Positions 1 to 64,000 of a stretch of DNA of 64,000 nt are shown piece by piece. The notes under the pieces are model-generated. The model saw only the letters and a list, made by a program, of their open reading frames with translations. It did no database searches and was not told the DNA's origin. A program made the position numbers and the translations under genes. Every line of letters begins with the position of its first letter. Within the stretch, counting starts at the first letter, position 1. The stretch covers positions 1 to 64,000 of the forward strand of contig JAISHO010000042.1 in the NCBI GenBank assembly GCA_031262485.1, given 5' to 3'. Source of the DNA: Propionibacteriaceae bacterium. Lineage in GTDB: Bacteria > Actinomycetota > Actinomycetes > Propionibacteriales > Propionibacteriaceae.

Positions 1-867
1 ATTCGTGATGACAAACACCTCTTCCCAGGTTTTCGTTCCGTCGATGCGGATGCGGGTGCGTCTCAGCTTGATGGCCTGTCGGGCGCCGGGGAAGCAGATC
101 TCCCCGTCGGGAAATCGCAGGATGCGGTGATGGCGCCAGGTGAGCAAACCGTGATGCTGGTCGGGTTCACGGTGGAGGCTGGCGTCTTCCCAGGGCAAAT
201 GTTTGACCTGGTCCAAAACGGTCGGCTGGTTTCCTTTCAGCTGAAACACCCACCAGGCTCCTCGGTCGGCGATCAGGGCTGCGGAGGCGGCGTGGGTGTG
301 CAAAGCATCGAGAGTGACCACCACTCCGTCGATGTCGCCGATCTGGTCGAGAAGACCCTCAAGACAAGGGATTTTGTTTGTTTTCGCGGAGACGGAGACC
401 TGGCCGCTGACCGCTCCGGTGTGGGTGGCGGCACCCAGGAGATGGACACGGTCGCAACCATTGGTTTTGGCTCCCCGGACTTCTTTGCCGTCGATCGCGA
501 CAACGATGACAACGCTGGTCGAGGATCGTTCCTGGTCCAGGGCCCAGGATCCGAAAAGGGCGTCGAAGGTGTCGCCGTCGATCAATGCCAAAACGCGTCG
601 GATGGTCTCCATCGACGGGCATTTCAGGTCACGTTCAGCCAGGAGGTCGGTATGGGCGTTCGCCCAGTCAAAGATCGCCTGGATCGAGCGCTGTCCGCAG
701 GCCACCGCCCACAAAGCGATCATGATGATGTCGGAAAGCCGGTAGCGGACGCCACGAGGATCACGCGGGTCAGGAACTTGGTTGGCGACAGCGCGAAGAG
801 AATCAAGATCAACGGCGTTGGGGGCTTGCGGGTGGCGCGAAGTGGGGGTGGTGAGAGAGGATGGCAT
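1..867 (-). CDS. ISAs1-family transposase, C-terminus cut by window edge
   Basis: This gene is absent from the ORF track because its stop lies beyond base 1. Reading the minus strand from the ATG at 865-867 gives 289 open codons. The N-terminus has the ISAs1-associated helical domain (VPDPRDPRGVRYRLSDII). It is followed by a DDE catalytic core with a first Asp in AIDGKEVRGA, a second in VVVTLDALHT, and the KGNQPTV motif typical of the family. The reading stops at TWEEVFVITN, near the expected third acidic residue, so perhaps 80 residues are missing. It should catalyse DNA cut-and-paste of its own element. The + strand ORFs over this stretch are shadows. Family assignment is confident; intactness cannot be judged from this window. 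Confidence 0.88.
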   Translation of the reverse strand, partial: MPSSLTTPTSRHPQAPNAVDLDSLRAVANQVPDPRDPRGVRYRLSDIIMIALWAVACGQRSIQAIFDWANAHTDLLAERDLKCPSMETIRRVLALIDGDTFDALFGSWALDQERSSTSVVIVVAIDGKEVRGAKTNGCDRVHLLGAATHTGAVSGQVSVSAKTNKIPCLEGLLDQIGDIDGVVVTLDALHTHAASAALIADRGAWWVFQLKGNQPTVLDQVKHLPWEDASLHREPDQHHGLLTWRHHRILRFPDGEICFPGARQAIKLRRTRIRIDGTKTWEEVFVITN

Positions 868-870
868 AGC

Positions 871-931
871 GGGCTGAAACCTTCACGGTGTAACTGGAAC
901 TCGAAACACCAAGTTCACCAGGTTTCAGCCC
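871..931. repeat. Inverted repeat upstream of the ISAs1 transposase
   Basis: Perfect 11-bp arms GGGCTGAAACC (871-881) and GGTTTCAGCCC (921-931) flank 39 bp just upstream of the transposase start. They may belong to the terminal region or promoter of the insertion sequence. The other end of the element is outside the window, so terminal repeats and target duplication cannot be defined. Confidence 0.45.
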
Positions 932-1073
932 GTGTTCACCCTAGCCACACCGCGTATCACCCGACTTTGAGTAGCCCGTGAAGGCCGACCGCAGATGATC
1001 GCCTAATCATCTCGATCAAGAGGCACTACCCACTGGTACGGCATTACCGATGCGCTCGTGGTAGGGATAGACG

Positions 1074-3182
1074 GTGACTGAAAACACCTCTGCAAAGCAG
1101 CAGACCCCCGCCCCCGCTACCCCGTTCCACGACCTCGACGCCTACAACGCAGTGCCTCGCGTGAGCGGATTGGCGCTCTCCCCCGATGGCAGCCGGCTCG
1201 TGGCCTCCGTGCAGTCCCTCGATCCTGAGGCGACCGCGTGGCGCACCGCGTTGTGGGAGGTCGATCCGACGGGCCAGGCCCCGGCGCGGCGGTTGACACG
1301 CTCGGCGAAGGGTGAGGCCGCCCCGGTTTTCACAATAAACGGTGATCTGTTGTTCACCTCAGCCCGTCCAAACCCGGACGTCAAGGAGGACGACGAGGTC
1401 TCGTCCCTGTGGCGTCTTCCGGCAGCCGGTGGGGAGGCCGAGGTCGTCGTGAGCGCCCCCGGTGGTATCGGCGGTGTGGTGACGGCGCGTGAGGCGAACG
1501 TCGTCACCGTGACGAGCCAGGTCATGCCGTCGGCTGAGAACCTCGAACAAGATGAGGAGATCCGCAAATCGCGCAAAGACAACAAGGTCGGTGCGATCCT
1601 TCACACCACCTATCCGGTGCGTTATTGGGATCATGATCTCGGCCCGGCTGAGACGCGACGATTCACCGTGAAGGAATCCGACGGCGCCCCGGCGGAGTTG
1701 AAGCAGCTGACTGGCCCCGGCTTCCACCTTCAATTCGAGGACGCAGAGTTGACCCCGGATGGCTCCACACTCGTGACGAGTTGGGATGTCGCCGACGAGA
1801 AGGCGTCACGCCGTTCGATCCTCGTGGCGATCGACATGGCGACCGGTGAGCGGCGGACTCTCGTGGACGATCCGACGGCCGACTCGGTCGATCCGGCGGT
1901 GAGCCCGGACGGCACATCGGTGGCGTACGCCATCGCGACGAAGACCTCGCCCACCACTCCCCCCACGGTGCGATTGGGTCTCGTGTCTCTCGAAGGTGAG
2001 CCGGACCCGCGACGACTGGCGGACGACTGGGACCGTTGGGCCGCCAGCCAGGTGTGGCTCCCCGATGGCAGCGGTCTTGTGGTGACGGCGGATGAGGATG
2101 GGCGCTGCCCCGTCTTCCTCATGATCTTCGGGGCGACAGCGGACGACGAGGTGACGGTCGAGCGTGTGACGACGGATGCCGCGACGTTCAGCGACGTCGT
2201 CGTCTCCCCGGACGGCGCGACGCTCTACGCCCTGCGCAGTTCCTACCTGGCCCCGAATGAACCCGTGCGGATCGACCTGGCGGCCTTCATCGCCTCCGGC
2301 GCTCCCGGTGAACGGACGCCCGTCGAGGCAACAGCCTTGCCCGGGCCAGCCCCGGCGCTGAAACTGCCGGGCCGTCTCGAAGAGGTGGAGACACAATCAT
2401 CCGACGGCACACGCGTGCGCGGCTGGCTGGCATTGCCCGAAGACGCCCCCGACGGCGGAAAGCACCCCCTCCTCCTGTGGATCCACGGCGGCCCGCTGAG
2501 CTCGTGGAACGCCTGGTCGTGGCGCTGGTGCCCGTGGATCCTCGTCGCGGCGGGCTACGCGGTGCTGCTGCCCGACCCGGCTCTCTCCACCGGCTATGGC
2601 CAGGATTTCATCGCCCGCGGCTGGGGTCGTTGGGGCAAAGAGCCCTACACCGACCTCATGGCGTTGACCGACGCCGTCGAGGCGCGCGACGACATCGACG
2701 AGACGCGCACCGCCGCGATGGGCGGCAGCTTCGGCGGCTACATGGCCAACTGGGTGGCCGGGCACACCGACCGCTTCAAGGCGGTCGTCACCCACGCCTC
2801 CCTGTGGGCCCTCGACCAATTCGGCCCCACGACCGACGACGCGACCTACTGGGCCAACGAGATGACCACCGAGATGGCTGAGGAGAACACACCCCACAAG
2901 CACGTCGGGCAGATCACCACCCCCATGCTCGTCATCCATGGCGACAGGGACTACCGCGTCCCCATCGGCGAGGGGCTTCGCCTCTGGTATGAACTGAACA
3001 CCGCCTCCGGGCTGCCCATCGGCGACGACGGCGTCAGCCCCCACCAGTTCCTCTACTTCCCCGACGAGAACCACTGGGTCCTCACACCGCAGCACGCGAA
3101 GATTTGGTACGAGGTCAACCTGGCATTCCTCGCCAAGCACGTCCTCGGCGAGGAGAGGGAACTCCCGCAGATCCTCGGCTGA
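1074..3182 (+). CDS. S9-family serine peptidase (acylaminoacyl/dipeptidyl peptidase-like)
   Basis: A 702-residue cytosolic prolyl-oligopeptidase-family enzyme that should hydrolyse short peptides. No signal peptide is seen. The N-terminal two-thirds contains WD40/propeller-like repeats (repeated LSPDG, LTPDG, VSPDG and WLPDG segments). The C-terminal alpha/beta hydrolase domain carries the triad: Ser552 in GGSFGGYM, Asp626 in HGDRDYRVP and His667 in DENHWV. The start is a GTG just after AGACG. The length is normal for COG1506-type S9C enzymes. It stands alone between the insertion sequence and the GyrI-like gene. The base composition is the high-GC norm of the chromosome. Confidence 0.9.
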   Translation: MTENTSAKQQTPAPATPFHDLDAYNAVPRVSGLALSPDGSRLVASVQSLDPEATAWRTALWEVDPTGQAPARRLTRSAKGEAAPVFTINGDLLFTSARPNPDVKEDDEVSSLWRLPAAGGEAEVVVSAPGGIGGVVTAREANVVTVTSQVMPSAENLEQDEEIRKSRKDNKVGAILHTTYPVRYWDHDLGPAETRRFTVKESDGAPAELKQLTGPGFHLQFEDAELTPDGSTLVTSWDVADEKASRRSILVAIDMATGERRTLVDDPTADSVDPAVSPDGTSVAYAIATKTSPTTPPTVRLGLVSLEGEPDPRRLADDWDRWAASQVWLPDGSGLVVTADEDGRCPVFLMIFGATADDEVTVERVTTDAATFSDVVVSPDGATLYALRSSYLAPNEPVRIDLAAFIASGAPGERTPVEATALPGPAPALKLPGRLEEVETQSSDGTRVRGWLALPEDAPDGGKHPLLLWIHGGPLSSWNAWSWRWCPWILVAAGYAVLLPDPALSTGYGQDFIARGWGRWGKEPYTDLMALTDAVEARDDIDETRTAAMGGSFGGYMANWVAGHTDRFKAVVTHASLWALDQFGPTTDDATYWANEMTTEMAEENTPHKHVGQITTPMLVIHGDRDYRVPIGEGLRLWYELNTASGLPIGDDGVSPHQFLYFPDENHWVLTPQHAKIWYEVNLAFLAKHVLGEERELPQILG

Positions 3183-3288
3183 CCGCCGCGCCCGGGTGAG
3201 AGATCACGCTCGAACTCTCACCCGGCCGGCTTGGCCGCTCAGTACTCCCCTCTTTCTCGCATCCACCCCAGATTCAAGGACGTGCCCC

Positions 3289-3933
3289 ATGCCGCTGGAT
3301 TACAAGAAAACGCAAAAAGAGCTGTATCGACCAGGCCTGACGCCTTCCCTCATCGACGTTCCAGAGATGACCTTCATCGCCGTCGACGGCCACGGCGATC
3401 CCAACACCTCGCCCGACTACCAAGCGGCCGTAGAAGCGCTGTACGGATTGTCATACACGATCAAAATGAGCCCCAAGAGCGGTGATGCTCCCGAAGGATA
3501 CTTCGACTACGTTGTGGCTCCCCTCGAAGGATTCTGGAACGTCGATGACGACACTTTTCGCGGGGACCGACCGATCGCCGACAAGAGCACCTTCACCTGG
3601 ACTTCAGCCATCCGCCAACCGGAATTCGTCACCGACAGCGTGTTCGCGTGGGCGAAAGAAACCCTCTCCAAGAAGAAACCGGGCCTAGACTTATCGAAGG
3701 CCTATCTGTGGACATTCACCGAAGGATTATGCGCCCACGTGATGCACATCGGCCCCTACGACACCGAGCTCTCCACCGTGCGGACATTGACCGCATTCAT
3801 TGAAGAATCGGGGCACACGACGGACATCGGCGCTCATCGCCGGCACCACGAGATCTATCTCAGCGACCCGAGAAAGTCCACGCCGGAGAAGATGAGAACC
3901 GTTATCCGGCATCCGATCACAACTCTTCGCTAG
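3289..3933 (+). CDS. GyrI-like small-molecule-binding domain protein
   Basis: A 214-residue protein matching the stand-alone GyrI-like/COG4832 type (LDYKKTQKELY, AVDGHGDPNTSPDYQAAV, YDTELSTV). These domains bind small hydrophobic ligands and often accompany MerR/AraC regulators. Here no DNA-binding domain is present, so it may act as a ligand sink or detoxifying hydrolase; the function is inferred. The ORF-track start at 3196 adds 31 residues without family features. The ATG at 3289 has AAGGA 8 nt upstream and is preferred. It converges on the KAP NTPase gene. Confidence 0.8.
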   Translation: MPLDYKKTQKELYRPGLTPSLIDVPEMTFIAVDGHGDPNTSPDYQAAVEALYGLSYTIKMSPKSGDAPEGYFDYVVAPLEGFWNVDDDTFRGDRPIADKSTFTWTSAIRQPEFVTDSVFAWAKETLSKKKPGLDLSKAYLWTFTEGLCAHVMHIGPYDTELSTVRTLTAFIEESGHTTDIGAHRRHHEIYLSDPRKSTPEKMRTVIRHPITTLR

Positions 3934-3987
3934 CCGCCATCCGTGGTCAGGTAGCACACACCACCTGTTCAGCACATCGAAAGTTGT

Positions 3988-4004
3988 CGGCGGCTCCGCC
4001 GCCG
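3988..4004 (-). promoter_or_regulatory. Perfect GC hairpin 4 nt after the KAP-CLec stop codon
   Basis: On the minus strand CGGCGGC-GGA-GCCGCCG forms a perfect 7-bp stem, starting 4 nt beyond the stop at 4009-4011. No T-run follows (ACAACTTT), so it is a poor intrinsic terminator. In known diversity-generating retroelements a short GC hairpin a few nucleotides past the variable repeat promotes retrohoming. The position here fits that role, but this is inference. Confidence 0.55.
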
Positions 4005-4008
4005 GGGA

Positions 4009-6189
4009 TTAAACATTCAACCACAAAGCGGGGCGCACGCCGCCCGACGCGGACGAGACGTGCGTGGAGGCGTCGACGAGCACGAGGCCGACGGCGAAGA
4101 CGAAGGAGGCACCGCCCGGGTTGCGCCCCGGGGAACGCAACCACCACCACGATTTGTTATTGTCTTCGGTAAGAGCAATTAATTGACCACTACGAAAATC
4201 TTGTCTTCCGATTGTGCCCCAATTCGGTTTCTGTTGTCCGGCCAGATATCGCATCATTTCCTCCAGGCTCAACAGAAAGGCACGATCACTTGTCGCACGG
4301 CCTCCCGGCGTTCCGAAGAACGGATTATCCGGATTCTCAACCGGGCCCTCCTCCACCTGTTCCCACATCGGTCGACCTAAAGACGCCATGAACTGACCGT
4401 TGAGCCAGCGGCGCAGATCGCATGTCTCCCAAGTCACATCGACCTGTTCTCTGTTATAGGGCCCTTTTCCGACGATGCGATCGGAAAGGAGGAGTGCGCG
4501 TCCGTGGCCTTCTTCCGGTCCCACCAACACCCGCCACTCGTAGCCGCTGAGCGAGACTGATTTCGCTCCATATCTGATCAATCTCTGTTGCTCGGCGACA
4601 TTCTCGGCAGAGGAGGGGGTACGCTCTTCGAACTCGACCAGATCCAAGGCGCTTCCACTTGAACGAGGGATCCGCGATGAGAACGACTCCGCCGAATCAA
4701 CCAGCGGTGCCGCACCGGAGGAACCCGCAAGTTTGAAATGCGTCTCAGCCGCCTGCCCACTCACGTTCAGACCCACACGTCGGACCTCCTGGAGAAACCC
4801 ATCTCCTCTCCCGCCGAAAATTCCGTCGATATCGTCTCGACGTAAGTCTACTTTTGTTGGATCGTCGGGGTCTTTCTGTGGACCGTTGAGCAGGTATGCC
4901 AAGCGCTCGGCTCTCTTGTCATGGTTGCTCCGCAATCCGGCGTAGACATCTCGGTAACACGTCTTCATAGCAGCGAGGACAGCCGCGACCCTCGGATCGT
5001 ATCCTTCGAGCCTGTTGGGAAAATCATACTTAACGGGAGTCTCATGTTGAATAGGTGCTGATTGCCCCATCGCGACCGCGTGGTCGATGACGAACGTGTT
5101 GATCGTGCGGATCATCAACCGCGTCGTGGCGTCGACCTCAGAATCCTCAAAGGCGGCCCGCCACATGGGCACGATAACTTCGATTTCCTCGTCGGTAAGC
5201 GTCGGAATGTCGGGGAATCGATTGGCCGCGTCGCAGAGCATTTTCCGAATGAATGTCTCTTTCTTACCACTCGCGACCAAGGGCAAGTCGAAAGCCACTT
5301 GCACCATCTTTTCCAGATAATGCTCCGCGATCCCGAGATTTTTGTATTCCTTCACCTGATCAATGGCCTGGACCACCGCTTGCGGATCGATGGCCAGCAT
5401 GAAGACACATTTCGGGTGACACATGTACAGCTTGATTTTCTCCAGCAGATCGACGATGCGCTCCGGCAGACACCTGTCAAGATCATCGATGAAGAACACA
5501 ATCTTTCGGCCGCCAGCCAGGGAGTCCAAGGCGTCCTTGAACAGAGCCTGAAGCTTGACCTGGTCTTCTTGGACGCGCATGCGAGCCTGAAGCTGATCAT
5601 GACGATTCCTCTGCCATGCCTGGCTGATCGCGTTACCGTCCAGTTTGAGCTCGGCTGCGGGGTCAAGGCCACTGAATACAACACTAGGTGTCAACACATC
5701 GGCGGCAGTCCACAGAAGGGCAGCCGTGACCTCCTTGACACGATGAGCGATCTCATTCCAGTTCATGGCTCCCGAGCTTCGCCGCACTTCCTGCGCCGTT
5801 TGGAGCATCGCGACAACGGGATTGACGTCGAACTGGTGCTCCCACAAGTCGAACCAGACCGTATAGAAATCATCGTCAGCATCGACCCTCTGTTTGACGT
5901 TATGCAGCAGGTGAGTCTTCCCCTCACCCCACGACCCGTACACAGCGGCGGTGAAAGGGGGCTCGACCGCGCCAATGATCCCAGCGATTTGTTGCGCCAA
6001 CTCATTCCGCCCCAGCCGGTCCTCACGCAACGCACCATCTTTCTTGAAAACCTGATCGTTAAGCGGGCGAACAACCGCAGCTTTGGCTTTACTGGGAGCG
6101 CCCTCCACGGACTGCTCGGATCGACGATCGAGTTCTGTCGACGTGCTCATGACATCACCACCATCCCGGGAACCCACCTCATTCATCAC
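4009..6189 (-). CDS. KAP P-loop NTPase fused to a C-type-lectin-like (DUF6273-like) domain
   Basis: A 726-residue protein. The N-terminal KAP-family NTPase has Walker A GSWGEGKT (about 85-92) and the signature Walker B VFFIDDLDRC (about 231-240). The usual pair of transmembrane helices inside KAP domains is not obvious. From about residue 530 to the end lies a DUF6273/CLec-type module (TWETCDLRRWLN, WWWLRSPG at 681-688, GVRPALWLNV at the end). KAP NTPases are linked to membrane-associated assemblies and to phage defence; CLec domains of this shape are common ligand-binding scaffolds of DGRs. The gene is visibly lower in GC than its neighbours, suggesting transfer, except for its GC-rich last 129 coding bases. 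An internal ATG (residue 14, base 6150) with GGTGGTG upstream is an alternative start. The biological role is unknown; a conflict or recognition ATPase is the best guess. Confidence 0.85.
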   Translation of the reverse strand: MMNEVGSRDGGDVMSTSTELDRRSEQSVEGAPSKAKAAVVRPLNDQVFKKDGALREDRLGRNELAQQIAGIIGAVEPPFTAAVYGSWGEGKTHLLHNVKQRVDADDDFYTVWFDLWEHQFDVNPVVAMLQTAQEVRRSSGAMNWNEIAHRVKEVTAALLWTAADVLTPSVVFSGLDPAAELKLDGNAISQAWQRNRHDQLQARMRVQEDQVKLQALFKDALDSLAGGRKIVFFIDDLDRCLPERIVDLLEKIKLYMCHPKCVFMLAIDPQAVVQAIDQVKEYKNLGIAEHYLEKMVQVAFDLPLVASGKKETFIRKMLCDAANRFPDIPTLTDEEIEVIVPMWRAAFEDSEVDATTRLMIRTINTFVIDHAVAMGQSAPIQHETPVKYDFPNRLEGYDPRVAAVLAAMKTCYRDVYAGLRSNHDKRAERLAYLLNGPQKDPDDPTKVDLRRDDIDGIFGGRGDGFLQEVRRVGLNVSGQAAETHFKLAGSSGAAPLVDSAESFSSRIPRSSGSALDLVEFEERTPSSAENVAEQQRLIRYGAKSVSLSGYEWRVLVGPEEGHGRALLLSDRIVGKGPYNREQVDVTWETCDLRRWLNGQFMASLGRPMWEQVEEGPVENPDNPFFGTPGGRATSDRAFLLSLEEMMRYLAGQQKPNWGTIGRQDFRSGQLIALTEDNNKSWWWLRSPGRNPGGASFVFAVGLVLVDASTHVSSASGGVRPALWLNV
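4021..4149 (-). other. Candidate DGR variable region in the CLec domain
   Basis: These 43 codons (WWW...GVRPALW) contain only 5 adenines in 129 coding-strand bases. Of the 27 codons between the conserved WWWLRSPG and GGVRPALW blocks, 20 are NNC. The codons just upstream are AT-richer (CAA TTA ATT GCT CTT...), so the boundary is sharp. Adenine loss at AAC-derived codons is the footprint expected of adenine-specific DGR mutagenesis. No matching template repeat was recognised in this window. Confidence 0.5.
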
Positions 6190-6348
6190 AACTCAACGAC
6201 AAGGCTTCTATGCCCGTGCCGTGACTTCGTGGCAGCATTCCCTGTTCAAAACCTTGGCAATGCCACTCTAGAGATTTTTCACCGCGTTCGCTCTCCTCAC
6301 GGTCGTGAAAGAACTCCCATTTTGTTGATCGCAGCTTCCGCATAGTTC

Positions 6349-6393
6349 ATGTGGCCGCTTAACGTCTCTTATGTGGCCGTGCTCGGGTATACT
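6349..6393 (+). promoter_or_regulatory. Direct-repeat operator and -10 box of the HTH-PIN module
   Basis: ATGTGGCCG occurs at 6349-6357 and 6371-6379, exactly 22 bp apart (about two helical turns). It is followed by TATACT at 6388-6393, a good -10 hexamer. The -35 is weak. A transcript starting 7 nt below the -10 would begin at the GTG at 6400. The layout suits autorepression by the HTH partner. Confidence 0.5.
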
Positions 6394-6399
6394 GTGAGT

Positions 6400-6732
6400 G
6401 TGAGTGACACGATGACTCTGGATCCTCGACACCTGACGGATGACGGCTGGGCTCGTCTGAGGGCCTTCTTTGAAACCGCCCGAGAAAAGGGTGAGGTCGT
6501 TGATCTATCGGCACGTGTCGAGATGCTCAGCCCCGCCGAGGTCGGCAGACGCCTTGGGATGTCGCGCACGACGGTGCGTCGCCGCATCGCGGCAGGCGAG
6601 CTGGCGGTCACCAAAGTCGGCACCCACAACCGCATCACGCTGCCCGAGTTTGAGCGTTTCCGGCGCGAGTTGATGTTCCGCATGGCTCAGGCAAGCGCCG
6701 ACGAGATCGCGGCAGACCTGTTCGATGAGTGA
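6400..6732 (+). CDS. Helix-turn-helix (excisionase-type) antitoxin
   Basis: About 110 residues. The centre is a MerR/excisionase-like HTH (SPAEVGRRLGMSRTTVRRRIAAGEL) followed by the winged segment KVGTHNRITLPEFERF, as in antitoxins paired with PIN toxins. The C-terminal helix (QASADEIAADLFDE) would wrap the toxin. The ORF-track start at 6349 lies inside the putative operator. GTG 6394/6400 or ATG 6412 are more credible, and GTG 6400 fits a leaderless transcript from the TATACT box. Its stop overlaps the toxin start by 8 bp. It probably neutralises the PIN protein and represses the operon. Confidence 0.75.
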   Translation: MSDTMTLDPRHLTDDGWARLRAFFETAREKGEVVDLSARVEMLSPAEVGRRLGMSRTTVRRRIAAGELAVTKVGTHNRITLPEFERFRRELMFRMAQASADEIAADLFDE

Positions 6733-7390
6733 GCGAACCGTCCTCTTCATCGACGCTAACACCCTGGCGACGCCGGTCACCCGAACGATTCTCATCACCG
6801 GCGCAGGCGCCGATGGCATGAGGTGGACATGGTCGTCCCATGTGGAGGAGGAAGCTGATCGTCACGCCCGTGGCGATTCGACGAAAACCTCCACGGTTCG
6901 CACGACGATCCTGAAGTCAGAGTTATCTCCCACGGCGCGAACCACGCGCGGGTTGAAGACGAGGTCAGTGAAAGATCGTCAAGTCATCGCCGATGCCATT
7001 AAGGCTGGAGCCAGGTATCTCATCACGACCGACGTGGATGATTTCGACTTCGATGACCTCGCAGCGCATGGAATGAATGCAGTCAACGCAGACCACTTTA
7101 TGGCCCAAAGATTCTCCGAGGACGCATACCGTGAATCTGTTGAGTTGCTCTCGCAGATACAGAAGAACCCCGGCCGTACCCCAGCTGAGGTGCATCGGAT
7201 GCTAGGACGACGGCATCCCCGCCTGGCCACGCGGTTTTCTTATCTTTACGGCACACTTCCGGTCGACGCGGATCCCGATCAACCGAGCGTCATCTTCCGA
7301 GGCATAAGCTGCATCCGTTGTGACAACCACCTCGGTAACGAGGAGGGCATGCAGGTCGGGCTATGCGCAGAGCATTTTGCAACGAACTGA
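6725..7390 (+). CDS. PIN-domain toxin of the HTH-PIN pair
   Basis: A 221-residue protein with a PIN-like fold: an N-terminal acidic motif in VLFIDANTLA, then SVKDRQVIADAIKAGARYL and TTDVDDFDFDDL supplying the other acidic metal ligands, and NADHFM closing the domain. PIN toxins are Mg-dependent ribonucleases that cut tRNA, rRNA or mRNA. The tail of about 100 residues (QIQKNPGRTPAEVHRML...) resembles the C-terminal extension of this larger PIN subgroup. Translation is coupled to the upstream antitoxin by ATG/TGA overlap. The target RNA is unknown. Confidence 0.75.
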   Translation: MSERTVLFIDANTLATPVTRTILITGAGADGMRWTWSSHVEEEADRHARGDSTKTSTVRTTILKSELSPTARTTRGLKTRSVKDRQVIADAIKAGARYLITTDVDDFDFDDLAAHGMNAVNADHFMAQRFSEDAYRESVELLSQIQKNPGRTPAEVHRMLGRRHPRLATRFSYLYGTLPVDADPDQPSVIFRGISCIRCDNHLGNEEGMQVGLCAEHFATN

Positions 7391-7413
7391 TCCTTGTCAA
7401 TCGACAACTTGCG

Positions 7414-8235
7414 CTATCCGAGGCACTTCAGAGCGAATTGGTCGATGAGCCGAGCCAATGTGAAGGGTCGGAAGTAGTGGGCGTTGTGCCCGACAGCGGA
7501 GATCGTGACCCGTTCGACGTGCTTGAGACGACCGGCCAGTTCGTCAATCCACGCGGCATGTCGGGGCGGACTCATCGCCCCACCGATGAAGCCGACCGGC
7601 GCCGTGATGGTGAAGAACACGGCACGTCGATCGCCCCGAGCCTCAATGCCCGCCCCGTCGAAGAGAACCAGCCCCTCGACGAGACGACGGTAGTGCGGCC
7701 AGATCAGGCAACTGCTGAACAACCAGGTGTAAAGCGAAGAGTTGCCGATGTTGGCGCGGAAGAACGTCCGCCACGCCTCGTCCACGTGACCGGATAAGAA
7801 AGCATCTTTCGCCGCCTGCGTGGGAACGGGGTCGAGGGCCGGCGCAAGGCACGGCTCGTAGAGAATCCCGCCGGAGAACCGGCCCGGCATCGCCGCCAAA
7901 GCCTCCAGCGCGAGGTTGCCGCCAGAGGAGTGACCCACGATGATCGGTTCCCCAGGCACAGCGTCCACGATGGCTTCGATGTCGGACACCTGTGCCGCCA
8001 CCGACCGATCGGCGCCATCAGGAAGGTCCGTGCGGTAAGGCCGCCGACAGAACCGGAGAACTCGGTATTTCCTGGCCAGAAGCCTCGCCACTGCGGCATA
8101 CGACGACCCATCGTCGAAACCCTCGTGGCAGATGAGGATGACCGGGCCCGAACCCTGCTCCACGACGCGCGTGACCACCCCATCGGAGGCGGCCACCGAG
8201 AACATGCGTCCACCTCTATTCACGGGGAAGTTCAC
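7414..8235 (-). CDS. Alpha/beta hydrolase
   Basis: A 273-residue hydrolase of the alpha/beta fold with nucleophile elbow GHSSGG (about residues 100-105), an early oxyanion segment ILICHEGFDDGSS, and a C-terminal His in AVGHNAHYF. The acid is likely in the strand before IEARGD. No signal peptide is seen, so it is probably cytosolic. The substrate cannot be predicted; small esters or lactones are typical. It shares a 4-bp ATGA overlap with the upstream GNAT gene, so the two form a small operon. Confidence 0.82.
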   Translation of the reverse strand: MNFPVNRGGRMFSVAASDGVVTRVVEQGSGPVILICHEGFDDGSSYAAVARLLARKYRVLRFCRRPYRTDLPDGADRSVAAQVSDIEAIVDAVPGEPIIVGHSSGGNLALEALAAMPGRFSGGILYEPCLAPALDPVPTQAAKDAFLSGHVDEAWRTFFRANIGNSSLYTWLFSSCLIWPHYRRLVEGLVLFDGAGIEARGDRRAVFFTITAPVGFIGGAMSPPRHAAWIDELAGRLKHVERVTISAVGHNAHYFRPFTLARLIDQFALKCLG

Positions 8236-8660
8236 GACGACACCGCTCCGTCAAGACGTCGACCGAGAACGACGGTGTCCTGGCGCTCGTAACCAAGCGC
8301 GTCATAGAAACCAAGAACGCTCTCATTGCTGGTTCTGACCATGAGCTGAATCTTCGGGACGCCCTGTGCAACGACCCAGTGCTCACAGGCTTCCATGAGC
8401 GCACGGCCCCACCCAGCGGACCGCAGACGGGGCGCGACAGCGAGATAGTAAACCCACCCCCGATGGCCGTCGTGCCCGACCATCGCCGTGCCCACCACTG
8501 CGCCGTCGTCGTCGCGCAACCCGAGCACGGTCGACGACGGTCCATTGATCGCACGCGTGAAATCGGCGACCGGGTCGTTCCACGGCCGCGTCAGCCCGAC
8601 TTTGTCCCATAGGGCAACGGCATCTGCGCAGTCACCAGCGGTGAGTTCGATGAGTTCCAC
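8232..8660 (-). CDS. ypeA: GNAT acetyltransferase, YpeA type
   Basis: About 142 residues of a single GNAT domain. The block GLTRPWNDPVADFTRAI, the acetyl-CoA loop (RLRSAGWGRALMEACE) and the closing YERQDTVVLGRRL match the YpeA family very closely. It should transfer acetyl from acetyl-CoA to an amine; the substrate is unknown. The track start at 8678 is a TTG; the GTG at 8660 (VELIELTAGD) aligns better with family N-termini. It is the upstream partner of the hydrolase gene. A hairpin lies in the gap before the alpha-galactosidase gene. Confidence 0.82.
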   Translation of the reverse strand: MELIELTAGDCADAVALWDKVGLTRPWNDPVADFTRAINGPSSTVLGLRDDDGAVVGTAMVGHDGHRGWVYYLAVAPRLRSAGWGRALMEACEHWVVAQGVPKIQLMVRTSNESVLGFYDALGYERQDTVVLGRRLDGAVSS

Positions 8661-8723
8661 ACCCCAAGGCTTGCACAAAAGCAGCGGGACGTCGCCAGGC
8701 AGATCGCATACGTATGGATATTT

Positions 8724-8741
8724 CGATCAGTCGGCTGATCG
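8724..8741. terminator. Inverted repeat between alpha-galactosidase and GNAT genes
   Basis: CGATCAG-TCGG-CTGATCG forms a perfect 7-bp stem with a 4-nt loop, flanked by T/A runs (GTTTT on +). It sits between the end of the alpha-galactosidase operon and the ypeA promoter side, so it may insulate the two. Confidence 0.4.
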
Positions 8742-8757
8742 TTTTATCCAAGAATGC

Positions 8758-8791
8758 AGTGACGCAAGGATGGCTTCAGCGCCACGTCACT
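8758..8791 (-). terminator. Stem-loop just past the alpha-galactosidase stop
   Basis: AGTGACG (8758-8764) pairs with CGTCACT (8785-8791), and an inner TGGC/GCCA stem extends it. It starts about 5 bp after the alpha-galactosidase stop on the minus strand. It has no clean T-run in that direction, so it may be a 3'-end stabilising structure rather than a strong terminator. Confidence 0.4.
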
Positions 8792-8795
8792 TTTC

Positions 8796-10286
8796 TCATT
8801 TGACGAGCAAGGCCTCCATCTCTGCCCGTCCGGCGTGCAGCAGAGGAGCAAAATCTACGTTCCGATCATCAATCTGGTAACGGTAACGTCCCAGTCTGGT
8901 GACTTGTGGGGTAGCTGACAGGAAGGCGCGCAACTGGTCCTGCTCGGTCGGATCAAGCCAAGAAATGGGGTCTGATGTGGAAGAGAAACCGCAAATCATG
9001 GCCATGTCGCGCAAGGCTTGGGATGAACGTTCATCGAGCAAGGAGCGCCGAGAACGGAAGAAGACCACGTCCGGATCAGGGATGAACCAGTGCCTCATCC
9101 AGGTGCGTGCGGCACTGTTCGCGAGGCTGTTCAGCGCACCTGCGCCACTCGGATCTCGATCACGTTCCGTGTTATCCCAATACGGTGCGACGTCTGGTCC
9201 AACGCGGGCGGCGTCGACGATGCCAACGGAGGCGAGCATCGGCACGCCACTACCCAGCAGGAAACAATCGGGGCCGGTGGCCTCGCGGATCAGGCTGATC
9301 GCTTCACGGTAAACCTGTTCACGGGGTAGATCCTGGCTTCGGACACCAGGCAATGCCCCGGCATACATGAAATCCAGTTTGAAATAGTCGAATCCGTCAT
9401 CGACGAGTCCGGTGAAGAGATGATGCAGATGGTCTTTCACCGGGCTGAGGGTGGTGTCAAGGGCGTAATAATGGGAATCCCAGTTGTAGCCGGCGATCAA
9501 CGGTTCGCCGGAGGCGTCTTTGACTAGCCAATCAGGGTGTTCGGCGACCGTCTGAGAGCCTGGGAGGCAGATGAACGGAGAGAGCCACAGGCCAGCGCGC
9601 ATGTGATGGGCACGTATCTGATCGGCCATCGCCCGCATCCCAGATTTGAAACCTGCGTTCGCTGTCCAATCGCCGACGATCTGCTCCCAGCCGTCGTCGA
9701 TTTGGAACACGTCGAATCCGTATCCGTCTAGTTCGTCGAGGAAGCCGCTGATTAACTGTTCGTCGATGTTCTCGTAACAGGAATACCACGTGGAAAATAC
9801 CGGACCACACCGGTTCGGAGACGGATGGAATCGTTCAGCGACGAGTTCGGCATAACGGCCGAATATCGCGGTCTCTTCTCCGATTCCAAGGAACCAGGTG
9901 GCGTCGGGTGTCAGGCTGCGCCCCCACATGGTGGTGGTATCAGCACCGACGAGCGGTTCTCCAAGTTCGAGTGCGCCAAGTAAGAGGACCTGGCCATCGT
10001 CGAAAGCTAGGGCGCCAACAGTGCTGCCTTGGTGGTGTTCTGGGTCATCGGTCGCGCTATCATCGGCGGTGAGGAGGCGGTGCGGATTTCCGTAAATGCG
10101 CAAAGGCTCATCGTCAAGTTTGCGCCAGCCGCTCGGCGACCAGGAGTTCCAGCCCTCGCGATAAAACTCACAGGCCCCATAGTTGTGGGTGATGATGATG
10201 TCCGTGCCGTGGAGCAGCCAGCCGCCTTCGCACGGTTCGGCGGTATTGACGTTGAGACCCAGGCCATTCGGGAAAGTGATAGTCAT
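8796..10286 (-). CDS. Alpha-galactosidase, GH36 type
   Basis: A 496-residue retaining glycoside hydrolase releasing terminal alpha-galactose from melibiose, raffinose-type sugars or galactolipids. The N-terminal beta-rich region is followed by a TIM barrel with FQIDDGWE, the LWLSPF strand, and the nucleophile Asp in YFKLDFMYAG. The acid/base is expected in the ARVGPDVAPYW region. No signal peptide is present, so it hydrolyses imported sugar in the cytoplasm. The ATG at 10286 has AAAGAGGA upstream; the track start at 10340 lies inside the intergenic stem-loop. It is the last gene of the permease-permease-binding protein operon, and a hairpin between it and the binding protein probably lowers its expression. 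Confidence 0.88.
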   Translation of the reverse strand: MTITFPNGLGLNVNTAEPCEGGWLLHGTDIIITHNYGACEFYREGWNSWSPSGWRKLDDEPLRIYGNPHRLLTADDSATDDPEHHQGSTVGALAFDDGQVLLLGALELGEPLVGADTTTMWGRSLTPDATWFLGIGEETAIFGRYAELVAERFHPSPNRCGPVFSTWYSCYENIDEQLISGFLDELDGYGFDVFQIDDGWEQIVGDWTANAGFKSGMRAMADQIRAHHMRAGLWLSPFICLPGSQTVAEHPDWLVKDASGEPLIAGYNWDSHYYALDTTLSPVKDHLHHLFTGLVDDGFDYFKLDFMYAGALPGVRSQDLPREQVYREAISLIREATGPDCFLLGSGVPMLASVGIVDAARVGPDVAPYWDNTERDRDPSGAGALNSLANSAARTWMRHWFIPDPDVVFFRSRRSLLDERSSQALRDMAMICGFSSTSDPISWLDPTEQDQLRAFLSATPQVTRLGRYRYQIDDRNVDFAPLLHAGRAEMEALLVK

Positions 10287-10316
10287 GTCATTCCTCTTTA
10301 GGATTGGAGCGAAAAT

Positions 10317-10351
10317 CTTCCTGGTGGATGGAGTGCCCATCCACCAGGAAG
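10317..10351 (-). terminator. 14-bp stem-loop between binding-protein and alpha-galactosidase genes
   Basis: CTTCCTGGTGGATG and CATCCACCAGGAAG form a perfect 14-bp stem with a 7-nt loop, starting 7 bp after the binding-protein stop; ATTTTC follows on the minus strand. It probably works as a partial terminator or a 3' stabiliser giving more binding protein than downstream enzyme. Confidence 0.7.
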
Positions 10352-10357
10352 AAAAAG

Positions 10358-11698
10358 TCAGCCTTCCAGGATGGCGTTGATCCGATCGTTCAGAGCAGGG
10401 AGCGCCTCAGCCGGAGTGACCTTCAGCTCCTGAATCTCGTCGATCACAGCTTGAGCCTCGTTATTCACCTCAGTGGCGTGCAATGTGATCGGGTAATACG
10501 CGGTGCCACCTTCGGCCAGTGCCTCATCAAGGAAGACCTGAGCGTCGATCCCTTTACTGGTGCGTACCTCGTCGGAACGTTCGGCAGCTGAGGTGATCGC
10601 CGGGAACACGACACCGGTGTCGGCGACGAGGTTCTGGCATTCAGTCGATCCGATGAATTTCACCAGCTGCCAAGCCTCGTCAGGATGTTTCGTGCTGGCC
10701 GTGATCGACGGGGCCAAGCCGTTAATGATGGTGACTCGTCCCTCAGGGCCTTCGGGCAGAGGAGCGAAAGCGAATTCCTGAGCGGTGGACTCAGCCCAGG
10801 TGGTGATCCGCCATGAGCCGTCGGAAACCATGGCGCCGATGTTCTGCTCCATCTCCGGCACGAGACCAAGCTGACCAGCTTGCTCCCGAGGCACGACATA
10901 GCCGGCTGCGATCTGGTTCTGCCACCAGGTCAAGGTGTCGATCAGTCGTTGATCATCCAACTGGTACTTCGTGCCAAACGGGTTCTTATCCAGGTATTCG
11001 AAGCCGGTGGACAGGGCGCTCCACGACCACTGACTCTGGCCGACGACCCCACCGCCGGTCTCCAAGGTCCAGCCATACGTCTGAACATTGTTCTTATCGA
11101 ACCCAGGTTCGTCCCCGCGCACCCCATTCTTGTCGATCGACATGTGGGCGATCGCTTTGCCGAACGTGCCGCCATCCGTCGGGTTCCACGTCAAGTTCGC
11201 GAAATCATCAGCGGTATATCCAGCAGCTTCGGCAGCGGCAACGTTATAAACCAGGGCGACGGTGTCCCAGTCCTGAGGCAGTCCGTAACGGGCGCCGTCT
11301 TTCACCCACAGATCAGCCAAGCCGCCTGTGTATTGGTCGAGATCGATGCCATCAGCTTCGACATACGAGCTGATATCGAGGAGCTGTCCATTGTCGGCCA
11401 GTTCAGGGTAATACTGCACGTGGTCGGTGATGACATCAGGAGCGGTTCCAGTGACGAGATCCGTGGTGATGTTCTGCCAATAATCATCCCAGGCGCTCTG
11501 AGTGATTTCGACCTTGATCCCAGTCTTTTCAGTGAAAGCGTCAGTGCAGGATTGGTAGGCTGGCAACTGGTTCTCATCCCATAATGAGTAGGTGAGAGTG
11601 ACGTCGTCGCCGCTTTCACCTCCGCCCGAGCCGCCAGTGGAGCAACCGACTAAAAGAACGGCCGCTGAGAGCAGTGCAGCAGTTTTCTTGAATTTCAT
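10358..11698 (-). CDS. Sugar ABC transporter substrate-binding lipoprotein
   Basis: A 446-residue family-1 extracellular solute-binding protein. It has a lipoprotein signal (MKFKKTAALLSAAVLLVGC) with Cys at the lipobox and a Gly/Ser linker, so it is anchored to the outer face of the membrane. The mature domain shows the MalE-like pattern (VTLTYSLWDENQLPAYQSC, TDHVQYYPELADNG, HPDEAWQLVKFIGS). Context with an alpha-galactosidase suggests alpha-galactosides such as raffinose or melibiose as ligands. AAAGG lies 9 nt before the ATG. A 30-bp gap follows the second permease gene, and a strong hairpin follows this gene. Confidence 0.92.
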   Translation of the reverse strand: MKFKKTAALLSAAVLLVGCSTGGSGGGESGDDVTLTYSLWDENQLPAYQSCTDAFTEKTGIKVEITQSAWDDYWQNITTDLVTGTAPDVITDHVQYYPELADNGQLLDISSYVEADGIDLDQYTGGLADLWVKDGARYGLPQDWDTVALVYNVAAAEAAGYTADDFANLTWNPTDGGTFGKAIAHMSIDKNGVRGDEPGFDKNNVQTYGWTLETGGGVVGQSQWSWSALSTGFEYLDKNPFGTKYQLDDQRLIDTLTWWQNQIAAGYVVPREQAGQLGLVPEMEQNIGAMVSDGSWRITTWAESTAQEFAFAPLPEGPEGRVTIINGLAPSITASTKHPDEAWQLVKFIGSTECQNLVADTGVVFPAITSAAERSDEVRTSKGIDAQVFLDEALAEGGTAYYPITLHATEVNNEAQAVIDEIQELKVTPAEALPALNDRINAILEG

Positions 11699-11728
11699 AG
11701 AGTTGGCCTTTCTTGTGTGAGTGGTCTT

Positions 11729-12616
11729 TTATTTCACGCCGGAGAAACCCAGCGAGCTGACAATCTTCTTGCCGAAGATGATCAGCAGTATCAACATGGG
11801 AATGACTTGGAGTGAGGCTGCCGCCATCAAACCTGCCCAGTCTGGTTGGGAGTTCGGCGAAGACTTGGCGAAAGCCGCCACAGCGACGTTCAGCAGTTTC
11901 ACTGAATCGTCGCGGCCGACCAGCTGTGGCCACATATATTCGTTCCAGGCCCCGACCGCCTGAATAATCGCCAGTGTGGTGAGAGGTCCGGAGGCCATCG
12001 GCAGAACAATTCTGGTCAGTATCTGGAACCGGCCGGCTCCGTCGATTCGAGCGGCCTCTTCGACCTCACGGGAAATGCCAAGGAAGAACTGGCGTAAGAA
12101 AAAGATGGCGAACGGGGTGATCAGTAAATAAGGGGCAAGGATGCCGGCAAATGAATCGATCCATCCCAGGGATCGCACGAGAGCGAAGTTCGGCAGCATC
12201 GAGAAGATCGGCGGGATCATCATCCCGGACAGGAAGACGGTGAACAACGCGTCCCGCCCTCGGAAACGTAGTCGAGAGAAGGTGTAAGCGGCCAGAGCAC
12301 TGAATGTGACCTGGCAGGCCACGACCACTGCGGTGAAGAGCAGTGAATTGCCAAGATAGAGGAAGAAATCCAACTGCTGGCCGTTGCCACCAGCGGCCAA
12401 GCTTTCCTCAGTGGTGGACAGTCCGAGCACGCGTTTGAAGTTGACGATGGTCGGCTCTTTTGGGATCAATGACATCGAGTCAGAGAAAATATTCGCGTTC
12501 GCAACGAAGGCGGTACGGAGCATCCAGAAGAACGGGAAAACTGTGATGAGTAAGAGGAAGACAAGCACGATCCGTTCGATCAAGCGCGAGACAGTTATCC
12601 GTGGTTTGTTTTTCAT
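11729..12616 (-). CDS. Sugar ABC transporter permease, MalG type
   Basis: A 295-residue inner-membrane permease with six predicted helices, starting with IVLVFLLLITVFPFFWML. It has the EAA loop (EEAARIDGAGRFQILTRIVLPMASGP) that contacts the ATPase. It pairs with the adjacent MalF-type permease, whose stop overlaps its ATG. No ATP-binding subunit gene is present in the operon, so a shared MsiK-like ATPase elsewhere is expected, as is common for CUT1 transporters in Actinobacteria. Confidence 0.92.
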   Translation of the reverse strand: MKNKPRITVSRLIERIVLVFLLLITVFPFFWMLRTAFVANANIFSDSMSLIPKEPTIVNFKRVLGLSTTEESLAAGGNGQQLDFFLYLGNSLLFTAVVVACQVTFSALAAYTFSRLRFRGRDALFTVFLSGMMIPPIFSMLPNFALVRSLGWIDSFAGILAPYLLITPFAIFFLRQFFLGISREVEEAARIDGAGRFQILTRIVLPMASGPLTTLAIIQAVGAWNEYMWPQLVGRDDSVKLLNVAVAAFAKSSPNSQPDWAGLMAAASLQVIPMLILLIIFGKKIVSSLGFSGVK

Positions 12617-13527
12617 CAGTTCACATCCGATTCCGTGGCTCGCAGCGCTCGCAGTTGGAGCAGGCTGAAGGTGAAGATGAGGGCAAACAGCACGACAGCC
12701 ATTGCCGCGCCATAGCCCATATTCAGTTCCTCAAAAGATTTCTGATAGATGTAGAAATAGATCACCCGAGTGGCGTTCCCCGGGCCACCATCGGTCGCAA
12801 CGGAGACGGTGTCAAAGATCTGGAAAGATCCGATCATTGACACGACCAGGATCAATGCGGTGATGGGGCGCAGCATCGGCAGCGTGATTGACCAAAAGGA
12901 GCGCCAGCCTGAGGCGCCATCAAGCGCTGCCGCCTCGTAAAGATCGGGAGAGATAGTCTGAATTCCGGCATAGAACAGGAGAGCGGTGTAGCCCATGTTT
13001 CGCCAAGTGTTGACCAGAGCGATCGTATAGATCGCTAAGTCTGAATTTCCATAAAAGGAGTGAGTGCTCGCTCCAATATAATCCAAAACCTCATTCACGA
13101 AACCCACATTTGGATCAAGCATGAACAGCGTCACAATCGCCACCGTGACATTGGGAATCAGCCACGGCAAGAGGATCGCCGATTGGGTACCCGTGCCGAT
13201 CCGCAGCCGCTGCATCAGTACTGCGATACCCAGGCCGAGAATCATCTGGGATCCAATATTGACCACGACGTAGATCGCCGTCACCTTCAACGCGTTCCAG
13301 AACAGTGGATCGGTGAACAGTTTTTGGTAATTGGCGGCGCCGATCCACTCGGCAGGGGAAAGAAGGTTCCAGTCCGTGAGGCTGATCTGCACACCACGGA
13401 ACAGCGGCCAAGCGTAGAACACGGCGAAGCCGAGCAACGCCGGGGTTAAATACAACAGGGCAGTCGGCACATCTGAGCTGCGCCACGTGGCGCGGTTCGG
13501 GGGCGCCTTCATCAGAGTTGGCTTCAT
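12616..13527 (-). CDS. Sugar ABC transporter permease, MalF type
   Basis: A 303-residue permease, first gene of the operon. It has six membrane segments (LYLTPALLGFAVFYAWPLF onward) and the EAA motif (YEAAALDGASGWRSFWSITLPMLRP). The ATG at 13527 is preceded by GAGAGG at good spacing. The leader from the predicted start site near 13632 is about 105 nt. The gene is transcribed divergently from the ROK repressor and is the likely regulated gene of that protein. Confidence 0.92.
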   Translation of the reverse strand: MKPTLMKAPPNRATWRSSDVPTALLYLTPALLGFAVFYAWPLFRGVQISLTDWNLLSPAEWIGAANYQKLFTDPLFWNALKVTAIYVVVNIGSQMILGLGIAVLMQRLRIGTGTQSAILLPWLIPNVTVAIVTLFMLDPNVGFVNEVLDYIGASTHSFYGNSDLAIYTIALVNTWRNMGYTALLFYAGIQTISPDLYEAAALDGASGWRSFWSITLPMLRPITALILVVSMIGSFQIFDTVSVATDGGPGNATRVIYFYIYQKSFEELNMGYGAAMAVVLFALIFTFSLLQLRALRATESDVN

Positions 13528-13633
13528 TGCCGAAACCTCTCGGTGGTATCCGAAAAATGGATCGTCAGCGAGACCGCGTCAGCGTATCCGTTGACCGTGA
13601 GCAAGTTCTTTCGCGGAGACTTACTTACACAAC

Positions 13634-13667
13634 TTGGGATAATAATGCGCGTTTGGTAGCCTGTCAA
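13634..13667. promoter_or_regulatory. Interlocked divergent promoters of the sugar operon and ROK gene
   Basis: Minus strand: TTGACA (13662-13667), 17-bp spacer, TATTAT (13639-13644), a near-consensus sigma-70-type promoter for the permease operon. Plus strand: TTGGGA (13634-13639), 17 bp, TAGCCT (13657-13662), a weaker promoter giving an almost leaderless ROK mRNA. Each -35 overlaps the other promoter's -10, so the two cannot be occupied together. AAGT-rich sequence just downstream (13603-13635) is a candidate operator. Confidence 0.65.
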
Positions 13668-13672
13668 CCGCT

Positions 13673-14860
13673 ATGGAACAACCACTTGCTCGCACCGGCG
13701 ATCGCTCGTATCTACGAAGACGCAATTCGATGGCGGTGCTCGAGCAGCTGTGGATCAGATCGATGACCGTCGCAGAACTGGCAACAGTCACGAGTCTGTC
13801 TCGAACTGCTGTCGACGGAGTGCTCGGCGACCTCCTGTCCTGTGGTTGGGTGACCGCTCAAGCTCCCTCGAAACGTAACGGAACGATGGGACGACCGGCT
13901 GCGATTTATTCCCTGGCTCCCGATTGCGGCTGCCTTGCTGGAGTGGATATTGGCGCGCACCACGTCTCCGCTGAGGTCTGTCGAGTTGATGGCGAGATCT
14001 TGGCCAAGCTGAGAATCACGGTGACCGAGGAATTACCCGCCGCGGACCGTATTTCCGAGGCCACTCGAGTGTTCGACCAGGCACTCGGGCTTGCTGGCAT
14101 CAATCCTGACGAGTTGTGGGCAGTGTGTATCGGCTCCCCTGGGGTTATTGATAACGGAACGGTGGTTCACTTTGGTGGTTCTGGCATGCCTGACTGGATC
14201 GGAGTCGACCTGGTCGCCCCGTTCGCCGAAATCACTTCCGCAACCGTATTCGTTGAAGGTGACAGTGCCCTTGGCGCGGTCGCTGAGATGAGCAAGGGAT
14301 GCGCTGGCGAGGCAACAGATTTCGTCTACCTCCTTTCCGGTGCGCGCACCGGTGCTGCCTTGGTCGTTCACAGTGAATTGCACCGTGGTCATCGTGGTGG
14401 CAGTGGACTGGTTGGAGAGCTTCCCCAACTGCGATGGCGTGAACTTGAACACGAGGAGTACGGCGCCAGTGTGCTGCCTCAGCCGCGGCCCAGCCGAGAA
14501 GAGATTTTCGCTCTCGCCGAAGCGGGCGACCCAGCAGCGACTGCGGCATTATCAGATTTCGGCTTAGCCCTGGCAGAAGGAGCCGCTGCGATGGTGCTAG
14601 CCGTCAACCCGGAGCTGTTGGTCATCGGCGGTCCGAATGCCCAACGCGCCGATCTTTTCCTAGAGTCCTTCAGTTCTCGGCTGGCTGAGTTATGCCCGCT
14701 CATGCCTGAAATCAAAGTTTCCGCTCTCGGTTCGGATGCAGTGTTGGTGGGGACGATCACTCTGGCACTCGGTGCGCTACGCCGCGGGCTGTGGGCGGCC
14801 ATCGATTCCCGCAATTCTTTCCCCATGGCTCGTCCTGCTTTGCGCGAGGTTCCGCTGTGA
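13673..14860 (+). CDS. ROK-family transcriptional repressor
   Basis: A 395-residue protein. The N-terminal winged helix (TVAELATVTSLSRTAVDGVLGDLL, about 31-54) is followed by an actin-like ROK sugar-sensing fold (GVDIGAHHVSAEV, CIGSPGVIDNGTV, FVEGDSALGAV, NPELLVIGGPN). The Cys-rich zinc motif and the canonical catalytic signature of ROK kinases are absent, so it is a regulator, not a sugar kinase. It probably represses the divergent alpha-galactoside operon and is released by the sugar or its product. No Shine-Dalgarno precedes the ATG, consistent with a very short leader. Confidence 0.88.
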   Translation: MEQPLARTGDRSYLRRRNSMAVLEQLWIRSMTVAELATVTSLSRTAVDGVLGDLLSCGWVTAQAPSKRNGTMGRPAAIYSLAPDCGCLAGVDIGAHHVSAEVCRVDGEILAKLRITVTEELPAADRISEATRVFDQALGLAGINPDELWAVCIGSPGVIDNGTVVHFGGSGMPDWIGVDLVAPFAEITSATVFVEGDSALGAVAEMSKGCAGEATDFVYLLSGARTGAALVVHSELHRGHRGGSGLVGELPQLRWRELEHEEYGASVLPQPRPSREEIFALAEAGDPAATAALSDFGLALAEGAAAMVLAVNPELLVIGGPNAQRADLFLESFSSRLAELCPLMPEIKVSALGSDAVLVGTITLALGALRRGLWAAIDSRNSFPMARPALREVPL

Positions 14861-15078
14861 GACAGTGCCAAGGCTGGTCTCGCGGTTCACGTTATTCTCC
14901 GTTGGAGGATCCACGAGCGGCGTCTGTGAAGCCTGTCACGAACCGATCAGAAAAGCGGAGCGAAGCGACCGCGCCCCCTTCCATCGTGTTCGGCGACTCC
15001 GTCGCCTATCACAGACTTCGATCGGCTCGGAAGTACTAGCAAGCTCCCACTTCTCTCGCCTCAATCGTCTGTGGGGAT
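14861..15078. other. Gene-free stretch between ROK gene and tRNA-Ala module
   Basis: No credible gene was seen. The 227-aa + ORF running through here crosses the tRNA and is a chance reading frame. The stretch contains short dyads (AAGCGGAGCGAAGCG, GGCGACTCCGTCGCC) but no clear terminator for the ROK gene. Confidence 0.5.
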
Positions 15079-15166
15079 CGGGGGCTCGGCCCCCGTCGAA
15101 TACGACGAAGCGGGCCGTGGTGAAACAAGACAAAAGTCTCGCGAACAGGCTTCGCCTGTCCGCGAG
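15079..15166 (-). repeat. Two-hairpin module, copy 1 (behind tRNA-Ala)
   Basis: Contains CGGGGGC-TCG-GCCCCCG (15079-15095), then GACGAAGCG, then the hairpin CTCGCGAACAGGC/GCCTGTCCGCGAG (15138-15166). The single A-C mismatch of the last stem becomes a G-U pair on the minus-strand RNA. ACTTTTGTC follows on the minus strand, so this hairpin is also a plausible tRNA terminator. A related module follows ssrA at 16331-16408. Confidence 0.65.
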
Positions 15167-15239
15167 TGGAGCTAACGGGATTCGAACCCGTGGCCTCTTC
15201 GTTGCGAACGAAGCGCGCTACCAACTGCGCCATAGCCCC
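15167..15239 (-). tRNA. tRNA-Ala (CGC)
   Basis: A 73-nt cloverleaf. Acceptor GGGGCTA pairs with TAGCTCC, including the G3-U70 wobble that is the alanine identity element. Anticodon loop TTCGCAA gives CGC; the T loop is GGTTCGAATCC. CCA is not encoded. A hairpin starts at the very next base downstream. Confidence 0.96.
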
Positions 15240-15313
15240 TTGTTCAGTTGTTACGGAGCCTCAGGCGACGTCGCCGCAGCGAGATTCCGCTGTGGAAGTT
15301 TAGCACAGGGTGG

Positions 15314-16069
15314 TCACTTGGGGCGGTGCATCCAGGTGACGTCAGGGGTGGAGATAGTGAACCCGAGCTTGCGCTGGAGGGCGAGGGAGGCGTCGTTGCC
15401 GACGATGACTTGGCCGTAGGGGATGTGGCCGCCGGCGAGCCGGAGGCTGGTGAGGGTCAACTGGAGGGATTCGCCGACGTGTTGGCGGCGGTGGGCGGGG
15501 AGCACTTCAAGCATGCCCATGGAGCCCTCGCCGTGGATGCCCATGTATCCGATCGGCTCGGCAGCAGGTTCGTCGCCTTCGTCGAGGAACGCGCCGAGGA
15601 CGGCCCCGGCGGCGACGCGCTCGGCGACGTAGTCGCGGTCGAGCCCGAGCGAGTAGGTGGAGTGGACGAAGTCGATGTATTCGACGCCGAGCCAGGAGTA
15701 GTGCAGATCATCGCGCGGCGGCGCCGGCACCGCCTCACCGAGGAAGACGACTTGGTGGCACTGATGCCCCGCTTCCAACCCGAGGACGTCTTCGACGGCT
15801 TCAACGGAGCCAGGACGATGGGCGACGACGGTTCTGGGCCGTTCCCAGCCATCCGCGAGCGCCGCCCGCAGAAGCGCCACTCCCCCATCGAGGGATTCAG
15901 CGGTGAGGAGCCATCGTCCGCCGCCGTCGACGAGCACCACTCCCCCATCGCTGCGAGCAGCAATCTGAGTCGTTGACGCACGCAGCGCCTCGATCATGTC
16001 CGCATGGAGCACGAGGAGATCCTCATCATCAAGATCGAAGAGTTCCCCGGCAGTGATTCCTTCAGCCAC
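15314..16069 (-). CDS. GNAT-family N-acetyltransferase
   Basis: A 251-residue protein. The C-terminal half is a GNAT domain: GMLEVLPAHRRQHVGESLQ is the acetyl-CoA loop and NDASLALQRKLGFTIS the last helix-strand. The N-terminal half (TAGELFDLDDEDLLVLHAD...) has no motif I recognise and may be a degenerate second GNAT fold, as in two-domain acetyltransferases. The substrate is unknown. It stands alone between tRNA-Ala and ssrA. Confidence 0.75.
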   Translation of the reverse strand: MAEGITAGELFDLDDEDLLVLHADMIEALRASTTQIAARSDGGVVLVDGGGRWLLTAESLDGGVALLRAALADGWERPRTVVAHRPGSVEAVEDVLGLEAGHQCHQVVFLGEAVPAPPRDDLHYSWLGVEYIDFVHSTYSLGLDRDYVAERVAAGAVLGAFLDEGDEPAAEPIGYMGIHGEGSMGMLEVLPAHRRQHVGESLQLTLTSLRLAGGHIPYGQVIVGNDASLALQRKLGFTISTPDVTWMHRPK

Positions 16070-16263
16070 CGCCCCATTCTCGCATCGAGTTTCCCCAGGA
16101 TCTTGCCGATGAGAAAACGTCCAAGTCAGCCACGAGAGGAAGCAACGAAGGCGACCATGGCCGACGAGTTTCAGCAGAGGAGAAGGCCAGACCCCCGGAA
16201 TCGAGACGTGCTCTTACCCAGAGCCCACTAAATAGAGAAGAACTGGGGGCACGGGGCAAAGCC
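16070..16263. other. Intergenic stretch upstream of the GNAT gene
   Basis: No gene was seen. It should hold the promoter of the minus-strand GNAT gene. A GGGGC-AAA-GCCCC hairpin (16253-16265) borders the ssrA terminator. Confidence 0.5.
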
Positions 16264-16295
16264 CCAAAAAAAGAGTGGCACCGCTCCGATGCCAC
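16264..16295 (-). terminator. Intrinsic terminator of the ssrA transcript
   Basis: On the minus strand GTGGCA and TGCCAC form a perfect 6-bp stem, followed by TC and seven T residues (16266-16272 as A on +). It lies about 115 nt past the mature tmRNA end, so the primary transcript needs 3' trimming. Confidence 0.72.
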
Positions 16296-16330
16296 ATCTC
16301 TCTCAGACGTCGCCACTCTCCCCGGGGCTC

Positions 16331-16408
16331 CGGGGGCTGGGCCCCCGGACCAGCATGACGAAGCGAACTCACGGTTCGCCTCGCGAACAGACTTCACCTG
16401 TTCGCGAG
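16331..16408 (-). repeat. Two-hairpin module, copy 2 (behind ssrA)
   Basis: CGGGGGC-TGG-GCCCCCG (16331-16347), GACGAAGCG, then the perfect 11-bp hairpin CTCGCGAACAG/CTGTTCGCGAG (16380-16408), ending exactly at the tmRNA 3' end. It matches copy 1 at 15079-15166 in order and sequence of its blocks. The last hairpin lacks a T-run, so processing or stabilisation is likelier than termination. Confidence 0.65.
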
Positions 16409-16772
16409 TGGAGATGGGGGGAATCGAACCCCCGTCCTTGAGAGGCGTACCAGGCATTCTCCGGGCGCAGCTGGCTGTTGTTCTGCTTGGCTCCCACAGT
16501 CACGCCAGCGAGCTGTGGACGAGCCCAGTTCTATGAGTTTCCCGCGGAGTCCCTAGAACGAGGACTAGGCGGTGAGCCTTCTTAATGAGGCCAGGTACCA
16601 CGGGGAAGGCACCCGTGGGCTGACCCTTCGGTCACTGATCAGGCAGCGAGAGCGAAGTCAGTACGTGCATTGTTGGCACTTATTGGTTTTCAAGGAGCGT
16701 TAGCGAGATAACCTTGAATCCTCGGCCCGCTTCTCCTGGGACTACCGTCCCTAGTCGAAACCAGTCATCCCC
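16409..16772 (-). ncRNA. ssrA: tmRNA (ssrA)
   Basis: A one-piece transfer-messenger RNA of about 364 nt. The 5' end GGGGATGACTGGTTTCGACT and the 3' T arm plus ...CATCTCCA form the alanine-tRNA-like part. The reading frame gives the tag ANNARTDFALAA followed by TGA (tag stop at 16639-16641), with the Clp-recognised ALAA end. It rescues stalled ribosomes with SmpB, whose gene lies 90 bp upstream on the same strand, and directs products to ClpXP encoded 5 kb away. Confidence 0.95.
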
Positions 16773-16862
16773 TCTGTGAAGTTGTCATGCGCTGAGCGAG
16801 TCAGCCCCCTTAGAATACCGCATCGCCCACCGTGGTGAGGAACGCTCGTGGGGAAGGACCCC

Positions 16863-17342
16863 TTAGCGAGTCCGGTTGCGCACTCGGTTGGCCATAGCGC
16901 GTTGGACATCGCGTTGGGCGTCGCGCTCGGCGATCGTCTGCCGCTTGTCCCACTCGCGTTTGCCGGTGGCGACGGCGATCTCGACTTTGGCGTGGCCGTC
17001 CATGAAATACAGGGAGAGCGGGACGATCGTCTTCCGCGCGGCGCCGGATTCACGGGCCAGCTTCTCGATCTCACGGCGGTGGAGGAGGAGTTTGCGGGTG
17101 CGCTTAGGGGCGTGGTTCGTCCAGGTGCCGAAGGCGTATTCGGGGATGTGCGCTCCGCGCAGCCAGACCTCGCCTTCGTCGACGGTGACGTAGGCGTCTG
17201 AGAGGGAGGCACGGCCGGCCCGTAAGGCTTTGACCTCGGTGCCAGTGAGGACGATGCCGGCTTCGAAGGTGTCTTCGAGATGGTAGTCGTGGCGCGCTTT
17301 CTTGTTCTGCGCCACCATCTTCTTGCCTTGTTCGCGTGGCAT
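16863..17342 (-). CDS. smpB: SsrA-binding protein SmpB
   Basis: A 159-residue RNA-binding protein, normal length. Typical blocks: [63 protein letters not shown], and the basic C-terminal tail ([19 protein letters not shown]) that enters the mRNA channel. It binds tmRNA and EF-Tu and carries tmRNA to stalled ribosomes. The ATG is 33 bp from tRNA-Thr; ssrA follows on the same strand. Confidence 0.96.
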
Positions 17343-17375
17343 GCTCTCACCCCCTCGTCGGCGTCGGTCTCTTCG

Positions 17376-17450
17376 TGGAGCCTCCGGTGGGGATTGAACC
17401 CACGACCTTCCGCTTACAAGGCGGGAGCTCTACCACTGAGCTACAGAGGC
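17376..17450 (-). tRNA. tRNA-Thr (TGT)
   Basis: A 75-nt gene with encoded CCA. Acceptor GCCTCTG pairs with CGGAGGC. Anticodon loop CTTGTAA gives TGT; the T loop is GGTTCAATCC. The discriminator base is T. A GC-alternating stretch (GCGCGCGAGCGC) precedes the gene. Confidence 0.95.
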
Positions 17451-17487
17451 GCGCGCGAGCGCGAATAAATACTAACAGGTGCGCGCG

Positions 17488-18669
17488 TCAGACCCCGGGG
17501 GAGCCGACGAAGACAGTGGCGGTGCCCGTCACCGTGACGTCCTCGCCGTAGGGAATGAGCGCGGCTTCGCCGACTCCGAGGGTGAGGGTGTCGTCGTCGT
17601 CCTTCAGCGTCGCGTCGCCGTCGATGACGAGCATGACGCGGCAGGCGTTGGGACGTGGCAGGCGCAACGGCTGACTGCTCAATTCCCCGCGCCACACGGC
17701 GAACTCAGGCGCCGGGGCGAGATAGCGGGTGAAACCGCCGTCGTCTTCCGTCGCCGTTCGTTCAGGCGTGCTCGAGGAGAAGTCGACGATGTGGATGAGT
17801 TCGTCGACGTTGATGTGCTTGCTCGTCAATCCGCCGCGCACGACGTTGTCGGAGCAGGCCATGACCTCGACGCCGTTGCCGCGCAGATAGGCGTGCATGG
17901 TGCGGGGCGGCAGGTAGAGCGCCTCCCCCGGCTCGAGGTGGACCCGGTTGAGCATAAGGGCGGCCAGCACCCCGGGGTTGCCGGGGAAGTAGGCGTCGAG
18001 CAGGGCGACGGTGCGGGCGAACTCGCCGAGATCGTCGTCGTCCTCGGTGTGGGAACGCGCCGCTTTGAGGCAGTGGTCGGCCGAGGCGGCGTCGTCGAGG
18101 GAGAGAATGTCGAGGAACACCTCCGCCATCGCGGCCGAGCCTTTCCGCTTCGTCAACGGGCCGATGACGCTGGCCAACTCGTCGGCCACACCGAGACGTT
18201 CGAACAGCGAGACGGTGTCGGCCGCTTTGCGGAATCCGCACAGCGCGTCGAAGGGGGTGAGCGCGAGGATGAGCTCCGGCTTCGGCCAATCGTCGCGATA
18301 GGTGCGCTCCGGGGCGTCCAAGCTGATCCCGGCCTCCTCCTCACGGGCGAACCCAGCCTCGGCCTGCTCGCGATCGGGATGGGCTTGGAGGGAGAGAGGC
18401 CGCTCGGAAGCGAGCAGTTTCATGAGGACGGGGAAACGATCTCCGAAGGCGGTGAGGCAACGATCCCCGACGAATTCAGGATGGGAACTGAGGTAGTCAT
18501 TGAGCTCGACGTCGCCCTCGGGCGTCTCGACGAGTGAAGGAGCGAGCGGATGGGCGCCCAGCCAATACTCGGCTTGAGGCTCACCTGTCGGCTCCCGCCC
18601 GAGCAGTTCGGGAATCGCCGTCGGCGAACCCCACGCGTAGGCGCGGACAATCCCTGTCAGTCTTCGCAT
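17488..18669 (-). CDS. manA: Mannose-6-phosphate isomerase, class I
   Basis: A 393-residue cupin-type zinc enzyme interconverting mannose-6-P and fructose-6-P, feeding GDP-mannose for cell-envelope mannosides. Motifs: AEYWLGAHPLAPS, SLQAHPDREQA (zinc ligands), and LPPRTMHAYLRGNGVEVMAC with DNVVRGGLTSK in the active site. The track start at 18687 is a GTG; the ATG at 18669 has AAAGGGA 5-6 nt upstream. Monocistronic; it converges with nothing and is divergent from the DUF3263 gene. Confidence 0.94.
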   Translation of the reverse strand: MRRLTGIVRAYAWGSPTAIPELLGREPTGEPQAEYWLGAHPLAPSLVETPEGDVELNDYLSSHPEFVGDRCLTAFGDRFPVLMKLLASERPLSLQAHPDREQAEAGFAREEEAGISLDAPERTYRDDWPKPELILALTPFDALCGFRKAADTVSLFERLGVADELASVIGPLTKRKGSAAMAEVFLDILSLDDAASADHCLKAARSHTEDDDDLGEFARTVALLDAYFPGNPGVLAALMLNRVHLEPGEALYLPPRTMHAYLRGNGVEVMACSDNVVRGGLTSKHINVDELIHIVDFSSSTPERTATEDDGGFTRYLAPAPEFAVWRGELSSQPLRLPRPNACRVMLVIDGDATLKDDDDTLTLGVGEAALIPYGEDVTVTGTATVFVGSPGV

Positions 18670-18812
18670 GTCGTCCCTTTCGGCCACACGGCTTCGTGCT
18701 GACCGCGTACCCTTTCACTTTACTCGTCTTCACTCTCACGCACCCGCGTGCCCCCTCCCTGATGGCGACGCGGCGTCGTGAATCCCGACCTTGAACCATC
18801 ATACCGACTAGC

Positions 18813-19103
18813 ATGAGCCTCATGGTTGATGAGACAACGACACCCGACAACGGCTTGGCCGTTCGAGACCGGGAGATCCTCGAGTTCGAACGGCAGTGGT
18901 GGAAACTTCCGATGGCGAAGGAACAGGCCATCCGCGAGAAGTTCGGGATGTCCGGCGTCAACTACTACCAGGTGCTCAACGGCCTCATCGACGATCCGGC
19001 CGCCCTCGCCTTCGACCCGCTCCTCGTCAAACGGCTTCGTCGCCTGCGGGCTCAACGGCGCAACCAGCGGGCCGCGTCCCGCGTCGGCCTCGAGGCAAGC
19101 TGA
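18813..19103 (+). CDS. DUF3263 small protein
   Basis: A 96-residue protein with the actinobacterial DUF3263 core (LAVRDREILEFERQWWKLPMAKEQAIREKFGMSGVNYYQVLNGLID). The helix-turn-helix-like helices and the basic tail (RLRRLRAQRRNQRAASR) suggest nucleic-acid binding; the function is not established. It typically neighbours LytR-type genes in Actinobacteria, as here (the LCP gene is 181 bp downstream). ATG 18822 is a possible alternative start. Confidence 0.82.
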   Translation: MSLMVDETTTPDNGLAVRDREILEFERQWWKLPMAKEQAIREKFGMSGVNYYQVLNGLIDDPAALAFDPLLVKRLRRLRAQRRNQRAASRVGLEAS

Positions 19104-19284
19104 GCGTCTCGATCGCGACCGCCCCGCTCCCACCCCCTGCGTCTGCCTTCTCCCCTTCCGCTTGGGCGTGTCGTGATTTATCAATTGTTTAATCCTTGTG
19201 AGAGCGGGATACTAGAAAAATCTGATTGTCTTATTTTCTTTATCGATCTGACCTCAGACGGTGAGAGGGCTACGATGACTTTTT

Positions 19285-21390
19285 ATGGTGAACGAGGCCC
19301 CTCCCCCGTCGGCGGCCGGCGACTCCCCTGAAGGAGACGCCGCGGTCAGCCCTGCGGACCAGGCTACGAATGGTGTGTTTCCTTTTGATGCCGATCAGCC
19401 GGACGACGCTGCGCTCGACCCTCTCCTTGGAGAGATGGTCGTCAACTCGCATGCCCCCGATGCGCACCCTGATTTCCTCAACGCGCATGTCACGGCGCCG
19501 CCGACCGATGACGACGACTGGGCCTTCCTCACGAAATCGCCCCGCACGTCCGGCTCCTCGGAGAACGCCGAAAGAGCCGTCTCGGCGGACTCGCAGCTGA
19601 TCGCGCCTCCGCCGACACGGAACCGGCCGAAACCAGCCATCATCGCGCTCATCATCGCGCTCATCGTCCTCATCGGCGGCGCCGGTGTCGGGCTGGCCTT
19701 CTGGGATCTCAACCGGCGCATCAACAACACCGACATCGATTCCCTCCTCGGCGACAATCGACCCCAGGATCAGGCGGCTCGTTCGTCGGTTCGCAACCCA
19801 GGCGATCCTTTCGCCGGGAAGGCCGTCAACCTCGCCGTCCTCGGCACCGACTCCCGGGCCGGGGAGAACAGCGCCATCTCCCTCGACCATGATTCGACGA
19901 CCCGGGCCGATTCGATCATGATCGTCCACGTCGCCGCCGACCGTAGCCGCATCGAGGTGCTCTCCTTCCCCCGCGACGTCCTCGTCACCCTGCCCGAATG
20001 CGAACTGCCGACCGGCGGGCACATCAGCCAAGCCGGCTCCCTCGAACCGCTCTACACCTCGTTCCAATACGCCGCTCAGGCCAACAATATTTCTGCCGGA
20101 GCGGCCTGCGTCATGCGCACGCTCGAAGCGATGACGGCGGTGCGGATCGACGGGTTCGTCGCCCTCGACTTCGCCGGTTTCGCCTCGATCGTCGACGCGC
20201 TCGACGGCGTCAACATCACCTTGAACGAGCCGCTCGACGCCCCCAAGGCCGGAGAGTTGAAGCTGCCCGCCGGCCTCAACCATCTCAACGGCGCCCAGGC
20301 GACGAACTACGCCCGGGTCATCACCGGCAGCGGAGCCGGTGACGGCACCGATCTGACGCGGATCAGCCGCCAGCACCAAGTGTTCAGGGCCGTTCTCGCC
20401 CGCGTCATCGACCTCGACTTCATCAGCGACGCCACCCGGCTGCGCGACTTCGTCACCGAAGTGGCCGGCGCCGTCGTCACGAGCGTCGGAAACGCCACGA
20501 ACATCGCCGGTTTCGTCGCCTCGGTGCGCGAAGTCGATCTCTCGGACATCACCTGGATGACGCTGCCGGTCGGCCAATCCGAGGACGGCCAACACTACGT
20601 CGGGCTACCCCCCTTCAATGATCCCTACTTCCGGGCCCTCGCCATCGACCAGCCGCTCACCGACGTGCTCATCAGCGCCCAGCCCGTCTCCACGAACCCC
20701 GAATCCACCCCCGAGATCATCGTGACCGTGGCCGAGGTGGACGGCGAGGAATCCCAAGAGACCATCAGCTCGGAGCTACCCGTCAACAACCCCTTCCAGG
20801 GCAACGACGAGCCCCTCCCGACGATCTCCAACGTCACCGGCGGAACGACCGCCAGTGGAACCACCTCGAGCGGTGGATCCAGCTCGGGCGGTGGTTCCAG
20901 CTCGAGCGGGACCAGCGGAGGATCGACCAGCGGAGGATCGAGCGCCGCGCCGGGGTGGAACGTGCCGGTGAATCCCGAACCCACGATCCCTCCCGTGGTG
21001 GTGGATCCTCAGCCTGAGCCCGCCCCGGAGCCTCAACCCGAACCCGAACCTCAACCGGAACCCGAACCCCAACCGGAGCCGGAACCCGAACCTCAGCCCG
21101 AGCCAGAGCCCGAACCTCAACCGGAACCCGAGCCAGAGCCCCAACCCGAGCCGGAACCTGAACCCGAACCTGAACCCGAGCCAGAGCCTGAGCCCGAACC
21201 TGGACCGGAGCCTGAGCCGAGCGATAGGGAGGAGATCCCTGAGGCCGCTGGCTCCCCCGTTGTCGAGGAACCGGCTGCTGAGCCGACTGAAGAGTTGCGC
21301 CAGCAGACGTATCCAAGTTCGGAGAACGCGAACGAGAACGCATACCGGAGCGGCAACGACAAGGACAAGCCGAACAAGAAAGATAAGTGA
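19285..21390 (+). CDS. LytR-CpsA-Psr (LCP) family cell-wall ligase with Pro-Glu tail
   Basis: A 701-residue type II membrane protein. A cytoplasmic N-terminus of about 110 residues is followed by a membrane helix ([22 protein letters not shown]) and an extracellular LCP domain with [31 protein letters not shown] and [13 protein letters not shown]. These residues bind the polyprenyl-pyrophosphate donor and Mg. LCP enzymes attach glycopolymers to peptidoglycan. After the domain comes a Ser/Gly/Thr linker and about 70 residues of Pro-Glu-Gln repeats, then a basic end (KDKPNKKDK). The AT-rich 100 bp upstream probably contains the promoter. Long ORFs on the opposite strand (441 and 217 aa) are shadows. 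Confidence 0.9.
21001..21222 (+). repeat. Tandem PEP/PEPQ-coding repeat
   Basis: Imperfect 6- and 12-bp units encoding Pro-Glu-Pro-Glu and Pro-Glu-Pro-Gln runs in the LCP gene. Synonymous CCC/CCG and GAA/GAG alternation shows the units have diverged, so the tract is kept at protein level. Confidence 0.85.
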
Positions 21391-21522
21391 GCCCACGCTG
21401 AAGCGGCACGACAGGCGCCCAGGAAGCACCAGCGAAACCGGCTCGCTAGGAGAAGTGTTCCAGCCTGGATTGGGTCGCGCCTCAGCTAACAGCTAAACGG
21501 GGGCAGGTTGGCTCCCGGCTTT

Positions 21523-21552
21523 CGTCAGGTGCTCCTGTGCTCCCACAACGGG
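21523..21552 (-). repeat. Degenerate extra copy of the clpX 3' end
   Basis: 30 bp matching the last codons of clpX (21590-21619) with four transitions, three of them at CpG sites. It lies 38 bp beyond the clpX stop in the clpX/LCP convergent gap. It looks like a decayed short duplication. Confidence 0.6.
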
Positions 21553-21591
21553 CACTTCCCAGCGGGCTGAGATCGTTGCGGTGGCGTGGCG

Positions 21592-22881
<1,290 letters not shown>

Positions 22882-22941
22882 CAGTCCCTTCTTTCTTCGC
22901 TCACTGACGGGCCAGATCGTGGAGGGGATCCCAAGCGGAAA

Positions 22942-23589
22942 TCAGGAATCCGATTTGAGGATCTCGTCGATGATGCCGTATTCCAAGGCATCGTCGGCGG
23001 TGAGGTATTTATCACGCTCGATGTCGTGCGAGATCTTCTCCACCGTCTGCCCGGTGTCATGAGCCAGCATGCTCTCCATGAGGGCACGAATACGGAGAAT
23101 CTCACGAGATTGGATCTCCAAATCGCTCGATTGCCCATAACCGCCCTCGGTGGCCGGCTGATGAATGAGGATCCTGCTATTCGGCAACGCCAGCCGCTTC
23201 CCCTTCGTGCCCGAGGCGAGGAGAACCGCCGCCGCCGAGGCGGCCTGACCCAGACAGACCGTCTGAATATCCGGCTTGACGAATCGCATCGTGTCGTAGA
23301 TCGCCGTCAAAGCGGTGAAGGAACCACCCGGTGAATTGATATAGATCGAAATTTGACGCTCGGCGTCCATCGATTGGAGACAGAGCAACTGCGCCATGAC
23401 AGCGTTGGCGATGTCATCGGTGATCGGGGTGCCGAGGAAGATGATGCGTTCTTCGAAGAGCTTCGTGTACGGGTCAACCCGGCGCACCCCGTAGCTCGTG
23501 CGCTCCTCCCACTGCGGAATGTAGTAATCCGCCCGCGGGCCCTGCGGAGCCAACCCCCCCGGCAGCTCCGGCATCTCATTGAACAACAT
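22942..23589 (-). CDS. clpP2: ClpP2 protease subunit
   Basis: A 215-residue serine peptidase. Catalytic Ser in GQAASAAAVLLASG, His in ILIHQP, Asp in HDIERDKYL. Its N-terminal region (PQWEERTSYGVRRVDPY) is characteristic of actinobacterial ClpP2, which docks ClpX/ClpC in the mixed ClpP1P2 tetradecamer. It follows clpP1 with 9 bp between, so co-expression is expected. Confidence 0.95.
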   Translation of the reverse strand: MLFNEMPELPGGLAPQGPRADYYIPQWEERTSYGVRRVDPYTKLFEERIIFLGTPITDDIANAVMAQLLCLQSMDAERQISIYINSPGGSFTALTAIYDTMRFVKPDIQTVCLGQAASAAAVLLASGTKGKRLALPNSRILIHQPATEGGYGQSSDLEIQSREILRIRALMESMLAHDTGQTVEKISHDIERDKYLTADDALEYGIIDEILKSDS

Positions 23590-23598
23590 TGCTGCTCC

Positions 23599-24165
23599 TT
23601 ACTGGTTCGGGGAGTCGGTCGTGATCTGAGAGGCTCGCTCGAAGACATGGTCGATGAAGCCATACTCGAGGGCCTGCTCCGCCGTGAACCAGCGGTCGCG
23701 ATCGGAATCGGCCTCGATCTGAGCGACCGTCTGGCCGGTGTGTTGGGCGATCAGCTCCGACATCGTCTTCTTGATATGGAGCGACTGCTCGGCCTGGATC
23801 CGGATGTCGGAGGCGGTGCCGCCGAGCCCGCCCGAAGGCTGATGCATCATGATCCGCGAATGGGGCAAAGCGTAACGCTTGCCCTTGGCGCCGGCGGAGA
23901 GGAGGAACTGGCCCATCGAGGCGGCCAAGCCCATCGCCACGGTGGCGACGTCGTTGGAGATCCACTGCATCGTGTCGAAGATCGCCATCCCCGAATCGAC
24001 CGAGCCGCCCGGAGAGTTGATGTACAGGTAGATATCTTTGTTCGGATTCTCGGCGTTGAGGAGGAGCATCTGCGCGCAGATCGCGTTCGCGTTCTCGTCC
24101 TTCACCTCGGAGCCGAGGAAGATGATGCGGTTGGCTAAGAGAGACTGATAGACCGAGTCGAACAT
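23599..24165 (-). CDS. clpP1: ClpP1 protease subunit
   Basis: A 188-residue ClpP. Catalytic Ser in [14 protein letters not shown], His in RIMMHQP, Asp in DSDRDRWF. The track ORF starts 101 codons upstream with proline/arginine-rich nonsense. The ATG at 24165 begins [18 protein letters not shown], aligning with mature ClpP1 and leaving almost no propeptide. The Shine-Dalgarno is poor (GGGGGCCCCG). It forms the heteromeric ClpP1P2 chamber with the next gene. Confidence 0.92.
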
Positions 24166-24460
24166 CGGGGCCCCCGTCGACGCCGACGCCGCTCGTATCA
24201 AAGAGAAATGATCACTCACAAGATGGAAGGGTACCAGGTCACCCCCGCTCCCCCCGGTGATCGCCACGGCTTGTCCAGAGGCCGATGAACGCCTAGAAGA
24301 AAACCGTCGTGTAGTGTACGGTGCTCCCCTCCCCCGCCCGCCAGACGAGCCGGAACTCAGCGCGTCATCGCCCCCCGGCGGGGATCCCGACCAGAGGCCC
24401 ACGACTAGGTGGCCGCCATGGCAGATCAATCGACGTGGCCGAGAGGCCGGAGCGAGCGAC
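24166..24460. other. Control region upstream of clpP1
   Basis: No gene was seen. It should hold the clpP1P2X promoter; TTGTGA...GATACG near 24195-24220 on the minus strand is a weak candidate. No ClgR-type site was recognised with confidence. Confidence 0.4.
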
Positions 24461-24500
24461 GGCCCCACAGCCGACGGCCGAAGCCGTGGGCCATGGGGCC
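24461..24500 (-). terminator. Stem-loop with UUCG tetraloop downstream of tig
   Basis: GGCCCCA (24461-24467) pairs with TGGGGCC (24494-24500), enclosing ACGGC-TTCG-GCCGT on the minus strand. It is 21 bp after the tig stop and has no T-run. It is probably the tig 3'-end structure. Confidence 0.5.
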
Positions 24501-24521
24501 GGAAAACTCTTTTGGGTGCGA

Positions 24522-25937
24522 TCAGTCCTCAGCCGGGGCGTCGGTGTCGAGCGGAATCGAGACGAAGCCATCTCCAGCCGGGGCCGCCTCAGCCGGCGCC
24601 GGGACCGGGGCGAGGAACTCGCTGAGATCGACCGGATCGCCCGCCTCGTCGACGACGGTGGCCTGGCGGACGGCCTGATCGAGAGCCTTGGAGTGACGGA
24701 TCTCGGCCGTCCACTCGGGCAGGTGATTGTGCTCACGCATGTGATTGATCTCCTGCTCCGGCGTCGAACCGCTGCGCTGCGCCTTCTGCAGGATGAGCGA
24801 GGTGAGATCCTCGTTGCTGATCTGAACGCTGTACCCGTCGGCCATGGCGCTCAGGAGCATCTGGGAGCGGATCGCCTTGAGGGCGGCCTTCTCGATGTTT
24901 TCCCAGAACTCCTCGGGAGTGCTGGAATCCTCGCCGTCGCCGACCTCGTCGAGATAACGCTCGACCGTCATGCCGATACGGCCCAGCTGCTCGTTGACCT
25001 GATCCTTGCGGGCTTGGATCTCACTGGCGACGAGATCCTCCGGCAGGGGGAAATCGGCCTTCTCGAGCCCGGCGTCGAGCACCTCGTCGCGGGCCTTGGT
25101 GAGCTGGTTGAGGCGGGCGCCGCGCTCCATGCCCTCGCGCAGATCAGCCATCATCTCCTCGGCCGTGTCGAAGGAGCTGGCCAGCTGGGCGAAGTCGTCG
25201 TCGACCTCGGGCAGCACCCGCTCGTCGACCTTCGAGACCGTCACGGTGACCTCGGCCTTCTCGCCCTCGTGCTCGCCGCCGACCAACTCAGTCTCAAAGG
25301 TGGCCGACTCCCCGGCCGACAAACCGGTGACCGCCTCGTCGAGGCCGTCGATCATGCCACCGGAGCCGATGACATAGGGGACGTCATCGGCGGTGGCGTC
25401 GGCCAGATCCTCGCCATTTTGGCGCCCGACCAGGCTCATCGTCACCGAATCGCCTTCCTGGGCCGGGCGATCGACCTCGTGGGTCTCAGCGAAACGCTCG
25501 CGCAACAAATCGACGCGCTCCTGGACCGCCTCGTCCGACACCTCCGTCGTCGGCACCGTCACCGTCACATCGGAGAAATCGGGCAGATCGAACTCGGGGC
25601 GGACATCGACCTCGGCGGTGAACTCGACCTCCTCGCCGTCCTCGAGACGGGTGAGATCGACCTGAGGCTGGCCGATGACGGCGAGCTCATGCTCGGCGAC
25701 GGCGCGGCCATAGTGATCCGGCAGCACCTCGTTGATCGCCTCGCTCAGCACCGCCATGCGCCCGACCCGCTGATCGATGATGGCAGGAGGAACATGTCCC
25801 TTACGGAACCCGGGGATCGTGACCTGGGAGGCGATCTGGCGATACGCCTTCGTCAACGCCGGGGTGAGATCGGCGAAGGGAATGACGACGGTCAGCTTCA
25901 CCCGTGTGGGGTTCAGCTGCTCAACAGTGCTGGACAA
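24522..25937 (-). CDS. tig: Trigger factor chaperone/prolyl isomerase
   Basis: A 471-residue ribosome-associated chaperone. The N-terminal ribosome-binding domain has [13 protein letters not shown] and the signature GFRKGHVPP; a central FKBP-type PPIase domain ([13 protein letters not shown] ... [16 protein letters not shown]) and a C-terminal helical cradle follow, ending in an acidic tail. The track start at 25964 is a GTG. The TTG at 25937 has AGGAG five bases upstream and matches the family N-terminus. It lies upstream of clpP1 in the classic tig-clp order. Confidence 0.95.
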
Positions 25938-26000
25938 TGTGGCTCCTGATCTTTCTCCCGCCACGCCTCAGATCGGGGCGGCGGGCATCGACGATCGACG

Positions 26001-26071
26001 AGCGGATGACGGGAATCGAACCCGCATGACCAGCTTGGAAGGCTGGGGCTCTGCCATTGAGCTACATCCGC
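26001..26071 (-). tRNA. tRNA-Gly (TCC)
   Basis: A 71-nt cloverleaf. Acceptor GCGGATG pairs with CATCCGC. Anticodon loop CTTCCAA gives TCC; the T loop is GGTTCGATTCC. CCA is not encoded. Confidence 0.95.
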
Positions 26072-26082
26072 GTGCACCAGCG

Positions 26083-26155
26083 TCGGGGCGACAGGACTCG
26101 AACCTGCGATCTCCTGCTCCCAAAGCAGGCGCGCTAGCCACTACGCCACGCCCCG
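26083..26155 (-). tRNA. tRNA-Pro (TGG)
   Basis: A 73-nt cloverleaf. Acceptor CGGGGCG pairs with CGCCCCG and begins with C1, as expected for proline. Anticodon loop TTTGGGA gives TGG. It lies 11 bp upstream of tRNA-Gly; the pair is probably co-transcribed. Confidence 0.95.
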
Positions 26156-26279
26156 GTTGTTGACCCGACTGGTGAACCCGAACGAGTTTACGAGTATTCC
26201 GCTCCCCAGGCCAATCCTTCCCATCGGAATGTTGGGGTAGACGATCAGCGGGCCGTCGTCTGCGGTGTCGAAACCCGGT

Positions 26280-27419
26280 TCAGCGCGGGTCGAGGTGCAA
26301 TTCCCCGCTGGCCAAGGGACGCATCGCCTGGTGGTAATAGCCGATCAGCTGGTCGCACAAGTGCGGCCACGTGCGATCTGCCACGAAACGACGGGCGGCC
26401 TGAGAGAACGAGCGCCGCCGCTCGGCGTCCTCGACGAGGGCGAGGACATGGCCGCGCATCGCCTCGAGGTCGCCGGGAGGATAGAGGAAGCCCGTCTCAC
26501 CGTCGGTGATGAGATCGATCGGTCCCCCCTGAGCCGGTGCGATGGCAGGCACGCCGGCGGCCAGCGCCTCCTGGACCGATTGACAGAAGGTCTCCAGCTC
26601 GCCCGGAGAGACGAACACATCCATCGTCGCCAGAGCCTTCGGCAACTCCTCGCCCATGAGACGGCCGGTGAAGACAGCGTCGGGGAATTCACGCTCGAGA
26701 TGACGGCCGATCGGCCCCTCGCCGACGATGACGAGACGGATCCCCTCGATGTCGGTGAGGACCTCGAGATCGGAGATCTGCTTCTCCGGCGCCAAACGCC
26801 CCATGAACCCGACGACGACCTCACCGTTCGGCGCCCAGGCGTCATGGAGCGCTTGATCGCGCTTGGCCGGGTCGAACCGTTCGGTGTCCACGCCCCGACC
26901 CCAGACCTCGACCCGTGGCACCCCCTGCTCGATGAGCTGATCGCGAGTGAAGGTCGACGGGGCGAGCGTCAGGTTGGCCAGGGAGTGGATGTCGCGCACC
27001 CGCCGCCAGGCCATCGTGTGGAGGAAGGGGAGGCCGTAGCGGTTGGCGTAGTTCGGCACGTCGGTCTGGTAGACGGCCACCGTCGGGATCGACTGGCGGG
27101 CCGCCGCCAGGATGCCGTTGGCGCCGATGAAAAAGGGCGAGGCGGCGTGAAGGACGTCCGGGCCCCAATCGGCGATGACCCGCTCCATGACGAAACTCGG
27201 GCTCACCCCCAGCTTCACCTCGGTGTAGAGGGGGAAGCTGATCGTCGAAACGGTGACGACCTCGAAACCGGCGTACTCCACGGGCACATCGTCGTCGTCC
27301 GGCACGATGATAAGCGCCTCATGGTCGTGATCGCGCAGGTACTCGCACACCCGCAGGACGGAGTTGACGACCCCGTTGACTTGCGGAAGGAAGCTTTCTG
27401 CGACGATCGCGACGCGCAT
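26280..27419 (-). CDS. GT4 glycosyltransferase, mannosyltransferase-like
   Basis: A 379-residue GT-B enzyme. The N-domain begins MRVAIVAESFLPQVNGVVNSV. The C-domain has the donor-binding motif MGRLAPEKQISDLEVL and the E(x7)E-like SPGELETFCQSVQEALAAG. This resembles actinobacterial GDP-mannose-dependent alpha-mannosyltransferases (MgtA/PimB' type) acting on glycolipids at the inner membrane; the exact acceptor is inferred. The track ORF to 27995 is an extension over glmS; the ATG at 27419 is right. It is 4 bp downstream of glmS on the same strand. Confidence 0.88.
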   Translation of the reverse strand: MRVAIVAESFLPQVNGVVNSVLRVCEYLRDHDHEALIIVPDDDDVPVEYAGFEVVTVSTISFPLYTEVKLGVSPSFVMERVIADWGPDVLHAASPFFIGANGILAAARQSIPTVAVYQTDVPNYANRYGLPFLHTMAWRRVRDIHSLANLTLAPSTFTRDQLIEQGVPRVEVWGRGVDTERFDPAKRDQALHDAWAPNGEVVVGFMGRLAPEKQISDLEVLTDIEGIRLVIVGEGPIGRHLEREFPDAVFTGRLMGEELPKALATMDVFVSPGELETFCQSVQEALAAGVPAIAPAQGGPIDLITDGETGFLYPPGDLEAMRGHVLALVEDAERRRSFSQAARRFVADRTWPHLCDQLIGYYHQAMRPLASGELHLDPR

Positions 27420-27423
27420 CAGT

Positions 27424-29268
27424 TCACTCGACGGTGACGGATTTGGCGAGGTTGCGCGGCTGGTCGACGTCGTAGCCCTTGAGAGTGGCGACCTCGCAGG
27501 CGAAGAGCTGGAGCGGGATGATCGCCAGGAGCGGCTGGAACAAGGTCGGCACGACCGGCAGCGACAAGAGCGTGTCGGCGTAGGGAACCGCCTCATCGTC
27601 GCCGTCCTCGGCCAAGACGATCGTGCGCGCCCCGCGCGCCCGGACCTCCTGGATGTTGGAGATGACCTTGTCGTGAAGCTGATCGCGGCCCTGAGGCGGG
27701 ACGACGATGAACACCGGCAAGCCTTCGTCGATGAGCGCGATCGGGCCGTGCTTGAGCTCGCCGGCGGCGAACCCCTCGGCGTGGAGATAGGCGATCTCCT
27801 TGAGCTTGAGCGCCCCCTCGAGGGCGGCCGGATAACCGACGTGGCGGCCGAGGAAGAGGATCGACTGCTCGTCGATGAGATCACGGGCCAACTCGAGGAC
27901 GGAGTCGCTGCGCTTGAGGACCTCCTCCATCTTGGCCGGGATCTGCTCCAACTCGGCGACCAGCGAGGCGATCTCGTCGCCGAACTTCGTGCCACGGACC
28001 TGGGCCAGATAGAGGCCGAGCAGATAGCAGGCGATGAGCTGGGTGGTGAAGCCCTTCGTCGAGGCGACGCCGATCTCAGGACCGGCGTGGGTGTAGATGA
28101 CGGCGTCGGACTCGCGTGGGATCGTCGCGCCGTTGGTGTTGCAGATGGCGATGACCTTGGCGTGCTGCTCGCGCGAATGGCGGATCGCCATGAGGGTGTC
28201 GGCCGTCTCGCCCGACTGCGAGATCGTCACGACGAGCGTCGACTTCGTGATGATGGGGTCGCGGTAGCGGAACTCGCTGGCCAGATCGACCTCGCAAGGG
28301 ACGCGCGTCCAGTGCTCGATGGCGTACTTCGCCACCATGCCGGCGTAGTAGGCCGTGCCGCAGGCGACGATGATGATCTTGTCGATGGTGCGCAGTTCGG
28401 CCTGGTCGATCCGCATCTCGTCGAGATTGAGCTGACCGTCGTCGTCGATGCGCCCGAGCAGGGTGTCGGCCACAGCTTGCGGCTGCTCGAAGATCTCCTT
28501 GCGCATGAACCAGTCGTAGCCGCCCTTCTCGGCGGCGGAGAGATCCCAGTCGATGTGGAAGGGGCGCGTCTCAGCCTCGCTGCCGTCGAAGTTCGTCACC
28601 GTCACCGACGTCGGCGTGATGGCGACGATCTGATCCTGGCCCAACTCGATCGCCTCACGGGTGTGGGCGATGAAACTGGCGACATCGGAGGCGAGGAAGT
28701 TCTCCCCCTCCCCCACGCCGACGACGAGCGGCGAGTTGCGCCGGGCCGCGACGACGAGATCCGGGGTGTGGGCGTCGACCGCCACGAGGGTGAAAGCGCC
28801 TTCGAGGCGAGCCACGACGGCCCGCATCGCCGCCACGAGATCATCGCTGCGGGCGATCTCACGGCCAAGCAGCTGAGCGGCCGTCTCGGTGTCCGTCTCC
28901 GAAGCGAAGGTGATGCCCTCCGCCTCCAACTCGGCCCGGATGGCGGCGAAATTCTCGATGATGCCGTTGTGGACGAGGGCGACCCGGCCGTCGGCGCTGA
29001 GATGCGGGTGGGCGTTGACATCGGTCGGCCCGCCATGGGTGGCCCACCGGGTATGGCCGACACCCTGGTGCGACGCGGGGATCGGATGCTCGACCAACTC
29101 GGCCTCGAGGTTGGCAAGCTTGCCGGCCTTCTTACGCCACTCGATCGTCCCATCGACGACGAGGGCGAGGCCGGCCGAATCATAACCGCGGTATTCCATC
29201 CGGCGCAGGCCATCGATGATGACCTCCTGGGCGTCACGATGACCGACGTATCCGACGATTCCACACAT
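27424..29268 (-). CDS. glmS: Glutamine-fructose-6-phosphate aminotransferase
   Basis: A 614-residue enzyme making glucosamine-6-P from fructose-6-P and glutamine, the first step to UDP-GlcNAc. The N-terminal Ntn glutaminase starts MCGIVGYVGH, with the Cys exposed after Met removal, so the ATG at 29268 is the start rather than 29277. Two SIS domains follow (ISQSGETADTLMAI, STKGFTTQ), ending with the invariant PRNLAKSVTVE. It runs into the mannosyltransferase gene. No glmS ribozyme-like sequence was noticed upstream. Confidence 0.97.
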   Translation of the reverse strand: MCGIVGYVGHRDAQEVIIDGLRRMEYRGYDSAGLALVVDGTIEWRKKAGKLANLEAELVEHPIPASHQGVGHTRWATHGGPTDVNAHPHLSADGRVALVHNGIIENFAAIRAELEAEGITFASETDTETAAQLLGREIARSDDLVAAMRAVVARLEGAFTLVAVDAHTPDLVVAARRNSPLVVGVGEGENFLASDVASFIAHTREAIELGQDQIVAITPTSVTVTNFDGSEAETRPFHIDWDLSAAEKGGYDWFMRKEIFEQPQAVADTLLGRIDDDGQLNLDEMRIDQAELRTIDKIIIVACGTAYYAGMVAKYAIEHWTRVPCEVDLASEFRYRDPIITKSTLVVTISQSGETADTLMAIRHSREQHAKVIAICNTNGATIPRESDAVIYTHAGPEIGVASTKGFTTQLIACYLLGLYLAQVRGTKFGDEIASLVAELEQIPAKMEEVLKRSDSVLELARDLIDEQSILFLGRHVGYPAALEGALKLKEIAYLHAEGFAAGELKHGPIALIDEGLPVFIVVPPQGRDQLHDKVISNIQEVRARGARTIVLAEDGDDEAVPYADTLLSLPVVPTLFQPLLAIIPLQLFACEVATLKGYDVDQPRNLAKSVTVE

Positions 29269-29567
29269 ATGCGTCACTCTACCTGTTGAAGCTGTTCCTC
29301 TAGGGCAGGCCAGGCGCCGCAGCGACGGCGATTCTCCTAGCCCTTCCCTTCCTCACCGCTCCTCGTCGCACCGTAGTCCCTCCCCTGGCCGGGGGCTCTC
29401 TCGTCATCGCGGTCCCCGCCCGACCGCCCCGTATTCTCCTTCTCGCCCCGGGTTCTCTCCCCCGTCGTCAAGCCTGCCCGCGAGGCGTGTTCGGCGGCCT
29501 CGGCCGGGCATGCCACAATGGCGGCAACAATGGCAGCCCGCGGGGGTGGGACGGAAAGGCGACGCCG
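29269..29567. other. Divergent promoter region of glmS and coaA
   Basis: Pyrimidine-rich on the + strand, with no gene visible. A TAGAGT hexamer 7 nt before the glmS ATG could be a -10 for a leaderless glmS message; this is weakly supported. Confidence 0.4.
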
Positions 29568-30539
29568 ATGAACGACGACATCCTCCAGGACACGATCAGC
29601 GGGCCGGAGACGAGCCCCTTCCTCCAACTCGATCGGGAGCATTGGGCCGCCCTCGCCAGCAGCCGCGACCTCGATCTGACCGAGGAGACCTTGGCCGACA
29701 TCCGGGCGCTGGGCGACCCGATCGACCTCGACCAGGTGCGCCAGGTCTACCTCCCTCTGACCGAACTCATCAACCTCCATATCACGAACACCGCCCAGCT
29801 CTACCAGGAGACGAACCGGTACCTCGACGCCGGCGCCGGTCCGACCCCCTTCATCATCGGCGTGGCCGGCTCCGTCGCCGTCGGCAAATCGACCACCTCA
29901 CGGTTGTTGCGCGAACTGCTCGAACAATGCCATCCCGGGGCGCGGGTCGACCTCGTGACGACCGACGGCTTCCTCTACCCCAACGCCATCCTCGAACGAC
30001 TCGGACTCATGGACAACAAGGGATTTCCCGAGTCTTACGACCAACTCGCCCTGCTGCGCTTCATCACCGCCGTCAAATCCGGCCAGTCCGTCGTCGAGGC
30101 GCCGGTCTACTCCCACCTCACCTACGACATCGTCGCCGGTGAGACGATCGAGGTGCGTCGCCCGGACGTCCTCATCCTCGAAGGCCTCAACGTCCTCCAA
30201 CCGGCCCGCCCGCGGGCAAACGGGGCGGTCGGCCTGGCGGTGAGCGATTTCTTCGATTTCAGCGTCTACGTCGACGCCCCCGACGATGCCGTCAAACGGT
30301 GGTTCCTCGAACGGTTCCGTTCCTTGCGCCGATCCGCCTTCACCGACCCCGACTCCTACTTCCTGCGTTTCTCACGCATCCCCGAGGACGAGGCGCTGGC
30401 GATTGCCTCTCAGATCTGGGACACCATCAACGGGCCCAACCTCGTCCAGAACATCAAACCGACCCGAGGCCGGGCCCGCTGCGTCATCGGCAAGGGCGAC
30501 GACCACGTCATCGATTGGGTGCGGATTCGGAAAGTCTGA
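29568..30539 (+). CDS. coaA: Type I pantothenate kinase
   Basis: A 323-residue kinase for the first step of CoA synthesis. P-loop GVAGSVAVGKSTTS (about 97-110), then TTDGFLYPN, MDNKGFPESYD, the feedback region, and FVDAP-like FSVYVDAPDDAV. The track start at 29487 adds 27 unrelated residues; the ATG at 29568 has GGAAAGG upstream. It converges with the SdpI-like gene with only 5 bp between stops. Another CoA gene (coaE) is at 43.2 kb. Confidence 0.96.
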   Translation: MNDDILQDTISGPETSPFLQLDREHWAALASSRDLDLTEETLADIRALGDPIDLDQVRQVYLPLTELINLHITNTAQLYQETNRYLDAGAGPTPFIIGVAGSVAVGKSTTSRLLRELLEQCHPGARVDLVTTDGFLYPNAILERLGLMDNKGFPESYDQLALLRFITAVKSGQSVVEAPVYSHLTYDIVAGETIEVRRPDVLILEGLNVLQPARPRANGAVGLAVSDFFDFSVYVDAPDDAVKRWFLERFRSLRRSAFTDPDSYFLRFSRIPEDEALAIASQIWDTINGPNLVQNIKPTRGRARCVIGKGDDHVIDWVRIRKV

Positions 30540-30544
30540 ACCCT

Positions 30545-30961
30545 TCAGCGCAATGTTCGTTCCGACATCGTCGGATCGGACGATGAGGCTTGGACGCGCT
30601 TGGCCGCCCGGTCGGAGACGACGGCGCCGACGACGATCCACACCGTCGCCACCGTGAAGGCGACCCCGCTCACGATAGCGGCGGCCACGAAATTGACGGC
30701 CAGAAGGGCGAGGCTGACGACGCACAAGGGGAACACCGTGATCGCGCTCGGGCGCAGCAGCGGCCCCAACGCCTCATGGGCAGCCACCCAGGATCGCGAA
30801 TCACGCATCGTGGAAGGCAGCCGCACCCCGACGAAGTGGTTCGGCTGCGCCCCCGCCCGGCCTTGGCTGACATAGACGATGACGAACACCCCCCAGAGGA
30901 TGAGCGCCGTGACGACGAACGTCACTGTGAGAATGACCATTCCCCCGTCGTCTTCAGACAT
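30545..30961 (-). CDS. SdpI-family-like small membrane protein
   Basis: 138 residues with three predicted membrane helices (about 8-30, 66-87, 90-112). The loop HFVGVRLPSTMRDSRSWVAAHEALGPLL resembles the SdpI/YhfL core (GIR.P.T...W...H). SdpI proteins give immunity to a toxic peptide in Bacillus, but most actinobacterial relatives are uncharacterised. It is 32 bp downstream of whiA on the same strand. Confidence 0.65.
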   Translation of the reverse strand: MSEDDGGMVILTVTFVVTALILWGVFVIVYVSQGRAGAQPNHFVGVRLPSTMRDSRSWVAAHEALGPLLRPSAITVFPLCVVSLALLAVNFVAAAIVSGVAFTVATVWIVVGAVVSDRAAKRVQASSSDPTMSERTLR

Positions 30962-30993
30962 CCCAGCACCTTATCGCCACGTCGCGATCGTCA

Positions 30994-31983
30994 TCAATCG
31001 AGATCGGCCAAGAAATCAGCGCTCAAACTCGCCTCCGTCGTCGGGACGCCGAGTTCGATCGCCTTGCGATCGGCCAGGGCGAGCAGACGGCGGATCCGCC
31101 CGGCGATGGCGTCCTTCGTCAAGGGCGGATCATGGTAGCCGCCCAACTCCTCCAAGCTGGCTTGCTGGTGGGCCATGCGCAATTCGCCAGCGGTGCGCAG
31201 ATGCTCGGGCACATCGTCGCCGAGGATCTCGAAGGCGCGCTGCACCCTCGCCCCGGCGGCGACGGCGGCGCGGGCCGAACGGCGCAGATTGGCGTCGTCG
31301 AAATTGGCCAGACGATTGGCCGAGGCCCGCACCTCGCGGCGGATCCGGCGCTCCTCCCACTCGAGGAGAGTGTTGTGGGCGCCCATATGGGTGAGCATGG
31401 CGGCGATGGCGTCGCCGTCGCGGATGACGACCCGCTCCGCGCCGCGCACCTCACGGACCTTGGCCGAGATATCGAGGCGGCGAGCGGCGCCGACCAGGGC
31501 CATGCCCGCCTCTCGACCCGGTGCGGTGATCTCCATCGCCATCGACCGGCCCGGCTCCGTCAAACTGCCGTGCGAGAGGAAGGCGCCCCGCCAAGCGGCG
31601 GCGGCGTCGCATTGACCTCCGCCGACGACCGACGGGGGAAGCCCCCGCACGGGACGACCGCGCTGATCGATGAGATTGGTGAACCGGGCGAGGGCCGGGC
31701 CGTCTTGGACGAAACGGACAACGTAGTGCGTCCCCCGGCGCAGACCAGAGCCTCGAACCGTGACGATGTCGCTCTGCAGGCCGAAGAGATCGGCCACCGT
31801 GGTGCGCAGACGCCGAGCGGCGGCGCCGGTGTCGAATTCCGCTTCGATCATGATGTTGCCAGAACCGAAAATATGCAGGCCACCAGCGAAACGCAGCATG
31901 GCCGCCACCTCGGCTCGACGGCAGCACGGTTTCTCGACGGGCCAAACGGCCAGTTCCGCCTTCACTTCTTGGGTCAACGCCAC
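30994..31983 (-). CDS. whiA: WhiA DNA-binding regulator
   Basis: A 329-residue protein with an N-terminal LAGLIDADG-like fold lacking catalytic residues ([21 protein letters not shown] ... [16 protein letters not shown]) and a C-terminal HTH ([29 protein letters not shown]). It controls sporulation or division genes in Actinobacteria and Firmicutes. The GTG at 31983 has GGAAGA upstream. It stands in the conserved rapZ-yvcK-whiA order; the 163-bp gap before it is AT-rich and includes a palindrome. Confidence 0.95.
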
Positions 31984-32025
31984 GTCGTCATTCTTCCATA
32001 TCCCTATGATCCATAAAATACCAAT

Positions 32026-32043
32026 GTGAAACTATATTTTCAC
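32026..32043. promoter_or_regulatory. GTGAAA-N6-TTTCAC palindrome upstream of whiA
   Basis: A perfect 6-bp dyad with an AT-only-centred spacer inside a rare AT-rich island between yvcK and whiA. It overlaps TATAGT-like -10 candidates on the minus strand. It could be an operator or part of a whiA promoter. Confidence 0.4.
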
Positions 32044-32146
32044 CATGTCGTTGAGCCGAGCGGCACGTCGTCGTTCCGGGCAGGAAGCGTCCCGTCGCTC
32101 CGTCGCGTGGCGCCGGCGCATCCGTGACGTGAGAGCGAGAATCGCC

Positions 32147-33121
32147 TCACAGATTCAAGACAGCCGCCAGCGCCGCCGCCAACAGGTTGGGATCGTGGCG
32201 GGGCGAGCCGTCCCGGGCGCCGACCGGGGCGACGAAGACGGAGCCGCCGAGACTGGCGACGTAGCGGGCGAGATGCGGATCGGCGGCGAAACGGGGATCG
32301 GCGATGACGGTGTCGAGGCGCAGCCGCGGCTCATGCTCGGCCAACACCTCGATGTGCTGGGACGGGGTGAAACCCGAGGTCTCCTTGGAGGCGAGGAGGT
32401 TCATGATGAGGATACGGCGGGCCGGCGACGTCACGATCGCCTCCGCCAAGGCGGGCACGAGCAGATGCGGCAAGACGGAGGTGAACCAGCTGCCCGGCCC
32501 CAAGATGAGATAGTCGGCGGCTGCGATGGCGGCCAGCGCCTCCTCGCCCACCGGCGGATCGGCCGGATCGAGGGCGATCGAGATGACCTGACCGGGCGTC
32601 GCCGCGATATCGGCTTGGCCCCGGATGACGACGACGTCGTCGGGGCGGCGACGATCCAATCCGATGACCTCGGCCTCGATCGCCAGGGGAACCGACGACA
32701 TCGGCAGCACCCGTCCCTTGGCGTGGACGAGACTGGCGACATGGTCGAGCCCGACGACCGGATCGGAATCCGACTGCCACAACCCGGTGATGAGGAGATT
32801 GCCGACGGCGTGCCCGGCCAGCGGGCCCTCTCCGACGAAACGGCGTTGGAGGACGTCGGCCCACAAACGGCCCTCGGAGTCGTCGCCACACAGCGCCGCC
32901 AAGGCCATCCTGAGATCGCCCGGCGGAAGGCAGCCGAACTCGCGGCGCAGCCGCCCCGACGACCCGCCGTCGTCGGCCACGGTGACGATGGCGGTGAGAT
33001 CGTCGGTCAAACGTTTGAGGGCTTTCAGCGTGGCGGCCAGACCATGGCCACCGCCGAAGGCGACGACTCTAGGCAGCCGTGGGGACGGCTCGTACCTCGC
33101 GTCCATCGAGCCCCAGCTCAT
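32147..33121 (-). CDS. yvcK: YvcK/CofD-like gluconeogenesis factor
   Basis: A 324-residue protein of the YvcK/CofD-like family. GGGHGLAATLKALKRL binds the nucleotide-sugar, VTVADDGGSSGRLRREFG follows, and GPGSWFTSVLPHLL is typical. YvcK (CuvA in mycobacteria) binds UDP-GlcNAc and supports cell-wall synthesis and growth on gluconeogenic carbon. It overlaps rapZ by ATGA (4 bp), showing translational coupling. Confidence 0.94.
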   Translation of the reverse strand: MSWGSMDARYEPSPRLPRVVAFGGGHGLAATLKALKRLTDDLTAIVTVADDGGSSGRLRREFGCLPPGDLRMALAALCGDDSEGRLWADVLQRRFVGEGPLAGHAVGNLLITGLWQSDSDPVVGLDHVASLVHAKGRVLPMSSVPLAIEAEVIGLDRRRPDDVVVIRGQADIAATPGQVISIALDPADPPVGEEALAAIAAADYLILGPGSWFTSVLPHLLVPALAEAIVTSPARRILIMNLLASKETSGFTPSQHIEVLAEHEPRLRLDTVIADPRFAADPHLARYVASLGGSVFVAPVGARDGSPRHDPNLLAAALAAVLNL

Positions 33122-33984
33122 TCCCGGCCGAGGTCACGGTGCAAGACGCTGACGCGCACCCCCTGCCGCCTGAGCCGCTCCCCCAGCGCGATCGCCATCG
33201 CCACCGAACGGTGCTTGCCGCCGGTGCAACCGACCCCGACTTCGACGAGGCGTTTGCCCTCGGTCATGTATCCGGCCGAGACGATCTCGAGGAGGGAATC
33301 GACGCCGTCGAGGAAGGCCTGGGCCGACGGTTGGCTGAGGACATAGTCGGAGACCGCCCGCGACATCCCCGTCTGCGGCCGCAATTCCGGGATCCAATGG
33401 GGGTTGGGCAGGAAGCGGACGTCGAAGACCATGTCGGCGTCGACCGGAATGCCGTGCTTGAAGCCGAAGGAGACGACGGTGACGGTGAGATCGCGCGCAT
33501 GCCCGTCGCCATAGGCCGCGATGATGCGATCCTGCAACTGGTGGACGTTGAGCTCCGTCGTGTCGATGACGAGATCGGCCGCCGCCCGCAACGTCGACAT
33601 CATCCGCCGCTCCGCCTGGATGCCCTCGACGAGCGTGCCACTGCCCTGGAGTGGCACCGGCCGGCGGGACGACTCCTGACGCCGCACGATGACATCGTCG
33701 CTGGCCTCGAGGAAGAGGATGTGCGGATCCTCGGCGAAATCCGTCATCTGGGCGAACAACTCGGGGATCTGCTCGAGATCGCCGCGCGAACGGACGTCGA
33801 GGACGACGGCCAAACGATCCGTCCCCTCACTGTGGAGATACGACGCCAGGTTCGGCAGCATCGCCGGCGGCACGTTGTCGACGAGATACCAGTTGAGGTC
33901 CTCCATGGCATGGGCGGCCGAGCGGCGGCCCGCCCCCGACATCCCGGTGATGACGACGACACGCATCAGATCAGTCCCACTCAT
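33118..33984 (-). CDS. rapZ: RapZ-family P-loop protein
   Basis: About 288 residues. N-terminal P-loop VVITGMSGAGRRSA (Arg replaces the usual Lys, as in many actinobacterial members), then EDLNWYLVDNVPP, VLDVRS and the C-terminal GCTGGKHRSV motif that senses sugar phosphates. E. coli RapZ guides glmZ sRNA decay; in Gram-positives the role is unclear. Starts at 33984 (MSGTDLM) or 33966 (MRVVVITG) are both possible; the track start is a TTG further out. It is followed directly by yvcK. Confidence 0.92.
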   Translation of the reverse strand: MSGTDLMRVVVITGMSGAGRRSAAHAMEDLNWYLVDNVPPAMLPNLASYLHSEGTDRLAVVLDVRSRGDLEQIPELFAQMTDFAEDPHILFLEASDDVIVRRQESSRRPVPLQGSGTLVEGIQAERRMMSTLRAAADLVIDTTELNVHQLQDRIIAAYGDGHARDLTVTVVSFGFKHGIPVDADMVFDVRFLPNPHWIPELRPQTGMSRAVSDYVLSQPSAQAFLDGVDSLLEIVSAGYMTEGKRLVEVGVGCTGGKHRSVAMAIALGERLRRQGVRVSVLHRDLGRE

Positions 33985-34043
33985 TCCCCCATGCTCCCAC
34001 CCTCGTTCCAACGACACCAAGGCGACGCGTCCGAAGATCGGGC

Positions 34044-36050
34044 TCAGGTGGACAAGATCTCCCCCGTCGTCATATTGACGGCCTCGCCGGGCGGTTCTTG
34101 ACGCACGGCGTCGACGACGGCTTGGGCCAGGGCCGGGCCGAACCCGGGCACCGCGGCGATCTCCTCGGCGGTGGCGGCGCGCAGTTTCTTGAGCGACCCG
34201 AAACGACGCAGGAGGGCCTTGCGTTTGACCTCGCCCAGGCCGCGGACGTCGTCGAGGACGGATTCGATCATCGAGTGGGCGCGCCGCTTGCGGTGGTGGC
34301 TGATGGCGAAGCGGTGCGACTCATCCCGCACCCGTTGGAGGAGGTACATCCCCTCCGAGGCGCGCGGCAGGATGAGGGGATACTCCTCGCCTGGCACCCA
34401 GACCTCTTCGAGGCGTTTGGCCAACCCGCAGACCGCGACCTCGCCGAAACCTAACTCGTCGAGGACGGCTCGGGCGACATCGGCCTGGGGGCCGGCGCCG
34501 TCGACGACGACGAGTTGCGGCGGATAGGAGAACCGGCGCGGCGCCCGGGTGTCCGGATCGACGAGCGCGCTGTGGAGACCCTCCTCGATCGTCTCCCCCG
34601 CGCCCGTCGCTTTCTCCTTCTCCTCCGCTAACGCCTCCCGTTCGGCGATGAGCCGTTGGAAGCGACGCGTCAACACCTCGCGCATCGCGCCGGTGTCGTC
34701 GGAGCCGACCGTGGTGATGGTGAAGTGACGGTATTCCGATTTACGGGCCATGCCGTCTTCGAAGACGACCATGGAGGCGACGGTGTTCGTGCCTTGGAGA
34801 TGGGAGATGTCGTAGCACTCGATCCTCAGCGGCGCCTCGGGCAGCCCGAGGGCGGTTTGGATCTCCTCGAGCGCGATGCTCCGCGTCGTCAGATCGCTGG
34901 CCCGGCGGGTCTTGTGGAGGCTGAGGGTGGCGGCGGCGTTGCTGGCGGCGGTGTCGAGCAGATCGCGTTTGTCGCCCCGCTGGGGGACGCGGATCCGCAC
35001 CGTCGAGCCTCGTTCCGTCGTCAGCAGAGCGGCCAAGGCGTCGTCGCCCGGAGCGATCGCGACGAGGATCTCCGGAGGGATGAGCCGGTGCCGATCCACC
35101 CCGGGCTGAGCCGTCGCCTCGGCGTAGAACTGGAGGAGGAAGGCCTCCGTCAACTCCGTCAAGCTGGAATCATCATTGCGATCGGCCACCCAGCCGCGTT
35201 CGGCCACGATCCGACCGTCACGGACTTGGAAGATCTGCACCGCCACCTCGAGTGGATCATCGGCTAGGGCGATGAGATCGGCGTCCGTCCCGTCGGGCAG
35301 GACGACGGCGTTGCGCTCCGCCACCTTGCGTAGGGCGCCGAGTTTGTCGCGCAGCGCGGCGGCCCGTTCGAATTCGAGGGCTTCGGCGGCGGCCGTCATC
35401 TCCGTCTCGTAGCGGCGGAGCAATCCGGTGATCCGCCCGCCCATGACCGAACAGAAATCCGACGCGATCGCGCGGTGCTCGTCGGGCTCGATCCGCCCGA
35501 CGCAAGGCGCGCAGCATTTGTCGATATATCCCATGAGGCAGGGTCGCCCTGAGGCTTTGGCGGCGGCGAACACCCCATTCGAACACGACCGCATGGGGAA
35601 GACCGTCAGCAGGGTGTCGAGCGACTCCCGGATCGCCCAAGCCTGTCCGTAAGGGCCGAAGTAGCGCCAACCCCGCCGCTTCGCTCCCCGGCCGACGAAG
35701 GCGCGCGGGAACTCCTCCGACCACGTCACACACAGCCAGGGATAAGTCTTGTCGTCGCGATATTTGACGTTGAACCGCGGGTCGAATTGCTTGATCCAGG
35801 TGTATTCGAGTTGGAGGGCTTCGACCTCGGTGCGCACGACCGTCCACTCGACCTTGCTGGCCGCGAAGACCATCCGGCGCGTCTTCGGCGCCAACGTCGC
35901 CGGATCGGCGAAATAGCTGTTGAGACGTGAGCGGAGCGAGATCGCCTTGCCGACGTAGATGATCCGGCCCTCGGCGTCGCTGAAGCGGTAGACCCCCGGG
36001 CTCGTGGGGATCTCGCCGGTTTTCGGCCGATAGGTTTTCGGATCCGCCAT
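34044..36050 (-). CDS. uvrC: UvrC excinuclease subunit
   Basis: A 668-residue nuclease making both incisions in nucleotide excision repair. The GIY-YIG domain ([18 protein letters not shown]) makes the 3' cut; a UVR motif ([15 protein letters not shown]) contacts UvrB; the RNase H-like endonuclease ([27 protein letters not shown]) makes the 5' cut; two HhH motifs end the protein. The 859-aa track ORF includes 191 spurious residues over uvrA. The ATG at 36050 lies 5 bp past the uvrA stop. Confidence 0.96.
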
Positions 36051-36055
36051 GATGA

Positions 36056-38920
36056 CTATTCTCTCGCGATCGGCGCCCCGCGCCCCGACAGAACCGGGGC
36101 GAGAAACTGACCGGTGTAGGAACGCGGGTTCGCCGCGACCTGCTCCGGCGTGCCCTCGGCGATGACGTGGCCGCCGCGCGAACCGCCCTCGGGGCCGAGG
36201 TCGATGATCCAATCGGCCGTCTTGATGACATCGAGGTTGTGCTCGATGACGACGACGCTGTTGCCCTGGTCGACGAGCCGATCGAGAACCCCGAGGAGTT
36301 TGCGGATGTCTTCGAAGTGCAGGCCGGTCGTCGGCTCGTCGAGGACGTAGAGGGTGCGCCCCGTCGAACGGCGCTGCAACTCGGCCGCCAGCTTGACCCG
36401 TTGCGCCTCGCCCCCCGACAGCGTCGTGGCCGGCTGCCCGAGGCGGACATAGCCCAGCCCGACGTCGACGAGGGTGCGCAGATGACGCGCGATGGCGGAG
36501 ATCGGCGCGAAGAAATCGGCCGCCTCCGCGATCGGCATGTCGAGCACCTCGGCGATCGTCTTCCCCTTGTAGTGCACCTCGAGCGTCTCGCGGTTGTAGC
36601 GGGCGCCGTGGCAGACCTCGCACGGCACGTAGACGTCGGGGAGGAAATTCATCTCGATTTTGATCGTGCCGTCGCCGGCGCAGTTCTCACAGCGCCCGCC
36701 CTTGACGTTGAAGGAGAAACGGCCCGGCTGGTAGCCGCGCACCTTCGCCTCCGGAGTCTGGGAGAACAAGGCGCGGATGCGGTCGAAGACGCCGGTGTAG
36801 GTGGCCGGATTCGAGCGTGGGGTCCGCCCGATCGGCGATTGATCGACGTGGATGACTTTGTCGATCTCATCGGCCCCCTCGATCCGGCGGTGCTTGCCGG
36901 GCAACGCCTTGGTCGAGTAAAGACGCCGGGCCAAGCCCTGATACAAGATCGAGTTGACGAGCGAGGATTTGCCGGAGCCGGAGACGCCGGTGACGGCGAC
37001 GAGCAGCCCGAGAGGGAAACGGACCGTGACGTGATCGAGGTTGTTCTCCTGAGCGTCGACGATCGTCAAGGAACGTTTGCCCGGGGGCCGGCGGACGGCT
37101 GGGACGGGAATGGCCCGGCGCCCCGACAGGTAGGCGCCAGTGAGGGAGTCCTCGCTGGCGAGGAGTTCCTCGACCGATCCGGAGACGACGACCTTCCCGC
37201 CTTGCTCACCGGCGCCCGGGCCGATGTCGACGACCCAATCGGCCACCCGGATCGTGTCCTCGTCATGCTCGACGACGATGAGGGTGTTGCCCAGATCGCG
37301 CAGCCGGATGAGGGTTTCGATGAGACGGTGATTGTCGCGCTGGTGGAGGCCGATCGAGGGCTCGTCGAGAACGTAGAGCACCCCCATGAGGCCGGAGCCG
37401 ATCTGGGTGGCGAGGCGGATGCGCTGGGCCTCGCCGCCCGACAGCGTGGCGGCGCCCCGGGCCAGGGTGAGGTAATCCAAGCCGACGTCGAGGAGGAAGC
37501 GCAGACGGGCCCGGATCTCCTTTGTCACACGCCCGGCGATCGCCATCTGCCGCTCCCCCAGCACGAGGCCGTCGACGTAGGACAACGCCTCGTCGATGCT
37601 GAGCCGGGCCACCTCGGCGATGGTGAGATCGCCCACCGTGACCGCCAAAGACGAGGGTTTGAGACGATCCCCGTGGCAGGCCGAGCAGGCGATCTCCCGC
37701 ATGTATTCGGCGTAGCGATCCCGCCCGGCGTCCGTCTCGGCTTCGGCGTGACGACGCTTGATATAGGGAATGACCCCTTCGAAATTCGTCGAGAAGGTGC
37801 GCGACCGCCCGAAACGGTTGCGATATTTGACGTAGACGGGCTCGCCGGCGCCTTCGAGGATGAGGTTCTTGACCCGCTTCGACAGTTTCCGCCACGGGGT
37901 TCCCATCGAGAACCCCTCTTCTTCGGCCAGGGAGGTGAGGACCTGGTTGAAGTAGCGGGCCACCGTCGGCGCCGACCAGACGGCGATGGCGTTCTCCGCC
38001 AGGCTCAACTCGTCGTCGGGGACGAGAAGATCGGGATCGACTTCCATCGTCGTGCCGATGCCGGAGCAGACCGGGCAGGCGCCCCACGGAGCATTGAAGG
38101 AGAATTGGCGCGGCTCCAACTCTTCGAGGGAGACGTCGTGGCCGTTGGGGCAGGCCATCTTCTCCGAGTAACGGCGCACCCGTTGCGAGGAATCCTCCGG
38201 CTCGTCGACGAATTCGACGGCGACGACCCCGTGGGCCAAGCCGAGGGCCGTCTCGACGGAATCGGTCAGGCGTTGACGGGCCTCCGCCTTGACGGCGACG
38301 CGGTCGACGATGACGTCGATCGTGTGCTTCTTCTGCTTGTCGAGCTCAGGCGGCTCCGTCACCTGGTAGACGGCGCCGTCGACCTTGACCCGGGCGAAAC
38401 CTTGCGTCGCCAACTCGGCGAAGAGATCGCGGTACTCCCCTTTGCGGCCGTCGATGAGGGGGGCGAGGATGTGGAGCCGGGTGCGCTCCGGCAAGGCGAG
38501 GAGTCGATCGACGATCTGCTGGGGAGTTTGCTTGGAGATCTCCGCCCCGCAGACCGGGCAGTGCGGCACCCCGACCCGGGCGAAGAGGAGGCGGAGATAG
38601 TCGTAGATCTCCGTGATCGTGCCAACAGTTGAACGGGGATTGCGCGAGGTCGATTTCTGATCGATCGAGACGGCGGGGCTGAGACCGTCGATGAGATCGA
38701 CATCGGGCTTGTCCATCTGGCCGATGAACATCCGGGCGTAAGCGGAGAGAGATTCGACGTAGCGGCGTTGGCCTTCGGCGAAGATCGTGTCGAAGGCGAG
38801 CGATGATTTGCCGGAGCCGGACAGCCCGGTGAAGACGATGAGGGAATCCCGGGGCAGATCGAGCGACACGTCAGCGAGGTTGTGCTCGCGAGCGCCGCGG
38901 ACGATAAGACTGTTACGCAC
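36056..38920 (-). CDS. uvrA: UvrA excinuclease ATPase
   Basis: A 954-residue damage-sensing ABC ATPase, normal length. First Walker [15 protein letters not shown], zinc cysteines (CPVCGAEI), signature [12 protein letters not shown], second Walker [13 protein letters not shown], second zinc module ([14 protein letters not shown]) and second [12 protein letters not shown]. It loads UvrB on lesions. It forms an operon with uvrC and diverges from the maleylpyruvate isomerase-like gene 59 bp away, where an SOS box might be expected; none was clearly seen. Very long + ORFs here (821 aa) are shadows. Confidence 0.97.
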
Positions 38921-38979
38921 CCGGCCATCCTAGGACGCAGCTACGACATCGCCCCCGGCGGGTTCGAACAGAGACGGAT

Positions 38980-39837
38980 ATGGTTGTCACCATGCTCGAC
39001 GTTTTCTGGACCTCCACAGTGACGACGCAGATGCGTTCCCTCGGCGCCGCCGCCGCGCAACGGCTGCTCGGCGACACGATCGGCTTGTCCGATTACGAGT
39101 GGCAAAGCCCCTCGCTGTTGCCCGGTTGGTCGCGGGCCCACATCGCGACCCATCTCGCCGACAACGCCATCGCTCTGGGCCAGGCGGCCTCCGCCGTCGC
39201 CGCGGGCGAGAACGATGTCGTGTGGCCCTTGCCGCAGGCCGGCGAACCGATCGAGACCGGGTCGCGCCGCGAAGGCCTCGACCTCCAAGTCGCCCTCGAC
39301 ACCTCGATCGCCCGGCTCAGCCGCAGCTTCGACAGCATCTCCCCCGAGCGGTGGGACACCCCGGTGCGCACGACCCTGGGCCCCCTGCCGGCTCGGGTCC
39401 TCGTGCTCGTCCGGCTCAACGAACTCGTCCTCCACCACGTCGATCTCGGCCTCGGCTTCGGTTTCGGTCAGATCAGCCCGCAGATCACCGAGTGGCTCCT
39501 GCCCTGGAACGCCGCCCGAGCGGGCGACCACTTCGGCGACCGTGTCATCCACCTCGTCTCCGACGAGGGTTTCGAGGCGACGATCGGGCGGGGCGCCGCC
39601 CCGGCCGGGGACCCCCAGCGGCTCTCCCCCGGGCAGACCTCCCCCGGGCAGACCTCGGCGCCGCCCTCCCCCGCTGGGGAGAAGACGGCGCCGAAGGCAG
39701 CTGCGTCAGTCGACGAGGATTCAGTTCCGCTCGAGATCCGCGGTTCCAACCGAGGGCTGCTCGGATGGCTGACCGGGCGTCTCGACAGCAGCGCTGTTCT
39801 CGGAGCCGAGGGCCTCCAGCTTCCCCGCCCCCTCTGA
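38980..39837 (+). CDS. Mycothiol-dependent maleylpyruvate isomerase-like (DinB-fold) enzyme
   Basis: A 285-residue protein. A DinB/MDMPI four-helix domain has SLLPGWSRAHIATHLADNA and NELVLHHVDLG carrying the metal-binding histidines, and the C-terminal SCP2-like domain ends with EIRGSNRGLLGWLTGRL. Such enzymes use mycothiol for isomerisation or thiol transfer; the substrate is unknown. A Pro-rich linker contains a 15-bp tandem duplication. The last 39 codons overlap antisense with the terC 3' end. The second ATG at 38992 is an alternative start. Confidence 0.83.
   Translation: MVVTMLDVFWTSTVTTQMRSLGAAAAQRLLGDTIGLSDYEWQSPSLLPGWSRAHIATHLADNAIALGQAASAVAAGENDVVWPLPQAGEPIETGSRREGLDLQVALDTSIARLSRSFDSISPERWDTPVRTTLGPLPARVLVLVRLNELVLHHVDLGLGFGFGQISPQITEWLLPWNAARAGDHFGDRVIHLVSDEGFEATIGRGAAPAGDPQRLSPGQTSPGQTSAPPSPAGEKTAPKAAASVDEDSVPLEIRGSNRGLLGWLTGRLDSSAVLGAEGLQLPRPL
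39625..39654 (+). repeat. 15-bp tandem duplication in the MDMPI-like gene
   Basis: TCCCCCGGGCAGACC occurs twice in direct succession, adding five residues to the interdomain linker. The copies are identical, suggesting a recent slip. Confidence 0.8.
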
Positions 39838-40848
39838 GACGGCTTCGGCCGGCTCCTCCGTGGGCACGGCCTCGGGGTGGCTGCGGGAGTAAAGGATGCT
39901 CGCCACCGCAGTGATGATGAGGGTGACGACGATGACCGCGAGCGAGAGCAGCATCGGGATCTCGAACCCGATGACGTGGTAGTGGTGCAACGCGTGGATG
40001 ACGAGCTTGACGCCGATGAAGGCGAGAATGACGGAGAGCCCGAGTGAGAGGAAGACGAGCTTCTTGACGAGGCCGCCGATGAGGAAGTACAGCTGGCGCA
40101 GGCCCATGAGGGCGAAGACCGTCGCCGCGAAGACGAGGTAGGGCTGCTGGGTCAGGCCGTAGATGGCGGGGATCGAATCGAGCGCGAAGAGGATGTCGGT
40201 GCTGCCGAGGGCGACGATGACGAGGAACATCGGCGTCATGTGACGGCGACCGTTCTCCTTGACAGCCAGCTTCGTGCCCCGGAAATCATCAGTGAAGTGG
40301 AACTTCTTCTTCGCTAGGCGAATGGCGAAGTTGTCGCCTTCTTCCTCGGCTTCGCCGGAGGCGTGCTTCCGGTAATCGCCGACCAGCCCGATGGCGGTGT
40401 AGATGAGGAAGGCGCCGAAGATGAAGAAGACCCAAGCGAAGCGGGCGATGATGGCGGCGCCGAGGGCGATGAAGATGCCCCGGAAGACGAGGGCGAGGAT
40501 GATGCCGACCATGAGCGCGAATTGCTGATAGCGCCGCGGCACCTTCATCTTCTGCATGATGATGAGGAAGATGAAGAGGTTGTCGAGTGAGAGAGAGTAC
40601 TCCGTCAACCATCCGGTGAAGAACTCGACCGCATGGACATGCCCGTTGTGATCGCGCCAGAACCAGGCCACAAAAGCGGTGAAAAGAAGGGCGCCTGCGA
40701 TGTAGATGCTGATGAAGATGCTGCATTCCTTCATCGATGGCTCATGCGGACGGCGGCCGATGATGAGAACGTCGAAGAGAAGGACGGCGACAAGAATGAC
40801 GAGTGTGACAGTCCACACCAAGGGCGTGACATGCATATCGGTGGTCAC
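39721..40848 (-). CDS. TerC-family integral membrane protein
   Basis: A 375-residue transporter-like protein with about nine helices and the TerC signatures EYSLSLDNLFIFLIIMQ and STDILFALDSIPAIYG (acidic residues in membrane for metal). Alx/TerC-type members export Mn2+ and protect from metal stress; some support tellurite resistance or metallation of secreted enzymes. The last 50 residues are polar, low-complexity and overlap the MDMPI-like gene. No certain Mn riboswitch was seen in the 175-bp leader side. Confidence 0.92.
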   Translation of the reverse strand: MTTDMHVTPLVWTVTLVILVAVLLFDVLIIGRRPHEPSMKECSIFISIYIAGALLFTAFVAWFWRDHNGHVHAVEFFTGWLTEYSLSLDNLFIFLIIMQKMKVPRRYQQFALMVGIILALVFRGIFIALGAAIIARFAWVFFIFGAFLIYTAIGLVGDYRKHASGEAEEEGDNFAIRLAKKKFHFTDDFRGTKLAVKENGRRHMTPMFLVIVALGSTDILFALDSIPAIYGLTQQPYLVFAATVFALMGLRQLYFLIGGLVKKLVFLSLGLSVILAFIGVKLVIHALHHYHVIGFEIPMLLSLAVIVVTLIITAVASILYSRSHPEAVPTEEPAEAVSEGAGKLEALGSENSAAVETPGQPSEQPSVGTADLERN

Positions 40849-41023
40849 AGTGGGAGTATGCCTCTCTGCCCAGCGGACGAACCGGGGCGGCTCAACCAGA
40901 AATCGAAGAATCGATCCGCAAGTCTACCGGGTCGCATCGATCCCGCGCTGTGGGTATCGCCCGGCCCTCCCCCAGTTCTCATCAGGCTCACATCATCCCT
41001 AGCCAATTGGCATTTCATAACGA

Positions 41024-43132
<2,109 letters not shown>

Positions 43133-43195
43133 ACCGGTGCCAAGGCATCAGCCGGACAGCGCAGCGACGGCTCCGAACACGACGCATCATCGCTC

Positions 43196-43885
43196 TCACA
43201 AGACCGGAAAATCATCTCCGGCTAGGGAAGATATCGCCTGTGGAGAAAGACTGCCCGGCCACAGTCTCATCCACAGGCGCACCTCGTCGCGCACCTGGCG
43301 ATCGAGGTTGGCGACCGTTCCGGAACCGTCGAGGAGGATGTCGGCGACCTGGCGGCGATGGTCTGTGGTGGTCTGGGCGGCGATCCGTCGGCGAGCCTGA
43401 GTCTCATCCATCCCCCGCCCCTCGACGAGACGACGCACCCGCAGCTCGACGGGGGCGTCGACGACGAGGAGACGGTCGAAATCACCGGCTTGACCGGTTT
43501 CGATGAGCAGGGGGATGTCATGGACGACGATGCCAGCCCCAGCCTGAGCGGCTTCGCTCTCCAGTTCGGCGGCCCGCCGCTTGACCCAGGGATGGACGAT
43601 CCCCTCGAGACGAATCCGGGCGGCGTCGTCGGCGAAGACGATCCGGCCCAAAGCGGCCCGGTCGATCGTCCCGTCTCCGTGGGAGACCTCAGGCCCGAAA
43701 GCCTCGAGCACGGCGGCTGTGCCCGTGCTGCCGGGGGCGAGGGCGTCGCGGGCGAGGACGTCATGGTCGATGACGATCAAGCCGAGTTCCCGCAAGCAGG
43801 CTGTCACGACCGACTTGCCCGACGCGATCGGCCCGGTCACTCCGACGCGGTGAGGCGTCGTCGTGACCGGGCCGATCATCGTCAT
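43196..43885 (-). CDS. coaE: Dephospho-CoA kinase
   Basis: A 229-residue kinase for the last step of CoA synthesis. P-loop GVTGPIASGKSVV, then DHDVLARDALAPGS, HPWVKRRAAELE, VHDIPLLIETG and the lid RIAAQTTTDHRRQVAD. The 453-aa track ORF is inflated by 224 codons lying antisense-in-frame over rpsA. ATG 43885 or 43879 is the start. It is 13 bp after the rpsA stop, the usual rpsA-coaE order in Actinobacteria. Confidence 0.95.
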   Translation of the reverse strand: MTMIGPVTTTPHRVGVTGPIASGKSVVTACLRELGLIVIDHDVLARDALAPGSTGTAAVLEAFGPEVSHGDGTIDRAALGRIVFADDAARIRLEGIVHPWVKRRAAELESEAAQAGAGIVVHDIPLLIETGQAGDFDRLLVVDAPVELRVRRLVEGRGMDETQARRRIAAQTTTDHRRQVADILLDGSGTVANLDRQVRDEVRLWMRLWPGSLSPQAISSLAGDDFPVL

Positions 43886-43898
43886 GAAGGCGTCGAGA

Positions 43899-45368
43899 TC
43901 AGTTCTCGGACAGCCGTTCCTTGAAAGCCTGAAGGGCTTCCGTCTCATCGGAGTCGAGCGCGCCGGAAGGACGCTCGGCGGCGGTGTCGGAATCACCGGA
44001 GACATAAGCCCCGGCCATCGCCTCGGCGGCCTGAGCCTCGACGGCGGCCTCCTTGGCTTCCTCGACCTGCTTCTTGTGCGCGACCCAGCGGGACTGTGCT
44101 TCGGCGTACTGGGCTTCCCAGGCGGCCTGCTGCTCTTCGTAGCCGGGCTTCCATTCGCCCTTCTCCGGGTCGAAGCCTTCGGGGTAGATGTAGTTGCCCT
44201 GGGCGTCGTAGCTGGCGGCCATGCCGTAGACCGACGGATCGAAATCCTCCGAGGAGACGTCGATGCCCTCGTTGGCCTGCTTGAGCGACAGCGAGATGCG
44301 GCGACGATCGAGATCGATGTCGATGAGCTTGACCATGACCTCGTCGCCGACAGTGACGACCTGCTCGGGGATCTCGACGTGGCGCTCGGCCAGTTCGGAG
44401 ACGTGGACGAGGCCTTCGATGCCATCCGCCACGGAGACGAAGGCGCCGAAGGGGACGAGCTTGGTGACGGTGCCGGGCACGATCTGGCCGATCTGGTGGA
44501 GCCGGGCGAAGGTCTGCCAGGGATCTTCCTGGGTGGCCTTGAGCGAGAGCGAGACACGTTCGCGGTCGAGCTCGACGCTCAACACCTCGACGGTGACTTC
44601 CTGACCGACCTCGACCACCTCGGACGGGTGATCGATGTGCTTCCAGGACAGCTCCGAGACGTGGACGAGACCGTCGACGCCGCCGAGATCGACGAAAGCG
44701 CCGAAGTTGACGATCGACGAGACGACGCCCTTGCGGATCTGGCCCTTCTGGAGCTGGTTGAGGAAGGTGAGGCGAACCTCGGACTGGGTTTGCTCCAGCC
44801 ACGCCCGACGAGACAAGACAACATTGTTGCGGTTCTTGTCGAGTTCGATGATCTTGGCCTCGAGCTCCTCGCCGACGTACGGCTGGAGATCGCGGACCCG
44901 GCGCATCTCGACGAGGGAGGCGGGCAGGAAGCCGCGCAAGCCGATGTCGACGATGAGGCCACCCTTGACGACTTCGATGACGCGGCCGGTGACGACGCCG
45001 TCTTCTTCCTTGATCTTCTCGATCGTCCCCCAGGCACGTTCGTATTGAGCGCGCTTCTTGGACAAAATGAGGCGACCCTCTTTGTCTTCTTTCTGTTGGA
45101 CGAGAGCTTCGATCTCATCGCCCACGTGAACGACCTCGAAGGGATCGACGTGGTGCTTGATGGAGAGCTCTTTGGCGGGAATGACGCCTTCAGTCTTATA
45201 GCCGACGTCGAGCAGGACTTCGTCCCGGTCGACTTTGACGACGGTGCCGGTGAGGATGTCACCGTCGTTGAAATTTTTCATAGTCGCGTCGACTGCGGCG
45301 AGGAATTCCTCCGGCGAACCGAGATCGTCGACGGCGACCTGAGCGGCCTCGTTCGAGGTTGAGGTCAT
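43899..45368 (-). CDS. rpsA: 30S ribosomal protein S1
   Basis: A 489-residue protein with four S1 OB-fold domains (about residues 35-105, 120-190, 205-275, 290-360; e.g. GDILTGTVVKVDRDEVLLDVG, GVVSSIVNFGAFVDLGGVDGLVHVSEL). A long acidic/Gln-rich tail follows (WEAQYAEAQSRW...). It binds mRNA on the 30S subunit. The track start at 45521 is not credible; the ATG at 45368 has GGAG nine bases upstream. It should be strongly expressed, followed by coaE. Confidence 0.96.
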   Translation of the reverse strand: MTSTSNEAAQVAVDDLGSPEEFLAAVDATMKNFNDGDILTGTVVKVDRDEVLLDVGYKTEGVIPAKELSIKHHVDPFEVVHVGDEIEALVQQKEDKEGRLILSKKRAQYERAWGTIEKIKEEDGVVTGRVIEVVKGGLIVDIGLRGFLPASLVEMRRVRDLQPYVGEELEAKIIELDKNRNNVVLSRRAWLEQTQSEVRLTFLNQLQKGQIRKGVVSSIVNFGAFVDLGGVDGLVHVSELSWKHIDHPSEVVEVGQEVTVEVLSVELDRERVSLSLKATQEDPWQTFARLHQIGQIVPGTVTKLVPFGAFVSVADGIEGLVHVSELAERHVEIPEQVVTVGDEVMVKLIDIDLDRRRISLSLKQANEGIDVSSEDFDPSVYGMAASYDAQGNYIYPEGFDPEKGEWKPGYEEQQAAWEAQYAEAQSRWVAHKKQVEEAKEAAVEAQAAEAMAGAYVSGDSDTAAERPSGALDSDETEALQAFKERLSEN

Positions 45369-45554
45369 GTAGTAGGACTCCGATGGATGAATAAATGAAT
45401 CAGTGGCGCCCAGACTCGTGCCCCGCCGCCCTGGGACGGTGGCGCTGCGCGACCCACTCCTGGCCGGAGCCACGCGAGCCATAAGCTTGGCCAGTCTACC
45501 GAGCGGGACCGCGAACCCCAAACTATCCCGGATCGCACCACCACATGATCGTCG
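45369..45554. other. rpsA upstream region
   Basis: Should contain the rpsA promoter on the minus strand. No gene was seen, and no clear -35/-10 pair could be fixed. The nested inverted repeat at 45555-45663 borders it. Confidence 0.4.
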
Positions 45555-45663
45555 GACGAGAAGTGCGGGAACGGCGCGATGGCACGGAAGCCGAAAGAAG
45601 CGCTATCGGGCATAGCGCGATTGAGAATGACGCCGCCAGCGTGCCGTTCCCGTGCTTCTCGTC
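45555..45663. repeat. 109-bp nested inverted repeat at the polA 3' end
   Basis: Outer arms of about 24 bp: 45555-45578 and 45640-45663 pair throughout, with three G-U wobbles on + strand RNA but three A-C mismatches on minus RNA. Inside lies a perfect hairpin GCGCTAT-CGGGC-ATAGCGC (45600-45618). The right arm contains the polA stop codon. It could be a MITE-like remnant, a terminator for polA or an unrecognised + strand RNA. Confidence 0.75.
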
Positions 45664-48415
45664 AGTGGGCGTCGGCCCAGGACGGCCCCACCCCGACCGA
45701 GACGTCGAGCGGGACGTCGAGGTCGATGGCGTGCTCCATCTCCTGGCGCACGAGCGCCTCGAGCGCCTCCTCCTCGCCGGGGGCGACTTCGAAGACCAAT
45801 TCGTCGTGGACCTGGAGGAGCATCCGGGAGGCCAGGCCGGTCTCGGCCAGACGGCGATCGACCGCGATCATCGCCACCTTGATGATGTCGGCGGCCGAAC
45901 CCTGGATCGGCGCGTTGAGGGCCATCCTTTCGGCCATCTCCCGCAACTGGTGATGGGGACTGGTCAGATCAGGCAGGTAACGCCGCCGTCCGAGGATCGT
46001 CGAGGTGTAGCCGACGGCCCGGGCCTCGTCGACGAGGGAATGGAGATAGTCGCGGACGTGACCGAAGACGGCGAAATAATCCTTCGACAATTGATCGGCC
46101 TCACGCACCGAGATGCCGAGTTGAGCAGACAATCCATAGGACGACAATCCATAGGCCAGCCCATAGTTCATCGCCTTGATCCTCGCCCGTTGGGTCGCCG
46201 TCACCTCGGCCGGGTCCCCGCCAAAGACGTGAGCGGCCATGACCCGGTGGAAGTCCTCGCCCGAGCGGAAGGCGGCGATGAGCCGTTCGTCGCCCGAGGC
46301 GTGGGCCATGAGCCGCATCTCGATCTGGGAGTAGTCGGCTGACAGCAGCGAGGCGAAACCGGGGCCGGGGACGAGGGCTCGTCGGATCTGGCGCCCCTCG
46401 TCGGAGCGGATCGGAATGTTTTGGAGATTGGGATCGACGGAGCTGAGCCGACCCGTCGCCGTCGCCGTCTGCATAAAGGTCGTGTGGATGCGGTCGTCGT
46501 CGGCCACCGTTTTGACGAGACCTTCGACGATCTGGCGCAACTTGATGGCGTCGCGGTGCTCGAGCAGGTGGGCGAGGAAGGGGTTCTCCGTCGAGGCGAA
46601 GAGCTTCTCTAACGCGTCGGCGTTCGTCGTGTATCCGGTCTTCGTCTTCTTCGTCTTCGGCAGGCCCAACTCGTCGAAGAGGACCTTTTGCAATTGTTGG
46701 GGGCTAGAGAGGTTGACCTCGTGGCCGATGACGTCATAGGCGGCCGCGGCGGCGTCGCGGACCCGGCGGTCGAAACGTTCGCAGAGGGAGTCGAGGAAGT
46801 CACGATCGACAGCCACGCCTGTCCGCTCCATCGTGGCGAGGACACGGGTCAGGGGCAGTTCGACTTCCTCGAGGAGGGCTGTCTCGTCACGTTCGGCCAG
46901 CACCGTCGTGAGCCGGTCACGCAGCGCCAGCAGCGCACGGGCCTCGCGCATGAGCTGGTGACGTTCGGCGTCGGCCTCGACCCCGGGCCCGTCGAAATCG
47001 AGGGCGGGTTGGTCGTCGACCGGAGCGGCCTGACCGGCGAGCTCAAAACCGAGGTAACGCGATGTCAGCTGAGCGATCGTCTCATCGCGTTGGTCGGGGC
47101 GGATGAGATAGGCCGCCAAGCGCGTGTCCATCGTCGCCCCGGTGAGATCCCAGCCCCTGGTCCACAGCGCCTCGAGCGGCCCCTTGACCTGGTGAACTAC
47201 CTTGTCGCAGCTGGAATCCGTGAGCCAGGCGGCGAAGGCGGCGTCGTCATCGGGCGTCATCTCGGCGACGTCGAACCAGGCGGCGGCGCCCGTGGAGGAA
47301 GCGAGGGCGCAGGCGGTGATGTCGCCGGACCCGCGGGCCCAGCGCCCCGTCCAAACGACGCCGAGCGCCTCGCCCTCGTGTGCTCGCAGCCACGCGGCCA
47401 CCTCCCCGGGAGCGAGGACGACGCCGTCGACGACGAGTTCCTGCCCAGCGGGCTCATCGGGGGCGGCCTCGACATCGATGATCTCAGCGACCCGGGAACG
47501 CAGTTGCCGAAACTCGAGCGCGTCGAAGACCGCTTGGACTCGCGCCGCGTCCCCTGGGCGACGGCGCAGACCGGCCACGTCGACCGGCAGGGAGACATCG
47601 CGGACGAGCGCGTTGAGGCGACGGTTGCGCCGGACGTCGTCGAGGTGGGCTCGCAGTGATTCGCCCGCTTTGCCCTTGACCGTCTCCGCCTCGGCCAGGA
47701 GATTCTCCAGACCGTCGAACTGGCCGAGCCACTTGGCGGCCGTCTTCGGCCCGACTCCGGGGACGCCAGGAAGGTTGTCACTCGTCTCCCCGACGAGCGC
47801 CGCCAATTCCGGGTAGCGGGCGGGCGGCACGCCGTATTTCTCCTCGACCGCCGCCGGCGTCATCCGAGCCAGATCGGTCGCTCCACGACGTGGGTAGAGC
47901 ACCGTAGTGCGTTCGTCGATGAGTTGGAAGGAGTCGCGATCCCCACTGCAGATGAGAGTCTCGCACCTCGTCGCGCCGGCCTCGGCGGACAGCGTGGCGA
48001 TGATGTCGTCGGCTTCGAAATCCGCTTTTTCGACATAGACGATGGCGAGAGCGTCGAGGACATCCTTGATGAGGTCGACCTGGCCGATGAACGGCGCCGG
48101 CGTCTCATCGCGGGTGCCCTTGTAATCGGCGTATTCACGGGTGCGGAAGGTGGTCCGGGAGACGTCGAAGGCGACGCCGATATGGGTCGGCTGTTCGTCG
48201 CGGATGAGGTTGATGAGCATGGAGACGAAGCCGTAGACGGCGTTCGTCGCCTGACCCGTCGAGGTCGAGAAATTCTCCACCGGCAGGCCGTAAAACGCCC
48301 GGAACGCCATCGAATGCCCGTCGATGAGGAGGAGACGCTCGCTCGCCCCGGCCTCGACCGCCCCCGGCTCGGTCACCGACTCGGCAGAGGCGTCGGCGCT
48401 GGGCGAATCAGCCAT
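45662..48415 (-). CDS. polA: DNA polymerase I
   Basis: A 917-residue repair and Okazaki-maturation polymerase. The N-terminal 5'-3' exonuclease has LLLIDGHSMAFRAFYGLP, DFEADDIIATL and GVPGVGPKTAAKWL. The middle 3'-5' exonuclease-like domain lacks the DIE/YxxxD residues (ALGVVWTGRWARG), as in other Actinobacteria, so proofreading is absent. The polymerase domain has LLSADYSQIEMRLMAH, YGLAYGLSSYGLS and VHDELVFEV. The stop sits in the right arm of a large inverted repeat. pdtaR ends 7 bp upstream. Confidence 0.97.
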   Translation of the reverse strand: MADSPSADASAESVTEPGAVEAGASERLLLIDGHSMAFRAFYGLPVENFSTSTGQATNAVYGFVSMLINLIRDEQPTHIGVAFDVSRTTFRTREYADYKGTRDETPAPFIGQVDLIKDVLDALAIVYVEKADFEADDIIATLSAEAGATRCETLICSGDRDSFQLIDERTTVLYPRRGATDLARMTPAAVEEKYGVPPARYPELAALVGETSDNLPGVPGVGPKTAAKWLGQFDGLENLLAEAETVKGKAGESLRAHLDDVRRNRRLNALVRDVSLPVDVAGLRRRPGDAARVQAVFDALEFRQLRSRVAEIIDVEAAPDEPAGQELVVDGVVLAPGEVAAWLRAHEGEALGVVWTGRWARGSGDITACALASSTGAAAWFDVAEMTPDDDAAFAAWLTDSSCDKVVHQVKGPLEALWTRGWDLTGATMDTRLAAYLIRPDQRDETIAQLTSRYLGFELAGQAAPVDDQPALDFDGPGVEADAERHQLMREARALLALRDRLTTVLAERDETALLEEVELPLTRVLATMERTGVAVDRDFLDSLCERFDRRVRDAAAAAYDVIGHEVNLSSPQQLQKVLFDELGLPKTKKTKTGYTTNADALEKLFASTENPFLAHLLEHRDAIKLRQIVEGLVKTVADDDRIHTTFMQTATATGRLSSVDPNLQNIPIRSDEGRQIRRALVPGPGFASLLSADYSQIEMRLMAHASGDERLIAAFRSGEDFHRVMAAHVFGGDPAEVTATQRARIKAMNYGLAYGLSSYGLSAQLGISVREADQLSKDYFAVFGHVRDYLHSLVDEARAVGYTSTILGRRRYLPDLTSPHHQLREMAERMALNAPIQGSAADIIKVAMIAVDRRLAETGLASRMLLQVHDELVFEVAPGEEEALEALVRQEMEHAIDLDVPLDVSVGVGPSWADAH

Positions 48416-48422
48416 GCGGCGT

Positions 48423-49043
48423 TCAGTCCGACTTGGGATGACGGCTGTGATCGATGACGCCTTGGGCGACCTCGCGCATCGACTTGCGCAGGTCCATGGC
48501 CGTCTTCTGAATCCAGCGGAAGGCCTCGGCCTCCGTCATCCCCAACTCCTCTTGGAGGAGGGCTTTGGCCTGATCGACGACCTTGCGGGAGGCTAACCGC
48601 TCTTCGAGATCGGCCGCCTCGGCCTCGACCGCCACCAGTTGGGCGAAACGGGCCTGGGCGATCTCGATGGCGGGGACGACGTCGGAGACGTCGAACGGCT
48701 TGACGACGTAGGCCATGACGCCGGCCTCGCGGGCCCGCTCGATGAGTTCACGTTGGGAGAAGGCCGTCAGCATGACGACCGCGGCGATGCGCTCGGCGGT
48801 GATCGTCTCAGCGGCGGTGATGCCATCCATCTTCGGCATCTTGACATCCATGATGACGACATCGGGATCGAGTTCACGGGCGAGGTCGATGGCTTCCTCG
48901 CCATCGGCCGCTTGGCCGACGACGTCGTACCCCTCGTTGGTCAGCAGTTCGACCAAGTCCAGACGGATGAGCGCCTCATCCTCGGCCACAAGCACACGTG
49001 GCTTGTTCTCATTCTCATTCGGCTTCTTCGTCACGAGACGCAT
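48423..49043 (-). CDS. pdtaR: ANTAR response regulator, PdtaR type
   Basis: 206 residues. Receiver domain (RVLVAEDEALIRLDLVELL; phospho-Asp in PDVVIMDVKMPKMDG; MAYVVKPFDVSD) joined to an ANTAR RNA-binding domain (LEERLASRKVVDQAKALLQEELGMTEAEAFRWIQKTAMD). It should act as a transcription antiterminator on RNA hairpins when phosphorylated by a PdtaS-like kinase, not seen here. The track start at 49226 runs through tRNA-Leu and is wrong. ATG 49043, or GTG 49034 with GGAAG upstream, is the start. Adjacent to polA. Confidence 0.93.
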   Translation of the reverse strand: MRLVTKKPNENENKPRVLVAEDEALIRLDLVELLTNEGYDVVGQAADGEEAIDLARELDPDVVIMDVKMPKMDGITAAETITAERIAAVVMLTAFSQRELIERAREAGVMAYVVKPFDVSDVVPAIEIAQARFAQLVAVEAEAADLEERLASRKVVDQAKALLQEELGMTEAEAFRWIQKTAMDLRKSMREVAQGVIDHSRHPKSD

Positions 49044-49106
49044 TCTTCCACGACTAGGCCCCACACGCACTCTGGAGGGCAGCGAATAAATGAATAACGA
49101 ATATTG

Positions 49107-49189
49107 TACCCGGGAAGGGAGTCGAACCCTCACAGCCTTGCGGCCAGACGGGTTTGAGCCGTCCGCGTATGCCATTCCGCCACCCGGGC
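49107..49189 (-). tRNA. tRNA-Leu (CAA)
   Basis: An 83-nt class II tRNA with a long variable arm. Acceptor GCCCGGG pairs with CCCGGGT (a G1-U72 wobble, slightly unusual). Anticodon loop CTCAAAC gives CAA; the T loop is GGTTCGACTCC. It lies between pyk and pdtaR. Confidence 0.94.
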
Positions 49190-49297
49190 ATGCCCTCAAG
49201 GGTAAGGGCCGGTGACATTCTGCCACGAATCCGCCACCCGGCGCATCTGAGCGCTGAAATCCGCTTGGCGAGGAGACGGCTCAGGTCGCGCCCTCCG

Positions 49298-50713
49298 TCA
49301 ATCGTTCCGGCCGACTTCGTGCACGTAGACGGTGTTCGTCTTGCCGGTGATGCCCATGGGGATGCCGTAGACGACGACGACTTTCTCGCCTGGCTGGCAG
49401 ATCCCGTTCGAGACCAACTGTTCGTCCATGTCGTCGATCATCGGCTCGAGTTGGTAGGCCACCTCGGAGATGAACGAGCGCAACCCCCACACGACGCCGA
49501 GTTCGCGGACGGTCCGTTCCTCCGGGGTGAAGCAGAGGACGGGAATCTTCGTCCGCAAGCGCGCCAGACGACGGGCGGTGTCCCCGCTCGTCGAGAAGCC
49601 GATGATGTGGCTGGCGCCGACCTGGTGGGCGATCTGGGCGGCTCCCCAGGAGACGATCCCGCTGATGGTGTGGGGATCCCAGTGGATCTCGGCGATCTCG
49701 TTGAAGCCGTCCTCCTCGACCGCTTCGATGATCCGCCCCATCGCCTCGATCGCCTCGCCCGGGTAACGCCCGATGCTCGTCTCACCGGAGAGCATGACGG
49801 CGTCGGCGCCATCGAGCACCGCGTTGGCGACATCGGAGACCTCGGCGCGGGTCGGGCGTGGCGCGGTGATCATCGACTCGAGCATCTGGGTGGCGACGAT
49901 GACCGGTTTGGCCCACCGTCTCGCCGAATCGATGATGTGTTTCTGGGCGAGCGGGACGTCCTCGAAGGGCAGTTCGACGCCGAGGTCGCCGCGGGCCACC
50001 ATGACGGCGTCGAAGGCGTCGATGATCTCGCTGAGGTGGTCGAGGGCTTGGGGTTTCTCGATCTTGGCGATGACGGGGCGGCGCACCCCCACCTCGTCCA
50101 TGATGGCGTGGACGGGCAGGATGTCGTCGGCGTTGCGGACGAACGAGAGGGCGATCATGTCGACGTCGTGGGCGAGCGCCCAGCGCAGATCGCTGGCGTC
50201 CTTGTCGGAGAGCGCCGGCACCGAGACGGGCACCCCGGGCAGATTGATGCCCTTGTGATCGCTGACCGGCCCGCCGACGACGACGCGGGTGACGACGTCG
50301 GTGTCGGTCACCTCGGTGACGCACAGTTCGACGCGCCCGTCGTCGATGAGGATCCGCTCCCCCGCTTGGACGTCCTGCGGCAAGGTTTTCAGCGTCGTCG
50401 AGGCCCGGTGGACGTCGCCGAGCATCGTCTCCGTCGTGATGGTGAACGTCGCCCCGTCGGCCAGGGTGACAGGCCCATTGGCGAATCGACCGAGGCGGAT
50501 CTTCGGCCCCTGGAGATCGGCGAAGACGGTGATGATCCGACCGGTCCTGGCCGAGGCCTCACGCAGGTCCTTGAGGTTGGCCTCGTGGCCGGCATGGTCG
50601 CCATGGCTCATGTTCATCCGGGCGACGTCGAGGCCGGCGGTGATGAGATCGCAGAGACGGTCGGCTCCGCTCGTGGCCGGGCCTAGGGTGCAAACGATCT
50701 TGGCTCTTCGCAT
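49298..50713 (-). CDS. pyk: Pyruvate kinase
   Basis: A 471-residue glycolytic enzyme making pyruvate and ATP from PEP and ADP. MRRAKIVCTLGPATSG start, active-site ARMNMSHGDH, ADLQGPKIRLG, the catalytic Lys in IAKIEKPQAL, MVARGDLGVELP and MLSGETSIGRYP. The C-terminal allosteric domain is complete (GISTSGDTARRLARLR-like FSTSGDTARRLARLR). Monocistronic or followed by tRNA-Leu. Confidence 0.97.
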   Translation of the reverse strand: MRRAKIVCTLGPATSGADRLCDLITAGLDVARMNMSHGDHAGHEANLKDLREASARTGRIITVFADLQGPKIRLGRFANGPVTLADGATFTITTETMLGDVHRASTTLKTLPQDVQAGERILIDDGRVELCVTEVTDTDVVTRVVVGGPVSDHKGINLPGVPVSVPALSDKDASDLRWALAHDVDMIALSFVRNADDILPVHAIMDEVGVRRPVIAKIEKPQALDHLSEIIDAFDAVMVARGDLGVELPFEDVPLAQKHIIDSARRWAKPVIVATQMLESMITAPRPTRAEVSDVANAVLDGADAVMLSGETSIGRYPGEAIEAMGRIIEAVEEDGFNEIAEIHWDPHTISGIVSWGAAQIAHQVGASHIIGFSTSGDTARRLARLRTKIPVLCFTPEERTVRELGVVWGLRSFISEVAYQLEPMIDDMDEQLVSNGICQPGEKVVVVYGIPMGITGKTNTVYVHEVGRND

Positions 50714-50749
50714 GACGACAAGCTTAGAGGTCGCGACACCGGGAATTTT

Positions 50750-51673
50750 TCAGTGATTCCTGACGAGTTCGAGGCTGTCGCGCAAATCAGCTGGATATTC
50801 CGAGGTGAAACGCATGGCCCGACCGGTGACGGGATGGTGGAGCGCCAACTCGACGGCGTGGAGCCACTGGCGTCGGAGTCCGAGCCGGGCGGCCAGGGTG
50901 GGGTCGGCGCCATAGAGGAGATCGCCGGCGCAGGGATGGTGGATCGCCGACATATGAACGCGGATTTGGTGTGTTCGCCCCGTCTCGAGGTGGACTTCGA
51001 GGAGGGTCGCAGCCCGGTGCGCTTCGAGCGTGGCGTAGTGGGTGACGCTGGGGCGGCCGTCGCGGGTGATGGCCATCTTCCACTCGGGGCCGCGGTCGTG
51101 GCCGATGGGGGCGTCGATCGTGCCGGTGAGCGGATCGGGATAGCCCTGGACGAGGGCGTGGTAGATCTTCTCGACCGTCCGGTCACGGAAAGCTTGCTTG
51201 AGGACGCTGTAGGCGATCTCCGACTTGGCGACGACCATGACGCCGGAGGTGCCGACGTCAAGGCGCTGGACGATGCCCTGCCGTTCGGGCGGCCCCGAGG
51301 TGGAGATCCGGAAACCGGCCGCGGCCAGATGGCCGACGACGCTGGGGCCGTCCCAGCCGACGCTGGGGTGGGCCGCCACCGCGGCAGGTTTGTCGACGAC
51401 GACGATGTCGTCATCGTCGTAGAGGATGCCCATGCCATCGGCCAGTTGAGGACGAACCGTCACCGGCATGGGAGCGGGCGCCGCTTCCTCGACGACTTCG
51501 AGGAGGGCCCCGGCGTGGACCCGGGCTGATTTGGCGACGACGACGCCGTCGAGGGTGAGCCCGCCGTTGAGGGCGACCCGGTCGATCCGCGAACGGCTCA
51601 TGCCCGTCATCCGGGTGGCCGCGACATCGACCCGCTCTCCGTCGAGGCCGTCCGGGACGACTGCGATCGCCAT
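50750..51673 (-). CDS. RluD-type ribosomal RNA/tRNA pseudouridine synthase
   Basis: 307 residues. An N-terminal S4 RNA-binding domain ([31 protein letters not shown] is in this region) is followed by a catalytic domain with the active Asp in [17 protein letters not shown]. RluD/RluA-family enzymes convert U to pseudouridine in 23S rRNA or other RNA; the exact target is not predictable. It follows lspA with stop/start overlap (51673), the standard lspA-rluD arrangement. Confidence 0.92.
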
Positions 51674-52326
51674 CAGCGCTCCCTGGGCCCGGGTGCGGCT
51701 TCTTCGGAGACCGCATCGGTGGCGCGGTCGGCCGATCCGCCGCGACCGCCCTGAACTGTCGTCCGCGCGTCGTCCGTGGTGGTCTCAGCGGCGCCCTCGA
51801 CGGCGTTCTCGTCCTCGACCAGGGAGACGCCGTCCTTCTCCTCGTTCTTGCCCTCGACGAGGGTGTAAACGATGGTCGCCACCGCGACGCAGGTGAGGAA
51901 GATGTCGGCGACGTTGAAGACGGCGAAATATTTCAGGGCGATGAAGTCGATGACGTGACCGTGGAAATGGGCCGGTTCCCGGATGATGCGGTCGATGAGG
52001 TTGCCGACGACCCCGGCCAAGGCGAAACCGGCAATGATGGCCCATCCCCGGGTGTTGATGCGCGGAATCCCCCAGATGACGATGGCGGCCGCGGCGACGG
52101 CGGCGAGGATCGTGAAGACGACGGTGAACTGTTCCCCGGCGGAGAAGGCCGCTCCGGGGTTGCGGACGAGGCGAAACGTGAGGACGTCGCCGATGAGCGA
52201 TATCGTCCGTCCGCCGCTCAGGTAGTGAAGAGCGATGGCTTTCGTCGCCTGGTCGAGGGCGACGCCGACCACAGCGAGGACGACGGCGACGACACGGAGT
52301 GTGCGACGGGCCGCGGGGACGCTCAA
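51673..52326 (-). CDS. lspA: Lipoprotein signal peptidase
   Basis: 217 residues with four membrane helices. Catalytic aspartates in [11 protein letters not shown] and [13 protein letters not shown]; the N-terminal helix ends DQATKAIAL and the conserved NPGAAFS follows. It removes signal peptides from prolipoproteins such as the binding protein at 10.4 kb. After the last helix is an unusually long polar tail of about 60 residues. The track ORF to 52746 overlaps the TraR-like gene; a TTG at 52326, preceded by GGTGAGAGG, is the likely start. Confidence 0.9.
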
Positions 52327-52330
52327 CCTC

Positions 52331-52774
52331 TCACCGCCGCTCGGTGCGTTGCTTGCAGCTGACACACATCGTGGCCCGGGGGAAGACCTGGAGACGGGCT
52401 TTGCCAATGGGGCATCCGCAGACCTCGCAGACCCCATACTTGCCCTCGTCGAAAAGCTTGAGCGCCAATTGCCCCTGCTCAAGGAGAGTGCGGGCGTTGG
52501 CGGCCAAGGACATCTCTTGATCACGTTCAAAATTGGACGACCCGACATCGGCTGGATCACGCCCCGTGCCCTCAGTGCCCTCGTCGAGGAGACGACGCAG
52601 ATCGGCCTCGGACTGAGCGATCTTGCGTTCCATCTGATCGATATCGGCTTGGAGCTCGGCGCGGATCTCGGCGAGCTCCTCATCCGTCCACGGGTCCTCG
52701 CCCTCGGCCACCGGAATCGCCGAAGTGTTCGTGGGGACCGTCTCATCCGATGAATTCTTGCGTGACATCGTCAC
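52331..52774 (-). CDS. DksA/TraR-type zinc-finger protein
   Basis: About 147 residues. A long acidic coiled coil (DEELAEIRAELQADIDQMERKIAQSEADLRRL) precedes the four-cysteine zinc finger CEVCGCPIG...CVSCK. Actinobacterial members next to lspA probably bind RNA polymerase through its secondary channel; no direct function is proven. GTG at 52774 is 8 nt after AAGGAGG, a better spacing than ATG 52768. The Shine-Dalgarno is folded in a hairpin. The lspA start follows 4 bp past its stop. Confidence 0.87.
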   Translation of the reverse strand: MTMSRKNSSDETVPTNTSAIPVAEGEDPWTDEELAEIRAELQADIDQMERKIAQSEADLRRLLDEGTEGTGRDPADVGSSNFERDQEMSLAANARTLLEQGQLALKLFDEGKYGVCEVCGCPIGKARLQVFPRATMCVSCKQRTERR

Positions 52775-52788
52775 AGGAGACACCTCCT
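52775..52788 (-). promoter_or_regulatory. Hairpin containing the Shine-Dalgarno of the TraR-like gene
   Basis: On the minus strand AGGAG-GTGT-CTCCT is a perfect 5-bp stem with a 4-nt loop; AGGAG is the ribosome-binding site and the start codon follows at once. It could limit translation. Confidence 0.6.
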
Positions 52789-53000
52789 TGAATCGAGCGC
52801 CGACGCACCACACAGACTCAGTGGGCGATTGTTATTGGCAGATGTTAGTGCCTTCTTTTTATTTGTTTGAGAGTAACGCTCAGTGGCGTTGTCCGCCACT
52901 TCGACACAAAAAATGACACCACCGGGAAAAGACGGAGCCGTATAGCACGCCGTTCCGCCCGGAGAGTACCCCCAGACGGAACGGCATTGATGGTTCGTTG

Positions 53001-54302
53001 TCACTTATTGAGCAGAGCGTCGAGACGCGGCGTCTCGGACGACTGGTCGCCGGCCCATTCGCTGGCCGAGCGAGCATTGCCCTGAAGCAACTCAGGCGTG
53101 GTGTCAGGACGGAACTGGTACGTCTCAAGACGCTCGATCTGGCTCTGGAGGTACCCCGTCATCGTCTGGCGGAAGCTCTTCTCATAAGCACGGAGCTTGT
53201 CGACCTTGCCGAGGAGGTCGTCGCGTTCGACCTCGAGGCCCTGGAAAAGTTCGGCCCGGCGAGTGGCGACCTCGACATCGATGCTGCCGGCGCGGGTCTG
53301 CGCTTCCTGGATGAGCCGCTCGGCGTTGACCCGAGCTTCGGAATCGATCCGGTCGGCCCGCGTCTTGGCGTCGGTCGTGATGGCTTGAGCCGACTTCGAC
53401 GCCTGGTCGAGGCGCTGCTGAGCCTCGTCGCTGCTGCGTCGGGTCAATTCGTCGGCCGTCGCCTTGGCCTGCATCGTCACCTGTTCAGCGTGCCGGTCGG
53501 CCTCGGACTTGACCCGGGAGACGTAGTCGTCAGCCTCGGACTTGGCCCGACGGATCGACACTTCAGATTCTTGCGTCATCCGCGAAGCCTCAAGTTTGGC
53601 TTCGTTGACGAGTTTGTCGGCCGTCTCGTTGGCGACCTGGATCGTCCGGGCGGCGACCGTTCCGGCTTCGGCCGACGTCATCGCGGCCGGGGCTTGGGCG
53701 GAGGCCCGCGCCTGTGCCGCCAGTTGATCGACCTGATCGCGCAGGTGAGCGTTCTCGTTGTTGAGATGAGCGTTCTCGTTGCTGAGGCGGGCGATCTCCT
53801 GCTGCGACTGGCCGGCTTGCGACTGGCCACGGCGAGCGTCGTCGGCGTCGCGCCGGGCGTTGTCAGCCTCACGGCGGGCGTCGTCGGCGTCGCGCCGGGA
53901 CTCGCTCAGCTCTCGCTTGATCCGAGCCAGCTCGTCAGCCATGCCCTGATCGTCGCCGACATGGGACTGGGCGGAGAGGAGTTCGTTGTTGAGATGGTCG
54001 TTCTCCGACTGGAGGCGAGAAAGTTCATTGCGGAGTTGGTTGTTCTCGCCACGATATTGGTTGGCCTCCATCTGCTGACGGCCGGCCTCGTCACGCCAAT
54101 GCTCGAGCTCTCGGGTGTCGACGCCACCGCCGCCACCACCACCGGAGGCGGCCTGCTGACGCAACGCCTCGTTCTCCTCAGTGAGCGTCGCTATCGTTGC
54201 TTCTACCTTGTCGACGAAGATGTCGACGTCGGTGACCTCATACCCATTCCGGCGCGACATATGAAAGCGCGTTTTTCGCACTTCATCTAGCGTCATCGTC
54301 AT
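53001..54302 (-). CDS. wag31: DivIVA/Wag31 polar growth protein
   Basis: A 433-residue coiled-coil protein. The N-terminal DivIVA domain is clear (TLDEVRKTRFHMSRRNGYEVTDVDIFVDKVEATIATL) and binds curved membrane at the poles. Then comes a Gly run, a highly charged heptad region with repeated RRDADDARR units, and a second coiled coil ending in QSSETPRLDALLNK. It recruits the wall synthesis machinery for tip extension. It is longer than Wag31 of mycobacteria. The track start at 54326 adds 8 residues; ATG 54302 or 54296 begins the family N-terminus. Confidence 0.95.
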   Translation of the reverse strand: MTMTLDEVRKTRFHMSRRNGYEVTDVDIFVDKVEATIATLTEENEALRQQAASGGGGGGGVDTRELEHWRDEAGRQQMEANQYRGENNQLRNELSRLQSENDHLNNELLSAQSHVGDDQGMADELARIKRELSESRRDADDARREADNARRDADDARRGQSQAGQSQQEIARLSNENAHLNNENAHLRDQVDQLAAQARASAQAPAAMTSAEAGTVAARTIQVANETADKLVNEAKLEASRMTQESEVSIRRAKSEADDYVSRVKSEADRHAEQVTMQAKATADELTRRSSDEAQQRLDQASKSAQAITTDAKTRADRIDSEARVNAERLIQEAQTRAGSIDVEVATRRAELFQGLEVERDDLLGKVDKLRAYEKSFRQTMTGYLQSQIERLETYQFRPDTTPELLQGNARSASEWAGDQSSETPRLDALLNK

Positions 54303-54544
54303 CGGCGCAACCCCAATCAGCAGCAAACGGACACACCAGGCAACGGGACCACCGAGTGAATCCTGAGAATTTGATAAGCATCGCCAAGGCTAGCGCAGCC
54401 TCGTTCCGACCTCAAGAGGTTGATGATTCATCGCAACTCATCGTCAACCTCACCGCTCAATCACGGGGAGAACCGGGGCGAAGTCGCTGTCTCCAGCGGC
54501 CTCTTACGCTATCTCAAACGATCGCTTCCCAACGACAAAGCAGA
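54303..54544. other. yggT-divIVA intergenic region
   Basis: 242 bp without a gene. It holds an inverted repeat, GAGGTTGA (54416-54423) with TCAACCTC (54444-54451), and presumably a separate divIVA promoter on the minus strand. Confidence 0.45.
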
Positions 54545-54841
54545 CTACACCCTGAAAAAAACCAAAGAGACGACTCTTGTCAATATGAGGATGATGAGGA
54601 AAAAGACGAGGACGGACATGTCGAGGGCGACCCGGCCGACCCGCAGCGGTTTGACGAAACGGCGCAACAGTTTGAGCGGAGGATCCGTCACCGTGTAGAC
54701 CGTCTCGGCGATGACGAGCATGACGCCCTTGGGCGTCCACTCCGGATTGATGAGCTCAACCCACGAGAGGATGACCCGAATGATGAGGATCCACTGGATG
54801 ACGACGAGGAACGCCGCCAGTATCAACCCGACGAGTTGCAT
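54545..54841 (-). CDS. yggT: YggT-family membrane protein
   Basis: 98 residues with two main membrane helices (LVGLILAAFLVVIQWILIIRV and SVLVFFLIILILTRVVSLVFF). Between them is the YggT signature, TDPPLKLLRRFVKPLRVG. It is a conserved partner gene of sepF in dcw clusters and may help localise division or osmotic functions; the mechanism is unknown. It is 31 bp after sepF. Confidence 0.92.
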   Translation of the reverse strand: MQLVGLILAAFLVVIQWILIIRVILSWVELINPEWTPKGVMLVIAETVYTVTDPPLKLLRRFVKPLRVGRVALDMSVLVFFLIILILTRVVSLVFFRV

Positions 54842-54872
54842 GCAGGCTCCGTATCGTCATTGGCGCGAAAAC

Positions 54873-55427
54873 TCAGGCGCTGACCGCCTCGCCCTTGGCG
54901 AGGGCCTCCTGCTTATCGAGATCGGTCAGCTTGACCCTTGCTGGAGTCAGAAGATACACCCGCTGGGTGATCGGCTCCAATTTCCCTCCGGTGATGAGCG
55001 CCATGCCGGCGGAGAAATCGATGAGACGTTGGCCTTGGGCGTGATCGGTGTTCGTGAGATTGAGGATGACAGGCGTCCCCTCCGCGAAGACCTCTCTGAT
55101 GGCGGCCACCTCGGCGAAAGTTTTGGGATGCATGTGGACGATCTCGTCGGGGGGAACCTGCGTGACCACCCGGGGGCGACGCGAGTCGATCGGCGTGACC
55201 GTCGAGGAGCGGACCGAACGACGGTCGAACGAGCGTGATTGCTCCTCGACCGGTGTGGAGACGAGCTCCGTGGCCTCCCCTGTCAGCTCTCCGGTGTCGT
55301 TGATTCCCATCACGCCGGATTCCTCCATGTCACCACCGCCCATCTCTTCGTCGAAATAGTCGTCCTCTTCGTAGCTCGGGTTTGGCCCGAACACCCACTG
55401 GGTCGCCCTGCTCAACAGACCAGCCAT
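54873..55427 (-). CDS. sepF: SepF division protein
   Basis: 184 residues. The N-terminal amphipathic helix MAGLLSRATQWVFG binds membrane, an acidic linker follows, and the C-terminal SepF domain (VHMHPKTFAEVAAIREVFAEGTPVILNLTN ... RLIDFSAGMALITGG) dimerises and tethers FtsZ. SepF is essential in Actinobacteria lacking FtsA/ZipA. It precedes yggT; the usual yggS gene between pgeF and sepF is missing. Confidence 0.95.
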   Translation of the reverse strand: MAGLLSRATQWVFGPNPSYEEDDYFDEEMGGGDMEESGVMGINDTGELTGEATELVSTPVEEQSRSFDRRSVRSSTVTPIDSRRPRVVTQVPPDEIVHMHPKTFAEVAAIREVFAEGTPVILNLTNTDHAQGQRLIDFSAGMALITGGKLEPITQRVYLLTPARVKLTDLDKQEALAKGEAVSA

Positions 55428-55565
55428 CTTTTCTCCTTGCCTCAGTGCGTCCGTCGTCGTGTGGACGCGGCGGCCACGTGGTGAGGTTAGCGGTGGTCAG
55501 CGGCGATCATGGGGAGGCGGAGACGCGCCACGCCGGAGAATTTCAAAAATGGGAAATGAATAGGG

Positions 55566-56456
55566 TTATCGAAGCCAGATGAGCCCGGCCGATCGACCGG
55601 TGGCCGGGCCGTCGCGGCGGTGGGAGAAGAAGTGGGCGTCTTCGGCAGTGCAGGGATCATGCCGGTGGACCCGACAGCCTTCGGCCCTCAGGAGGGCCTC
55701 GGCGCCCGCTCCCAGGTCGAGGGCCGCGGTACCCGCTCGCGTGGCGGCTCGGGTGGCGGGGATGGCCTTCCAGCCGGCCTGAGCCATGTCTGGGGGGACC
55801 TCGTAGCAGGCGCCGCAGATGTGCGGGCCGATCCAGGCGGTGATCGTCGACGCGCCAGCGTCGCGCATCGCCGCGACAGTGTTTTCGAGCACCCCGGCGA
55901 ACAACCCGGCCCGCCCGGCGTGGGCCGCTCCGATGACGCCGGCGGCGGGATCGGCCAGGAGGACGGGGAGACAATCGGCCACCCGGATGCACAGCGCGAC
56001 GCTAGGGCGGGTCGTCACCAAGGCGTCGGCCCGGCCCCAGGAGGGCGGCTGGGACGCCCCGGAATCGTCAGATCGCCTCTGCCGCCCGCCACCCGGCTCG
56101 TCGGCTCCCCCAGGGACGGTCTTAGTCGAAGGTCCGAAGACCGGGGAGGAAGAGGAAGACGTCGCCGCCGGGATCGTCGCAGTCCCATGTTCCGGGGGCA
56201 CGACGATGACCTCGGCGCCGTGGACTTGGGTCACGCAGACGATGCGGCTCGTCCCGCTAGCCGAACGAACCCGTTCTAGGTTGGTGGCGACAGCGGCGGG
56301 ATCGTCACCCGTCGACGTGGCGAGATCGAGTGAATCGTAGGGAGCGCGGCTGACTCCCCCGCCCCGGGCGGTGAAGCCGAGGCCAACCCGCTCGGGAGCG
56401 GCCGGGGCGAGGGGGAAGATCGCGGAGAACGAAGGGTGGGAGGGATCCGAGGTCAC
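55566..56456 (-). CDS. pgeF: PgeF/YfiH-type laccase-domain protein
   Basis: A 296-residue CNF1/YfiH-like protein. Metal-ligand motifs [28 protein letters not shown] and [10 protein letters not shown] are present; the usual Trp after HAG is replaced. E. coli YfiH edits wrongly built muropeptides (L-Ser for L-Ala). A low-complexity Ser/Pro/Gly insertion of roughly 40 residues lies between VHG and ADALVTT. The gene overlaps ftsZ by 4 bp (ATGA), its normal place. Confidence 0.9.
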
Positions 56457-57580
56457 TGCAAGAAGATATCGGGCAGGCTGAAGGGATCCTCTTCTTCCTT
56501 GGTGGCGACTCCGGGGGCCGATTCGATGACGACGGGGGCCTGCTTCGGTTTCGCGATCGGGGCCTGCTGCTTCGGCTCACGGGATTCCCGGGGCGGCGTC
56601 GCGACACGGGAAAGGGTCGGGCGGCCAGCCGGACGCCCATCGAACCCGGCGGCGATGACGGTGACGCGGACCTCGTCGCCGAGGGCGTCGTCGATCGTCG
56701 TGCCGACGATGATCTTGGCCTCGTCGTCGGCGGCCTGGCGGATCAACTCGGCCGCCGTCGAGATTTCGAACAGGCCGAGGTCGGAGCCGCCGGCGATCGA
56801 GAGGAGGACGCCGTGGGCGCCTTCCATGCTCGATTCGAGCAAGGGCGAGGAGATCGCCATCTCGGCGGCTTCCTGGGCCCGGTCGTCGCCGCGCGAGGAG
56901 CCGATGCCCATGAGGGCGGAGCCGGTGTTGGAGAGGACCGTTTTGACGTCGGCGAAGTCGACGTTGATGAGGCCGGGGGTGGTGATGAGGTTCGAGATGC
57001 CCTCGACGCCCTGGGTCAGCACCTGATCGGCTTGTTTGAAGGCGTCGAGCGCGGTGATCCGCATGTCGGCGCCCTGAAGGAGTTTGTCGTTGGGGATGAC
57101 GATGAGGGTGTCGACCTCTTCACGCAAGGTGACGATGCCCTCCTCGGCGACGTCGGCGCGGCTCTTGCCCTCGAAGCTGAAGGGGCGGGTCACGACGCCG
57201 ACGGTGAGGGCCCCGAGCGAACGGGCGATCCGGGCGACGACCGGAGCCCCGCCGGTGCCGGTGCCACCCCCCTCTCCGGCGGTGACGAAGACCATGTCGG
57301 AACCCCGCAGGACCTCCTCGATCTCCTCGGCGTGGTCCTCGGCGGCCTTCTTCCCCTTCTCCGGGTCGGCGCCCGCGCCCAACCCCCGGGTGAGATCGCG
57401 GCCGATGTCGAGCTTGACGTCGGCGTCGCTCATGAGGAGCGCCTGGGCGTCCGTGTTGACGGCGATGAACTCGACGCCCCGGACTTCGGCGTCGATCATC
57501 CGGTTGACGGCATTGACACCACCGCCGCCGACGCCGACGACCTTGATGACTGCCAAGTAGTTCTGTGATGCGCTTGTCAC
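56453..57580 (-). CDS. ftsZ: Cell division GTPase FtsZ
   Basis: A 375-residue tubulin-like GTPase. [15 protein letters not shown], the tubulin signature [16 protein letters not shown] and the T7 loop [11 protein letters not shown] are intact. The C-terminal linker is short and ends [11 protein letters not shown], the peptide that binds SepF/FtsW. GTG 57580 with GGTGAGG upstream is the start; the track ORF adds 19 residues. It forms the Z ring at midcell. Confidence 0.97.
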
Positions 57581-57795
57581 AAGTCGAACCTCACCTACTG
57601 CGGGATGATCGGGGGGAAAGACCGGGTGGGAATGCACGGGGCAGTCCTGAAAAGCCTAACCTTCCCAGACAGGCTACGAGACGTCGAGGGGAAAACGGCG
57701 AAGTGACACGCGACGCGCCGTACTCTCAAGCCGCACTCGAGGGTCTGCCGACGTCACCCCTTTCTTTCGTCGGATCGGTCGCGCCCTGTCGTCGC

Positions 57796-58563
57796 TCAGC
57801 CGGCCGGTTCGGGATCTTGTCGCGAAGCCGGATGGCTCGGCGCGGAGACGTCGTAGAAGGGGGCTTGGACGGTGCGCATGAGGGCGGTCAAGACCTCCGC
57901 TTTGAGCTCAGATTGCTCCGGCCCGCCCCAGGCCACTCGCGCGCCGGTGGCGAGGACGAGGGTGAGATCGTCGGCGCTGGCCGCCGTCACCCCGGTGATC
58001 TGAGCCCGCAGGTCGTCGCTCAGCCCGTCGACGAGGCTGACGACGCCGCTGAGGAGACGATCGAGGCCGACCGAGTGCTCGGCCGACTCCGTCAATGTGA
58101 CGGGGATGAGGCCCTCGGGCACGGCCGAGACGGTGAGATAGGGAGTGCCGGTGGTGTCGACGAGGGTGAGAGCGCCCTCGACAGTGACGAGGACATAAGA
58201 CGGGACCCGTTCGGTGACGGAGATGAGGACGACCCCGTCGAGATGACGGGAGACGACGGCGTCAGCCACGACCGGGAGAGTCTCGACGCGCGAGGCGATC
58301 ACGTCTGGATCGATCCGGATGAGGGGCTCGCCCAAGGGCACCTCGGCGACGCTGACGACGGAGGTGACGTCGATGGTCGAGGCCCCCGTGACATCGACCC
58401 GGTCGGCCGCCAGCCAAGGCGAGAACCCGATCGCCCAGACGGCGAACCCGACCACGGGCACGACGACTGAGACGATCGCCCAACGGCGACGATTGCGACG
58501 CCGGCGGGCCTGCTCGCGTTTGAGCGAGAGAGTGACCGGCGGAGGAGGAAGGACCGTGCTCAC
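57796..58563 (-). CDS. ftsQ: Division protein FtsQ
   Basis: A 255-residue bitopic protein. Cytoplasmic basic N-terminus (KREQARRRRNRRRW), one helix (AIVSVVVPVVGFAVWAIGF), a POTRA domain (VDVTGASTIDVTSVVSVAEVPLGEPLIRID) and the FtsQ beta domain. It bridges early and late divisome proteins. A 4-bp ATGA overlap links it to murC. The 215-bp gap to ftsZ probably carries an ftsZ promoter. Confidence 0.93.
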   Translation of the reverse strand: MSTVLPPPPVTLSLKREQARRRRNRRRWAIVSVVVPVVGFAVWAIGFSPWLAADRVDVTGASTIDVTSVVSVAEVPLGEPLIRIDPDVIASRVETLPVVADAVVSRHLDGVVLISVTERVPSYVLVTVEGALTLVDTTGTPYLTVSAVPEGLIPVTLTESAEHSVGLDRLLSGVVSLVDGLSDDLRAQITGVTAASADDLTLVLATGARVAWGGPEQSELKAEVLTALMRTVQAPFYDVSAPSHPASRQDPEPAG

Positions 58564-59987
58564 ACGCGGACCTCCTCGAGGATGGCCGGGCCGATCGTCG
58601 TGACCGATCCGGCGCCGACCGTCACGACGATGTCGCCGGGCCGAGCCAAAGCGGCGGTGAGGCGGCCGGCCTCAGCTAAATCCTCGGCGTAGTGGACGGA
58701 GGCGCCGTGGGCCTGGGCGGCGTCGGCGACGAGGCGACCGGTCACCCCGGGGATGGGATCCTCGCGGGCGGCGAAGATCCCGGTGACGACGACCTCGTCG
58801 GCCGCCGCCAAGGCCCGGCCGAAGTCGTCGGCGAAATCACGGGTCCGGGTGAACAGATGGGGTTGGAAGCAGACGATGACCCGTCCCGTCGTGGCCAGAG
58901 CGCGCGCCGTCGCGATCGTGGCGGCGATCTCGGTCGGATGGTGGGCGTAGTCGTCGATGACGGTGATGTCGCCGCGCCGCCCCACGACCTGGAAGCGACG
59001 TTTCGTTCCGGCGAAGGCGGCGGCCCCGTCGACGACCGCGGCTGGATCGATCCCGAGGCAGAGGCCGGCGGCGACGGCGGCGGCGGCGTCGCGCAGATTG
59101 TGCTCGCCGGGAACAGCCAGACGCAGCTTGCCCGACCACGACTGCTGCGGGCCGATCACGGAGCCGGGGCTGATGTCGAGATGGGCGCTCGCCCCCTCGA
59201 TCGTGGTGACGAGGTCGCTCAGACGCAGATCGGAGCCCTCGCCGACACCGTAGGTGACGACGGCACGGCCCTCGCCCCTCAGATGGGCGGCGAGGGCGGC
59301 GGAACCGGGCTCGTCTCCGTCGGCGACGACGATCTCGACCGTCTCCCCCCGCGCGAAACGTTCGAAACCGGCGGCGTAGGCCGCAGGGGTCCCCCAGTTG
59401 TCCAAGTGGTCGGCCTCGATGGAGGTGACGATAGCGATCTGGGAGGGATATTGGTGGAAGCTGCCGTCCGACTCGTCGGCTTCGACGACGAATTCGGCGC
59501 CGTCGCCCAGGTGCGAGGAATGCCCGCTCGTCACCAAGGGAGCGCCAATGACATAGGAAGGGTCTCGGCCCAGGGCGGTGAGGAGGTCGGCGCACATCCC
59601 GGACGTCGTCGTCTTGCCGTGCGTGCCGGCCACGGCGATGACCCGGCGGCCGGCCATGAGGGCGGCCAAGGCGGCGCTGCGATGCCAGATCCGCAATCCC
59701 CGCCGCTGCGCCTCGGCCAGTTCGGGGTTGTCGGGACGGATGGCGGAGGAGACGACGACGGTGTCGACGCCGTCGAGATGGGCGGCGTCGTGGCCGACCC
59801 AGACCCGCGCGCCGGCCGCGGCCAGCGACCGCAACGCCTCGGAATCCTGACGGTCGGAACCGGAGACGGCGACCCCGCGATCGAGATAGGACTGTGCCAC
59901 CCCGCTCATGCCCGCCCCGCCGATGGCGATGAAGTGGACGGCCCCCAACTCGTTGAGGGGAAGGAGGGGAACCGGTTCACGCAGCAT
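58560..59987 (-). CDS. murC: UDP-N-acetylmuramate-L-alanine ligase
   Basis: A 475-residue Mur ligase adding L-Ala to UDP-MurNAc with ATP. HFIAIGGAGMSGVAQ binds the nucleotide-sugar, AVAGTHGKTTTSGM is the ATP P-loop, then EADESDGSF and DDYAHHPTEI. The track start at 60035 is upstream; the ATG at 59987 has GGGAG six bases before it. It overlaps the murG 3' end by 11 bp. Confidence 0.97.
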   Translation of the reverse strand: MLREPVPLLPLNELGAVHFIAIGGAGMSGVAQSYLDRGVAVSGSDRQDSEALRSLAAAGARVWVGHDAAHLDGVDTVVVSSAIRPDNPELAEAQRRGLRIWHRSAALAALMAGRRVIAVAGTHGKTTTSGMCADLLTALGRDPSYVIGAPLVTSGHSSHLGDGAEFVVEADESDGSFHQYPSQIAIVTSIEADHLDNWGTPAAYAAGFERFARGETVEIVVADGDEPGSAALAAHLRGEGRAVVTYGVGEGSDLRLSDLVTTIEGASAHLDISPGSVIGPQQSWSGKLRLAVPGEHNLRDAAAAVAAGLCLGIDPAAVVDGAAAFAGTKRRFQVVGRRGDITVIDDYAHHPTEIAATIATARALATTGRVIVCFQPHLFTRTRDFADDFGRALAAADEVVVTGIFAAREDPIPGVTGRLVADAAQAHGASVHYAEDLAEAGRLTAALARPGDIVVTVGAGSVTTIGPAILEEVRV

Positions 59988-61248
59988 CGCCGACTCCCTC
60001 CCGCGTCGCCGTCGCGCTCGGGCGCGCCGCGTCATCGTCGTTCACCGGCGCAGACTCCTCGCTCAAGGGGGCCGGATCATCGGCCGTGTCATCGGGCGCG
60101 GAAGCCGAGGACCCCGCCGGAACCGAGACCTTGCCGCCGCGTTTGGCGCCCCGCCCCAAGGCGGCCGAGAGGACGATCCGAGCCAACCGGTCGGCCGAAT
60201 CCCTCGGCATGAGGTCTTGGCCGGCCTGGGCCATCGTCTGGAGCCGGGTCGGATCGTCGATGAGATCGCGGACGGCGCCGGCGAGCAGATCGCCGGTCAA
60301 TTCGGAGTCGAGGATGACTTCGCCTCCCCCGGCGGCGACGAGCCCGGCGGCGTTGCGAGCCTGTTCACCGTTGCCGTGCGGCAGCGGGACGAAGATCGCC
60401 GGCAAACCGACGGCGGCGACTTCGACGACGGTGCCCGCCCCGGAGCGGGCGACCATGAGATCGGCCGCCGCATAGGCCTCTTCCATGGCGTCGACATAGG
60501 CGACCTGGCGGTGGACGGCTCCCCCTGTCGCCGCCGCCGTGGAGACGGTGGACGTCTCCCCTTCATGACCGGGCCCAGTCACCTGGAGGATCGAGATCCC
60601 AGCGGCGAGGAGAGCCGGCGCGGCGGCTTCGATGGCGTGATTGAGGCTGCGGGCCCCTTGAGAGCCGCCGCTGACGAGGACGACCGGCCCCTCGGCGGAA
60701 AGATCGAACCGGCTGCGGGCGGCCGGGCGAGCGGCTTGGCGGTCGAGGCCGGCGATGGCGGGCCGCAGAGGCAGACCGATCTGGACGGCGCCGGGCAGGT
60801 CGGTGTCGGGAAAGGTGACGGCGACCGTGCGGGCGAAACGGGCGGCGACCCGGTTGGCCAGCCCGGGCAGGGCGTTTTGTTCATGGACGACGACGGGAAT
60901 CTTGAGCCAGCGGGCCGCCAGGTAGACCGGCAGCGAGGCGTACCCGCCGAATCCGACGACGACCTCGCCGCGATGGCGCTTGATGATCCGGGCCGATTGG
61001 ACGGCGGCGGCGAGCAGGCGGGGAGGCAACGTCAGCAGGGACGGTTCCCATTGGCGCGACAAGGGAACCGCCGGGATGAGTTGGAGGTCGAGCCCGGCTT
61101 TGGGAACGACGCTCGTCTCCAATCCCCGTTTCGTGCCGACGACGACGAGTCCCGCCCCCGGTTGACGGGCGGCGAGGGCCTGGGCGGTGGCGATGAGAGG
61201 GGCGATATGCCCTGTCGTCCCTCCCCCGGCCAAGACGATCTGGCTCAT
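59977..61248 (-). CDS. murG: MurG lipid II GlcNAc transferase
   Basis: A 423-residue GT-B enzyme moving GlcNAc from UDP-GlcNAc to lipid I at the inner membrane face. VLAGGGTTGHIAPLIA, GFGGYASLPVYLAA, VVHEQNALPGLANR, VSGGSQGARSLN, and the donor-site RSGAGTVVEVAAVGLPAIFVPLPHGN... region. After the enzyme domain is an acidic, disordered tail of about 60 residues not typical of the family. ATG 61248 has GGGAGAG upstream and overlaps ftsW by 4 bp. Confidence 0.96.
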   Translation of the reverse strand: MSQIVLAGGGTTGHIAPLIATAQALAARQPGAGLVVVGTKRGLETSVVPKAGLDLQLIPAVPLSRQWEPSLLTLPPRLLAAAVQSARIIKRHRGEVVVGFGGYASLPVYLAARWLKIPVVVHEQNALPGLANRVAARFARTVAVTFPDTDLPGAVQIGLPLRPAIAGLDRQAARPAARSRFDLSAEGPVVLVSGGSQGARSLNHAIEAAAPALLAAGISILQVTGPGHEGETSTVSTAAATGGAVHRQVAYVDAMEEAYAAADLMVARSGAGTVVEVAAVGLPAIFVPLPHGNGEQARNAAGLVAAGGGEVILDSELTGDLLAGAVRDLIDDPTRLQTMAQAGQDLMPRDSADRLARIVLSAALGRGAKRGGKVSVPAGSSASAPDDTADDPAPLSEESAPVNDDDAARPSATATREGVGDAA

Positions 61249-62447
61249 CTCTCCCCTCTCGTCTCCTGACGGCGGACCAGCGCCCGGCGGGCGTCGGGCT
61301 CTTGACGGGCGCATCGGATGAGCAGCCCGAGCCCGAGCAGGTTGGCCAACAAACTGGAGCCGCCGTAGGAGATCATCGGCAAGGTCACCCCCATGACGGG
61401 GATGAGGTTGAGGACGACGGCGATGTTGACGAAGGCCTGAACGGTGAACCAGGCCGTCACACCGGCGGCGACGTGGCGGCAGAAGACGTCGTCGACGCTG
61501 CGGGCGATGCGAATCCCGGCGAAGCCGAGGACGAAGAAGAGGAAGATGACGGTGAAAGCCCCGACGAAGCCGAGTTCCTCGCCGATGATGGCGAAGATGT
61601 AGTCGGTGTGCGCCTCAGCCAGCAATCCCCATTTCTGGCGGCTGGCGCCGAGCCCTTCCCCGAACAACCCGCCCGAGGCGAGGGCATAGACGCTGCGGAT
61701 CGGCTGCATGTTGCCGCCCTCGATGTCCTGGTCGTTGGATAAGAAGAGGGCGAAACGGTGGATCCGGTTCGGGCTCATGACGATGAGCGCGGCGGCGGCG
61801 AGCAGCCCGAGCAATCCGATCAACCCGATGAGGCGCCAGGGCGCCCCGGCCATGAAGAGGACACCGATGACCATGGCGGCGATGACGAGCGCCGAGCCGA
61901 GATCATGCTGGTAGACGCCGACGAGGCAGATGATGACGAAGGGCCCCATGAGGTAGAGGAACCACTGTCGTAGATCCTCGAGGAGACGTTCCCGCTGAGC
62001 GAGGAAATTGGCGCACCACAAGACGAGGGCGAGTTTGGCGAACTCGGAGGGCTGGAAGGTGGCCCACGTCGGGCCCAGAGAGACCCAGTTGTAGTTGCCG
62101 TTGACCGCGATCCCGATCCCGGGGACCCGGGTGGCGAGCGAGAGCAGGGCCGCCACCACGAGGGCCGGCCAGGCCGCCCAGCGCAGCAGGGGCAGAGGGA
62201 CCCGGCTCATGACCCAGGCTCCGAGCGCCCCGAGGATGGCGAAAAGGATCTGCTTCTTGCCGTAGTAGTACGGGTCGCCGATCGAGACGGCGGCGTCGAC
62301 GCTCGAGGCCGAGATCACCATCATGACCCCGAGGCAGACGATGACCCCGCCCGAGGCGACGACGAGATAGAAATCGGCCAAGGGGTGGTCGAGGACATTG
62401 CGCGTCTGCGTCGCCGGGCGACGCGGCGGGGCGAGGGTTGCTGTCAC
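61245..62447 (-). CDS. ftsW: FtsW peptidoglycan polymerase
   Basis: A 400-residue SEDS glycosyltransferase with about ten helices. Typical motifs: [55 protein letters not shown] and [17 protein letters not shown]. It polymerises lipid II in septal wall synthesis with a class B PBP. The GTG at 62447 overlaps the murD stop (GTGA) and has GGGGGAG upstream; the 31-residue track extension is Arg-rich noise. Confidence 0.96.
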
Positions 62448-63955
62448 GAGGCCGCTCCCCCGCTCGTCACCGTGGCGACGGCGGCGGCGAAGGCGTCGCC
62501 CCGGGCGTCGTAACCGGTGAACATATCTTTTGAAGCGCAAGCGGGGGCGAGGAGGACGGTGTCGCCGGAGCGGGCGAGACGCGCGGCCTGGGCGACGACC
62601 TCGTCCATCGCCGCCGGATCGGCCCGGTCGATGACGACGAGGGGGGTCTGGGGGGCACGGCGAGCGAAGGCGTCGGCGATGTCCTGGCGGTCGACGCCGA
62701 AGAGGACGGCAGCGCGGATGCGATCGGCGAAACGCCCGACGAGCTCGTCGAAGGAGACGCCTTTGGCCTGACCGCCGGCGATCCAGACGACGGAGTCGAA
62801 GCCAGCCAAAGCGGCTTCGGCGGCCGCCGGGTTCGTCGCCTTGGAATCATCGACCCAGCGCACGCCGTCGTGGACGGCGACCGTCTCGACCCGGTGGAGA
62901 CCGAGGTGGAAGGAGCGCAATCCGTCGCGAACGGCGGTGGCCGCGACCCCGAAGGACCGTGCCAAGGCGGTGGCGGCGAGAGCGTCGGCGACGACCGCCG
63001 GGGAGGCCGAGGGCAAATCGGCGGTGGCGATGATCTCGAGGGCGGAGTCGCGCCGCTGAGGAATGAAGGCCCGGTCGACGATCATGCCGTCGACGACGCC
63101 GACCATCGAGACGGCGGGGATGGCCAGGGTGAAGCCAACGGCCCGGGCGCCCTCGACGACGTCGGCCTCGATGACCATCTGCTCGGTGCGGGGATCGGCG
63201 TCGTTGTAGACGCAGGTGTGGGTGACGCGGTGGTAGATCTCCGCCTTGTCCGCCGCGTAGGCCGACTCCGGATCGCGCGCCGGACGATCCGTCCACTGCT
63301 GGGAATCGGCGTACCACTCGAGGTGGTCGGGGGCGACATTGAGGACGGCGGCCGAGTGGAGCGAGAGGCTGTGAGCCCAGTGCAACTGGAAACTCGACAA
63401 CTCGACAGCGAAGACGTCGTAGGTCTCCTCGTCGAGGATGGCTTCGATGATGGGGCGACCGACATTGCCGACGGCGGCGACCTTGAGGTCGGCGGCCCGC
63501 AGGATCGACTCGAGCATGCCGACCGTCGTCGTCTTGCCGTTCGTCCCCGTCACCGCCAGCCAAGGGACGACCCGGTCGGGCTGCTGAAGGCGCCAGGCCA
63601 GTTCGACTTCGCCCCAGATCGGAACCTCGGCGGCGAGGGCCTGCTTCAGGAGGGAGGCCGAAGGCGGCCAGCCCGGCGAGGCGACGACGAGCCCGGCCTC
63701 CTCCGGCAGATGTTCGCTCGAACCCGGCCCGAGGCGGACTTCGGCGCCGAGCGTCGTGAGAATCGTGGCCTTCTCCCTGGCCGAGGGGGTGTCATGGTCG
63801 TCGACGACGATGACGCGCGCCCCCAACTCGATGAGGGCGTCGGCCGAGGCGTAGCCGGACAACCCGATCCCCGCCACGACGACGGTGGCCTCTGACCAGG
63901 GCGAGAGCCGGGTGGCTTCGTCCAGCCAGGAAATCTGCGAGCGCGTCGTCGTCAT
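62444..63955 (-). CDS. murD: UDP-MurNAc-L-Ala-D-glutamate ligase
   Basis: A 503-residue Mur ligase adding D-Glu. An N-domain Rossmann strand ([17 protein letters not shown]), P-loop [41 protein letters not shown] and [12 protein letters not shown] are all present. The ATG at 63955 overlaps the mraY stop by ATGA with GGGACAAGG upstream; the track start adds six residues. Confidence 0.97.
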
Positions 63956-64000
63956 CCTTGTCCCACCACCCATTCGGCGTAGAAGAGACCGGCGCCGGCG
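63952..64000 (-). CDS. mraY: MraY, C-terminal end only
   Basis: The last 15 codons read [15 protein letters not shown] then TGA. The GLFYAEW motif is the usual last membrane segment of phospho-MurNAc-pentapeptide transferase, and mraY is expected upstream of murD in the dcw order. The rest lies beyond the window. Confidence 0.8.

Follow-up and report, generated by a model that had tools for sequence, protein, structure and literature searches.

Does a diversity-generating retroelement (DGR) vary the C-terminal end of a KAP P-loop NTPase encoded in this Propionibacteriaceae genome? An earlier note, made from the letters of the window alone (the window being the whole stretch analysed, bases 1-64000 of contig C25), had proposed that it does, pointing to an A-poor, NNC-rich tract between two conserved blocks. 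We followed up the locus in the whole genome (2.84 Mb, 49 contigs, 95% complete) and in related genomes, and conclude that the gene is probably a DGR target, remote or orphan, built on a KAP NTPase.

The motifs singled out in the note, Walker A GSWGEGKT, IDDLDRC, WWWLRSPG and GGVRPALWLNV, are all present in ORF 6189..4009(-). Pfam search bears out its description as a KAP NTPase with a DUF6273-like end, with KAP_NTPase (PF07693) matching residues 61-368 at E=2e-30 and DUF6273 matching residues 563-725 at E=3e-25. Walker A and Walker B both lie within the PF07693 domain, which identifies the ORF as a KAP P-loop NTPase, and the 726-aa protein has no recognisable effector domain. The features of the locus are as follows.

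4009..6189 (-), KAP NTPase-DUF6273 protein, 726 aa, the proposed DGR target (ORF and Pfam)
5086..6009 (-), KAP P-loop NTPase domain, residues 61-368 (Pfam PF07693; best defence-library matches PDC-S20, QatA, PifA)
5914..5937 (-), Walker A GSWGEGKT
5470..5490 (-), Walker B/KAP motif IDDLDRC
4015..4503 (-), DUF6273 domain, residues 563-725 (Pfam; AlphaFold2 pLDDT 84)
4126..4149 (-), constant block WWWLRSPG on the 5' side of the variable region, kept in the TRs and VRs of relatives
4045..4125 (-), hypervariable segment of 27 codons, 20 of them NNC, A-depleted; equivalent of the Asn-rich stretch in related templates
4021..4044 (-), constant 3' block GGVRPALW, IMH-like by position
3988..4004 (-), hairpin CGGCGGC(GGA)GCCGCCG just past the stop codon, by position and form a DGR target-recognition hairpin

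In the model of the DUF6273 domain (mean pLDDT 84), the variable segment is located in the last strands and loops and lies below the core in confidence; the model of the full-length protein reached a pLDDT of only 32, too low to be of use. A fold search with the domain model gave an IgA protease, part of which resembles DUF6273, as the sole significant PDB match, the other significant matches being phage DUF6273 proteins. Others have reported DUF6273 as CLec-like (PMC10743442), and the window's domain may share that fold.

The codon counts behind the proposal, 20 of 27 codons NNC and 5 of 129 bases A, were both reproduced. We compared them with 74 ORFs of the same genome (32,203 codons), in which 44% of codons are NNC and 17% of bases are A. 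Because the genome is already so rich in NNC, and 1138 of 30,279 stretches of 27 codons contain at least 20 such codons, NNC richness alone is not rare. At least 20 NNC codons combined with at most 5 A were found in only 20 of the 30,279 stretches, 11 of them inside the KAP gene, and at most 5 A per 43 codons in 4 of 29,095, with 3 of the 4 again inside this gene. The joint A-poor and NNC-rich pattern of the tract is nearly unique in the genome's ~32,000 codons. Within the gene, the NNC share is 73% in the tract versus 13-37% in the 30-codon blocks directly upstream, and the NNY fraction is 0.79 in the VR versus 0.46 in the upstream part of its DUF6273 domain. This NNY contrast is common to most VRs of the family and absent from two DUF6273 genes, that of contig C49 in the same genome and that of locus L032 in the related genome G019. 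With 5 A in 81 bases, the KAP VR is poorer in A than four proven VRs (11-16 A per 78-99 bases).

These counts bear on the reading in which the gene was never a DGR target, the tract resulting from codon bias and from a binding loop that evolves fast by ordinary means, and the hairpin being a transcription terminator. The genome-wide preference for NNC suits this reading, since stretches with at least 20 NNC codons are common enough when taken alone, and so does the failure to find a template described below. However, the nearly unique joint pattern maps to the interval that the two constant blocks enclose, the same segment of DUF6273 is A-mutated in four genomes, and the hairpin has no T-run downstream and belongs to a form found only after DUF6273 genes. 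We therefore regard this reading as very improbable.

In this lineage DGRs act on DUF6273, as seen in four TR/VR pairs, one from the same genome and three from related genomes, in which 63 of 64 mismatches fall at template A. Mismatches at template A and at other bases number 17/1 for contig C43 of the same genome, 17/0 for G009 (VR on C112, TR on C43), 20/0 for C83 of G015 (21/3 over a longer stretch) and 9/0 for C41 of G019 (10/0 over a longer stretch), with hypergeometric P values for the A-specificity from 2e-8 to 8e-15. Near the 3' end, three of the four pairs have GCA in the template and GCT in the VR, a difference such as one would expect to see between IMH* and IMH. Two more genes, on C104 of G015 (23 A and 9 other differences from its template) and on C10 of G009 (22 A and 8 other), look like remote targets, slightly drifted or differing at the flanks. 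A one-gap alignment of the KAP VR to the G015 template leaves 13 of 17 constant columns identical and none of the 13 Asn columns. The target on C41 of G019 (L075:11362-14373 (-)) is an Hsp70-protein kinase-DUF6273 protein adjoined by Avd, TR and RT, and its TR/VR differences are at A only.

The earlier note saw no RT, Avd or template in the window and suggested a genome-wide search for a DGR-type RT. The former observation is not contradicted, and the RVT_1 search found two intact DGR RTs elsewhere in the genome, both with LGNQxSQ and YMDD. One Avd and one TR are also present there. RT1 belongs to a complete DGR with Avd and TR/VR on contig C43 (L023:8121-13942 (-)), laid out as follows.

L023:13942..10337 (-), DGR target, NNH6-nucleoside phosphorylase-NACHT-DUF6273 protein
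10252..9851, Avd
from 9773, start of the TR
9233..8121, RT1

The C43 Avd matches the bAvd and Avd families with scores under their curated cut-offs, and no further Avd was found in the genome. RT2 shares 53-54% identity with the four other DGR RTs, which adjoin TRs, and LGNQxSQ and YMDD are common to all. Its best match among solved structures is 8ub7, which we take to be the BPP-1 DGR RT (4.6e-38, versus 1.5e-13 for a group II intron RT). RT2 begins about 130 bp into contig C13, and relatives keep Avd and TR on that side, so its Avd/TR side is unassembled. The ends of C25 and C13 could be joined in compatible orientation, yet C25 starts inside an ORF resembling an IS transposase (window 1-867 (-)), which is likely why the contig breaks there. 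A third DUF6273 protein of the genome, NNH6-NACHT-DUF6273 on C49 (L033:8115-11132 (-)), has neither the DGR codon signature nor the hairpin.

The template that the note expected to match 4021-4149 did not turn up. A search of the whole 95%-complete assembly for any 59-mer identical, apart from A positions, to the 3' part of the KAP VR, with at most 3 further mismatches, returned the KAP gene alone, and the same kind of search of G019 with the VR of its KAP orthologue likewise returned that gene alone. TR1 of C43 was rejected as the KAP template, as its mismatches number 28 at A and 36 at other bases. When the 3' constant block was searched for across the genus, only known VRs and the G015 template came up, and BLAST with the KAP VR gave, besides itself, only short chance matches. 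Since the template side of RT2 is unassembled, this absence is not final. Because no TR pairs with it, the KAP gene is a probable rather than a proven DGR target, and for the same reason we infer, rather than observe, that its VR is actively diversified; judging from the sequence features, current diversification is likely.

With no template for either orthologue, the KAP VRs of the window and of G019 could both be frozen relics, DGR-derived in the past but since left without a template, in a domain that has become fixed and changes at a slow pace. No matching TR was found for several of the DUF6273 genes of these genomes, and the two genes devoid of the NNY signature, on C49 and at L032, are what dead targets should look like. 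But the KAP VR retains its signature, both full-length KAP genes still have an intact hairpin, and the template side of RT2 is missing from the assembly. A relic seems rather unlikely to us, though clearly less so than a tract that was never DGR-made, and we continue to prefer a DGR target that is still varied.

The hairpin of the KAP gene has a 7-bp stem and a 3-nt loop and begins 4 nt past the stop codon; it is similar to GGCGGCGC(TTC)GCGCCGCC of the C43 target. Among 193 ORFs of 17 stretches, hairpins with a stem of at least 7, a loop of 3-5 nt and a distance of at most 30 nt from the stop codon were present in 5, namely the KAP gene, the C43 target, the G015 genes on C83 and C104, and the G019 KAP gene. 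All five are DUF6273 genes, and both full-length KAP genes are among them. By a hand estimate, the chance of hairpins falling on DUF6273 genes only is about 1e-5, with ~20 DUF6273 ORFs in the set, a value that serves as a guide only because the ORFs are related. As a family-wide marker of the NNY signature the hairpin showed no correlation, being missing from many NNY-rich VRs of G009. In BPP-1-type DGRs, stems of 7-10 bp with 4-nt GRNA loops lie 4-34 bp past the VR (Guo et al., PMC3240598). The systems described here resemble BPP-1 in RT, Avd, A-only mutation between TR and VR and a GC-rich hairpin after the VR, whereas their loops are mostly of 3 nt (GGA, GAA, TTC, TCC) with GAAA in G019 as the exception, and their targets are cellular NTPases. 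The four 3-nt loops can each be read as GRA on one or the other strand, a shortened form of GRNA. On C62 of G009 (L071:1000-18100 (-)), ten DUF6273 segments follow one another on one strand over ~18 kb, nearly all without a hairpin and with no matching TR in the stretches read, each with its own NNY-rich hypervariable stretch.

The KAP orthologue of G019 (MAG WRET01000028, Micrococcales bacterium Lab288P4bin104, which we take to be a termite-gut bin) is 43-45% identical; the next gene after it, on the opposite strand, is AbiD/Abi_2. Our survey of 199 genomes of the family gave a 1e-20 match in 5. For the KAP part at 1e-20, G015 alone matched beyond the window gene, and its contig ends 19 bp past the match, ahead of the DUF6273 part. 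The KAP-DUF6273 fusion was not found in viral contigs, plasmids or phages, and no plasmid or phage record covered 80% of the protein.

Among defence models, the KAP part matches PDC-S20, QatA and PifA, KAP ATPases of anti-phage systems, at 1e-34 (PDC-S20) to 1e-20. The protein shares the KAP domain with them, whereas its C-terminal half is different. With 99 bits versus a curated cut-off of 600 and a match over the NTPase part only, it falls outside QatA, and the two upstream genes tested matched no Qat partners. DGR-diversified NTPases have been proposed as antigen sensors, with KAP NTPases named among the target types (Doré et al. 2024, PMC10907252), and KAP ATPases have been named as stand-ins for STAND NTPases in such systems (PMC8195603). 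The view in the note that a KAP carrier would be unusual is in part overtaken by this work, and the KAP-DUF6273 protein adds a member to a kind already described (Doré 2024). Like the clade 5D sensors of Doré 2024, it would combine an NTPase core with a C-terminal DGR-variable domain in a setting of several loci and remote targets per genome. Unlike them, the variable domain is DUF6273, the host lineage is actinobacterial with a termite-gut relative, and no template was found for the KAP gene.

By analogy with these systems, the DUF6273 end would serve to bind a molecule of the invader, with the KAP ATPase relaying the signal, and the protein is probably an intracellular defence sensor. In this mechanism, a KAP-family ATPase, probably cytoplasmic, would carry at its C terminus a ligand-binding sensor shaped by a DGR. 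An RT elsewhere in the genome, most likely RT2 at the start of C13, would make error-prone copies of an A-rich template, the errors arising at A, and this cDNA would replace the last ~130 bp of the KAP gene, steered by the constant blocks and the post-stop hairpin. The resulting variation from cell to cell may enable the ATPase to sense a range of invader molecules and set off a defence. The DGR-diversified domain put forward in the note is supported in part, by the RTs, the four TR/VR pairs, the codon signature, the hairpin and the related targets on defence-tied NTPases, and lacks a fitting template. As a whole, a DGR-shaped DUF6273 sensor on a KAP ATPase, served by RT2 and varied for invader detection, is the best explanation, to which we give a probability of roughly two in three.

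A broader and more tentative suggestion, somewhat short of an even chance in our estimation, is that this actinobacterium keeps a set of intracellular defence sensors built around a mutable DUF6273, which sits on unrelated engines (KAP ATPase, PNP-NACHT and, in a relative, Hsp70-protein kinase) and is varied by two DGRs, both in cis and in trans, so that a QatA/PifA-like ATPase would gain an adaptive recognition surface. Should the KAP gene prove to be a live target, a small-genome actinobacterium would possess a bacterial defence ATPase whose receptor is re-mutated on demand. Since DUF6273 occurs on different engines, swaps could show directly whether DGRs give bacterial immunity adaptive sensors, which has so far only been proposed.

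The DUF6273 DGR targets of gut phages (tentaclins, Faecalibacterium prophages; PMC10743442, PMC11792537) share the Pfam domain and a VR at its C-terminal end with the proteins described here; they are encoded by phages and have been proposed to act in receptor binding, whereas here the domain is fused to cellular NTPases. Three viral contigs (L080, L081 and L082) also encode related DGR-like RTs near ORFs with another variable-looking C terminus, of the form WWLR[ST]P...GVRP.
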